From: Chitinophagales bacterium
GTDB lineage: Bacteria > Bacteroidota > Bacteroidia > Chitinophagales > CAIODY01
Direction of reading: 5' to 3'
Assembly (NCBI GenBank): GCA_947449695.1
Contig: CANFST010000017.1
Span: 1 to 53,044, forward strand
Length of the DNA: 53,044 nucleotides
This document shows, piece after piece, positions 1-53,044 of the stretch; position 1 is the first letter of the stretch, and the number at the start of each line of letters is the position of its first letter. The notes beneath the pieces were generated by a model. It did not search any database. It was not told the DNA's origin and saw only the letters and a program-made list of their open reading frames with translations. The position numbers were made by a program, and so were the translations under genes.

Positions 1-2
1 AA

Positions 3-623
3 TTGCTTTTTTGTGGGGCGATTTTTTTATTGGTGCTTGGTATTTTTTATTTCATCGGAAAAGTGTTGAGTAAAATTGCTTTTCTCAATTCAGTTATTCC
101 AATTCCTCTAGACAATATCATCTCACGAGCCATTGAAGTGGTGGTTTCTTTACCAACATTATTGTTGATTATCACAATTGCAGCCATTGCAAAACCTTCC
201 ATGCTGAATTTGATTTGCATCATCGCATTGGTGCAATGGACACAAATTGCAAGATTCATTCGTGCAGAAATGTTGCGTTTGCGCAATGCAGAATTTATTC
301 AGGCAACTGAAGTTTTAGGACTGAAACATTGGCAAATCATATTTCGTCATGCGCTGCCAAATGCTATTGCGCCAGCTTTAGTAAGTATTTCATTTGGCAT
401 TGCTTCAGCCATTTTAATTGAATCGAGTTTGTCCTTCTTAGGTGTTGGAGTGCCTGTGGAACAAGTAACCTGGGGTTCTTTAATCAATTCGGGCAGAGAA
501 AATTTTCAGGCTTGGTGGCTAGTAGTATTTCCTGGTTTGTGCATTTTCTTAACTGTGTTGGTTTATAATATTTTAGGCGAAGCTTTAAGAGATGCCATGG
601 ATGTGAAGTTGAAGATTGCTTAA
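3..623 (+). CDS. ABC transporter permease, DppC/OppC type (5' end missing)
   Basis: Inner-membrane permease subunit of an oligopeptide/dipeptide (or nickel) ABC importer. The 206 visible residues are dominated by hydrophobic segments, and the cytoplasmic EAA loop that docks on the ATPase is clear around residues 98-122 (EFIQATEVLGLKHWQII, then RHALPNAIAP). The tail (SSLSFLGVGVP, TWGSLINSGRE, then a closing helix and LRDAMDVKLK) matches the C terminus of DppC-family proteins. The frame is open to the left edge, so the gene starts outside the window and the TTG at position 3 should not be taken as the start. Partner subunits are not visible. The substrate cannot be told from this fragment. Confidence 0.9.
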   Translation: MLFCGAIFLLVLGIFYFIGKVLSKIAFLNSVIPIPLDNIISRAIEVVVSLPTLLLIITIAAIAKPSMLNLICIIALVQWTQIARFIRAEMLRLRNAEFIQATEVLGLKHWQIIFRHALPNAIAPALVSISFGIASAILIESSLSFLGVGVPVEQVTWGSLINSGRENFQAWWLVVFPGLCIFLTVLVYNILGEALRDAMDVKLKIA

Positions 624-760
624 AGTTTATTAAGTTGGATATTGAATATTGAGAAAATACAGATTTATTTGGTAGAACCGTAAAAAGAGTATCCAATGTT
701 TAACATCAATATCGAAAATAAGTAATTTGGTTAATAGTATGTAATTCATAAAATCCGCTG

Positions 761-803
761 ATGAAATCGGTTTGCAAGAGGTTGTGAAATTTGTTAAAGA
801 ATA
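761..803 (+). pseudogene. possible C-terminal gene remnant
   Basis: A short open stretch without a start codon reads SADEIGLQEVVKFVKE and then stops directly before a terminator hairpin. The text looks like the helical C terminus of a protein rather than random sequence, but the frame is closed by stops just upstream (about 740). It may be the tail of a gene otherwise lost, or chance. The rest of 624-804 shows no gene. Confidence 0.2.
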
Positions 804-804
804 A

Positions 805-840
805 AAAAAGGCTTATCAAAATTAATTGATGAGCCTTTTT
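805..840. terminator. bidirectional hairpin terminator
   Basis: A 15-bp stem (805-819 with 826-840, one G-T type mismatch) encloses a 6-nt loop AATTAA, with A-runs on the left and T-runs on the right. It lies between the convergent ABC permease gene and the Lys-rich protein gene and can serve both strands. Confidence 0.85.
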
Positions 841-860
841 TAGTATTTTTCAAATTCAAC

Positions 861-1388
861 TTACTTACTATCAGGAGTGATATAAGATTTGTTGCCATTT
901 TTGTTGATATAATATTTTCCACCACGAGGACCAGTATGAACTGATTCACCATTAGGACCATGTAATTTAGGGTCAACTGCATCAGTTGTTTTTACAGCCG
1001 ATTCAACTTTATCTTTCTTTTCAGAAACTTCTTTTTTTGCTGCTGAACCTTTAGTTTCAGCTTTTGTAGCTTTTTCTTTACCTTCTTTTTTTATTTCCTT
1101 GCCTTTACTTTCAACCTTTTCAGTTTTTTCTTTACCTTCTTTTTTCATTGCTGCGCCTTTAGATTCAGCTTTTTCTTTGCCTTCTTTTTTCATTTCTTTA
1201 CTTTTAGCTTCAGCTTTTTCCTTTTTTTCACCTGCTTCTTTTTTAGTTTCTTTTTTTGCTGCTGTAGCTTTTGTTTCAGCTTTTTCCTTTTTTTCTTTAG
1301 CATCTTTTTGAACTGCTGCAAAAGATTGTTGACCTAAAAGTAAAACTGCAACTATTGCAGCACTTACTAAAAATTTTACTTGTTTCAT
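861..1388 (-). CDS. exported Lys/Glu/Ala-rich protein with a C-terminal PBCV-basic-adaptor-like motif
   Basis: Start chosen at the ATG at 1388 because it gives a normal signal peptide (MKQVKFLVSAAIVAVLLLGQQSFA); the longer frame to 1430 adds 14 residues without merit. After cleavage, about 110 residues consist almost only of K, E, A, S, G and T in imperfect repeats of the type KKEGKEKAESKG, predicted as a long highly charged helix or disordered rod. The last 30 residues change character: GPNGESVHTGPRGGKYYINK followed by NGNKSYI, which resembles the small PBCV-specific basic adaptor domain found at C termini in many bacteria. Function unknown; likely periplasmic or outer surface. The terminator at 805-840 closes the gene. 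Confidence 0.75.
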   Translation of the reverse strand: MKQVKFLVSAAIVAVLLLGQQSFAAVQKDAKEKKEKAETKATAAKKETKKEAGEKKEKAEAKSKEMKKEGKEKAESKGAAMKKEGKEKTEKVESKGKEIKKEGKEKATKAETKGSAAKKEVSEKKDKVESAVKTTDAVDPKLHGPNGESVHTGPRGGKYYINKNGNKSYITPDSK

Positions 1389-1457
1389 TTTATTTGTTTT
1401 GTTTGTTTGGAATTGTTTAGCGAATATCATGCCAATTTCAAGATGTAAGAAGAATTG

Positions 1458-2789
1458 TTATATTTTTTTCAATTTCCATCTGCCTGATTTCAGATAAAAA
1501 ATACTTAGTAAAACCAATGAAGTCCAATAGAACAATTCACTTGCCCAAGCCCAAGTAAGCGATAATTGCAAGCGATTAACAAAGCCAAAAACGTAAGCGC
1601 AATAAACCAATACCGAAATAAATTCTGCCAATAAATTAAACATCGTATTGCCTGTGCCTTGCACACCCTGAAAAACCACAGTTGAAAATGATAAAAATAA
1701 AATGGCTAAGCCCAACATATACAAAGGTTCAATTGCGCCATCAATCAAAGCAAGTTTATCTGTGTAAATATGCATGATTGGTTTGGCAAACAGCCATAAT
1801 AAAATCACAAAAAACAAACTGATTAAAAAACTCAACATACCTGCACTTTTAATAGTTTCAATCACTTCATATTTTTTGCCTTCGCCAATTTTATTGCTCA
1901 CTAAACTATTGCAACTGCTGGCAATTGCCCAACAACTGATGGTGAATAAAAACAAAATGCTTCGCATAATATTAGCAATGGCAACGGTTTGTTCGCCCAT
2001 ATTTTCCAAAACAATAAAAAATAAATACCAAGCACCAAAACTAAAACTATACTGCAAAACCAATGGTGATGATAGCTTGAGCAATTGCTTGAATTTTTCT
2101 TTTTCAAATTTTGTTTTGAATGAAAAATTGTATTGCTTGAAATAATTATGTAAAAACAAATTGTATAACAACACCATCAAACCACCCAACTCGGCTATAA
2201 TACTGGCAATGGCTGCACCATCGGTTTGCAATGCAGGAAAATGAAAATGCCCGAAAATCAAACTATAATCTAAAAAAATATTGATGGTGGCTGTTACCAA
2301 AGTGCTATAAGTAATCACTTTTGTTCTGCCCAAACCAATATAAAAAGCATTGAGTGTACTAATGAAAACGGTGAATAAAATCCCCCAACTTCGATATTTT
2401 AAAAATGAAATGCTTTTATCAAAAACACTTTTTGAGTGAATCACTTTTGCTAAAATTATTTCAGCGCCAAATTGTAAAACAAGAAATGCCACCACTGCAT
2501 AAATACACATGATGACGATGTTGTGCATCGTTAGCGAACCAATTTCGCTGAATCGTTTTTCGCCCAATCTTCGGGCAACTAATATTTGTGTGCCATTGCT
2601 AAACCCCCATGAAAGCACACTTAGCAACATATAAAACAAACCGCCCATTGCACTTACGCCCAAAGCTTCTTCGCCCAATCTGCCCAAAAAAGCAGTGTTG
2701 GTAATTTGAATAATATTTTGCGATACCATCCCAATCATGATTGGAAAAGCAATGAGCAAAATTTGTTTGTAGGTTTTAATATTGAACAT
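1458..2789 (-). CDS. MATE family multidrug/cation antiporter
   Basis: A 443-residue integral membrane protein of the NorM/DinF type, the usual length for MATE exporters, with about twelve hydrophobic helices. It opens with IAFPIMIGMVSQNIIQITNT and FLGRLGEEALGVSAMG, the standard first-helix region of the family, and the second half repeats the pattern. Such proteins export cationic drugs or metabolites using H+ or Na+ gradients; the substrate is not predictable. A -7 box lies at 2803-2810 on the same strand, 13 nt before the ATG, back to back with the promoter of the proline dehydrogenase operon. Confidence 0.9.
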   Translation of the reverse strand: MFNIKTYKQILLIAFPIMIGMVSQNIIQITNTAFLGRLGEEALGVSAMGGLFYMLLSVLSWGFSNGTQILVARRLGEKRFSEIGSLTMHNIVIMCIYAVVAFLVLQFGAEIILAKVIHSKSVFDKSISFLKYRSWGILFTVFISTLNAFYIGLGRTKVITYSTLVTATINIFLDYSLIFGHFHFPALQTDGAAIASIIAELGGLMVLLYNLFLHNYFKQYNFSFKTKFEKEKFKQLLKLSSPLVLQYSFSFGAWYLFFIVLENMGEQTVAIANIMRSILFLFTISCWAIASSCNSLVSNKIGEGKKYEVIETIKSAGMLSFLISLFFVILLWLFAKPIMHIYTDKLALIDGAIEPLYMLGLAILFLSFSTVVFQGVQGTGNTMFNLLAEFISVLVYCAYVFGFVNRLQLSLTWAWASELFYWTSLVLLSIFYLKSGRWKLKKI

Positions 2790-2802
2790 AAAAATGGAGC
2801 GG

Positions 2803-2810
2803 CAAAATTA
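2803..2810 (-). promoter_or_regulatory. -7 box of the MATE gene
   Basis: On the minus strand this reads TAATTTTG, a full match to the Bacteroidota sigma-ABfr -7 consensus TAnnTTTG. No clear -33 TTTG was found. Confidence 0.55.
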
Positions 2811-2860
2811 AACATCTTACTGAACTGTGCGTTATCCTGTTCATTTAAACTTCATTTCTC

Positions 2861-2868
2861 TATATTTG
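2861..2868 (+). promoter_or_regulatory. -7 box of the PRODH-hemB-ABC-PLP operon
   Basis: TATATTTG matches TAnnTTTG exactly and lies 21 nt before the ATG at 2890. It also decides the start: the upstream in-frame ATG at 2827 lies before the promoter and would be untranscribed. Confidence 0.6.
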
Positions 2869-2889
2869 CCGCCACAAAAAAAATCAGCA

Positions 2890-4047
2890 ATGATAAATTT
2901 CGATAACACTGAAATTGCTTTTAAAATAAAAAACAAAAGTGCTTTGCAAAAAGCCAATTTTTTATTTGGCTTAATGAATAATCAATCATTGGTTAAGATG
3001 GGAACATCGATGGCACAAATGGCTCTGAATCTGAATTTGCCTGTAAAAACTTTGATTAAAAAAACCATCTTCGAACAGTTTTGCGGTGGCGAAAGTTTAG
3101 AAGAATCGAAAGTGATTGTTGATGAATTGAAGAAATATCAAGTGCAATCAATATTAGATTATGCTATCGAAGCGAAAAGTGGCGAAGCCGAATTTGATAA
3201 TACTTTAAATGAATTGATGCATGTAGTTGATTATGCTGCATCAGCTAATGTTCCTTTTGTGAGTGTGAAAGTTACAGGCTTGGCAAGGTTTGAATTATTA
3301 GAAAAATTGCAAGCCAAGCACCCTTTAACTGCTGACGAGCAAGAAGAATTTCGTCGGGTAAAAAACAGAATGCTCACACTTTGCCAAAGTGCTGCTGATA
3401 AAAATGTAGCCGTGTTGGTAGATGCCGAAGAAACTTGGATTCAAGACCCAGTAGATGCTTTGGTGAATGCGATGTTATTGCAATTCAATAAAACAAAAGC
3501 AGTGGTTTATAACACAGTGCAATTATATCGACACGATAGATTGGAGTTTTTGAAAAAATGCATAGCGCTCTCAAAAGAAAATAATTTTATTTTAGGAATG
3601 AAATTGGTGAGAGGTGCTTACATGGAAAAGGAACGCAAACGTGCAAAAGAAATGGGGTACCCATCGCCTATTCAACCCAACAAAGAAGCGACTGACAGAG
3701 ATTTTGATTTAGCTGTTGCTGCATGTTTAGATGCTATTGAACATGTTGCTTTTTTCTGTGCATCGCACAATGAATTATCACATCAAAAGGCTGTTGAGAT
3801 AATGGTTCAAAAAAATATTCAGCACAATCATTTGAACATTTATTTTTCGCAATTGTATGGCATGAGCGACCATATTACATTCAACATGGCCCAAGGTGGA
3901 TACAATGCTTGTAAGTATTTACCTTTCGGTCCTGTTGGCGATGTAATGCCTTATTTAATTCGCCGAGCACAAGAAAACACTGCCATTGCAGGTCAAATGA
4001 GCCGTGAATTAAAATTGATTAAAAAAGAAATTGAAAGAAGAAAATAA
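2890..4047 (+). CDS. proline dehydrogenase
   Basis: Flavoenzyme that oxidises proline to pyrroline-5-carboxylate and passes electrons to quinone; membrane-associated. The 385-residue protein has the single-domain size typical of Bacteroidota PRODH, with the TIM-barrel signature LVRGAYMEKERKRAKEMGYP near residue 240 and the substrate/FAD region FGPVGDVMPYLIRRAQENT near the C terminus. There is no P5C dehydrogenase domain as in PutA. Start taken at 2890 (MINFDNTEIAF), not 2827, because of the promoter between them. It is the first gene of a tight operon: hemB begins 6 nt after its stop. Confidence 0.93.
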   Translation: MINFDNTEIAFKIKNKSALQKANFLFGLMNNQSLVKMGTSMAQMALNLNLPVKTLIKKTIFEQFCGGESLEESKVIVDELKKYQVQSILDYAIEAKSGEAEFDNTLNELMHVVDYAASANVPFVSVKVTGLARFELLEKLQAKHPLTADEQEEFRRVKNRMLTLCQSAADKNVAVLVDAEETWIQDPVDALVNAMLLQFNKTKAVVYNTVQLYRHDRLEFLKKCIALSKENNFILGMKLVRGAYMEKERKRAKEMGYPSPIQPNKEATDRDFDLAVAACLDAIEHVAFFCASHNELSHQKAVEIMVQKNIQHNHLNIYFSQLYGMSDHITFNMAQGGYNACKYLPFGPVGDVMPYLIRRAQENTAIAGQMSRELKLIKKEIERRK

Positions 4048-4053
4048 CTAAAA

Positions 4054-5028
4054 ATGCAAATTATTCGTCGCCCACGTATTCTTCGTCAATCACCTGCAAT
4101 CAGAGCCATGGTGAGTGAAACAATTTTATTGCCCAACGATTTTATTGTTCCGCTTTTTATCAACGAAGGAAAAAATTATAAGGAAGAGATTTCTTCTATG
4201 CCTGGTTACTACCGTATGAGTTTAGACAACATCGAAAAAGAAGTAAAAGAGCTGTGGAGTATGGGTTTGAAGTGCGTTTTGTTATTCATCAAATGCGATG
4301 ACAAATTAAAAGACAATAAAGGCACAGAAGCCTTGAATCCTGATGGATTAATGCAACGCAGCATTAAAGCCATCAAAAATGTATGCCCTGATATGTGTGT
4401 GATGACTGATGTTGCACTCGACCCTTTTTCCATTTATGGTCATGATGGCATTGTTGAAAACAATGAAATTGTGAATGATGCAACAGCAGAAGTATTAGCA
4501 TTGATGAGTGTATCGCATGCAACTGCTGGTGCTGATTTCGTAGCACCAAGTGATATGATGGATGGAAGAATTTTAGCTATTCGTGAGGCGTTAGAAGAAA
4601 ACAATTTTACCAAAACAGGCATCATGGCTTACAGCGCAAAATATGCATCTTGCTTTTATGGACCATTCCGCGATGCATTAGATTCTGCCCCCGGATTTGG
4701 CGATAAAAAATCTTATCAGATGAATCCTGCCAATAGAATTGAAGCAGTGAAAGAAGTGCTAATGGATATTGATGAAGGTGCTGATATTGTAATGGTGAAG
4801 CCTGCTTTGAGCTACTTAGATATTATTCGTGAAGTAAAGAATATCTCTGATGTGCCCGTAAGCGCCTATCATGTAAGTGGTGAATACAGCATGATTAAAG
4901 CTGCTGCTGCCAAAGGCTGGTTGAATGAAGACCAAACCATTTTAGAAACCACATTATCTATCAAACGTGCAGGAGCCGATTTAATCGCCAGCTATTTTGC
5001 AAAAGATGTTGTGAAATTGTTGGGGTAA
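4054..5028 (+). CDS. hemB: porphobilinogen synthase (delta-aminolevulinate dehydratase)
   Basis: Condenses two 5-aminolevulinate molecules to porphobilinogen in haem/tetrapyrrole synthesis; cytosolic octamer. The 324 residues match the family length. The two active-site lysines are visible: K196 in MAYSAKYAS and K249 in DIVMVKPALSY. The Zn-cysteine cluster of animal and enterobacterial enzymes is replaced by MTDVALDPFSIYGHDG, the Asp-bearing form associated with Mg2+-dependent enzymes. Second gene of the 2890-7686 operon, 6 nt after PRODH and 27 nt before the ABC exporter. Confidence 0.96.
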   Translation: MQIIRRPRILRQSPAIRAMVSETILLPNDFIVPLFINEGKNYKEEISSMPGYYRMSLDNIEKEVKELWSMGLKCVLLFIKCDDKLKDNKGTEALNPDGLMQRSIKAIKNVCPDMCVMTDVALDPFSIYGHDGIVENNEIVNDATAEVLALMSVSHATAGADFVAPSDMMDGRILAIREALEENNFTKTGIMAYSAKYASCFYGPFRDALDSAPGFGDKKSYQMNPANRIEAVKEVLMDIDEGADIVMVKPALSYLDIIREVKNISDVPVSAYHVSGEYSMIKAAAAKGWLNEDQTILETTLSIKRAGADLIASYFAKDVVKLLG

Positions 5029-5055
5029 TTAAAAGAAAAATCAATTTAAAAATTA

Positions 5056-6822
5056 ATGTCAAAACAAAAAAACAGCAGTGTCATCAAATTTTTATACCAA
5101 TTTGTTGCACCGCATAAAACCACTTTTTTTGTTTCCGTTTTTTTAGCCATTTTATTAGCAGGATTGTCAGCAGCCAGACCAATGGTTGCACAATTAGCAA
5201 TAGATAAATATGTGCTCAAAGCCGATTTCTATCACATTACCCTGATGTGTGGATTGCTCTTGTTGCTATTATTTGCTGAAACCATCAGCAGATATTTTTT
5301 TATGTATCTGACAAATGCTTTAGGTCAACAAGTCATAATGGAATTAAGAAATATTATTTTCAAAACTTCATTAAGTTTTCGACTTCAATTTTTTGATAAA
5401 ACACCTGTAGGCACTGTGGTAGCAAGAACAATTACTGATGTTGAAACCATTAATGATGTTTTTTCAGAAGGAATTATTGCAGTATTTGCTGATCTAATAT
5501 CTATTATTGCTGTGATTACTGTTATGATTTATAAAAGCTGGCAATTGACATTGGTTACACTTACAGTTTTTCCATTGTTATTAGTAGCAACTTACTATTT
5601 TAAAGAAGCTGTAAATAAAAGTTATCAAGCAGAACGGACACAAATTTCAAATTTGTATGCTTTTATACAAGAGCATTTAAGCGGCATGAGTATTATTCAA
5701 ATGTTTGCATCAGAGCAACGTGAGTTTAACAAATTTCGTCGGATCAATCATAATTTGAAGAAGGCTAACATTGCTTCAATCTGGGCTTACAGTGTATTTT
5801 TCCCTGTTGTTGAATTGATTTCAGCTATCGCAACAGCTTTAGTTGTATTTTGGGTTTGCCTGCATTTGTATAATAAAACAGCCTCACCTGGTTTAATGGT
5901 TGCATTCATCATGTACATCAATTTATTATTTCGCCCGTTACGTGCAGTTGCTGATAAATTCAACACTTTACAACGTGGTGTGATAGCAGGCGAACGACTA
6001 AAAAATTTATTAGAAGATAACCAAAGCATTACTGATAAAGGAAAAATAGATAATAAAAAAACAAATGGCGAAGTAGAATTTAAAAATGTTTCGTTTGAAT
6101 ACATCGAGAATAATCCTGTGTTAAAAAATGTTTCGTTTGAAATTAAATCAGGAAAAAGTTTGGCAATTGTTGGTGCTACAGGTAGCGGTAAAACCACTAT
6201 CACACAGCTTTTGGCAAGATTTTACGAACATCAAAGTGGCGAAATATTAATTGATAATTCACCAATCGAACAATATAAATTGAGTTGCCTGCGCAGAAAT
6301 ATTGGTGTCGTTTTGCAAGATGTCTTTTTATTCAGCGGTTCGATTTTTGAAAATATTACGTTGTATAATAAAGATATTTCTTTAGCAGAAGTCAGAGCCG
6401 CTGCACAATTAATCGGCATTGATGATTTCATTATGCAATTGCCAGATGGTTATGCGCAACAGGTGATGGAACGTGGCACCACATTGAGTTTGGGGCAGCG
6501 ACAATTGATTTCTTTTTTACGTGCAATCGTTTATAATCCATCCATTTTGATTTTAGATGAAGCCACTTCTTCTATCGAATCGGAAACTGAAAAGTTGGTA
6601 CAACAAGCTATTCCTAAATTATTACAAAACAGAACTTCAATTGTCATTGCTCATCGCTTATCAACTATTGAAAAGGCTGATAAAATTTTGGTGCTTGATA
6701 AAGGACAAGTAGTTGAAATAGGCACTCATCAGGAGTTGCTGGCGCACAAAGGTTTTTATTACAACTTACTGAATACAACATTAGCAAAGAAAAATGAAGA
6801 AGAACAAAATGTAACTGCTTAA
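5056..6822 (+). CDS. ABC exporter half-transporter (MsbA/LmrA type)
   Basis: A 588-residue fusion of a six-helix type I exporter membrane domain (residues about 20-320) and an ATPase domain (about 345-575), which would act as a homodimer. Nucleotide-binding motifs are intact: Walker A GATGSGKTT near residue 373, signature LSLGQRQLIS near 476, Walker B ILILDEATS near 496, and switch histidine IVIAHRLST. Bacteroidota carry several such exporters; lipid A/lipid flipping or drug export are both possible. Third gene in the operon; the following PLP enzyme starts 9 nt after its stop. Confidence 0.93.
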   Translation: MSKQKNSSVIKFLYQFVAPHKTTFFVSVFLAILLAGLSAARPMVAQLAIDKYVLKADFYHITLMCGLLLLLLFAETISRYFFMYLTNALGQQVIMELRNIIFKTSLSFRLQFFDKTPVGTVVARTITDVETINDVFSEGIIAVFADLISIIAVITVMIYKSWQLTLVTLTVFPLLLVATYYFKEAVNKSYQAERTQISNLYAFIQEHLSGMSIIQMFASEQREFNKFRRINHNLKKANIASIWAYSVFFPVVELISAIATALVVFWVCLHLYNKTASPGLMVAFIMYINLLFRPLRAVADKFNTLQRGVIAGERLKNLLEDNQSITDKGKIDNKKTNGEVEFKNVSFEYIENNPVLKNVSFEIKSGKSLAIVGATGSGKTTITQLLARFYEHQSGEILIDNSPIEQYKLSCLRRNIGVVLQDVFLFSGSIFENITLYNKDISLAEVRAAAQLIGIDDFIMQLPDGYAQQVMERGTTLSLGQRQLISFLRAIVYNPSILILDEATSSIESETEKLVQQAIPKLLQNRTSIVIAHRLSTIEKADKILVLDKGQVVEIGTHQELLAHKGFYYNLLNTTLAKKNEEEQNVTA

Positions 6823-6831
6823 TCATTTCAA

Positions 6832-7686
6832 ATGCTGCAATTGCTGAATTCCGAATTATTTGCTGAAAAAAATATCGAAGTTTGGGTATTGCGATTAGAT
6901 AAAATTCATGCTGATTATGGTGGCAATAAAATTTTGAAATTAAAATATCACATCGAAGAAGCCTTGCAAAATGATTGCAAAACCATTGCTTCTTTTGGAG
7001 GTCCTTACTCTAATCATCTTGCGGCATTAGCTGCTTACGGAAAATCACATCAGCTTAAAACTATTGGCTATGTTAGGTTTCAGGGCGATTACAAAAAATA
7101 TCCAACCTTAGTTGCTGCCGAAAAAAACGGTATGCAATTACAATTTTTAACTAATAATGAATTTAAAATTGCTCAACAAAAAATAATCAATCAGCCAATT
7201 GATTTACAAAATAAAATTTATTGTATTCCTGCCGGTGGACACACACAACTTGGCATTAAGGGTTGTAAAGAAATTTTAGCATTAGATATTTTAAAAAAAT
7301 CGAGAGATAATTTTACTCATATTTTTGTGCCAGTTGGTTATGGAACCACATTGGCTGGCATTGCTAATTCAGCATCAACAGCGCAAAAAATATTTGGTAT
7401 CACAGCCATTAAAAATGGTGAAGAACTCAACGAAGAAATAAAAAGCATCACAACAAAAAAGAACTGGCAACTTTTAACAAATTATCATTTTGATGGATTC
7501 GGAAAAATAAATCAATCATTAATTGATTTTATGACAAAATGTAAAGTTGATTTTGATTTAGAAACCGACAGAGTTTATACTTCAAAAATGTTGTTTGCTA
7601 TTTTTGATTTAGCAACAAAAAACTTTTTCAATAGCAATGATAAAATTCTTGCAATCCATACTGGCGGCTTGCAGGGAAATAATTAA
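6832..7686 (+). CDS. PLP-dependent ACC deaminase / D-cysteine desulfhydrase-like enzyme
   Basis: Fold type II pyridoxal-phosphate enzyme of the 1-aminocyclopropane-1-carboxylate deaminase/D-cysteine desulfhydrase family. The Schiff-base lysine sits in GGNKILKLKYH (about residue 30), a Gly/Ser-rich phosphate region in FGGPYSNHLAALAAYG follows, and the C terminus has HTGGLQG. At 284 residues it is a little shorter than characterised members (about 325-340), mainly at the N terminus. In Bacteroidota the family is usually annotated but rarely tested, so the substrate is unknown. Last gene of the operon; its end faces the sigma-54 regulator with only 2 nt between the stops. Confidence 0.85.
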   Translation: MLQLLNSELFAEKNIEVWVLRLDKIHADYGGNKILKLKYHIEEALQNDCKTIASFGGPYSNHLAALAAYGKSHQLKTIGYVRFQGDYKKYPTLVAAEKNGMQLQFLTNNEFKIAQQKIINQPIDLQNKIYCIPAGGHTQLGIKGCKEILALDILKKSRDNFTHIFVPVGYGTTLAGIANSASTAQKIFGITAIKNGEELNEEIKSITTKKNWQLLTNYHFDGFGKINQSLIDFMTKCKVDFDLETDRVYTSKMLFAIFDLATKNFFNSNDKILAIHTGGLQGNN

Positions 7687-7688
7687 AA

Positions 7689-9047
7689 TTACTCTCTTCG
7701 CAAATCGAATTTTTCAATTTTATTATACAAATGGCTGCGTTGAATATCTATTTCATCAGCTGTTTTGGTAACATTCCAACCATTTTTTTGCAACTTATGT
7801 TCAATGAATAATTTCTCCATGTAATCTTTAAACTCCTGAAATTTTTCATAGCGTTCAAAAATATCATCTAATGAATTCGCTTTCGCCCTTCCGCCAATTA
7901 CATAACTATCTACATCTTCTTCATTAATTTTTTGGTCGCATAATATAACCAATCTTTCAATCACATTGCGCAATTCACGGATATTGCCATCCCATTGTAT
8001 GGTTTGCAAAGCCTGCATTCCTTTAGGCGTAATAATTTTTCTTGGGATGCCGTAATCTTCACAAATTTCATTCACAAATTGTTCGGCAATCAAAGGCACA
8101 TCATCGATGCGTTCGTTTAATGAAGGCACATGAATCAATATCACACTCAGGCGGTGATACAAATCAACTCTGAAATTGTTATTGTCAATTTCCTTTAGCA
8201 AATCTTTGTTGGTAGCTGCAATCACTCTCACATCCACTGCAATATCTTTATCTCCGCCAACCCTTGTTATTTTGTTTTCCTGCAAAGCCCTCAACACCTT
8301 TGCCTGAGCGCTATGGCTCATATCGCCAATTTCATCTAAAAACAATGTGCCGCCTTGCGCCTGCTCAAACTTACCAATTCGACGATTAATGGCTGATGTA
8401 AAAGCCCCTTTTTCATGTCCAAACAATTCACTTTCGATTAGCTCCGATGGTATTGCAGCACAATTTACTTCTATCAATGGTCCATTTGCCCGATTACTTT
8501 TTTCGTGTAGCCAACGTGCTACCAACTCTTTTCCTGTACCATTTTCGCCAGTTATCAAAACTCTTGCATCCGTAGTAGCTACTTTATCAATGGTATCTTT
8601 TATTTTTTTTATTGCCTTTGAATTACCAATAATATCACGGGTTTTGGTAACTTTTCGTTTCAAAACCTTGGTTTCGGTTACCAAACTTTTTCTTTCTAAA
8701 GCATTCCGAAGTGTAATCAACATTCGGTTCAAATCAGGTGGTTTGCTGATGAAATCGTAAGCCCCTTTTTTTACGGCTTCTACCGCTGTTTCTACATTGC
8801 CATGACCGCTTATCATCACAAAAGGCAAGTCAGGATTAATATCCATAGCAGCTTCTAACACTTCCATGCCATCTTTTTTAGGCATCTTCACATCGCACAA
8901 TACCAAATCATAGGTTTTATTTTTCAACATTTTTAATGCTTCAGCGCCATCTGCTGCTTCATCAACCGTATATTTTTCGTATTCTAAAATATCTCTGAGC
9001 GATTTACGGATAGCTTTTTCATCGTCAGCAATTAAAATAGTAGGCAT
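7689..9047 (-). CDS. sigma-54-dependent response regulator, NtrC/AtoC type
   Basis: Transcription activator with three complete domains. Receiver (1-120): acidic pair DDE at 8-10, phosphoacceptor D52 in VLCDVKMP, K102. AAA+ domain (about 140-370): Walker A GENGTGKE at 167-174, the sigma-54 contact loop at 214-219 reading GAFTSA instead of GAFTGA, Walker B TLFLDEIGD at 234-242, and the arginine region in WDGNIRELRNVIER. C-terminal Fis-type helix-turn-helix (about 424-447). No histidine kinase is adjacent, so its input is unknown. A -7 box at 9073-9080 lies 25 nt upstream of the start. Confidence 0.95.
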   Translation of the reverse strand: MPTILIADDEKAIRKSLRDILEYEKYTVDEAADGAEALKMLKNKTYDLVLCDVKMPKKDGMEVLEAAMDINPDLPFVMISGHGNVETAVEAVKKGAYDFISKPPDLNRMLITLRNALERKSLVTETKVLKRKVTKTRDIIGNSKAIKKIKDTIDKVATTDARVLITGENGTGKELVARWLHEKSNRANGPLIEVNCAAIPSELIESELFGHEKGAFTSAINRRIGKFEQAQGGTLFLDEIGDMSHSAQAKVLRALQENKITRVGGDKDIAVDVRVIAATNKDLLKEIDNNNFRVDLYHRLSVILIHVPSLNERIDDVPLIAEQFVNEICEDYGIPRKIITPKGMQALQTIQWDGNIRELRNVIERLVILCDQKINEEDVDSYVIGGRAKANSLDDIFERYEKFQEFKDYMEKLFIEHKLQKNGWNVTKTADEIDIQRSHLYNKIEKFDLRRE

Positions 9048-9072
9048 GGTGTGATTTTATTTTTTGCGAAGC

Positions 9073-9080
9073 CAAAAGTA
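9073..9080 (-). promoter_or_regulatory. -7 box of the NtrC-type regulator gene
   Basis: Minus-strand TACTTTTG, full match to TAnnTTTG, 25 nt before the ATG. Confidence 0.5.
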
Positions 9081-9172
9081 AAAAATCAAATTTTATAAAG
9101 TGAGTAATTTTTAAAAAAGAAAAATTGAATACGCCGATGGATTGTATTTGCCTAAAGAATAGTTGCATTTTT

Positions 9173-10309
9173 TTATTCTTTCACAAACTTGGCTGTATGC
9201 ACAAAACCTTTTTCATCGGTGGTTTTGAGGATGTAAATGCCTGAAGGCAAGTTAGCAGTAGTCAGTTGGCAGTTATCAGTAGTAAGATGGTTCGACAAGC
9301 TCACCATGACCTGACCTAAAACATTTTCTATTTCTACTTTTGTATTGCCCGAAAACTGAATACCGCTTACTGTTAACTGATTAGTTGCTGGGTTGGGATA
9401 AATAACAAAACCTATTTCTTTTTTAATTCCTTCCACACCACTTGCACTATCTAAATCTATCAAGCTCACATCATCAAAAAAATATACTGATGCCATTTGA
9501 TGAGGACATAAGCTATCAACCAGTTGAACTTGAAAATGACCATCAGATTTAAAGTTACCTAATATAACATATTTTTCACCCCCTCCTTCACATTGAAAAG
9601 TATCGGTTAGGTTCACCCAATGTGCTGTGTCAGCTACTAATTGATTGATTTGAACCTGAGGAGTATAATGGGTAATATTTGGAAATACCTGATTGGTTCT
9701 AATTAGGGTATCACTAAATAAAGCACTAAAACTATTAATTGCAACTATTTTACCTATATCCGTACTACTCCAAAATATAGTATCCATCAAATGCACCCAT
9801 ACACTAAAAACATAATGATGTCCGTTAACCATTGGTTTTATCAATCTGCCTTCCAATAACTCTCTATAATTATACCCCCCCCCACTAAAAGTATTATAGG
9901 GGCCATACAGGGCTAAATTTACGCAACATGAATCTGAATGTGGATAAATGTTTTTGGCAATGCCTCTGCAACCTTCGGGCAGATGAAAAGAAAAATTATT
10001 TATTTTTGTTGAACCACCTTGAATACCTGTGGTAGAGACAGAGTTCCAATATTTCAGACCACAAAATCCGCTCGGCATATTCAAGCCTGTATCTATTTCA
10101 AAAGTTGAAATATTAAAAGGAATACAATTACCCCAATGCTCTTCAAAGCCAGGATTCAGAATCAAATTTTGAGCAGTACTATTTTTTAAAAAGAACAACG
10201 ATAAAATTAAAATACCTATAACCCTGCTGGTGCAAGTCTGACGCAAAGCCTTTGAGCGTTGCCGACTTGTGCCTTGTTTGCTTTCAAAATAGGTTGTATT
10301 TATTTTCAT
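9173..10309 (-). CDS. T9SS cargo protein with repeat insertions at both ends
   Basis: Secreted protein of 378 residues. The middle (about 50-290) begins NLILNPGFEEHWGNCIP and ends VYFFDDVSLI, a layout typical of carbohydrate-binding-like or PEP-CTERM-like beta-sandwich domains in Bacteroidota surface proteins; no catalytic motif is seen. The last 80 residues are a type A sorting domain (VIYPNPATNQLTV ... LPSGIYILKTTDEKGFVHTAKFVKE). Two oddities: residues about 9-29 before the hydrophobic signal core (VIGILILSLFF) are encoded by a hairpin repeat (10223-10273), and SNHLTTDNCQLTTAN in the sorting domain is encoded by other repeats (9252-9310). The ATG overlaps the stop of a cargo-gene relic upstream (TAATG). 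Confidence 0.8.
   Translation of the reverse strand: MKINTTYFESKQGTSRQRSKALRQTCTSRVIGILILSLFFLKNSTAQNLILNPGFEEHWGNCIPFNISTFEIDTGLNMPSGFCGLKYWNSVSTTGIQGGSTKINNFSFHLPEGCRGIAKNIYPHSDSCCVNLALYGPYNTFSGGGYNYRELLEGRLIKPMVNGHHYVFSVWVHLMDTIFWSSTDIGKIVAINSFSALFSDTLIRTNQVFPNITHYTPQVQINQLVADTAHWVNLTDTFQCEGGGEKYVILGNFKSDGHFQVQLVDSLCPHQMASVYFFDDVSLIDLDSASGVEGIKKEIGFVIYPNPATNQLTVSGIQFSGNTKVEIENVLGQVMVSLSNHLTTDNCQLTTANLPSGIYILKTTDEKGFVHTAKFVKE
9252..9310. repeat. two short dispersed-type repeats inside a T9SS sorting domain
   Basis: 9252-9283 is a degenerate tandem run built from CAGTAGT/CAGTTGGCAGTTATCAGTAGT-like words, a type common between genes in Bacteroidota. 9289-9310 begins GGTTCGACAAGC and ends CTCACCATGAC, another repeat that I recognise from many Bacteroidota genomes, where its translation gives MVSLSNH. 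Here both are read in frame. Confidence 0.6.
10223..10273. repeat. hairpin repeat, family A, copy 1
   Basis: Imperfect hairpin: GGTGCAAGTC at 10229-10238 pairs with GACTTGTGCC at 10264-10273 (8 of 10 Watson-Crick, the other two G-T wobbles). The loop side carries CAAAGCCTTTG. It aligns along about 46 bp with copy 2 at 10696-10740. It encodes the extra N-terminal residues of the T9SS cargo protein. Confidence 0.65.
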
Positions 10310-10368
10310 TATTCTTTCACAAACTTAGCATTTTTTACATTGTCTTTTTCATCGGTGGCTTTGCAGCC

Positions 10369-10394
10369 GTTGTCGGAGTTTGTCCTCCGACAAC
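10369..10394. repeat. palindromic repeat, family B, stem variant 1
   Basis: Perfect 10-bp stem (GTTGTCGGAG at 10369-10378 with CTCCGACAAC at 10385-10394) and a 6-nt loop that reads GACAAA on the minus strand. Same loop core (ACAAA) as the palindrome 11 bp to its right, with a different stem. Confidence 0.75.
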
Positions 10395-10404
10395 TTCCTT
10401 TGAA

Positions 10405-10428
10405 TCGTTGGTGAACAAACACCAACGA
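10405..10428. repeat. palindromic repeat, family B, stem variant 2, intergenic copy
   Basis: Perfect 9-bp stem (TCGTTGGTG with CACCAACGA) around the loop AACAAA. The central 20 bp are identical to a copy inside the CMP-sugar synthetase gene at 26967-26990. Confidence 0.8.
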
Positions 10429-10538
10429 TGGCTGAATTTATTAAAACAATTGATTGCTACTAATCAAGGTCTTACTAATTCATAGGAGGAGAAGCAGTGA
10501 AAAAGCTATTTTTTCTCCAATTTTTTTATTTTTTGCAT

Positions 10539-10685
10539 CTACGAAATGTTTTTTCGCAAGTGCGAAAGTTTTCTTAGTGGGTGCGAAACATTTTTCCGCA
10601 GGTGCGAAACTTTTGTTCGGGGGTGCGAAACTTTTCTTCGCAGGTGCGAACAAGTTGTCCGTAGGTGCGAAAACTGCTCTTTTAC
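10539..10685. repeat. seven-unit tandem array with exact 21-bp period
   Basis: The word GTGCGAAA (or a close variant) starts at 10539, 10560, 10581, 10602, 10623, 10644 and 10665, exactly 21 bp apart; the bases between are variable but keep TTTTCTTCGCAG-like text, so each unit can fold on itself (TTTCGCA/TGCGAAA at 10552-10567). Because the period is a multiple of three, several frames are open: the minus frame reads FAPAKKS-like heptads, the plus frames AGAKLFF- and RRCETFL-like heptads. I do not call a gene here, since no frame has convincing start signals or partners, although the minus frame (10480-10767, 95 codons) is possible. Confidence 0.8.
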
Positions 10686-10695
10686 CCATAAAAAT

Positions 10696-10740
10696 CCAGC
10701 TCGTCCACGTCTGCCGCCAAGCCTTTGCGTTGCGGACGAG
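10696..10740. repeat. hairpin repeat, family A, copy 2
   Basis: CTCGTCC at 10700-10706 pairs with GGACGAG at 10734-10740; the shared core AAGCCTTTGCGTTGC lies between. It aligns with copy 1 (10223-10273), but the outer stem has changed on both sides while pairing is kept. Confidence 0.65.
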
Positions 10741-10831
10741 GATGCAGAGGCTTTTTGTTTCTAACAAATTTATAGTTTTTCATTCTTCTGGTCGGTATTT
10801 ATTTTCGTCATAGATGAAATTCCACTTGTAT

Positions 10832-10869
10832 CCTCGTTTCCTACGCTCATATCGCTGCTACAAACGAGG
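10832..10869. repeat. hairpin repeat, family C
   Basis: CCTCGTTT (10832-10839) pairs perfectly with AAACGAGG (10862-10869) around a 22-nt loop containing CTACGCTCATATCGCTGCTA. Only one copy is visible here. The flanking 10870-11029 shows no gene and no further structure that I can support. Confidence 0.55.
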
Positions 10870-11029
10870 CCGAGCTGGTAAATACGCTGTTAAAGTTCAA
10901 ACAATGAAATCTGCACCAGCAGAATGGAGTGTTGGGTTTTATTCTTAATTAAAAGACCTTTATTTTTAAAAAATTGCCTTTAAACTATTAAAATTTGATT
11001 GTTTGTGTGTTATGAAAACTGGTGGATTA

Positions 11030-11067
11030 AAAAAGGAGCGATAGCAAATGCTATCGCTCCTTTTTTT
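11030..11067. terminator. strong hairpin terminator
   Basis: Perfect 16-bp stem (11030-11045 with 11050-11065), tetraloop AAAT, A-run on the left and T-run on the right. It closes the repeat-rich region and stands downstream of the dihydroorotase-like gene, whose 3' end is at 11158. Confidence 0.9.
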
Positions 11068-11157
11068 CCTTTTTTTAAATATAGGTGGTTAAACCCCAGT
11101 TCCTCATAGTATAAAGCATAGCTTTGTATTTAGCTGACGAGTTAGTGAAACCCCGAA

Positions 11158-12423
11158 TTAAAATTTTTCAAATTCCGAATTATTCATCGTGCCTAAAATT
11201 TTCCCTTTCAGCTTCATACCTATCAAAGGTGAATTTTTTGATTTTGATAAAATGTTTTTTTCTTCTAATACAAATTCGGCTTCAGGATTGAATAAAGTAA
11301 AATTGGCGTTATTATTTTCGGTTAAGGTCGGAATTGTTAAATTGAGTATTTTTCTTGGGTTGATGCTTAGTAATTGTATCATGGCATCTAAATTTATTTC
11401 GGCATGCATGGCTGTATTTAAAGCGGCGAAACAGGTTTGCAAATTGATAGCACCAAACAAAGCATGATCAAACTCAACTTGTTTTTCTTCCGTGTCTTTG
11501 GGTTGATGCCAACTGCAAACCACATCAAACACATTTTCTTTCAAAGCATTTTTCAAAAACTGAATATCAGTTTTGGTGCGTAAGGGTGGCATCAATTTAA
11601 AATGTGTATCAAAATCTTCCAGCATCGAATCATCGAGCAACAAATAAATAGGGCTGATGCCAGCGGTTGCTTTTATTTTTTTTGCCTTGGCACTTTTTAA
11701 TAAATCAACTGATTGCTGGGTAGTAAGATTGAAGAAATGAATTTTCGAATTGGTATATTCACATAAAAACAAATCGCGTTGAACCATAGCAGTTTCAGCA
11801 ATTTGCGGAATGCCAAACATACCCAGTTGTACTGCCGATTCGCTTTCGTTCATCACACCATGTTCGCTCAGCTTTTCATCATTGGGTTGTTGTAATATCA
11901 AGCCATCAAATGGCAATACATAGCGCAAGGCTCGGAGCAATACGCCTGAATGCTGCAAAGCATTTAAACCATCTGTAAAGCCCACAGCGCCGCTTTGATG
12001 CATATCTTGCAGTTCAGCCAGTGTTTCACCTTTGGCTTTGGGCGAAATAGCACCCATTGGAAATACAGCAACTAATTTGTTTTTGTTTTGTTGTAAAATG
12101 TATTCAATTGCTGATTTATTATCAGCTATAGGATTATTGTTGGGCAACACTGCCACGCCTGTAAAACCACCTGCTGATGCAGCTTTGGTAGCAGTTGCTA
12201 AATCTTCTCGGAATTCAAAGCCAGGGTCGCAGGTGTGTGTGCCGATATCAAAAAAACCAGGTGCTATATGCAAGTTATCTGCTTCGAATACTTCAACATT
12301 TTTCACCGAAATTTTATCTTCTACTTTTTTTATAATTCCATTTTCAATTAAAATATCTTTAGTTTGATTATTGTATTTTGAAGTGGGGTCGATGACTACA
12401 GCTTGTTTGATAAGCAGATTCAT
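11158..12423 (-). CDS. dihydroorotase-like protein with degenerate active site (PyrC' type)
   Basis: A 421-residue amidohydrolase-fold protein aligned end to end with class I dihydroorotases, but the metal site is largely missing. The first-strand HxH is G61-T-H63 (DIGTHTCDPGF); the later His of the fHiST motif is replaced (HFFNLTTQQS); the PHHL segment is PIYL; and the catalytic Asp of TDHAP is lost (CSWHQP). It therefore resembles the non-catalytic PyrC' subunits known to support aspartate transcarbamoylase in some bacteria. A complete dihydroorotase is encoded 24 kb away (35032-36411). Role inferred, not shown; no pyrB is nearby. Confidence 0.8.
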   Translation of the reverse strand: MNLLIKQAVVIDPTSKYNNQTKDILIENGIIKKVEDKISVKNVEVFEADNLHIAPGFFDIGTHTCDPGFEFREDLATATKAASAGGFTGVAVLPNNNPIADNKSAIEYILQQNKNKLVAVFPMGAISPKAKGETLAELQDMHQSGAVGFTDGLNALQHSGVLLRALRYVLPFDGLILQQPNDEKLSEHGVMNESESAVQLGMFGIPQIAETAMVQRDLFLCEYTNSKIHFFNLTTQQSVDLLKSAKAKKIKATAGISPIYLLLDDSMLEDFDTHFKLMPPLRTKTDIQFLKNALKENVFDVVCSWHQPKDTEEKQVEFDHALFGAINLQTCFAALNTAMHAEINLDAMIQLLSINPRKILNLTIPTLTENNNANFTLFNPEAEFVLEEKNILSKSKNSPLIGMKLKGKILGTMNNSEFEKF

Positions 12424-12558
12424 AAATTGAAATTTGAAAATATTTTATCGGCGGCTCACAAAAATAGTTGTAAATCAATTATTGAATGACAATTCAGTGC
12501 AAAAAATCTTTTTCAAATTTCAAAGCATAAACTATTTTCGTTTTTTGCTTGTTTGTTA

Positions 12559-12566
12559 TACTTTTG
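12559..12566 (+). promoter_or_regulatory. -7 box of nuoI-nuoJ
   Basis: TACTTTTG, full match to TAnnTTTG, 14 nt before the nuoI ATG. It argues that nuoIJ has its own promoter here. Confidence 0.5.
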
Positions 12567-12580
12567 CAAATCTTTAGCCC

Positions 12581-13120
12581 ATGAGTTATAATTTATCAAA
12601 TCGTAAAAAAGTGTTGGAGCAACGTCGGATGACGATGTTGGAAAGAATGTACTTGCCAGCCATTTTTGGCGGCATGGCTATCACCATCAAACATTTATTT
12701 AAGAAAAAAGCAACGGTTCAATATCCTGAAGTGCAACGCCCTTTCAGTCCGGTTTTTCGTGGATTACACGAATTAAAACGTGACGAAAAAGGCGCTGAAC
12801 GCTGCACAGCTTGTGGTCTTTGTGCCGTGAGTTGCCCAGCCGAAGCCATCACTATGGTTGCTGCGGAAAGAGAAAAAGGCGAAGAAAACTTATACAGAGA
12901 AGAAAAATATGCAGCTACTTATGAAATCAATATGTTGCGTTGCATCTTCTGCGGATTTTGCGAAGAGGCTTGCCCGAAAGAAGCTATCTTCTTAGAAACA
13001 AAGCCGGCTCCAGCCAGTTTTGAACGCAAAGATTTTATTTACGGCAAAGACCGTTTGTTAGTTCCATTAACCGAAAGTCATCAACAAGTAAGAGCACAAC
13101 TTCAAGCACAAAAAGCATGA
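12581..13120 (+). CDS. nuoI: NADH-quinone oxidoreductase subunit I
   Basis: Peripheral-arm ferredoxin-like subunit of respiratory complex I, carrying the two 4Fe-4S clusters N6a and N6b that pass electrons toward the quinone site. Both motifs are complete: C75, C78, C81 and C85 (CTACGLCAVSCP), and C121, C124, C127 and C131 (CIFCGFCEEACP). 179 residues is normal. The nuoJ start overlaps its stop by 4 nt. Unusually, no other nuo gene lies upstream: the neighbour is the divergent dihydroorotase-like gene. Confidence 0.96.
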   Translation: MSYNLSNRKKVLEQRRMTMLERMYLPAIFGGMAITIKHLFKKKATVQYPEVQRPFSPVFRGLHELKRDEKGAERCTACGLCAVSCPAEAITMVAAEREKGEENLYREEKYAATYEINMLRCIFCGFCEEACPKEAIFLETKPAPASFERKDFIYGKDRLLVPLTESHQQVRAQLQAQKA

Positions 13121-13665
13121 TAGCACATTTATCTAATTACATTTTTTATTTCTTGGCATTTATTGCCATTTTCTTTGCCATCATGGTTATCACGGCGAAA
13201 AATCCAATTCACAGTTGTTTGTATTTGGTACTTACGATGTTTGCCATTGCAGCCAATTATGTATTGCTTAATGCACAGTTTTTAGCCATTGTTCAAATGA
13301 TTGTATATGCAGGCGCTATAATGGTTTTATTCCTTTTCACTGTGATGTTGCTGAACTTAAATGCCGACAGCGAACCAATGAAAAGCAACCTGATGAAATT
13401 TGCAGGAGTGATTGTTGGCGGCACATTATTATTATTGTTCACTGCAGCTTTACGAAAATCAATTGGTGATGCAGAACCAGTGATGAATGCTATTCCGATG
13501 CAAATTCCTAATCATTCTAATGTAGGGTTGATTCAAAATCTAGGTTGGGTTTTGTTTAAAGATTACGTTTTCCCATTTGAAGCTATTTCCATTTTGATTT
13601 TGAGTGCGATGATTGGTGCAGTGGTATTAGGGAAAAAAGAAAAAGTAACTTTAGTTGCTGAGTAA
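13117..13665 (+). CDS. nuoJ: NADH-quinone oxidoreductase subunit J
   Basis: Membrane subunit of complex I (ND6 homologue), 182 residues with five hydrophobic helices. The family segment NPIHSCLYLVLTMFAIAANY in helix 2 and FLAIVQMIVYAGAIMVLFLF in helix 3, including the pi-bulge region, are clear. Start overlaps the nuoI stop (ATGA), implying coupled translation. The usual next gene nuoK is absent; an RCC1 protein follows after about 195 bp. Confidence 0.95.
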   Translation: MIAHLSNYIFYFLAFIAIFFAIMVITAKNPIHSCLYLVLTMFAIAANYVLLNAQFLAIVQMIVYAGAIMVLFLFTVMLLNLNADSEPMKSNLMKFAGVIVGGTLLLLFTAALRKSIGDAEPVMNAIPMQIPNHSNVGLIQNLGWVLFKDYVFPFEAISILILSAMIGAVVLGKKEKVTLVAE

Positions 13666-13860
13666 ATAGTCCACTTTTTTTAGCTCTTAAGGTGATAGCT
13701 ATGTCTACCAATTGTTTAATAGTTTATAAAACCCGTGTATTTACGTACTTAATTCATGTAATACGCTACCCTTTTCGCGTTTTTTTTATATAATCTTTGT
13801 AGTGTTCTTTTTGAGCCCCCAATCTTAAAAAGCACAACACACACAAACACTACAACCCAG

Positions 13861-16020
13861 ATGAAAACAAGTTTCAACAATGTACTTAAGGGTACATTAA
13901 AGGTTATTGCAATTTTAATACTACAATTAATTGTTGTGGTATATGCCACAAAAGCCGCTGACCAGGCAGCAGGATTCAGTCACGCCTTAGTAATCAATAA
14001 TGGTAATGTATATGCATGGGGAAATAATGACCATGGTCAACTGGGCATAGGAACAAAAGCCAACAGCGTTGCACCAATTCAAATCAAAAATTTATCAAAT
14101 GTAATTTCAGTAGCTGCAGGTTACTATTTTTCAGCAGCCTTAACCGCTGAGGGAAAAGTATTTACTTGGGGCACCAACGCATCGGGTCAATTAGGCACAG
14201 AAATTATGTTTGAATCACTGGTTCCTGTAGAGGTAGAAAATTTAAAAAATATAAAATCAATTGCTGCTAATGGCGATCATATTTTAGCAGTGAATACCAA
14301 AGGTGAAGTATTTGCTTGGGGTGGAAATGATGATGGAGAATTAGGAATTAATAGTTTAGATAATCAATACAAACCAGTTGAATTACAAGGCTTAGAAAAA
14401 ATCACTGGTGTGTTTTGCGGTGTTGGAAATTCATTTGCGATTGATTCAAAAGGCAATGTATTTGCCTGGGGAAACAACGAGCAATATCAGTTAGGAATAG
14501 GCAACAACCTCAATCAAACTCAACCTGTGATGGTTAGTTCACTAAAAAATATTATACAAATTGCCGCTGGGAAATTTCACACTTTGGCTTTAGATAGCCG
14601 AGGTTTGGTTTATTCTTTTGGCAAAAACGATAAAGGTCAGTTAGGTGCTGAAGAAATATTAAATCGTATAAACCCGGCTCAGATAAACGAATTGCCATTA
14701 ATTAAAACAATTTCATGCGGAGCTGATCATTGCGTTGCTATTTCAGGCGACGGACAACTATATGTTTGGGGTAATAACGAACAATATCAATGCGGATTTA
14801 TTGGTAATTCATTTCCTAAGCCTACTTTAATTAACGAATCATCTAATTTTTTAAATATCTCATGCGGTGCTAATTTCAATGTAGTTTCAAAATCAAACGG
14901 AAACATTTTTGTGTGGGGAAGTAATAGTGAAGGGCAATTAGCTACCACTTATGCAAATGTCAAAAACAGTATTGTAACGGTTCGAAATTTAAAATTAAAT
15001 AATACAGTTGTAAGTTCATCAAAATTATTACATAGTTTAATTGTAACTGCTGACGGAAGAATAAATGCCAGCGGTAATAATGAATATGGTCAATTAGGCG
15101 AAAGTGAAATGAGCAACATAAATTTAAGCGATTTAAAAAACATAATTTATGCTTCTACAGGTTCCTATCATTCAGTAGCACTCACTTCCAACGGAAAAGT
15201 TTATAGCTGGGGTGTAAATGGTTATGGTCAAGTTGGCGACACCGATGCTTTACAAGTAAATCATCCTTTTTTGATAAATGAATTATCAAACATCAAACAA
15301 GTGGCTGCTGGCGCTCATCATACATTAGCCTTATGCACTGATGGAACAGTATGGTCATGGGGTTCAAATAAGTATGGACAATTAGGCATTGCTGGCATAA
15401 CAATAAGCCGCAAACCAGTTCAAATAAAAGGTTTGAAAGATGTTGTAAAAATTGTTGCAGGTGAAAAACATAGCTTAGCTATCACATCCAACGGAAGCGT
15501 ATATGCTTGGGGAGCTAATGACGTTGCCCAATTAGGCATTGGAAGAACAAAAAATTCATTCAAACCACTGAAAATTGAAATCCCAGCCGCTATTGATATT
15601 GCTTGTGAATTTAATCATACCATAGCAGTTTCTGCCGAAGGAAATGTTTATGCATGGGGTTATAACGACCAAGGCCAAATTGGTGACGGAACTATTACAA
15701 ATAAATTTTATCCAACCATAGTTATCGGAGTTGAAAATGTAAAGACAGCAGCTGTTGGTGCCAATCATAGTGTTGTACTTTTAGGCGACGGAACATTAGA
15801 AGCATGGGGCAATAATTCAAAAGGACAATTTGGAAACTATGAAAAAAGAATTTCAAAAACTCCAATCTTTGTAAATAATATTACTGAAGTAAGCAGTATA
15901 TCATGTGGTTACAATAAAACTATTTTAACTAATACACAAGGAAGTACAAACAACTTTGGCCAAACAGATATAAAAGACTTAAGCAACACTGCAAGTGCTT
16001 CACCAGCAGGCATTCAATAA
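13861..16020 (+). CDS. exported RCC1-repeat double beta-propeller protein
   Basis: 719 residues with an N-terminal hydrophobic segment (VIAILILQLIVVVYATKA) acting as signal peptide or anchor. The rest consists of about 52-residue RCC1 blades; I count 13 clear cores of the form VYAWGNNDxGQLG (for example NVYAWGNNDHGQLG, KVFTWGTNASGQLG, TVWSWGSNKYGQLG, NVYAWGYNDQGQIG) plus a degenerate last one, which fits two seven-bladed propellers. No T9SS sorting domain is present and the C terminus (SASPAGIQ) is plain. RCC1 proteins in bacteria are mostly binding scaffolds; partner unknown. It stands alone between nuoJ and a convergent lyase gene. Confidence 0.9.
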   Translation: MKTSFNNVLKGTLKVIAILILQLIVVVYATKAADQAAGFSHALVINNGNVYAWGNNDHGQLGIGTKANSVAPIQIKNLSNVISVAAGYYFSAALTAEGKVFTWGTNASGQLGTEIMFESLVPVEVENLKNIKSIAANGDHILAVNTKGEVFAWGGNDDGELGINSLDNQYKPVELQGLEKITGVFCGVGNSFAIDSKGNVFAWGNNEQYQLGIGNNLNQTQPVMVSSLKNIIQIAAGKFHTLALDSRGLVYSFGKNDKGQLGAEEILNRINPAQINELPLIKTISCGADHCVAISGDGQLYVWGNNEQYQCGFIGNSFPKPTLINESSNFLNISCGANFNVVSKSNGNIFVWGSNSEGQLATTYANVKNSIVTVRNLKLNNTVVSSSKLLHSLIVTADGRINASGNNEYGQLGESEMSNINLSDLKNIIYASTGSYHSVALTSNGKVYSWGVNGYGQVGDTDALQVNHPFLINELSNIKQVAAGAHHTLALCTDGTVWSWGSNKYGQLGIAGITISRKPVQIKGLKDVVKIVAGEKHSLAITSNGSVYAWGANDVAQLGIGRTKNSFKPLKIEIPAAIDIACEFNHTIAVSAEGNVYAWGYNDQGQIGDGTITNKFYPTIVIGVENVKTAAVGANHSVVLLGDGTLEAWGNNSKGQFGNYEKRISKTPIFVNNITEVSSISCGYNKTILTNTQGSTNNFGQTDIKDLSNTASASPAGIQ

Positions 16021-16024
16021 ATTT

Positions 16025-16861
16025 TTACATAAAAATTTCATTTGCCATCAGCATCGCTTCGGCTAATTTTTCGCCATTTAATTTTAAATTTTCTTGTCCG
16101 AAAAATTGAATCATGTTTTCTGTGGGCATGTTACCAGTTAATTTATCTGTTGCCATCGGGCAGCCACCAAAACCTTTTAATACACCGTCAAACCGCTTAC
16201 AGCCTGCGTTGTAAGCCGCATCAATTTTTTCTTTCCAAGTATCAGGCGTTGTATGTAAGTGTGCGCCAATTTCCATTTGCGGATAAAGTGGTATTAAATG
16301 TTTGAATAAATAAGAGATGTTTGCTGGATTGCCGATGCCAATTGTATCGCTCAGTGCAACAATTTTTATTCCCATCGCATTCATTTTTGCTACCCAATTG
16401 GCAGCAATTTCGGGCGAATATTCATCGCCATAGGGATTGCCAAAACCCATCGAAATATAAATAACGAGCTGCTTGTTTTTTTGCAAACAAATTTTTTGAA
16501 TGGCTTCAACACTGCTTAAACTCTGCTCAATCGAGCTGTTAGTGTTTCGTTGTTGGAATGTTTCAGAAATTGAAAATGGAAATCCTATAAAACTAATTTC
16601 ATCATATTGTGCGGCTTCTTCAGCACCACGAACATTGGCAACAATGGCTAATAATTTAGTGTTGGTTAATTGTAATTTTGGTAACACATTTTTCGTATCA
16701 GCCAATTGCGGAATTGCTTTTGCCGAAACAAAACTTCCAAAATCTAACGTATCAAAACCCACTTGCAATAATGTGTTGAGGTAATTTACTTTTTTTTCGG
16801 TAGGAATAAAATGCGCCCAGCCTTGCATGGCATCACGTGGACATTCAATTAATTTTATCAT
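16025..16861 (-). CDS. hydroxymethylglutaryl-CoA lyase family protein
   Basis: TIM-barrel enzyme of the HMG-CoA lyase family, which splits HMG-CoA into acetoacetate and acetyl-CoA in leucine breakdown. Catalytic residues are in place: R9, D10 and Q13 (ECPRDAMQ), metal-binding H201 and H203 (GAHLH), and the signature cysteine C234 (GFGGCPMATDKLTGN). Start placed at 16861, giving 278 residues; the frame continues to 17245 but that extension overlaps the next gene and a repeat and lacks homology-like text. A -7-like box lies 4 nt before this ATG. No other leucine-degradation genes are adjacent. Confidence 0.9.
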   Translation of the reverse strand: MIKLIECPRDAMQGWAHFIPTEKKVNYLNTLLQVGFDTLDFGSFVSAKAIPQLADTKNVLPKLQLTNTKLLAIVANVRGAEEAAQYDEISFIGFPFSISETFQQRNTNSSIEQSLSSVEAIQKICLQKNKQLVIYISMGFGNPYGDEYSPEIAANWVAKMNAMGIKIVALSDTIGIGNPANISYLFKHLIPLYPQMEIGAHLHTTPDTWKEKIDAAYNAGCKRFDGVLKGFGGCPMATDKLTGNMPTENMIQFFGQENLKLNGEKLAEAMLMANEIFM

Positions 16862-16865
16862 GTGG

Positions 16866-16873
16866 TAAAAATA
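16866..16873 (-). promoter_or_regulatory. -7-like box abutting the HMG-CoA lyase start
   Basis: Minus-strand TATTTTTA (one mismatch to TAnnTTTG) is followed by CCAC and then ATG, which leaves almost no 5' leader. Confidence 0.4.
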
Positions 16874-16900
16874 GTAAATGGTGAATAGTGAATAGTGAAT
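16872..16900. repeat. degenerate tandem run of AATAGTG words
   Basis: Three to four near copies of the 7-mer GTGAATA in a row between the divergent lyase and membrane-protein genes. This simple-word type recurs at gene borders in Bacteroidota. Confidence 0.55.
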
Positions 16901-16920
16901 TTTTTTTGTGATTTCAAAAA

Positions 16921-16954
16921 TGTAAAGTATGTTTAACGTAAAATATACTTTACA
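16921..16954. promoter_or_regulatory. operator-like inverted repeat before the membrane protein/Xre pair
   Basis: Perfect 10-bp arms TGTAAAGTAT (16921-16930) and ATACTTTACA (16945-16954), 14 bp apart, ending one base before the preferred ATG of the membrane protein gene. The downstream Xre-family protein is the natural candidate to bind it for self-regulation (inference). Confidence 0.6.
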
Positions 16955-16955
16955 A

Positions 16956-17363
16956 ATGAATCGAAAACTATTTTTATTACCTACATATTTTAAATGGGTT
17001 GGTGCTGCAATATTAGTATTGACAATGACTGCAATCATTATTGCGAATGTTGTTTTTGATTTTAATTTCGTTAAAATTATTTGGCTAAAATTGATTGTAA
17101 AAACAATGATTGCTTTATCATTCATGCTATTCATTTTAGCAAAAGAAAAAGTAGAAGATGAATTTATTATGCAATGCAGATTACGAGCCATGGCTGGCAT
17201 TTTTATTCTAAATTTTTTCTGTTCCATTTTCAGCGAATTCACCAAAACTTATTGCCCAACATTTTTTTCACCCATGTTTGGTTCGCTTTTCGGTGTTGGA
17301 ATTTTTCAAGCAATGATGTACATCACCACTTTTTATTCTTTGAAAAAAGGCTACGCTCAATAA
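16956..17363 (+). CDS. four-helix membrane protein paired with an Xre regulator
   Basis: 135 residues with four predicted transmembrane helices (FKWVGAAILVLTMTAIIIAN, KLIVKTMIALSFMLFILA, AMAGIFILNFFCSIF, SLFGVGIFQAMMYITTF). Start set at 16956 because the earlier ATG (16929) lies inside the inverted repeat. The next gene's ATG follows the stop directly (TAAATG). Small membrane proteins coupled with an Xre regulator occur in many bacteria, as stress or cell-envelope modules or as host-factor pairs; I cannot assign a function. Confidence 0.75.
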   Translation: MNRKLFLLPTYFKWVGAAILVLTMTAIIIANVVFDFNFVKIIWLKLIVKTMIALSFMLFILAKEKVEDEFIMQCRLRAMAGIFILNFFCSIFSEFTKTYCPTFFSPMFGSLFGVGIFQAMMYITTFYSLKKGYAQ

Positions 17364-17564
17364 ATGCAAAACAACTTAAAAGAATATCGCGATGCTGCTA
17401 AATTGACACAAGAACAATTAGCTGATAAAGTGGGCGTAAGCCGCCAAAGCATTATATCCATTGAGAAAAGACAATATATTCCAACCACAGTTTTAGCTTT
17501 GAAATTAGCAAAGGCTTTAAAACTAAAAGTGGAAGATTTGTTTGTGTTAGAAAAAGGCGATTGA
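17364..17564 (+). CDS. small Xre/Cro-type helix-turn-helix regulator
   Basis: 66 residues, essentially only the DNA-binding domain: LTQEQLADKVGVSRQSIISIEKR gives the scaffold and recognition helices, and YIPTTVLALKLAKALKLKVEDLF closes the five-helix fold. It is of the short YozG/YgzD type, which usually follows a small membrane protein gene, as here (0 nt spacing). It probably represses its own operon via the palindrome at 16921-16954. Confidence 0.92.
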   Translation: MQNNLKEYRDAAKLTQEQLADKVGVSRQSIISIEKRQYIPTTVLALKLAKALKLKVEDLFVLEKGD

Positions 17565-17607
17565 TTTTCATTTGAAAATCTTTCAATTTTTACTCTACAT
17601 AAAAATT

Positions 17608-17615
17608 TATCTTTG
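17608..17615 (+). promoter_or_regulatory. -7 box of the PorE-like gene
   Basis: TATCTTTG, full match to TAnnTTTG, 19 nt before the ATG. Confidence 0.5.
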
Positions 17616-17634
17616 CTACAATCGTTAATTAATC

Positions 17635-19659
17635 ATGCAAAGAATTTTCATTTTCATTTTATTGATTTTATCAAGTTTGTTCTTGATTAAATGTTCGGGC
17701 GAAAAAGCCATAGAACTCACAGGTGATAGGGCTTTTGAGCAAAAACAATTTTTAGTGGCTGCCAAATTATTACAAGATGAAATGCAAACTGATGATGTAA
17801 AAACTGCTCACGAAAAAACTTTGAAAGTAGCGCAATGCTATGATTATGCCAACAAAACCAAAGAGGCAGCCGATTGGTACGAAAAATATTATGCCATCAC
17901 CAAAGAGCCAGGCTATTTTTATAAGCATATCGAAAAATTGAAAGCGACTAACAATTATGAAAAGTGTGAAGAAGAATTAAAAGATTTTATAAAAATAAAT
18001 CCTGCCGAAAAAATAAAAGCCGCTTATGAAATCCAACAATGCCAAAACGCTGATGAATGGCTCACTTTACCCTCAATGTATGCTATCAAAAAAATTGATA
18101 GTGTAAATACTTTCAGAAATGAATATGCACCTGTTGCCTTTGAAAAAAATAAATTGGTTTTTACCTCGGATAGAAGCGCATCAACTGGCGACGAAAAATA
18201 TGGTTGGACAGGTGAAAAATTCAGTGATTTGTTTATTGCTGAAATGAAGGATGGAAAATTTCAACGTCCAAGAAAATTCAGTCAAATCCTCAACACACCT
18301 GCACACGAAGGCACATGTACCTTCACAAGAAATTTTAATGGAATAATTTTCACCCGATGCGGAAGTGCAAACAGCACCGATGACTTTTGCCAACTATTTA
18401 TCAGCGAACGCCAACCTGACGGTGAATGGAGTGAAGGCTCAAAATTATTATTGTTTGGCAATGAGGATACTTTGCAAAATGTTGGTCAGCCTTTTTTAAC
18501 AGAAGATGGAAAAAGCCTTTATTTCAGTAGCGATGCAGCTGGTGGATTAGGCGGAAAAGATTTATACGTTTGTTATAAAACAAGTAATGGCTGGAGCAAA
18601 CCCAAAAATTTAGGTGGTACTGTCAACAGCAGTGGTGATGATGTTTTTCCTTATGTTCGCAAAGATGGAACATTATTTTTCTCATCAAATGGGCATGGCG
18701 GCATGGGCGGTTTGGATATTTTTATGTGTATGAAAAATGGTAATAAATTTAGTCAACCATTTAATTTGAAATCACCCTTAAACAGTGGTGCCGATGATTT
18801 CGGATTCACATTTGTGCAATACAACGAAAAAGGAATCAACGATACTTTGATGGGCTGGGGCTATATATCATCGCCACGAACTGGCGGCAAAGGCGGTGAT
18901 GACATTTATAAATTTGAATTGAAAAAAGAAAAAGTTTATACTTTTTGGCTTAGCGGAACTATTTCAGAAAACAAATATGAAGACCCTAAAGACCCCAAAA
19001 GCAAGGTGGTGGATACTTTGCCAGTGAGCCATGCATTTGTGCAATTATTCGAAATCAATAAATCAACTGGAATGCAACATTTGGTTGATGCCGATTCAAC
19101 TGATAAAGATGGGGTTTATACTTTTCAGATTGAAAAAGGAAAAGAGTATAAATTGACAGTATCGAAGAAAAATTATTTCAATAAGTCGGATGTTGCTTCA
19201 TCAAAAAATTTACAAGCAAAAGGCGAAGACACCAGAGTTTTTGTTTACAAAGATTTGCGATTGGAGCACATCATCAAAAACAAAATGATTGAGATTCCGA
19301 ATATTTTTTATGATTTGGATAAATCAAATATTCGCCCTGATGCCGCGGCAGTGCTCGATTCGTTGGTATTACCATTATTGGAAGAAAACCCAACTTTAAA
19401 ATTTGAATTAGGTTCACATACTGATTCAAGAGGCAAAGATGAATACAATATTACATTGAGCCAAAAACGTGCTGATGCCGTTGTAGAATATTTAATTCAA
19501 AAAGGAATTAACGCCGAACGATTGATAGCAAAGGGTTATGGCGAAACTCAAATTATTAATCGATGCACAAATGGTGTTGATTGTAGTGAAGAAGAACATC
19601 AACAAAATCGCCGAACTACATTTAAAGTATTGGATGAAAAATTGGAAGAGCAGAAATAA
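17635..19659 (+). CDS. PorE-like OmpA-family lipoprotein (T9SS accessory)
   Basis: 674 residues. The signal peptide ends in a lipobox-like LIKC at about residue 20, so the protein is probably an outer-membrane-anchored periplasmic lipoprotein. Domain order: TPR-like helices (about 25-130), a PD40-type beta-propeller (about 150-430; blades such as FTSDRSAST, YFSSDAAGGLGGKDLYV, FFSSNGHGGMGGLDIFM), a carboxypeptidase-regulatory-like domain (about 440-535) and an OmpA peptidoglycan-binding domain (about 552-670; FYDLDKSNIRPDA, GSHTDSRG, LSQKRADAV). This order is that reported for PorE, which links the T9SS to peptidoglycan; the several T9SS cargo genes in this window fit. PorE assignment is from architecture, not alignment. 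Confidence 0.85.
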   Translation: MQRIFIFILLILSSLFLIKCSGEKAIELTGDRAFEQKQFLVAAKLLQDEMQTDDVKTAHEKTLKVAQCYDYANKTKEAADWYEKYYAITKEPGYFYKHIEKLKATNNYEKCEEELKDFIKINPAEKIKAAYEIQQCQNADEWLTLPSMYAIKKIDSVNTFRNEYAPVAFEKNKLVFTSDRSASTGDEKYGWTGEKFSDLFIAEMKDGKFQRPRKFSQILNTPAHEGTCTFTRNFNGIIFTRCGSANSTDDFCQLFISERQPDGEWSEGSKLLLFGNEDTLQNVGQPFLTEDGKSLYFSSDAAGGLGGKDLYVCYKTSNGWSKPKNLGGTVNSSGDDVFPYVRKDGTLFFSSNGHGGMGGLDIFMCMKNGNKFSQPFNLKSPLNSGADDFGFTFVQYNEKGINDTLMGWGYISSPRTGGKGGDDIYKFELKKEKVYTFWLSGTISENKYEDPKDPKSKVVDTLPVSHAFVQLFEINKSTGMQHLVDADSTDKDGVYTFQIEKGKEYKLTVSKKNYFNKSDVASSKNLQAKGEDTRVFVYKDLRLEHIIKNKMIEIPNIFYDLDKSNIRPDAAAVLDSLVLPLLEENPTLKFELGSHTDSRGKDEYNITLSQKRADAVVEYLIQKGINAERLIAKGYGETQIINRCTNGVDCSEEEHQQNRRTTFKVLDEKLEEQK

Positions 19660-19662
19660 AAA

Positions 19663-22404
19663 TTAATAAGCTGCTCCACCACCCTCCGTATTTTTTCCTT
19701 TCATTTTATAAATAAAAGAAAGCATAAAAAATTGTTGTAAAAGGTTACTTTGGGTTGTATTGATATAACTTCCTGTTACAGTTCGACTCAAAGTAACATT
19801 TTGTTTAAATAAATCGTAACAAGTAAATTTCAAATTATACTTTTCATCCTTATCCAGAGCCTGTTGTAAGTATAAATTAAAAATAGAAACCACCTTACCA
19901 ATACTAGGTATATTGCGTTTGTCCTCCACATCCAAATCACAATTCAACTCACTACCTTTCCATAAATCAACCCTTAAACTTGTTGATAATTCTGGCAACC
20001 ATTGATTATAGTTTACTGAAGGGTTTAATTGGTCTTTATAATTAGAATAATTTGCTCCAACACCAAAATCAAATTCTAATTTCTCAGAATTACTGATAGA
20101 AATATTAGGATTGAAATTAATAGCAAAATTATTTCCAAAGTTTTTTTGCTCATTAAAAATCTCGGGCACAATGGTATAGCGTTCAGAAATCCAACAACCA
20201 AAATCCAATTTCTTTGTCAATCCACGTTTTATATTTAAGCCGATATTTTCATTGAAATAACCTGAAAGATTTTTAGGAGTGCGATATGTAATTCCATTTG
20301 CACTAATTGAATTGACATAACACAAATAATTATCTGATTGACTTAAGTCGAAATTTGACCAAATATTTTTAAATCGTTTATAATTTTGTTTTGAAAACAC
20401 ACCACCCATATGCCATTGCTCAAAGGGTACCAAATATGGGTTCCCAACTAATCGCATCCAAGGATTAGAAATATTTTGTAAGGGCATTAAATGAGTGAAC
20501 GATGGAAACTCAACTACTTTTTCAGCAGTAAAACGTGCATAACCAAAACTTCGGCGCCAATTGCTAAAAGTGATAAATGGCAAAAATAAATTATAGTTTT
20601 TATTTACTTCCAAATGATTAGTTTGGTCGGTATTTCCTAAAGTTAAATTCAAATAAATTGCTCCTACACTTAAATCATGATCTTTATCTCCCTTGCTCAG
20701 AAAGGCTTTCCAACTGAATTGTTGTGCTGTGTTATAAAATTTTAAACTTAGTGAATCTATTTTACTTGAATAATTCTGAGAAAAATTCTGCAAAGCAAAA
20801 TTATTGGCATTTAACACGACGATATTATTAGTATTATTCATATAATAAACATCTGCTGTTGAAGCTATCTTAAATTCCTTAATTAACGGCAAACATCCTG
20901 ATAATTGCAGCAAATGCTCATTTCCATAAATATTGTTATTGTTTTTGAAATTAAATTTTGAAACTGTTCCATCTGAAAATTGATAAGTTGAAATAAGGTT
21001 ACTATTAATATTAGATTTTTCAATGATTGAAAAAATTCTCTTCTTATTCTTTCTGCTGATTCGATGCCAGTTTAAATAAAACCCAGCAGTTTGCTGAGCA
21101 ATCTCCTTTTCAGAATTATTTATACCAGTATTTACTAGGGCATCATTTGTTTTAATAATATTATTTGAATTAAACTCCTGCGAATATAAATTGTATGCGG
21201 CATTGAGCCCAATACCGAATCTGCCGACACTATCCGTTTCTTTTGAATAATTGATGTCGCTGCTTAACTCATGTGCTTTACCAACTGTATTCTGATTACT
21301 ACTTGTAATTTGTTTTGTACTATCATTAATCGGGTTTTCTGTAATCGTATTTCGTTGAGTGGTAAAATTATTATTGTTGTACCCAATATTAAAACTGAAT
21401 TTTCTTTTACGTGAATACTCATTAAAATAAGTAAAAGCCAAATCCGATTTTTTATTAATATTTCCGCTTGAGTTGGATTCATCGTTCCGATTTGAATAAT
21501 ATACATATCTGCTCAAACTACCTGTGCGCTGCGCCCATGAGCCACCATGCCAATTATTAAATCCAAAATCAAAACCATTATCATTAGTGTTGTTGCCATT
21601 AATTACCAATGACCATTTTCTGTCATTATGAAAACTATTTAATCTTAAACCTGCTTCATATCTATCATTCGAACCGTAGCCAGCAATGGCATCTCCAAAA
21701 AACCCAATTCGTTTTCCCTTTTTTAATTTTAAATTAATTGTTTTTGTGTTATCAGGTGTAACCATCCCGTTGTCGTCTTTATCATCATACACCTGTACTT
21801 TTTCAATCATATCAGCCCTTAAATTTTTCGAAACTAAACCTGGATTGCTTCCAAAAAATTCAGAACCATCTACCATGATTTTTGATACTGAACCACCATT
21901 AACTTTAATTGAGCCATCTTTAGCTACTTCAAATCCAGGTATTTTTTTAAACATCTGACTGACATCACTATTCGGTAAAACTTTTAACCTTGCTGCATTT
22001 ATCTCAATCGTATCTCCTTTCATCCGAATCAATCCAGCCGAAATTTTAACTTCTTTTAATTGATGTGATGCCTGTGTAAGTTTAAAATTAATTTCATCAA
22101 AACTCCATTCCCAGCCAGCTGGTTTTATTTTTTCAATTTTATCATTATACCCCATTTGACTAACAATGATAAGAATAGAATCTTTTAGATGCAGTTCCAT
22201 TGTATAGTTACCGTTAGGTGTTGAAAATCCAAAATTGATTAATGAAGTATCTTGCGCTTTATAAAATGCTATAGTGACATCTTTCAAAGGCATATTGGCA
22301 GCCGAATCGGTGACAGTACCTTTAAAATTACGATGAATATTTTGAGCCGAAGCATTAACAATCAAGGCTAACAATACAAACAGAAGTAGGTTATTTTTTC
22401 TCAA
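19663..22404 (-). CDS. TonB-dependent-receptor-like outer-membrane beta-barrel protein
   Basis: 913 residues with signal peptide (cleavage after NASAQ), a carboxypeptidase-regulatory-like domain (about 25-115; FKGTVTDSAANMPLKDVTIA), a plug-like domain (about 115-225; LPNSDVSQMFKKIPGFEVAKDG and VNGGSVSKIMVDGSEFFG), then a long region of alternating beta strands rich in aromatic residues and Asn, matching the outer-membrane beta-barrel family common in Bacteroidota. No SusD partner or metal-transport gene is adjacent. Ligand unknown. Its stop faces the PorE-like gene's stop with 3 nt between. Confidence 0.88.
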   Translation of the reverse strand: MRKNNLLLFVLLALIVNASAQNIHRNFKGTVTDSAANMPLKDVTIAFYKAQDTSLINFGFSTPNGNYTMELHLKDSILIIVSQMGYNDKIEKIKPAGWEWSFDEINFKLTQASHQLKEVKISAGLIRMKGDTIEINAARLKVLPNSDVSQMFKKIPGFEVAKDGSIKVNGGSVSKIMVDGSEFFGSNPGLVSKNLRADMIEKVQVYDDKDDNGMVTPDNTKTINLKLKKGKRIGFFGDAIAGYGSNDRYEAGLRLNSFHNDRKWSLVINGNNTNDNGFDFGFNNWHGGSWAQRTGSLSRYVYYSNRNDESNSSGNINKKSDLAFTYFNEYSRKRKFSFNIGYNNNNFTTQRNTITENPINDSTKQITSSNQNTVGKAHELSSDINYSKETDSVGRFGIGLNAAYNLYSQEFNSNNIIKTNDALVNTGINNSEKEIAQQTAGFYLNWHRISRKNKKRIFSIIEKSNINSNLISTYQFSDGTVSKFNFKNNNNIYGNEHLLQLSGCLPLIKEFKIASTADVYYMNNTNNIVVLNANNFALQNFSQNYSSKIDSLSLKFYNTAQQFSWKAFLSKGDKDHDLSVGAIYLNLTLGNTDQTNHLEVNKNYNLFLPFITFSNWRRSFGYARFTAEKVVEFPSFTHLMPLQNISNPWMRLVGNPYLVPFEQWHMGGVFSKQNYKRFKNIWSNFDLSQSDNYLCYVNSISANGITYRTPKNLSGYFNENIGLNIKRGLTKKLDFGCWISERYTIVPEIFNEQKNFGNNFAINFNPNISISNSEKLEFDFGVGANYSNYKDQLNPSVNYNQWLPELSTSLRVDLWKGSELNCDLDVEDKRNIPSIGKVVSIFNLYLQQALDKDEKYNLKFTCYDLFKQNVTLSRTVTGSYINTTQSNLLQQFFMLSFIYKMKGKNTEGGGAAY

Positions 22405-22488
22405 GAATTTTTTTTTAGTCCCGAAAAATAATCAGAAAAACTATTGCTAATTCCTCTTTAAAAGTTGTTCCATTGTTAAATGCTTTAT

Positions 22489-23889
22489 CTATTTCAACCA
22501 CTTCAACATTTCATTTAACACTTCATTTTTGTTTGCCAAAAATTGGCTGATACTTTTCTGCGTATTGGAATTAACTTGATTGAAATAATTTTCATCACTC
22601 AAAAGTTTTTCTATTAAAGCCTGTAACTCATTCAATGAAGAAGCTTTCATTGTCAATCCATCTTTTGAAAAATCAATAAATCGTTCAAAGTTGGGATGAT
22701 GCAATTGAATCATTGGCACATCAGCTGAAGCGGCTTCAAACATAATAGCGCTATCAACCGTAATGCCGATAAAGGTTTCAGCCAATACTTCAGCTAAGTT
22801 GTTTTTGGAAGTTTTTATTTCTTCAGAAAATTTTGGATACAAACTTTCATTATCCAACTGATGCCATTTGATTAAAAGTTGCTTGTCGTATTTTTTTGCA
22901 ATAGCATTTAATTCATAAAACCATTGCACAACTTCAGCATACAAGCCAGTTCCAAGCGCTTCATATTTGAAATAAGGTTGTGTGAAAAACGTGATTGATT
23001 TTCTTTCAAACGTTTTTTGAGTGATGTTTAATTTTTGTGCAAACGTGTCAAAATGAGCACTGCCAATAATTTCCAACTCCTTTGCATTGGCTTTGAAGTC
23101 ATTCAGCATTACTTCATAATCATGTTTGCCCCATACCCAATATTTTTTTGAATGAATTGGGTAATTGAATTCACCCATCAAACCATGTTGCAGAATGATG
23201 TTTTGGCAATTTGTTTTTGATGCTTCAAAATAAAACAAGGAATCCCAAAACCAATGGTCTCCTGCGCCGAGTAAATATTTTTTTGTTTGTAAAAATTGTT
23301 GAACAGAATTGCCATACAAATGTTGTTGCAAAGCATATTGCCACACATTTTGAAAAAGAAAAAATTTCTTTTTAGCGTTTCCAAAAATCCATTTCAACAT
23401 TCCGGATTTTGCAAAAAATGCAGCTTTAAAAAATGAAGTGGAATAATTTTTTGGCAAGAAAAAATCTTCATCTACGATATTTGGAAGTGAAATATTTTCT
23501 TGATGCAATCTTTTTAAAACAGCAGCTTGTTTATCTTTCGGAATAAAACATTCAAAGGCTTTATTGTTTTGTTGTAGTGCTTTTATAAGCGGCAACAAAG
23601 CATTCAAATAAGCTGTGTTGTTATCCAGTAAAATTAAAATGGGCGAATTGTTAGTACTTGAATTTGTTTGTTTTCCTGAAAATATTTTTCCAAAATGTTT
23701 GAAGAAAAATAAAAATGCTTCCGCCCAATGACTGAAGTATAATTTCACTCCATTCTTAAAATTTCTTTTAAAAGAAAAATAATAAGGATGCCGTAAACGC
23801 TTTGCCCATGGCAATTTCAGCGAAAGTTTATCCATCGCTTCAATGGCATGTTTCCATTGTGGGTCGTGAAATTGGCGGTGAGAGTTCAT
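22489..23889 (-). CDS. putative GT-B-fold glycan transferase / capsule synthesis protein
   Basis: 466 residues without signal peptide. After a basic N terminus, NSPILILLDNNTAYLNALLPLIKAL looks like a first Rossmann strand, and ILQHGLMGEFNYPIHSKKYWVWGKHD followed by TVDSAIMFEAASADVPMIQL look like the donor-binding half of GT-B enzymes of the capsule/polysialyl/CDP-glycerol transferase type. The start overlaps the stop of the upstream secreted-protein gene (ATGA). Together with the CMP-sugar synthetase gene three genes upstream, a role in adding or handling a surface sugar is plausible, but the exact family is uncertain. Confidence 0.55.
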   Translation of the reverse strand: MNSHRQFHDPQWKHAIEAMDKLSLKLPWAKRLRHPYYFSFKRNFKNGVKLYFSHWAEAFLFFFKHFGKIFSGKQTNSSTNNSPILILLDNNTAYLNALLPLIKALQQNNKAFECFIPKDKQAAVLKRLHQENISLPNIVDEDFFLPKNYSTSFFKAAFFAKSGMLKWIFGNAKKKFFLFQNVWQYALQQHLYGNSVQQFLQTKKYLLGAGDHWFWDSLFYFEASKTNCQNIILQHGLMGEFNYPIHSKKYWVWGKHDYEVMLNDFKANAKELEIIGSAHFDTFAQKLNITQKTFERKSITFFTQPYFKYEALGTGLYAEVVQWFYELNAIAKKYDKQLLIKWHQLDNESLYPKFSEEIKTSKNNLAEVLAETFIGITVDSAIMFEAASADVPMIQLHHPNFERFIDFSKDGLTMKASSLNELQALIEKLLSDENYFNQVNSNTQKSISQFLANKNEVLNEMLKWLK

Positions 23890-24653
23890 TTTTTGAGAAT
23901 GAGTTTTACAAAATGATTTTTGCCATCAAATTCGTCATCAACAGCATAAACAACATTTTCATTTATTGTTTTACAATGAGTCATTTGAGGGCAAAAGCAT
24001 TTTGGACAATTCCGATTTCCTTTTTCATCAAACCAACCCCAACCTGATTCATCCTCACAATAAAAATCATACTCAAATTCTTTTTCGAAAACTGACTGTT
24101 TAATTTTAAACACTTCGATTTGTCGTCGAATATCAAGCATATCCCACGGGGCTGTATTAAATCTTGAAAACTCTACAAACCGTTCTCCATTATTTAGAAT
24201 CGAAAAGTCCCAGCTGTTTATTTTAAAAGCGGATAAATACGGTGGTTTGAACAAGAGAGAAATATAATTCTTTCCTTCCCAATAATATGTAAAACAATTT
24301 TCAACACCGACAAGAAACCATTTTTTACCATTAACTATAAAATATCCAACATAGAAAAAATCTGCGGTTGAATCACGAAGTAATGAATCACAGAATAACT
24401 CTTTGTTATACTCTCCAAACGATAATACTATCTCATTGCTATCATACAAAATAAGGCTATTTTTTTTTTTAAGAAAGTTTAGTGTGTCAATCGTTAGAGG
24501 ACAAATATCAACTGCGTTTGCATAAGTTGTTGAATCAATATACTCCAACGTGAAGGGCAATGAATCAGGCAAATTGATTTTTTGCGCAAACGAAAATTTG
24601 CAAAAAAATAAAAGCACAACAAGAGAAAATATTTTCTTCAATTTATCATTCAT
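23886..24653 (-). CDS. secreted protein of unknown function
   Basis: 255 residues with a clear signal peptide (MNDKLKKIFSLVVLLFFCKFSFAQ). The mature part shows no motif I recognise; a cysteine cluster CPKCFCPQMTHC lies near the C terminus and may hold a metal or disulphides. The ATG lies within a repeat-like run (24646-24671), and the gene overlaps the following transferase gene by 4 nt, so both are probably co-expressed. Confidence 0.7.
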   Translation of the reverse strand: MNDKLKKIFSLVVLLFFCKFSFAQKINLPDSLPFTLEYIDSTTYANAVDICPLTIDTLNFLKKKNSLILYDSNEIVLSFGEYNKELFCDSLLRDSTADFFYVGYFIVNGKKWFLVGVENCFTYYWEGKNYISLLFKPPYLSAFKINSWDFSILNNGERFVEFSRFNTAPWDMLDIRRQIEVFKIKQSVFEKEFEYDFYCEDESGWGWFDEKGNRNCPKCFCPQMTHCKTINENVVYAVDDEFDGKNHFVKLILKK

Positions 24654-24671
24654 AATTCATCGTTCATCATT
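24646..24671. repeat. degenerate tandem run of ATTCATC words at a gene border
   Basis: TCATTCATAATTCATCG then TTCATCATT: simple repeated words that contain the start codon of the secreted-protein gene and reach the stop of the SDR gene. Confidence 0.5.
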
Positions 24672-25401
24672 AGACTATCGTCCAACCCCCATCTACCATC
24701 AAGTTGTGTCCAGTGATGTAAGCCGCATCATCACTCAATAAAAAGGCAATGGAAGGTGCAATGTCTTTTGGTAAACCCATTCTTTTTAATGGAACTTTCT
24801 TGTTGTAGTTCTCTACAAAAGAAGGATTTTGATTATCAAAAATTCCACCAGGCGAAACTGTATTTACTCTGATGCCAAATTGTCCATTTGCCGAAGCTAA
24901 ATAACGAGTGAGATTTACAATGCCACCTTTGATTGCTGAATAAATTATTGCATTTCCCATTTGGGTTCCTTCATAAATGCTGAAGTCAGGAGCCTGAACA
25001 CCATAAATAGAAGCAAGATTCACAATGCTTCCAAAGCCTTGCAGCTTCATCTGTTTGATGATTTTATTGCAACACAAATAATAGCCATTGAGGTGCATGT
25101 CAACGTTTTTGCGCCAGCTTTCAAATGGCAAATCGGCATCAGGCATTCCCCAATCCGCTGTTCTTGGATAAGCATTATTTACCCAACCATCAATTCTTCC
25201 ATGCTTTGCAACAATAGATTGTATGCAGGTTTCAACCGATTCTTCATTGGTAATATCCAATTGATACTGGTCATTATCTAAATCAGTTTCGGTTTTTACA
25301 TCAGCTTCAATCACTCTGAAACCTTTGCCGCGACAGTGATTGACAAACTCTTTTCCAAGCAATCCTTTTGCTCCGGTGATGACGATTATTTTTTGTGTCA
25401 T
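24670..25401 (-). CDS. SDR-family oxidoreductase (PtmA-like)
   Basis: Classical short-chain dehydrogenase of 243 residues: nucleotide-binding TGAKGLLGKEF at the N terminus, VNNAYPR, catalytic Ser in NLASIYG, catalytic YSAIKGG (YxxxK), and the C-terminal TGHNLMVDGGWTIV. Start taken at 25401 (MTQKIIVITGAKG); the longer frame to 25431 runs into the inverted-repeat element. In flagellin and surface-glycan loci such SDRs (PtmA) sit beside an Idh-type oxidoreductase and a CMP-nonulosonate synthetase, exactly as here. The sugar substrate is not known. Confidence 0.85.
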   Translation of the reverse strand: MTQKIIVITGAKGLLGKEFVNHCRGKGFRVIEADVKTETDLDNDQYQLDITNEESVETCIQSIVAKHGRIDGWVNNAYPRTADWGMPDADLPFESWRKNVDMHLNGYYLCCNKIIKQMKLQGFGSIVNLASIYGVQAPDFSIYEGTQMGNAIIYSAIKGGIVNLTRYLASANGQFGIRVNTVSPGGIFDNQNPSFVENYNKKVPLKRMGLPKDIAPSIAFLLSDDAAYITGHNLMVDGGWTIV

Positions 25402-25420
25402 AATTTTATTTTTCCAGCGA

Positions 25421-33921: not shown

Positions 33922-35025
33922 ATGAACGAAGAAATTAAAAATATTGAACAAGAATCAGACCCAAGAGATGGTGATGAAATGTACATTCACAAAGTGATTA
34001 AAGTGGATGCCAAACAAGAGCTTTTGCGCATAGATAAATTTTTAATGATTCGCCTAGGTGGTTCAAGCCGAAATAAAATTCAGTTAGGCATTGATGCAGG
34101 AAATGTTTTAGTCAATGACAAAAAAGTAAAACCAAATTACCGGATCCGACCAAACGATATCATATCAATTGTTCTTGCCGAAGAACCTGTTGACTATTTT
34201 TTAACACCAGAAAACATTCCCTTAGAAATTGTTTATGAAGATGATGATGTAGCCTTAATCAATAAAGCTGCCGGAATGGTTGTACACCCTGGAGTAGGCA
34301 ATAGAAATGGTACTTTGGTGAATGCCTTACTCTTTCATTTTTTAAATGATAATGGGGAAAATGAATTAGCTATGAATGTGATTCATAAAAAAGGTAACGA
34401 AAATATCATGGGTGATATTCGACCATTTTTAGTTCATAGAATTGATAAAAATACTTCAGGCTTATTAGTAGTGGCAAAAAATGAACGTGCAATGGAATTT
34501 TTGGGAAAACAATTTTTTCATCATTCAATCCAACGAAAATATATTGCCTTAGTTTGGGGCGATTTAAAAAATGAATCAGGAACTATCATCGGCAACATTG
34601 GAAGAAACCCAAAAGATCGTCAAAAATTTTGTGTTACAGAAGATGATTCGCAGGGGAAACATGCGGTTACACATTATAAAGTTTTAGAGCGATTTAATTT
34701 TGTCACTCTAATTGAATGTCAATTAGAAACTGGCAGAACTCATCAGATAAGAGTTCATTTGCAAAGCATCGGACATACCTTATTTAGCGATGAAGTATAT
34801 GGTGGGAATAAAATTTTAAAAGGTACAATCTACTCTAAATACAAACAGTTTGTTGAAAATTGTTTTGCAATTTGCCCACGTCAGGCATTGCATGCGCAAT
34901 CATTAGGATTTAATCATCCAACCACACAAAAATTTATTTCATTTGAAGCCCCAATTCCAGCAGATATGCTGCAGATAATTAACAAATGGAGAAACTATGT
35001 TAAAGCTTTAAGTGAATCGGAATAA
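33922..35025 (+). CDS. RluA/RluD-family 23S rRNA pseudouridine synthase
   Basis: 367 residues: N-terminal S4 RNA-binding domain (about 30-85, RIDKFLMIRLGGSSRNKIQLGI and VNDKKVKPNYRI), then the synthase domain with the catalytic aspartate D175 in LVHRIDKNTSGLLVVAKN and the signature ETGRTHQIRVHLQSIGH. Full length and architecture match RluD, which modifies helix 69 of 23S rRNA, but RluA-group members are hard to separate by eye. Co-directional with lipB (3-nt gap). Confidence 0.92.
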   Translation: MNEEIKNIEQESDPRDGDEMYIHKVIKVDAKQELLRIDKFLMIRLGGSSRNKIQLGIDAGNVLVNDKKVKPNYRIRPNDIISIVLAEEPVDYFLTPENIPLEIVYEDDDVALINKAAGMVVHPGVGNRNGTLVNALLFHFLNDNGENELAMNVIHKKGNENIMGDIRPFLVHRIDKNTSGLLVVAKNERAMEFLGKQFFHHSIQRKYIALVWGDLKNESGTIIGNIGRNPKDRQKFCVTEDDSQGKHAVTHYKVLERFNFVTLIECQLETGRTHQIRVHLQSIGHTLFSDEVYGGNKILKGTIYSKYKQFVENCFAICPRQALHAQSLGFNHPTTQKFISFEAPIPADMLQIINKWRNYVKALSESE

Positions 35026-35031
35026 GTTTTT

Positions 35032-36411
35032 TTATCTGCTAAAAGTTAATCGCATTCCATTCTGACATTCATCAAATTTTCCGTTTTCGTAAGCTAAATG
35101 ACCATTCACAAAAGTGTGTGTTACTGCACCTTTCAGCGTTTTATTTTCTAACGGACTCCAGCCACATTTGTAAAAAATATTTTCTTTTTTCACCGTGAAA
35201 TCTTGATTGATATCCACCAAAGCCAAGTCAGCAAAATAGCCTTCGCGAATAAATCCACGATTTTCAATTTGAAAAATTACTGCTGGCGCATGACACATTT
35301 TTTCTACGATTTTTTCCAAAGAAATTTTTCCTTCGTGATAAAAACTCAATAGCATTTGTAAACTATGTTGCACCAATGGCAAACCTGCTGGAGCTTGACT
35401 GTATTGCGTTTGCTGTTTTTCTTCCCAGGTGTGTGGCGCATGGTCAGTGGCAATTAAATCTGTTTGGTTGCACAACAATGCTTCTAACAAAGCAGCCTTG
35501 TGATGAGCATCTTTTATCGCTGGATTGCATTTGATTTGATTACCTAAAGTTTTGTAATCATCAGCGCTGAAATATAAATGATGCACACATTGTTCTGCTG
35601 TGATTTTCTTGGAAGCCAAAGCAGCCAGTACTTCTGCGGTAGTTGAATTTTTGTTGACAGTTGTGTTTGCTGCGAACAACGGAATTTCATCTGCGGTTGA
35701 AATATGAAATACATTCAATTTTGCGCCGTGTTTTTTAGCCAATGAAATCGCTAATGAAGATGATTCATAACAAGCCTTCTCATTTCTGATAATAGGATGC
35801 CATTCCACTGGAATATCTTTTCCGAAGCGGCGTTCGGCTTCTTCTAAATTTTGCCGAATCACTTTTTCTGATTCACAATGCGTAGCAATAATGCAAGGTG
35901 CATCGGCAAAAACTTTTTCTAAAATCACTTCATTATCTACCAACATATTGCCTGTGCTGCTGCCCATGAACATTTTTATGCCGCAAACATTTTTCGGATT
36001 TGTCTTTTTTACTTCTTCAATATTATCATTGGAAGCACCCATGAAAAAAGAAAAATTCGCCAACGATTTTCGTTGAGCAATTTGATATTTTTCTTCTAAC
36101 AATTCTTGTGTTAAAGTTTGTGGCTTGGTGTTGGGTTGCTCCATGAAAGTGGTTGTACCACCTGCTACTGCTGCTTTTGCTTCCGTATAAATTTCTGCCT
36201 TGTGAGTTAAACCCGGTTCACGAAAATGAACTTGGTCATCAATAATACCTGGGATTAAATGCTTGCCATTGGCATCAATTTCTGTTGCAGCAAATTTCTC
36301 TGAAATATTTTTTGCAATTTTTTCAATGCGACTATTTTTGATTAAAACATCAGCTTCAATGATGTTGCCTTCATTGACAATTTTTGCGTTTTTGATGATG
36401 GTTGTTAACAT
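35032..36411 (-). CDS. pyrC: dihydroorotase (active-type, class I)
   Basis: 459-residue amidohydrolase. Metal and catalytic residues: DDQVHFREPGLT (H62 present; the first His of HxH is Q60, a substitution I associate with the Bacteroidota family), carbamylated lysine K146 in GIKMFMGSS, H178 in THCE, H236 in FHISTADE, and D323/H324 in TDHAPHTWEEK. It should close carbamoyl-aspartate to dihydroorotate in pyrimidine synthesis, though allantoinase-like relatives exist. It is the intact counterpart of the degenerate paralogue at 11158-12423. A -7-like box lies 4 nt before the ATG. Confidence 0.85.
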   Translation of the reverse strand: MLTTIIKNAKIVNEGNIIEADVLIKNSRIEKIAKNISEKFAATEIDANGKHLIPGIIDDQVHFREPGLTHKAEIYTEAKAAVAGGTTTFMEQPNTKPQTLTQELLEEKYQIAQRKSLANFSFFMGASNDNIEEVKKTNPKNVCGIKMFMGSSTGNMLVDNEVILEKVFADAPCIIATHCESEKVIRQNLEEAERRFGKDIPVEWHPIIRNEKACYESSSLAISLAKKHGAKLNVFHISTADEIPLFAANTTVNKNSTTAEVLAALASKKITAEQCVHHLYFSADDYKTLGNQIKCNPAIKDAHHKAALLEALLCNQTDLIATDHAPHTWEEKQQTQYSQAPAGLPLVQHSLQMLLSFYHEGKISLEKIVEKMCHAPAVIFQIENRGFIREGYFADLALVDINQDFTVKKENIFYKCGWSPLENKTLKGAVTHTFVNGHLAYENGKFDECQNGMRLTFSR

Positions 36412-36415
36412 GTGG

Positions 36416-36423
36416 TAAAGGTA
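36416..36423 (-). promoter_or_regulatory. -7-like box abutting the pyrC start
   Basis: Minus-strand TACCTTTA (last base off consensus), followed by CCAC and ATG, the same arrangement as before the HMG-CoA lyase gene. Confidence 0.4.
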
Positions 36424-36465
36424 TGAATGTTGTTTATTCTAACGGTTCGAAACTTTATTGGTTAA

Positions 36466-37044
36466 TCATTTTGTTTTTGAAATTTCTTTAAAAGCTTCAT
36501 AATTACAATCTAAATATCCTTCTGAATCGGTGTAAATAATACCAGATTCATAACATTCACAAACTATTTTAAAGAGTGTTGTCAAAGATTTATAAACATA
36601 ACAAGGCTCTTCACCTGATGAACTTGTCCAATAGATTTTAGCATAATTTTCAGTATTTAGGTTGAGGTCAATCCAGTAAAAATCTCCAGCCCCATCACTT
36701 AAAAAAGGGAATAAACATTTATTTGGTTTGAAATTAGTATCATAATTTAAAAAGAAATCTTCAACCTGAATTGAAATGGTATAATTTAAGATTGCGTCTT
36801 CAATACTTAAAAAAGTATGAATTGGGATAAGTCCGGTCTTTCCGCTTGGATAGTTTAAATAATCAGTACCATTAGCAAAACTGTATAGTTCTTTCAATTC
36901 ACTGCTAAATTTAAAACCAAGTGTAGTTTCGGTTTGCTTTATAGATTGTTCATCTAAAGGCGGTCTAAGTATTTTTGGAAGTAAATACCCAAGTCTATTT
37001 TGCACCTCAATTATCCTTTCAAAATATTCTGTGATTGTTTTCAT
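36466..37044 (-). CDS. SMI1/KNR4-superfamily protein
   Basis: 192 residues from the ATG at 37044 (MKTITEYFERIIEVQNRLGY); the longer frame to 37098 is not needed. The core has the SMI1/KNR4 pattern: ETTLGFKFSSELKELYSFANG at the N terminus, FPFLSDGAGDFYWIDLN in the middle and a C-terminal helix after YVYKSLTTLFKIV. In bacteria this fold is best known as an immunity protein of contact-dependent or polymorphic toxins, but no toxin gene is adjacent, so it may be an orphan immunity or a regulatory protein. Confidence 0.75.
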   Translation of the reverse strand: MKTITEYFERIIEVQNRLGYLLPKILRPPLDEQSIKQTETTLGFKFSSELKELYSFANGTDYLNYPSGKTGLIPIHTFLSIEDAILNYTISIQVEDFFLNYDTNFKPNKCLFPFLSDGAGDFYWIDLNLNTENYAKIYWTSSSGEEPCYVYKSLTTLFKIVCECYESGIIYTDSEGYLDCNYEAFKEISKTK

Positions 37045-37148
37045 TGATACAAATATCCACTCCATTTTTTGAAAATCCAAAAATATTTCGATGACCAAAA
37101 TCCTTTCCCCTTCATTTTCTTTTCACTAATTTTAACCAAACTAATTTT

Positions 37149-37505
37149 ATGCAACAAGAGAAAAATAAAGTGGATGAAGTGGTGGAGCATCTCGAAAATT
37201 ATTTGGATACGCAACAACAAATCACCAAACTCACTATCGCTGAAAAGACCAGTATTATTGGGGCTTCTCTGTTATCAGGTTTCATTATCGGTGCTTTGTT
37301 TTTGTTGGTGTTTTTATTTGCCAGCATTGCGTTGGCTTTTTATCTCTCTACATTTTTTGAAAAAGCCTACACGGGTTTTTTATTGGTAACAGGCATTTAT
37401 TTTTTCATCGGTATCATCTTGTTATTGTTCAGAAAAAGTTTGTTGCTAACGCCATTTACGAATTCTTTCATCAAAAACATCTTAAAAGAAAACAACCATG
37501 AATAA
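37149..37505 (+). CDS. holin-like two-helix membrane protein
   Basis: 118 residues: a charged N-terminal amphipathic segment (EVVEHLENYLDTQQQITKL) and two long transmembrane helices (SGFIIGALFLLVFLFASIAL, GFLLVTGIYFFIGIILLLF). The layout matches the phage-holin/YqjE-like family widespread in Bacteroidota chromosomes, where it is not linked to phages. It overlaps the next gene by 8 nt, implying coupled translation. Confidence 0.75.
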   Translation: MQQEKNKVDEVVEHLENYLDTQQQITKLTIAEKTSIIGASLLSGFIIGALFLLVFLFASIALAFYLSTFFEKAYTGFLLVTGIYFFIGIILLLFRKSLLLTPFTNSFIKNILKENNHE

Positions 37506-37869
37506 CATTAATAATCTGCAAGAACTTCGTGCTGAAAAAAAACGATTGCAAGCTGTTGCACAACAGCAAAAAGCACAACTGAAGCAAGATGTAGCCGAAA
37601 TACAAGAAAGTTTACAACCAATGAATTTATTGCTCAATGCAGTTCATCATTTCACAGGAATTAAATTTGATAAAGAAACTTTTTTGAAAAATGGATTGGC
37701 TTATGGCATTTCCATTATTGCTCAACAAACATTTTTGAAAGCGGAACAAAAAGCCGAAGAAAAGCTGCATGAATGGGCTGTTGCGTTGGTAGAGAAAGTA
37801 AAAAATTATGTGCAATCGTTTTGGCAGAAGGATAAAAATAAAGCTACTGAACCCTCTACAAATCAATAA
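37498..37869 (+). CDS. helical partner protein of the holin-like gene
   Basis: 123 residues beginning with a coiled coil (LQELRAEKKRLQAVAQQQKAQ), no transmembrane segment, ending in a lysine-rich tail. The 8-nt overlap with the holin-like gene recalls the enterobacterial yqjD-yqjE-yqjK arrangement, in which such proteins bind ribosomes or the membrane in stationary phase; this analogy is an inference. Its stop codon directly adjoins the convergent MFS gene's stop. Confidence 0.7.
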   Translation: MNNINNLQELRAEKKRLQAVAQQQKAQLKQDVAEIQESLQPMNLLLNAVHHFTGIKFDKETFLKNGLAYGISIIAQQTFLKAEQKAEEKLHEWAVALVEKVKNYVQSFWQKDKNKATEPSTNQ

Positions 37870-39084
37870 TCATCTCCGTTTCCAATGTAAATCCCAATAA
37901 GTGATAACAAAACTTATCAGCATTAAAATTCCACCTAAAATAAATGGTGCGCCTGGCAATTTAATCGGTGCATTTTCACTCGTGAAAAAATAAAAAGTAT
38001 TGGTCATTAATACTGGACCAATTATACTTGCTGCACTCATCAAACTGGTTAAGCCACCTTGTAATTCGCCTTGGTTGCTGGCTGGCACTTCTGCTGTCAT
38101 TAAGGCTTGCAAGGCAGGACCTGAAATTCCACCCAAACAATAAGGAATTAAAAACACAAATAACATCCAGCTTTCAGATGCAAATGCAAACAAAATCATA
38201 CCGAGTGCATACAAGCCAAAACCGATGTACACACTTTTTTCATTGCCTAATTTCGGATTGATAAATCGAATCAAACCACCTTGCACAACGCCAACCAAAA
38301 CACCGACAACAGCTAGTGAATAACCAACTGTGGCTTCATCCCACTTAAAACGATACATGGTAAAAAAACTCCAGTTGCTTTGCACTGCATGTGAACCCAA
38401 CGCTAAAAAAACAAAAGCAATTAACATTCCTAAAATGGATTTGTATTTACTCAAATGCACCAAAGTACTGATGGGATTGGCTTTCTTCCAGTCAAATGCT
38501 CTGCGATTTTCTTTACTTAATGATTCAGGTAAAATAAAATAACCATAAGCCAAATTCAAAAATGATAAAGCTGATGCTAAAAAGAATGGCGCTCTTACTC
38601 CAAAATTATGAGAAACTACACCACCTAGAAAAGGACCAATGATAAAACCCATACCGAATGCAGCGCCAATCATGCCGAAATTTTTTGCTCGTTCTTCAGG
38701 CGCACTCACATCTGCAATGTACGCAGATGCAGTGGTGAAGCTGGCTCCAGTGATGCCTGCAATAACTCTTCCTAACATCAACCAAGCATAACTTGGTGCA
38801 AATGCTGTGATTAAATAATCAATTCCGAAACCGAACAATGAGAATAATAAAATTGGTCTTCTGCCAAATCTGTCACTTAAATTTCCAAGAATTGGTGAAC
38901 AAATAAATTGTGCAACCGAAAATGCAAACAGCAAGAAACCACCATATTTGCTGGCTTCGTTGACTTTGATGTGCATCATTTCTGAAAGCAGTTTTGGTAT
39001 AACAGGAATGATGATCCCAAATCCAATTACATCAATTAATAAGGTAACGAAGATAAATCCTATAGCTGCTTTTTGGTTTTTCAT
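37870..39084 (-). CDS. MFS drug exporter, TetA/TCR type
   Basis: 404 residues and twelve predicted helices of the 12-TM drug:H+ antiporter group. Motif A GNLSDRFGRRPILLFSLFG lies after helix 2, motif C-like GFIIGPFLGG in helix 5, and the opening FVTLLIDVIGFGIIIPVIP matches TetA-like proteins. Chromosomal relatives are common and are not necessarily tetracycline resistance determinants. It sits between the holin-like pair (convergent) and hflX (same strand, 24 nt). Confidence 0.9.
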   Translation of the reverse strand: MKNQKAAIGFIFVTLLIDVIGFGIIIPVIPKLLSEMMHIKVNEASKYGGFLLFAFSVAQFICSPILGNLSDRFGRRPILLFSLFGFGIDYLITAFAPSYAWLMLGRVIAGITGASFTTASAYIADVSAPEERAKNFGMIGAAFGMGFIIGPFLGGVVSHNFGVRAPFFLASALSFLNLAYGYFILPESLSKENRRAFDWKKANPISTLVHLSKYKSILGMLIAFVFLALGSHAVQSNWSFFTMYRFKWDEATVGYSLAVVGVLVGVVQGGLIRFINPKLGNEKSVYIGFGLYALGMILFAFASESWMLFVFLIPYCLGGISGPALQALMTAEVPASNQGELQGGLTSLMSAASIIGPVLMTNTFYFFTSENAPIKLPGAPFILGGILMLISFVITYWDLHWKRR

Positions 39085-39108
39085 TTACTTGGTAGAGGTA
39101 ATTTTTAA

Positions 39109-40305
39109 TTAAAACTTTTGAGCAATGTAAGGATAACGCTCTTCGTACAACACTTTTACTTTTTCTAAAATAGTATTGCGCAAGCCATCCATATTTCTTT
39201 TTTCTAAAGCACTCACAAAAACACACTGCCCGTGAAGCCTTGTCAACCAGGCATTTTCAAGCTCATTTATAATTTCTTTACGAACACTTAATGGTGTAAG
39301 CTCATCAAAGTGATTTTTTTCGTACAAATCAATTTTGTTGAAAATCACTAATGTAGGTTTGTCCGCCACTTTTAATTCCAACAAAGTTTCATTCACTGTT
39401 TTCATTTGGTCTTCAAATTGCGGATGCGAAATATCTACCACATGAATTAAAATATCACTTTCTCTCACCTCATCCAAAGTTGATTTAAAACTTTCCACCA
39501 AAGTGTGCGGCAGCTTGCGAATGAAGCCTACCGTATCACTCAACAAAAAAGGAATTCTGTCAATCACCACTTTGCGAACAGTGGTATCAAGCGTTGCAAA
39601 CAATTTATTTTCGGCAAACACTTCACTTTTGCTCAACAAATTCATGGTAGTGCTTTTGCCAACATTGGTGTAACCCACCAATGCTACACGAATTACTTCG
39701 CCACGGCTTTTGCGTTGTGTGATAAATTGTTTATCAATTTGTGTTAAATCGTGTTTGAGTTTTGAAATATTTTCTTTGACCAATCGGCGGTCAGTTTCAA
39801 TTTCTTTTTCGCCTGGCCCTCTCATTCCTATCCCACCTTTTTGGCGTTCTAAGTGGCTCCATAAGCCTCTTAATCGGGGCAATAAATATTGCAACTGCGC
39901 TAATTCTACTTGTGTTTTTGCATGTGCTGTTCTGGCTCGTGATGCAAAAATATCGAGGATTAATCCTGTTCTATCTACCACTTTGCATTTTAAAATTGCT
40001 TCTATATTGGTTTGCTGACGACCACTTAATTCATCATCAAAAATTACTAAACCCACATCATTTTGAAGTGTGTAATTTCTTATTTCTTCTAATTTTCCGC
40101 TGCCAATAAATGTGTTAGAATCTAACTTTTGCATACGTTGGGTAAACCGCTTAATAGCAATAGCACCAGCAGTTTCAGCCAAAAAAGTAAGCTCATCTAA
40201 ATATTCATTGACTTGTTCTTCTTTTTGATTGTTTTGTATGGCACTTACTAACACGGCTTTTTCGACGCCTAAGTTTTTTTGAAAAGTATCTAAGTGATTA
40301 ATCAT
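39109..40305 (-). CDS. hflX: ribosome-associated GTPase HflX
   Basis: GTPase that binds the 50S subunit and splits stalled or heat-stressed ribosomes. From the ATG at 40305 (MINHLDTFQKNLGVEKAVLV) it has 398 residues. The N-terminal HflX domain (FIGSGKLEEIRNY, DRTGLILDIFASRA) precedes the G domain: G1 GYTNVGKST, G3 DTVGFIRKLP, G4 NKID. The linker RQKGGIGMRGPGEKEIETDRR is diagnostic. The longer frame to 40389 extends past the promoter. The stop precedes the MFS gene on the same strand. Confidence 0.95.
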   Translation of the reverse strand: MINHLDTFQKNLGVEKAVLVSAIQNNQKEEQVNEYLDELTFLAETAGAIAIKRFTQRMQKLDSNTFIGSGKLEEIRNYTLQNDVGLVIFDDELSGRQQTNIEAILKCKVVDRTGLILDIFASRARTAHAKTQVELAQLQYLLPRLRGLWSHLERQKGGIGMRGPGEKEIETDRRLVKENISKLKHDLTQIDKQFITQRKSRGEVIRVALVGYTNVGKSTTMNLLSKSEVFAENKLFATLDTTVRKVVIDRIPFLLSDTVGFIRKLPHTLVESFKSTLDEVRESDILIHVVDISHPQFEDQMKTVNETLLELKVADKPTLVIFNKIDLYEKNHFDELTPLSVRKEIINELENAWLTRLHGQCVFVSALEKRNMDGLRNTILEKVKVLYEERYPYIAQKF

Positions 40306-40311
40306 GTGGTG

Positions 40312-40319
40312 CAAAAATA
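40312..40319 (-). promoter_or_regulatory. -7 box abutting the hflX start
   Basis: Minus-strand TATTTTTG (full match to TAnnTTTG), then CACCAC and ATG: only 6 nt between box and start codon, so the transcript may be leaderless. Confidence 0.5.
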
Positions 40320-40440
40320 GGTGTGATTGATGAATATTTTCTTGACAGAATTGCATTTCTAAATTCAAAAAAAACGACACTTTGAACACTTCTGTTCAGA
40401 AACAAAATTTTTCAAAAAACATTTTGACTTAATTTTAGGT

Positions 40441-41142
40441 ATGAAAAAAAATATTTTATTACTGCTTTGTATGTTTTTTCTTTTGGCTTCATGCAAAAAG
40501 AAGACTGAAACAGTGGATTTAAAAACTGATTATTTTCCATTAAAGGTTGGGGCATGGATAATCTATAATGTTGACTCGACTTATTACGATAATTTTTTGT
40601 TGACTCACTATACGCATCATTTTCAATTGAAGGAACTGGTGGCTTCATCATTTACAGACGGAAGTGGCGATTTAGCATATAGTCTAGAGAGATACGAAAG
40701 GGACTCGGATACATTACCTTTTGTTATTAAAAATGTTTGGACGGAAAAAGTGATAAACAACAGAGCAGAAAAAGTAGAAGAAAATCAAAGATTTATTAAG
40801 TTGGTTTTTCCACCTCAATTTAGTACGACTTGGAAAGGCAACGCATTTATTAAACCTGATCTGACTAGTATTTATACAAAATTTTTAGGCAACTGGGATT
40901 ATGAATATACAGCTATCGATGCTCCAAACTCTTTCGGCAGTAATAGTTTCAATTCAACTGCAACGATAGTTGCAGATAATGAAATAGTGCCAGGATTGCA
41001 ACAAACCAATTTTACAGAAACTTATGCAAGAGGCGTTGGTTTAATTTATTACCATCACAAATATCTTGAAAAACAACCTACTGACGCAAATTGGATTTCA
41101 GGATTCGATGTATCAGCCACCATTGAATCTTATGGTTATTAA
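40441..41142 (+). CDS. lipoprotein of unknown function
   Basis: 233 residues with a textbook lipoprotein signal (MKKNILLLLCMFFLLASC, lipobox LASC, followed by KKK). The mature part, beginning near YFPLKVGAWIIYNVDSTYY, has the spacing and aromatic content of the beta-sandwich lipoproteins frequent in Bacteroidota, but no family is recognised. Its last 4 nt overlap the stop of the convergent T9SS gene. Confidence 0.7.
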   Translation: MKKNILLLLCMFFLLASCKKKTETVDLKTDYFPLKVGAWIIYNVDSTYYDNFLLTHYTHHFQLKELVASSFTDGSGDLAYSLERYERDSDTLPFVIKNVWTEKVINNRAEKVEENQRFIKLVFPPQFSTTWKGNAFIKPDLTSIYTKFLGNWDYEYTAIDAPNSFGSNSFNSTATIVADNEIVPGLQQTNFTETYARGVGLIYYHHKYLEKQPTDANWISGFDVSATIESYGY

Positions 41143-44100
41143 TGCTGAATCAATAAACTTTTAACCACTTTACCTTTATTGGTAATGATATTCACCATAT
41201 AAATACCATTGGGTAAATTTTGTGTAATTAAAGAAATTTGTTGTTGATTATTGTTGTGTTCAAATTTTAGAGTTCTAACTACTTCGCCCATTACATTTTG
41301 TAATGAAATTTCTTTTAATGACACATCAGATGAAGCTTTGATAGTAAATTCGTTTTCTGCTGGATTAGGCATTAAACTAACATTTTTTGTCCATTCAATA
41401 TTTTCAATACCAGTTGATTTATATTCAATTGTTGTGCTATCGGCAGAGGCAACTGATTGAATAATATTTCCTTTATAATCAATTATTCGAATATCGCTGA
41501 TGCTACAATGCAATATATAATCTTTGATAACATTTGATAATTTACCAGCAATATTGCCGGTTTGTACATCAATAGTCACAGTTGCTAAATTACCAAAGCC
41601 TCGTTTTCCAACTCTGTCGTTTCTTACAAAACCAACATCAATAGCACCTTGCGAACGATAATATTTTAATATTTGCAAGTAATCGCCATTACCTGTACAC
41701 AGCCAATTTGGGGTGTTAAATTGAAATTGAATAGTGTTTGTATCAACAACTAGCGGATCGAAGTGAAATGTGAATGCAAATCCATAAACATCATTGCCTT
41801 CTTTGATGTTGTCACCAATTGAAATGCCACAATAAATCCTTGCACTATCCCTAAATACTGAATGAGGGAGAGTAACATAAATTGGTAATTGGTTTGTTTG
41901 TGCAAATGCGGTATGAACATTATTGTAGTTAAGACTTATTGCGTTAGTATCTGAAGCGTTGATTATTCCATCACCGTTGCAATCTGCGAATTTTGCATTT
42001 AATCCGAATGATACTGTATCAATCCAGTTTTGAGCTGGATAACCATCCCAGACATTTGATGGATGTAATCGGGCAGCACCTGTAAAACCATATCCTAAAC
42101 CAATATTAAAAATATCAAAATTATTTACCAAAGTATTTTTATCTACATCACCTGGGTAAACACAATCCGCTGTGCAAGCATAAATAATGATGGTATCCTT
42201 TGCTAAACAGCCATTTATATCTAATGAAGATAAAATAACTTGAGTAGTAACTGGTGGTGCATATATCGGATTAGAACAATTGATACAAACACCTGTTGGC
42301 AAAGGGCTCCAGTTATAAGTTAAAATATTTGATGACCCTTGATTGATGGCATGTAAAGTGGTGTTTGGGAAATTAAATGTGGTAGAAACATCATTGCCCA
42401 ATGAAACTTTTGGTGAATCTATTTTTACAATTATTTGGTCTGAATCCAACTGAAGGGTCAGCAAGTCAATTACTTTTAATTGATAGCTGGTAGAAGATAA
42501 ATTTTGAAAATGTGGGTTCGGGCAATTTGTGCAAGATAGATTTATATTTGGAGTCCACACATATTGCAATTGACTACTACCACCACTTACGGGGAAAATC
42601 GAAGCAGTAGAATTACTGCCATAACACAATATTAAATCAGCCCCCAAATGAACCTTTAAAGACTTAAAACAATGCGCTACTATCATTCCAGTATCACAAA
42701 AATTAGGTTGCCCGTTGTCACAAACTACATATTTAATAGTATCATTAAGAGTTGAATCTAATAAAGGGGAATATTGAATTTGGTTTCCTGTTAAATTAAC
42801 CAAACCATGAAACGAAGCACCAACAATGCTTACAGAAGCAGTTGTTAAATTTCCTTGTAAGCCTTGATTGCCATCATTATCAATATCATTTAATAATACA
42901 TCAATTAATTTTGTTTGAGAAAAAGCGATAAATGCAGTATCATCAATAGCAACTGGTGGATGATTAGTACAATTAAACTTTAATGAATAACTCACTGTAT
43001 CACTCGAAAAACATTGTGATGAATTATCAGTAACTTTTATTATTGAAATGGTAGGAATACTTGGTAGCGGTGAAAATAGTCCAATAGGATGAGCAATATT
43101 CGAATTAAATAAATTGCCAGTACTGCTCCATTGATAAGTATAATTGCCACTTCCTCCAGTTGCAACTTGTGATGCACCTAAAACGATTGGTTGATTCGCA
43201 CATACGCTATCATCAATACCTGCATGAGCTTTAGGGGCTGTATTAATAAAAATATTTTTTTGATAAGAACTACTACAACCATAAATACTTGTCAAATTTT
43301 GAGTGATAGTATAATTACCCCCTTGCAAATACTGATGTGAAGGATTTGCAAGCGTACTTTGATTATTTGAATTCAAAGGTTCACCAAAATTCCATTGAAT
43401 ACTGGCAATCGGGTCGGTACTATTAATAAAAGATGAATCTAAAAAATTGATTAATTCATTATCGCATAATAACGATGCAGAAAAACCTCCCTGTGGAATA
43501 GCCCTTAAATTAGGTTTAATATTCCAATAAATTGTATCAACTATTCCAGCCCCAACAGGTGGTGTACAAACTACATAATAAGGCTTACCAACTAATGTTT
43601 GCCAATTGGAAGAAGTGATGGTTAAAAACTGATTGTTACTTAAAAATGTATTAGCAGTATCGAACCACTGATAACTCGAAAAGCCTGATGGGGCTGCAAT
43701 TGTAACATTATTACTACCTACACATCTGGAATCATTAGCGCCTAAACTGCCTGCACTAACTAAGTCAAAATACCCATAACCAAATTGATTTCCTGTTGAA
43801 TCATCCCCTGCAATTATTTCAAAAGTAACTTGTTGATGAATATAATTTTTTAAATTAATTATTTGCTGAGTCCATGGTAAATACTGAACTGATGAATTAA
43901 TACTACTTGTTTGTAAATTATTTGGATATGGAATATTGTTGCAAGCTGCGCATTGAGACGAATTAAAAATACTATTCCCTGAATTATCCTTAACACTAAA
44001 ATAAAATCGAGAAGCAATACTACTTGAATGCCCTGCTAATTGAACCACTGCAGCATAAGCAACTGTCATGAAGTAATTATTCGAATCTACATTTAACAAG

Positions 44101-44402
44101 AAAACAGAACGTTCAGCTTGCGCACCAATACTATCGTTGCCAATTCGCAAAGAAAAATTACCGCCAAAAGGACAAACTCTTGGGAAATTACCAAATGAAT
44201 CTAAAGCATTTCCTGACATAATAGTATGTCTTCCATTAACAACACCAAATGTTAAAGTATTGATTGGGCAACAACTACTTGTATAGCAATTCCAGCTATT
44301 CAAATTGCCACTTTCAACGCCCATAGTATTAAGCAGCGACTGAGATTTTGCCTGCCAACTGATGCAAACGAAAATCAATAAAAGTTTTATAAGCTTTTTC
44401 AT
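41139..44402 (-). CDS. T9SS-secreted multidomain protein with PKD, cadherin-like and dockerin-like regions
   Basis: 1087 residues with signal peptide (MKKLIKLLLIFVCISWQAKS). Order: N-terminal beta domain with several Cys (about 25-230), PKD-like domains (IQWNFGEPL ... NPSHQYLQGGNYTITQNL, about 320-385), a cadherin-like/Big_9-type domain (about 485-580, PPVAIDDTAF ... DTIKYVVCDNG), more PKD-like text, then two EF-hand-like dockerin segments (YPGDVDKNTLVNNFDIFNIG and DCNGDGIINASDTNAISLNY, about 745-830), a cohesin-like or beta region with VDTNTIQFQF, and a sorting domain (SLMPNPAENEFTI ... LPNGIYMVNIITNKGKVVKSLLIQ). It probably serves as a surface adhesin or scaffold. Confidence 0.82.
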   Translation of the reverse strand: MKKLIKLLLIFVCISWQAKSQSLLNTMGVESGNLNSWNCYTSSCCPINTLTFGVVNGRHTIMSGNALDSFGNFPRVCPFGGNFSLRIGNDSIGAQAERSVFLLNVDSNNYFMTVAYAAVVQLAGHSSSIASRFYFSVKDNSGNSIFNSSQCAACNNIPYPNNLQTSSINSSVQYLPWTQQIINLKNYIHQQVTFEIIAGDDSTGNQFGYGYFDLVSAGSLGANDSRCVGSNNVTIAAPSGFSSYQWFDTANTFLSNNQFLTITSSNWQTLVGKPYYVVCTPPVGAGIVDTIYWNIKPNLRAIPQGGFSASLLCDNELINFLDSSFINSTDPIASIQWNFGEPLNSNNQSTLANPSHQYLQGGNYTITQNLTSIYGCSSSYQKNIFINTAPKAHAGIDDSVCANQPIVLGASQVATGGSGNYTYQWSSTGNLFNSNIAHPIGLFSPLPSIPTISIIKVTDNSSQCFSSDTVSYSLKFNCTNHPPVAIDDTAFIAFSQTKLIDVLLNDIDNDGNQGLQGNLTTASVSIVGASFHGLVNLTGNQIQYSPLLDSTLNDTIKYVVCDNGQPNFCDTGMIVAHCFKSLKVHLGADLILCYGSNSTASIFPVSGGSSQLQYVWTPNINLSCTNCPNPHFQNLSSTSYQLKVIDLLTLQLDSDQIIVKIDSPKVSLGNDVSTTFNFPNTTLHAINQGSSNILTYNWSPLPTGVCINCSNPIYAPPVTTQVILSSLDINGCLAKDTIIIYACTADCVYPGDVDKNTLVNNFDIFNIGLGYGFTGAARLHPSNVWDGYPAQNWIDTVSFGLNAKFADCNGDGIINASDTNAISLNYNNVHTAFAQTNQLPIYVTLPHSVFRDSARIYCGISIGDNIKEGNDVYGFAFTFHFDPLVVDTNTIQFQFNTPNWLCTGNGDYLQILKYYRSQGAIDVGFVRNDRVGKRGFGNLATVTIDVQTGNIAGKLSNVIKDYILHCSISDIRIIDYKGNIIQSVASADSTTIEYKSTGIENIEWTKNVSLMPNPAENEFTIKASSDVSLKEISLQNVMGEVVRTLKFEHNNNQQQISLITQNLPNGIYMVNIITNKGKVVKSLLIQH

Positions 44403-44492
44403 TTTGGTTTATTTCGATGATACAAAACTTCACTTAATTAACCACTGTACCAATAACAATTTTAATTTATTCTACGCACTCACTTTTTTTGA

Positions 44493-44500
44493 TATTTTTG
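44493..44500 (+). promoter_or_regulatory. -7 box of the helical-repeat gene
   Basis: TATTTTTG, full match to TAnnTTTG, 33 nt before the ATG. Confidence 0.5.
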
Positions 44501-44533
44501 CATTGAAATTACCTAATAAAAATAAACTAAATT

Positions 44534-45952
44534 ATGCAAAACTCAAAAGTATTCAAATTGCTCTTTGCATTTACACATCAAGAGCGACAAAGATTTTTAG
44601 ACTTTTTAAAAAGTCCTTACTTCAACTTTAATGACGATATTATTAGATGTTTTGTTGCATTGCTGCCTTCGTTGCAAAAAACAAAACCGATTGAACAAAA
44701 TGAAGCAGAGCTTTGGAAAAAAATTTATGCTAATAAAAAATTTGACAAAGCTCGATTTCATAGAGTATGTTCCGATTTGCTAAAAGAAGCAGAAAGGTTT
44801 TTGGCATATTCTAGATTTGCGCAACAAAAATCGTTGCAGAATGCCTATTTGGCGCAATCACTCAACGAAAAAAAAATGATGCAGCATTTGCCGCACTTGT
44901 TAAAACAAGCCAAAATTCAACATCAAAAACAAATCTTTCACGATAGCGAATTTTATTATCAGCAATATTTAATTGAAGCCGAACAAAATAATTTTATCGA
45001 ACTCCAGAAAAAAAGAATGGATGATAAAAATCTGAAAACGGTGATGCATAATTTGGATGTTTTTTATCTGTCGAAAAAATTACAATACTGCATAGCTATT
45101 TTACACTATAAAAATCTTACATCGGTTGATTCTGAAATTGCATTGATGGATGAAATTTTAAGCCATTTGCATAAACGGGCATATGATGAATATCCTATCA
45201 TTCATGTACAATACATTATTCTTCAAACATTGATTGATAGCGATAATGAACAACATTTTCAGGATCTCAAATTGTTGTTTAAACGCAGCGATAACACCTT
45301 ACCGATGGAGTATTTAAAAGAGATTTATACTTTCTCTATTCAGTACTGTATCCGGAAAATAAATGCAGGCTTACTAAAATATTTTCAAGAAATTTTCAGT
45401 CTTTATAAAGAAGGTTTAAAGCAAAAAATACTCATTAACGATGGCGAAATTTCACCTTATGAATACAAGAATATAATTACAGTTGGATTAAGAGTTAACG
45501 AAACTGATTGGACAGAAAAATTTATCAATAATTACAGAAAATTACTGCCGCCTGAACATCAAGAAAACGCTTACACTTTTAATATCGCACGACTTTATTT
45601 TTTTCAAAAAAAATATGATGACGTTTTGAATTTATTACAACAAGTAGAATACAATGATGTATTTTATCTTTTAGATTCAAAAATCACATTATTAAAAACA
45701 TTTTATGAATTAAGAGAATTTGACTCACTTTCTGCTTTATTAGATAGCTTTAAAATGCTTCTTCGTCGAAAAAAAATAATTTCAGAGGAATACCGAATTA
45801 TATACACACGATTTGTGATGTTCTTAAAAAAATTGAGTCAAACTAATGAGAAAAAGAAGCTTATAGAATTAAAAGATGAACTTCGAAATGCAAAACAAGT
45901 GGCTGACATCGGATGGTTAAAAGAAAAGGTAGATTTGCTTATAAAATATTAA
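44534..45952 (+). CDS. cytoplasmic alpha-helical repeat protein of unknown function
   Basis: 472 residues, no signal peptide or transmembrane segment, very rich in K, L, F, Y and Q, and predicted all-helical in TPR-like pairs (for example NIARLYFFQKKYDDVLNLLQQ and ITLLKTFYELREFDSLSALL). The opening VFKLLFAFTHQERQRFLDFLKSPYFN is distinctive and I associate it with a lineage-restricted Bacteroidota family, but no function is known to me. Monocistronic. Confidence 0.75.
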   Translation: MQNSKVFKLLFAFTHQERQRFLDFLKSPYFNFNDDIIRCFVALLPSLQKTKPIEQNEAELWKKIYANKKFDKARFHRVCSDLLKEAERFLAYSRFAQQKSLQNAYLAQSLNEKKMMQHLPHLLKQAKIQHQKQIFHDSEFYYQQYLIEAEQNNFIELQKKRMDDKNLKTVMHNLDVFYLSKKLQYCIAILHYKNLTSVDSEIALMDEILSHLHKRAYDEYPIIHVQYIILQTLIDSDNEQHFQDLKLLFKRSDNTLPMEYLKEIYTFSIQYCIRKINAGLLKYFQEIFSLYKEGLKQKILINDGEISPYEYKNIITVGLRVNETDWTEKFINNYRKLLPPEHQENAYTFNIARLYFFQKKYDDVLNLLQQVEYNDVFYLLDSKITLLKTFYELREFDSLSALLDSFKMLLRRKKIISEEYRIIYTRFVMFLKKLSQTNEKKKLIELKDELRNAKQVADIGWLKEKVDLLIKY

Positions 45953-46021
45953 TCAAAAAATTTCAACAGCAAATAGTTAAAAAGAAATTGAAAGTGTGTT
46001 TTAGTTATATTTTAAAAAAGT

Positions 46022-46029
46022 TAGTTTTG
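46022..46029 (+). promoter_or_regulatory. -7 box of the PKD protein gene
   Basis: TAGTTTTG, full match to TAnnTTTG, 8 nt before the ATG at 46038. Confidence 0.5.
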
Positions 46030-46037
46030 TTGAACCA

Positions 46038-47369
46038 ATGAAAATTATTTTTTCTTCAAAAAAAATATTATTACTGCTTCTTTGCAGTTCAATGTTGCTT
46101 TCAAATGCAATACAAGCACAGGTTTGGATAAAAGCCAAAGGGACCCCTGTTAAAAAGAAAAAAGATGATTGGGATTATTCAACTCCCAAAAATCAGCCCA
46201 AAAAAGTTGAAGATGATTCACATGTGACCCCAATTGGTACCGTTCAACTTACCGCGTCTTTCGTTATGAATAAACGGGAAATGTGCCCTACAGATTCAGT
46301 AAAATTAACGTATCGTGGCAATGCACGAAGTTATAGCGATGCATTTTACAATTGGCAATTTCCAGATAGTTCAACTTTTAGTGAAGCCTCAGTTGGTGTA
46401 ATGTATTTGAAAATTAAAAAACCAGGCGTTTATCGCATAAGCATTAAATTGACTGGAGATGAATCAAAATACAGAGCGTCAAAAATTTATACTGATTCAA
46501 TTGAAGTTTTATCACCACCAAATTCATCATTTGAAATTGATAAAAAACAAGTTTGCAAAGGCGAAACTGTTGAAATAAATTATAACGGCGATAAAAAAAT
46601 CATAGAAACCTATACTAATTTTTCATGGACATTTGACGGCGGATTTCCATTTACTGAAAAAAACAACACTCATCAAAAAGTATTTTGGGATGTTCCATGT
46701 ACTGGCAATGGAATTATCATGAAAACAGTGAAACTAAGCACCACCAATCAGTTTGGATGCACTTCGGTTTCAAAACAACGTATTCGAATTATTTCGCCTA
46801 AAGCCGAAATTTCATTAAGCAACGAGCATCCTTGTAATGGAGAAGTGCTAAGTGTAAAAGCCATCACCTGTTTACGGGATGCTAACACAAAATATATTTG
46901 GGATTTTGGCTCGGGCATTGATGCCAATCCATCTATTCAAGGGGGTGAACAAAAAGTTGTTTATTATAACATAACAGATTACCCAACCTCCGACATGGTA
47001 AAATTGCAAGTAATTCAGGAAGGTTGTTACTCAAATATTGATTCGGTTTTTGTTGATATTTACCCATTAATATTAGCTGATTTTACAGTAAACAAAGATA
47101 CCCTGAATTCAGGTGGAACAGTAACTTTTAACATTGGCGATGTTTTCTCGTGTGACGGTGGTGGCGAAATAAAATACCAGTGGAAATTTCCTGATGGTAA
47201 TATTTTATCATCAAAAAATAATCGTGAGTATTCTGTTCGGTTTAATAATAACTATGGTTCGCCTGCAGTGGTTTATCCATCATTATACATTGTACAGGAT
47301 AAATGCAAGAGTCGTCCATTCACACTCCCACTCTACCTTTCCGACATCGGCACACCAACTGAAAAATAA
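46038..47369 (+). CDS. exported PKD-like-domain protein without a sorting tail
   Basis: 443 residues with signal peptide (cleavage after AIQAQ), a lysine-rich linker (GTPVKKKKDDWDYSTP), then about four Ig/PKD-like sandwiches with the usual FYNWQFPDSSTFS, FSWTFDGGFPF, YIWDFGSG and YQWKFPDGN cores. The C terminus (YLSDIGTPTEK) is not a T9SS sorting domain, so it probably stays in the periplasm or outer membrane, or is secreted with a partner. The next gene starts 18 nt downstream. Confidence 0.78.
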   Translation: MKIIFSSKKILLLLLCSSMLLSNAIQAQVWIKAKGTPVKKKKDDWDYSTPKNQPKKVEDDSHVTPIGTVQLTASFVMNKREMCPTDSVKLTYRGNARSYSDAFYNWQFPDSSTFSEASVGVMYLKIKKPGVYRISIKLTGDESKYRASKIYTDSIEVLSPPNSSFEIDKKQVCKGETVEINYNGDKKIIETYTNFSWTFDGGFPFTEKNNTHQKVFWDVPCTGNGIIMKTVKLSTTNQFGCTSVSKQRIRIISPKAEISLSNEHPCNGEVLSVKAITCLRDANTKYIWDFGSGIDANPSIQGGEQKVVYYNITDYPTSDMVKLQVIQEGCYSNIDSVFVDIYPLILADFTVNKDTLNSGGTVTFNIGDVFSCDGGGEIKYQWKFPDGNILSSKNNREYSVRFNNNYGSPAVVYPSLYIVQDKCKSRPFTLPLYLSDIGTPTEK

Positions 47370-47387
47370 TTTTTGAACTAATTTTTT

Positions 47388-49046
47388 ATGGAAAACAAAA
47401 GAAAATCTGTTGTCATCTGGTTGACAATAGTTACTATAGTCAGTTTTTTTCTTTCTTCATGTCACACAAAAACCAATGCTGATTTATTAGTTTTTAATGG
47501 CACAATCTATACCGTTGATAGTTCATTTTCGATAGCCGAAGCAATAGTAGTAAATAATAGAAAAATAATTTTTGTAGGTAAAAAAGAAGACGCAATAAAA
47601 AAATTTGTTTGTACCGACTCCTTAAATCTAAATGGCAAATATGTCTATCCGGCTTTTATTGATGCTCATGGTCATTTTTATGGTTTCGGATTAGAATTAA
47701 ATAAAGTTAATTTAATTAATTGCAAATCTTGGGATGAAGCTATTCAAATAACAAAAAACTTTGTAGTCCATCATCCCAATATTAATTGGATACAAGGAAG
47801 GGGCTGGGATCAAAACATTTGGGCCGATAAAAAATTTCCTGACAATAAGAAACTGAATGAATTGTTTCCAAATACACCCGTATTTTTGAGAAGAGTAGAT
47901 GGTCATGCTGGTATTGCCAACGACAAGGCTTTGGCATTGGCAAACATTACTTCTTTAACAAAAATTGCAGGTGGCGAAATTATTATTGCCAATGGAAAAC
48001 CAACAGGTTTGTTGATTGACAATGCGATGAATTTTGTAGAAAAAATTATTCCAACTCCCAACAAAAAACAAATTGTAACTGCTTTATTAGATGCACAAGA
48101 AAAATGTTTTGAAGCTGGTTTAACCACTGTAGCCGATGCTGGTTTGCCTTTAAATATTATTCAGCAAATGGATACATTGCAAAAAAACAATCTGCTCAAA
48201 ATGCGTATTTATGCTATGGTTGCCGATGATTCAATTTCAAAAAACTACTTTTTTCAACATGGAAAAATCAAAACCGATAAGCTAAATGTATGCAGCATGA
48301 AATATTATGCTGATGGCGCTTTAGGTAGCAGAGGGGCTTGCTTAAAACACGAATACGCTGACCGAAAAAATCACTTTGGTTTTTTACTCAACACAAAGAA
48401 ATATTTCGAAGAGCAAGCAAAAATTTGCTATGAAAAAGGATTTCAGATGAATGTACATTGTATTGGCGATTCGGCTAATGCAGTAATTTTAAAAATCATG
48501 GCAAATAAATTAAAATCAAAAAATAATCTTCGTTGGCGAATTGAACATGCTCAAATAATTGATACAATCGATTTGCATTACTTCGCTGATTTTTCAATTT
48601 TGCCTTCTATTCAACCAACATTTGCAACAAGCGATATGGATTGGGCTGAAACAAGAGTGGGTAAAAAATATTTTGCAGGTGGGTATTTACTGAAATCATT
48701 TTTAAAATATTGTTCGCAATTGCCTTTTGGTAGCGACTTCCCAATAGAAAGTTATTATCCTGTTGAAGGAATGTTTGCAGCTACAGAAAGAAAAAATCAT
48801 CTGCATTTACCAGAAAATGGATTTAAACCTGAAGAAGCAATTGGTATTATTGACGCTTTAAAAGGTTATACCATTTGGGCTGCATATGCCTGCAAAGAGG
48901 AAAATGAAAAGGGAAGTTTAGAGAAAAACAAAAATGCTGATTTTATAATTTTTGATTCCGACATTTTGAAAAACAAAAACAGCGATTTGTTTTTAGAAAA
49001 ACCCGAACAAACTTGGTTGGCTGGTGAAAGAGTTTTTAAAAAGTAA
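47388..49046 (+). CDS. YtcJ-type amidohydrolase lipoprotein
   Basis: 552 residues: lipoprotein-like N terminus (VSFFLSSC, lipobox LSSC) followed by an amidohydrolase family 3 TIM barrel. Metal ligands are visible: HGH in AFIDAHGHFYGFG, the active-site lysine region MKYYADGALGSRGA, His in MNVHCIGDSAN, His in RIEHAQIID, and Asp in FGSDFPIESYYP. Homologues are exported or cytosolic metal hydrolases with poorly known substrates. Co-directional with the PKD protein gene (18 nt); the last 11 nt overlap the convergent M28 gene. Confidence 0.88.
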   Translation: MENKRKSVVIWLTIVTIVSFFLSSCHTKTNADLLVFNGTIYTVDSSFSIAEAIVVNNRKIIFVGKKEDAIKKFVCTDSLNLNGKYVYPAFIDAHGHFYGFGLELNKVNLINCKSWDEAIQITKNFVVHHPNINWIQGRGWDQNIWADKKFPDNKKLNELFPNTPVFLRRVDGHAGIANDKALALANITSLTKIAGGEIIIANGKPTGLLIDNAMNFVEKIIPTPNKKQIVTALLDAQEKCFEAGLTTVADAGLPLNIIQQMDTLQKNNLLKMRIYAMVADDSISKNYFFQHGKIKTDKLNVCSMKYYADGALGSRGACLKHEYADRKNHFGFLLNTKKYFEEQAKICYEKGFQMNVHCIGDSANAVILKIMANKLKSKNNLRWRIEHAQIIDTIDLHYFADFSILPSIQPTFATSDMDWAETRVGKKYFAGGYLLKSFLKYCSQLPFGSDFPIESYYPVEGMFAATERKNHLHLPENGFKPEEAIGIIDALKGYTIWAAYACKEENEKGSLEKNKNADFIIFDSDILKNKNSDLFLEKPEQTWLAGERVFKK

Positions 49047-50271
49047 TTTCTTTTGTAATCAATTCAGTGCCACGTTTAAATTGAACATGGGTTGTATCTC
49101 CTTTTTTGTATTGATTTAAAGCTTTCATATAATCGTAAATATCCTTAATTTTTAATTCGCCCAATTGTAAAATAATATCTCCAGTCTGCAAACCAGCATT
49201 AGATGCAGGTTTATTGTCACTCACACCATCAATTCTTAATCCACCACTATTAAAAGCGTAATCGGGCATAATACCAAGTGTGACCTTAAATGTTGATTTG
49301 GATTGTTCCTTTTGCCTTGTTTTCATAAAGGTAAGTTTAGGTTGGTTATTGAGGTTGGATAAAATTTTAAAAACGTAATCAATTACTTTTACTTCACCAG
49401 CATAATTTATTTTTTCGGCTACATCACTAGGTTTGTGATAATCTTTATGTTGACCAGTGAAAAAATGTAAAACAGGAATATTTTTCAAGTAAAAAGAAGT
49501 ATGATCACTTGGACCGATACCTGAACTATCTTTCACTAATTTAAAACCAAATTGATTATTTTCTTCTACAATAGTATTTAATGAAGATGCCGTGCCAATG
49601 CCATAAACCAACAATTTATTACTATCATTTAATCTTCCAACCATATCGAAATTAATCATACAATCAATTTTAGTTAAATCAAATTCCGGATTGTCGCACC
49701 ACTTTTTTGAACCTAACAAACCCAATTCTTCTCCGCTAAAATGAATAAATAAAAAATTATAATTCCACTTTAAATTGCTGTTTCTAATTTTTTCAGCAAG
49801 CTCCATAACTGCTGCTGTTCCGCTTGCATTATCATCAGCACCATGATGTATTTTGCCTTCAGGATTTGCATCTAAGCTATTATGATTTTTCCCCAATCCT
49901 AAATGGTCGTAATGTGCCCCCAAAACAATAGTATAAGGTTGATGATTATCTAAAAATGCAACAATATTATTTGCATGAATGATTGCGCCATTTTTCTTAA
50001 GCGTATCATGTGGATTATTATTATAGAAACTTTCAAATGGTTGTAAATAATTTGAGTGTGCTGGTGCGATTCCAATTTTATGATAAAACTTTGAAATATA
50101 CTTGGCTGCTTTTTTTTCACCTTTGGTTGCAGTGCCCCTTCCCTCTAATTTATCACTTGCTAAAAAAGAAATATGTTGTTTTAGATTTACAGCGATAACT
50201 GAGTCAGTTTGAGCAAATGAAATTGAAAAAGATAAAAAAGATAAAAAAATCAGGATAAAAATCTTATTCAT
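49036..50271 (-). CDS. secreted M28-family metallopeptidase with PDZ domain
   Basis: 411 residues with signal peptide (ends SISFAQ). Zinc-aminopeptidase core: H120 in LGAHYDHLG, bridging D146 in HHGADDNASG, catalytic E181/E182 in FSGEELG, D209 in NFDMVGRL, and the last His in QHKDYHKPSD. A PDZ domain (about 325-405; GGLRIDGVSDNKPASNAGLQ, GDIILQLGELKI) follows, as in many Bacteroidota M28 enzymes. Likely periplasmic or surface peptide degradation. No sorting domain. A -7 box lies 4 nt before the ATG. Confidence 0.92.
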   Translation of the reverse strand: MNKIFILIFLSFLSFSISFAQTDSVIAVNLKQHISFLASDKLEGRGTATKGEKKAAKYISKFYHKIGIAPAHSNYLQPFESFYNNNPHDTLKKNGAIIHANNIVAFLDNHQPYTIVLGAHYDHLGLGKNHNSLDANPEGKIHHGADDNASGTAAVMELAEKIRNSNLKWNYNFLFIHFSGEELGLLGSKKWCDNPEFDLTKIDCMINFDMVGRLNDSNKLLVYGIGTASSLNTIVEENNQFGFKLVKDSSGIGPSDHTSFYLKNIPVLHFFTGQHKDYHKPSDVAEKINYAGEVKVIDYVFKILSNLNNQPKLTFMKTRQKEQSKSTFKVTLGIMPDYAFNSGGLRIDGVSDNKPASNAGLQTGDIILQLGELKIKDIYDYMKALNQYKKGDTTHVQFKRGTELITKEITF

Positions 50272-50275
50272 AATG

Positions 50276-50283
50276 CAAATTTA
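50276..50283 (-). promoter_or_regulatory. -7 box abutting the M28 peptidase start
   Basis: Minus-strand TAAATTTG (full match to TAnnTTTG) followed by only CATT and ATG. Confidence 0.5.
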
Positions 50284-50354
50284 ATAATTGAAAAAAGAGT
50301 CACCCAAAAAACTCACTTAAATATTGAATAATCAGCCTTTGAATCATTTAAAAT

Positions 50355-50390
50355 TAAAAAGCCTCGAAAAATATATTTCCAAGGCTTTTA
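50355..50390. terminator. second hairpin terminator after the adhesin gene
   Basis: AAAAGCCT (50357-50364) pairs with AGGCTTTT (50382-50389), with further A/T pairing inside the 17-nt loop and T-rich sequence following on the minus strand. Confidence 0.65.
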
Positions 50391-50488
50391 AATTGAAGTT
50401 GCGGGCTCAAAGTTCAATATTTCGAACCAATTTTTAAAGGATTTAGAAGAAATAATATGCTATTGCAAAGCATTTTATTAATCATAAA

Positions 50489-50524
50489 CAAAAAAGGGCT
50501 ACCGTGCTTTTAAACGATAGCCCT
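50489..50524 (-). terminator. terminator of the SprB-repeat adhesin gene
   Basis: On the minus strand GGGCTATCG (50523-50515) pairs with CGGTAGCCC (50504-50496), one mismatch, followed by six T. It lies about 50 bp after the adhesin stop. Apart from the two terminators and the M28 promoter, 50272-50574 shows no gene. Confidence 0.8.
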
Positions 50525-50574
50525 AACAATAAAACCACAAAGGAGTCATGAAATCTCCTTCCTCTTTTTGATTT

Positions 50575-53044
50575 TTATTTGTGGTGCATAAAAACCAACA
50601 TCCCTGAATGATTTACTGATTCATCATCTTTAACAGTTAGGATGCAATTTGTTTGAGCTGAACTTGAAATTTCACTAGCATTAATCATGAAATCATTTTC
50701 TCCTTTTAATGCGTTGAATTCATGTTTATAAATCACCCTTCCTAATATATCATTTAACATGATAGTAATTGTACCATTATTGTTTGCATGATATTTCACC
50801 ATCAATGATTCATTGAAAGGATTAGGATATACTTGTAATGGGCTTGTCAGTGTTTCGGCAACAATATCTTGATTTTGGGAATTTGAATTATGACTTACCA
50901 TTCTATTAGCTGAATGATAAGTACAAACTAAATACCCATCATCGTCTTTATCATGTTTGTAATTCCTGTTTATTTTTTTCAAAGCTTCATTCAACTCGTT
51001 ACAAGTGTGGGTAGTGCTTTCACCACCAATCACCTTATTAGCTTCATCTAATAGATCTGAAACTTGGTAATTATAAAAAGGAGAAAAATTGCAATACATA
51101 TCCTGAATATTTCGGTTAGAAGCAGAGAAATTATTGTCATTAACATCAAACTGAACATTCAATGTTGCAGCAATCAATTGACATGCAAATTCATTATTGA
51201 GTTGGCTTTCAGAAGGATTAGTTATATCATTTGAAAAAGTTTTTGGAGTACCTTTTGATGATAAACAATTGTATACAGCAGTTGACGAAGTTAACTTCAA
51301 TTGATTTTTCTTTGTACTACCAATGATTAAACCACCAGGAAATACATCATCAAAGTTATCATCGCAATAACCCTTTTTGTCTTTTCCTTTTGAGTTGTCT
51401 TTCCACTCGTCAGCATCATGCGTTCTTAATGGACTGCAATCATTATCTGGCACACATTGAATAGCATTAAAAGTATAGGAAGCCCTACAACCATTTGCAT
51501 CTGTTACATTAACTGCCATAATAGCATCACTGCAAATACCAGTTACCCTGTTAATTGTATCAGTTTGATTATTTGACCAAGCATAGACATATGGATACTT
51601 TCCGCCAGATACTTGAACAGTTGCTGTACCATTACAATTATCATCTGAGAATTCAGCATCATCATCAAAATGCGACTTATTCTTTTTGTGATGCTTGTCC
51701 CAATCTTTATCATCTTTTTTATTATGCTTGCTGTTGGGGTCATGCTTTTTCTTACCGTCATTGTCTGTTCCATCACATCCATAATCGTAAGTTGTTGTGC
51801 CGCTTAATGAAATTTTTGCTGGTTGATTAATAGTTAATGAAGTAGTTGCTGCACAACCATTCGCATCAGTTACTGTGAAATTATATGTACCTGCTGTTTT
51901 AGTAAAATTGCCTGTACCAGTGTATGGATTCTTTCCACCAGTTGCACTAATCGTTACTGTTGCATTGCCACCGTTACACAAAATTGCTGTTGCATTTGAT
52001 GATGCCGTTAACAAAGTTGGTTCTGATACAATGATGGAAGTAGTTGCAGAACAACCATTTGCATCGGTAACTGTGTAATTATAAGTTCCAGCAACAACAG
52101 TGTAGTTGCCTGTTCCAGTGTATGGCGCAGTACCACCATTGCCTGATACAGTAACAGTTGCATTGCCACCTTTACATAAAATTGCTGTAGCATTTGATGA
52201 TGCTGTTAACAAAGTTGGTTCTGAAACAATGATGGAAGTAGTTGCAGAACAACCATTTGCATCGGTAACTGTGTAATTATAAGTTCCAGCAACAACAGTG
52301 TAGTTGCCTGTTCCAGTGTATGGAGCAGTGCCACCATTACCTGATACAGTAACAGTTGCATTACCACCTTTACACAAAATTGCAGTTGCATTTGATGATG
52401 CTGTTAATTGTGTTGGCTCAGTAACTGTAATTGAAGTAGTTGCAGAACAACCATTGGCATCAGTAACTGTGTAATTATAAGTGCCAGCAACAACTGTGTA
52501 GTTACCTGTGCCTGTGTATGGAGCTGTGCCGCCATTGCCTGATACAGTAACAGTTGCATTACCACCTTTACATAAAATTGCTGTTGCATTTGATGATGCA
52601 GTTAATTGTGTTGGTTCTGAAACAATGATGGAAGTAGTTGTAGAACAACCATTAGCATCAGTAACAGTATAATTATAAGTGCCAGCAGTAACAGTAAATG
52701 TACCTTCGCCAACATAAGGGGCAGTACCACCATTAGCAGTTACAGTAACATCAGCAGTACCACCATTACATAAAATAGCAGTAGCATTAGAATTAGCAGC
52801 TAATAAAGTTGGTTCAGCAACAGTAACAGAAGTAGTTGCAGAACAACCATTTGAATCAATAACTGTGTAATTATATGTTCCAGCAACAACAGTGTAGTTG
52901 CCTGTTCCAGTGTATGGCGCAGTGCCACCATTGCCTGATACAGTAACAGTTGCATTTCCACCTTTACATAAAATTGCTGTTGCATTTGATGATGCAGTTA
53001 ATTGTGTTGGTTCTGAAACAATGATGGAAGTAGTTGTAGAACAA
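50575..53044 (-). CDS. SprB-repeat surface adhesin with T9SS sorting domain (5' part missing)
   Basis: At least 823 codons; the frame runs unbroken to the right edge, so the true start lies outside and the TTG at 52377 is just a leucine codon inside a repeat. From the N-terminal side: six 66-residue SprB-type repeats (CSATTSIIVSEPTLLTASSN ... TATAILCKGGNATVTVSGNG), a seventh diverged one, a K/D/H-rich insertion, another repeat-like domain (NCNGTATVQVSGGKYPYVYAWS), an unrecognised domain of about 230 residues with several Cys, and a sorting domain (LQVYPNPFNESLMVKYHANN ...). SprB repeats were named for the gliding adhesin of Flavobacterium, so a motility or attachment role is likely. Confidence 0.88.
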   Translation of the reverse strand, partial: CSTTTSIIVSEPTQLTASSNATAILCKGGNATVTVSGNGGTAPYTGTGNYTVVAGTYNYTVIDSNGCSATTSVTVAEPTLLAANSNATAILCNGGTADVTVTANGGTAPYVGEGTFTVTAGTYNYTVTDANGCSTTTSIIVSEPTQLTASSNATAILCKGGNATVTVSGNGGTAPYTGTGNYTVVAGTYNYTVTDANGCSATTSITVTEPTQLTASSNATAILCKGGNATVTVSGNGGTAPYTGTGNYTVVAGTYNYTVTDANGCSATTSIIVSEPTLLTASSNATAILCKGGNATVTVSGNGGTAPYTGTGNYTVVAGTYNYTVTDANGCSATTSIIVSEPTLLTASSNATAILCNGGNATVTISATGGKNPYTGTGNFTKTAGTYNFTVTDANGCAATTSLTINQPAKISLSGTTTYDYGCDGTDNDGKKKHDPNSKHNKKDDKDWDKHHKKNKSHFDDDAEFSDDNCNGTATVQVSGGKYPYVYAWSNNQTDTINRVTGICSDAIMAVNVTDANGCRASYTFNAIQCVPDNDCSPLRTHDADEWKDNSKGKDKKGYCDDNFDDVFPGGLIIGSTKKNQLKLTSSTAVYNCLSSKGTPKTFSNDITNPSESQLNNEFACQLIAATLNVQFDVNDNNFSASNRNIQDMYCNFSPFYNYQVSDLLDEANKVIGGESTTHTCNELNEALKKINRNYKHDKDDDGYLVCTYHSANRMVSHNSNSQNQDIVAETLTSPLQVYPNPFNESLMVKYHANNNGTITIMLNDILGRVIYKHEFNALKGENDFMINASEISSSAQTNCILTVKDDESVNHSGMLVFMHHK
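51856..53043 (-). repeat. six tandem 198-bp repeats encoding SprB units
   Basis: Unit borders fall every 198 bp (51856, 52054, 52252, 52450, 52648, 52846 to 53043). The units at 52054-52251 and 52252-52449 differ at only about ten positions, while 52648-52845 is clearly more diverged (CNGGTADVTVTANGGTAPYV). The array is cut by the window edge and may be longer. Confidence 0.9.

Follow-up and report, generated by a model that had tools for sequence, protein, structure and literature searches.

Two adjacent hairpins in the DNA of a Chitinophagales bacterium raise the question of what they form together and what could have spread them. The stretch of DNA analysed (the window, 53,044 nucleotides) is contig C17 of a 3.14-Mb draft genome in 99 contigs (G000). 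Relatives of its genes point to a Bacteroidota, and for one gene of the window the nearest named matches belong to an uncultured bacterium (90%) and a Chitinophagales bacterium (66%). The hairpins had been recorded in a first-pass annotation made from the letters of the window, which also listed a third palindrome at 26967-26990 and proposed, from covariation of the stems, a relation to REP elements and RAYT proteins or else an RNA structure. Palindromes by themselves were at chance level, with three stems of at least 10 bp in the window compared to zero to three in 12 shuffles.

Anatomy of the element and its copies

Both adjacent palindromes were real. They were, however, the halves of a single 69-base element and not separate structures, being united by flanking AGCC and GGCT that were absent from the first-pass annotation. 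From left to right the element reads AGCC GTTGTCGGAG TTTGTC CTCCGACAAC TTCCTTTGA ATCGTTGGTG AACAAA CACCAACGAT GGCT, i.e., tag, 10-bp hairpin, 9-base spacer, 10-bp hairpin and inverted tag (Table 1). Each half follows the order AGCC-stem-TTTGTY-stem' when read from its outer end inward, and the element is therefore one 30-base unit present twice in inverted orientation. In both hairpins 10 perfect pairs close a six-base loop. For the first this agrees with what had been recorded, and the second was correctly placed but had been given as 9 bp at 10405-10428. The two hairpins are inverted, and the ACAAA loop described as shared by the pair appears in the first only on its minus strand. The description of the stems as unrelated and different at almost every pair was wrong. 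Read in the same direction, the stem of unit A (GTTGTCGGAG) and that of unit B (ATCGTTGGTG) are identical at six of 10 pairs and differ at four, and judged from this identity the two stems are homologous. Folded as single-stranded DNA (ssDNA), the 69 bases gave a predicted energy of -21.5 kcal/mol compared to a shuffle mean of -7.45 (z -7.36). In the predicted fold AGCC pairs with GGCT and closes a three-way junction, both tags being paired with each other.

Table 1. Positions in the window of the 69-base element, its parts and the single unit located in a coding gene.
Feature	Position	Strand	Evidence or remark
Whole REPIN-like element, 69 bp	10365..10433	.	sequence, covariance model, ssDNA fold
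REP unit A: tag AGCC 10365-10368, hairpin 10369-10394	10365..10394	+	single-unit model, E 8.2e-10
Unit A hairpin: GTTGTCGGAG / loop TTTGTC / CTCCGACAAC	10369-10394	+	
Inter-unit spacer, 9 nt	10395..10403	.	intact copies elsewhere have 8 or 9 nt
REP unit B, inverted: hairpin 10404-10429, tag AGCC 10430-10433	10404..10433	-	single-unit model, E 4.1e-10
Unit B hairpin: ATCGTTGGTG / loop TTTGTT / CACCAACGAT on the minus strand	10404-10429	-	
Single REP unit in ORF 26389-27120 (minus), in frame	26966..26995	-	single-unit model, E 1.6e-9; alignments with relatives

A genome search for the second palindrome with up to three mismatches gave 23 places (14 forward, 9 reverse), compared to none for a backwards control. 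Two covariance models were built, one of the whole element and one of the single unit, the latter without any RAYT locus. The whole-element model gave 57 matches in G000 at E ≤ 10, many places appearing once per strand owing to the near-palindromic form of the element. The single-unit model detected 45 units genome-wide at E ≤ 0.01, whereas the first-pass annotation had named a count of two or three as speaking against its proposal. By reading of the match rows, 26 of these 45 units were grouped into 13 inverted pairs with AGCC outward. At the same threshold, the congeners G001 and G002 had 22 and 2 units, respectively. Of the genomes from the same family, G003 had 5 and G004 and G005 had none. 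A 400-kb sample of G000 (20 stretches) gave no match at E ≤ 0.1. Several copies were identical across 69 bp and many were halves or decayed.

Most of the 20 element loci checked lay outside long gene-like ORFs, with one unit within a neuA-like gene. The 45 thirty-base units agree in size and dispersal with the definition of REPs as mainly intergenic palindromes of 20-40 bp, and the 13 pairs, with spacers of 8-9 nt and tags pointing outward, agree with that of a REPIN as two inverted REPs with a short spacer. Their number is lower than the REP copy number of usually >100 given in PMC2817692. An 81-base match was not found in a phage collection, and a phage origin was rejected. Neither G001 nor G002 yielded a site orthologous to that of the window element. 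To the left of the element lies the tail of a repeated gene-end sequence, and the sequence to its right is present at G001:C38 with no element beside it, which places the element at a junction of two repeats and not in a clean target.

The third palindrome was also present, as a single unit in a gene whose product, named from its sequence pattern, we take to be acylneuraminate-cytidylyltransferase-like (neuA-like, a sugar-nucleotide enzyme). The protein reads KFCE-ALVGVCSP-TITLSTDS where the closest relative (91%) reads KFAE-KYNG-TLTLSTDS. The whole insert occurred in none of 11 relatives, with three of them having residues in one or two of the four columns that it adds. Compared to the DNA of relatives, about 12 bases were replaced and 12 gained (net +12 nt) with the reading frame preserved. 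These alignments show that a single unit entered a coding gene, though not through clean cut-and-paste.

Paired change in the stems

Stem variation was analysed in an alignment of 42 units (41 distinct) from G000, G001, G002, G003, G113 and G130, with rows L072, L073 and L075 derived from G003, G130 and G113, respectively. The alignment drew on 42 distinct halves minus 10 out-of-register ones, supplemented by 10 single units. Within this alignment, which is biased towards pairing by the use of a structure model to gather the units and by the omission of the out-of-register halves, and whose sequences are related, 85.9% of cells were paired and 8 of the 10 stem pairs had changed on both sides. 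Two-sided change was present in 62 cells compared to a shuffle mean of 23.8 and to 13 or fewer in slid controls, and the covariation first noticed between the hairpins of the window was borne out on this larger set. The count of pairs with two-sided change, one of five measures, was 8 compared to a shuffle mean of 5.7 and was reached by 30 of 500 shuffles. Most of the 42 aligned rows carried AGCC or a near variant as the foot tag. Natural stem variants included GTTGTCGGAG, GTTGTCGGTG, ATCGTTGGTG and TTTGTCGGTG, with GAAGTCGGTG in the sister genus, and variants of this kind reveal the parts that an enzyme must read.

RAYT genes and the hairpins that flank them

A search of G000 with Pfam PF01797 detected only a gene on C28 and missed a gene on C11, and the Pfam Y1 search of G001 detected one gene (C134), flanked by other repeats. 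Neither the C28 gene nor the C134 gene was retained as the cognate enzyme, the flanks of both being occupied by other palindromes. At L024 1080-1360 and 1995-2290 (G000:C28), AAGTTCGTCGAACTT palindromes spaced by about 55 nt form REPIN-like pairs that flank the C28 RAYT. These make up a third REP family, related pieces of which adjoin the element at C87.

Over 396 genomes of the order, the single-unit model gave a match at E ≤ 1e-5 in 13. Two units flanked a Y1 gene in G108 and a second such gene was found in G113, the two proteins being reciprocal best matches (49.6%). A search with the alignment of these two proteins detected relatives at E ≤ 1e-14 in 169 of the 396 genomes. The RAYT of this clade in G000 was found by the clade alignment search at G000:C11:40376-40876 (E 1.3e-49). 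The C11 protein had no match in Pfam and matched the NCBIfam REP-associated tyrosine transposase family NF047646 (E 4.4e-21) with 75.3 bits at a cut-off of 80 bits. Six clade proteins were compared to this family, and one scored above the cut-off and five just below it. The clade proteins retain the N-H-x-H and Tyr motifs. Set beside the motifs NH[LIV]H, WQ and YIH[QN]NP of RAYT subclass 2.6 (group 5), the C11-type proteins of G000 and G001 have NHIH, FWQ and Y[MI]HQNP, and other members of the clade have NHYH or WE. Among solved structures, no transposase was found among the sequence relatives of the C11 RAYT at E ≤ 1. No RAYT relics besides the C11 and C28 genes were found in about 594 kb of G000 sequence (overlaps included).

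Of more than 150 clade matches, 49 distinct loci were studied, consisting of the best 30 and 19 hand-picked among the next, own family included. The single-unit model gave 81 matches in the 160.9 kb of these loci, compared to 1 match at 33 other Y1 loci (101 kb). Within 300 bp of the clade RAYT genes, 49 matches pointed outward compared to 17 inward. An outward unit was present within this distance at 27 of the 49 loci and on both sides at 16, with 22 loci having none. In an independent scan for three-base foot tags, GCC came first among the outward tags, at 27 of 49 loci and on both sides at 13, and faced inward at 10 loci. The runners-up, CCG (20) and CGT (14), are read as the same hairpins shifted by one and two bases. 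Typical flanking units have the form GCC-GTTGTTGGTG-loop-CACCAACAAC, with loops TTAT, TTTCT, TTCTT, TCCC or GCCT and various stems. The closest match was detected in another family at G113:C12, where a RAYT gene broken by one TAA stop is flanked by GCC-GTGGTCGGTG-TTTGAC-CACCGACCAC units. The right end of this locus, GCTTCA-[hairpin]-GGC-spacer-CACCAAC-RAGGGC (AGGGC at C12), is closely matched by G000 copies at C63, C10 and C7 and by another G113 copy (L075). At another locus of G113 (L285, G113:C26), the RAYT frame is broken after residue 131 by what appears to be a short palindromic insert from a further repeat.

The C11 RAYT and its counterparts in G001 and G002 are flanked by GCC-GAGGTTCGTG-TCCC-CACGAACCTC, and the single-unit model gave no match at these three genus loci (L318-L320). 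A RAYT flanked by the same palindromes, which the first-pass annotation had suggested looking for, was present in sister families. In the 99-contig draft of G000 no RAYT flanked by AGCC-TTTGTY palindromes was found, the flanks of C11 and C28 carrying other hairpins. With the enzyme clade present in this genome and the matching member not seen, the REPINs look orphaned. At L072 (G003:C47) and L047 (G000:C47), GCC-GGTTCGTG hairpins of the C11 RAYT family adjoin or overlap ACAAA-type units, and these are nested or hybrid REPs.

Origin of the element, known systems and neighbouring repeats

Copy number, covariation and the RAYT flanks in sister families support the relation to REP elements and RAYT proteins that had been proposed. 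With its anatomy, copy number and covariation demonstrated, together with the association between the model and the RAYT clade in sister families, the element is best read as a REPIN, i.e., a non-autonomous ssDNA element with an AGCC (GCC) tag, a perfect 10-bp stem and a TTTGTY loop. We consider it probable that it belongs to a Bacteroidota RAYT clade whose REPs are tagged with GCC rather than GTAG. Counting against this are the RAYT genes of G000 with their other flanking hairpins, the 22 clade loci with no outward unit within 300 bp, a tag that is neither GTAG nor CGTC, a copy number that is low for a REP family and the lack of a clean empty site, the coding insertion having also replaced about 12 nt. 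The five clade proteins just below the NF047646 cut-off and the lean of the alignment towards pairing count against it as well.

By analogy with work on RAYT/TnpA-REP and IS200/IS605, each unit would fold when its strand is single-stranded, e.g., during lagging-strand synthesis. A RAYT (an HUH-tyrosine transposase) would recognise the tag, the loop and the integrity of the stem but not its sequence, and would presumably cut close to the hairpin and paste the ssDNA elsewhere. An enzyme reading these features would explain why tag and loop remain fixed and why drift in the stems is mostly compensated by the partner base. TnpA-REP enzymes bind the single-stranded REP using foot tag and loop to varying degrees, with an unbroken stem required in some systems and stem swaps tolerated in others (PMC8266576), and such behaviour fits a constant tag and loop with drifting yet paired stems. 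The founding RAYT of the family has probably been lost from G000, which would leave an ageing population of intact, half and decayed copies, and the many half and decayed copies are as expected for a population without its enzyme. Copies in all three states across two congeners, the sister genus and other families make RAYT loss and REPIN decay traceable.

It is possible, but in our judgement unlikely, that the REPIN is still active and that the resident C11 RAYT acts on it in trans via the GCC tag, tolerating other stems and loops. The C11 gene is an open frame of the right clade in the same genome, and its own REPs resemble unit B in the GCC tag, in the stem length of 10 bp and at six of the 10 stem positions. 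Activity would also suit the copies that are identical over their whole length and the stem-sequence tolerance of some TnpA-REP enzymes (PMC8266576). The loops differ, however (TCCC at C11 compared to TTTGTY), the C11 flanks lack a match to the single-unit model, and each tnpA-REP has its own specific REP family (PMC6006769).

Spread only via segmental duplication or template switching between repeats, without a transposase, is doubtful. The copies on C19, C20 and C88 do have 71-73 bp of flank in common, and the replacement of about 12 nt at the coding copy is one that template switching could produce, but the flanks of other copies are unrelated right up to AGCC and GGCT, and in other families units flank RAYT genes.

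The RNA structure offered as an alternative by the first-pass annotation, i.e., an attenuator, terminator or leader with a regulatory role, gained nothing beyond the pairing itself, a helix maintained by compensating changes. No Rfam family reached its gathering score over 10000-11200, the hairpins are not directly followed by a T-run, and copies occur in both orientations and in mixed contexts, also inside a coding gene. A regulatory RNA would in addition leave the mobile dispersal unexplained, and we regard this origin as very unlikely.

A short, non-coding sequence with inverted ends and many copies could also be a MITE moved by a DDE transposase, with AGCC.../...GGCT as its terminal inverted repeats. 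Each end is, however, a complete hairpin and lone single units occur, the flanks read by eye show no constant target duplication, and at the loci read we noticed no larger element that combines these ends with a DDE gene. The association with RAYT genes is moreover specific, and a MITE appears highly improbable. A repeated peptide-coding segment (SHRWCLFTNDS..VVGGQTPTTA open in one frame) has next to nothing to recommend it, as some open frames do run across the element but the spacers of 8 or 9 nt in intact copies break the frame and copies lie in differing frames or none. Integron attC sites were also considered and set aside; no cassettes were noticed and the foot does not appear to fit the core-site consensus.

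Read as a REPIN, the element resembles the REPINs of Proteobacteria and their RAYT/TnpA-REP systems (GTAG/GTGG tags) in its short hairpin, unpaired foot tag, inverted pairs and mainly intergenic dispersal, and in the HUH-tyrosine (Y1) genes flanked by such units. It differs in its (A)GCC tag in place of GT[AG]G, in having tens of copies and in that no cognate enzyme was found. The GTAG and CGTC REP families were set up in PMC3733652, and an element with AGCC, carrying neither a GT[AG]G nor a CGTC tag, is not filed under either superfamily. RAYT subclass 2.6 (group 5) of Bacteroidetes agrees in phylum and, broadly, in the motifs N-H-x-H, F/I-W-[QE] and Y-x-H-x-N-P, and its members have 'atypical secondary structures' without GT[AG]G at their flanks, with copies elsewhere in the genome (PMC6006769). 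The main text of that paper states no tag or sequence and describes weaker structure, whereas the units described here have perfect 10-bp stems and a GCC foot. The GCC foot tag, perfect 10-bp stem and clade-specific loops provide a searchable rule for these 'atypical' flanks of Bacteroidota RAYTs. Within the part of the literature searched (main texts), GCC-tagged REPs were nowhere mentioned.

The CGTC-tagged REPs and Rickettsia palindromic elements (PMC3733652) are similar in being tagged inverted hairpin dimers, some of them inside genes, with no dedicated transposase found adjoining. Their tag and loop are different, and here relatives hold a transposase clade with matching hairpins. An in-frame coding insertion of the Rickettsia type was matched in one case, that of the neuA-like gene, but the CGTC tag of that family was not. 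The BrickBuilt MITE of Porphyromonas gingivalis (PMC4596501) is likewise an intergenic mobile-type Bacteroidota repeat with short tandem units. Its 23-nt unit is internal, whereas the period-21 arrays described here have unrelated units and adjoin the REPINs.

One such array, degenerate and in tandem, lies at 10525-10680, 92 bases from the element, and was the only one found in the window. Among the other element rows of G000, 9 of 19 had a period-21 array, amounting to 8 distinct arrays, as did 2 of 11 rows of relatives; the arrays lie up to 974 bp from the elements. The array-bearing rows and RAYT loci were L029, L034, L037, L035, L031, L025, L028, L044, L063, L062, L318 and L319, and a row from G113 had an array of period 15. 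A single array, again of period 21, turned up in the 400-kb sample of G000, which had no element at E ≤ 0.1. Period-21 arrays also accompany the C11 RAYT and its counterpart in G001. Each array has its own unit, by eye often a short palindrome. GCC-tagged REPs, their RAYT and the arrays could conceivably form one system in which the ssDNA-handling enzyme that spreads the REPs also seeds or expands arrays of 21-base palindromic units, each with its own sequence, although we think this quite unlikely. In such a system hairpin shape, tag and spacing would be inherited while the letters were free to change.

Further repeats surround the element in the window. A second repeat family, GGTGCAAGTC...GACTTGTGCC with loop CAACGCTCAAAGGC (minus), is located at 10222-10275 in the start of ORF 9173-10309. 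Its stem varies between copies (L010) with a constant loop, and it also flanks the G001:C134 Y1 gene on both sides. The sequence at 10309-10363 resembles the final codons for the C-terminal domain of a secreted protein (KATDEKDNVKNAKFVKE, minus), truncated by the REPIN, and element-free versions occur at many places in G000-G002. Another repeat, with CCTCGTTTCCTACGCTCATATCGCTGCTACAAACGAGG, lies at 10690-10882 and recurs at C4 and C87, where it has the same position relative to the element. Finally, a 17-bp perfect hairpin ending in T's at 11029-11066, with weak sub-threshold Rfam matches, is likely an intrinsic terminator.
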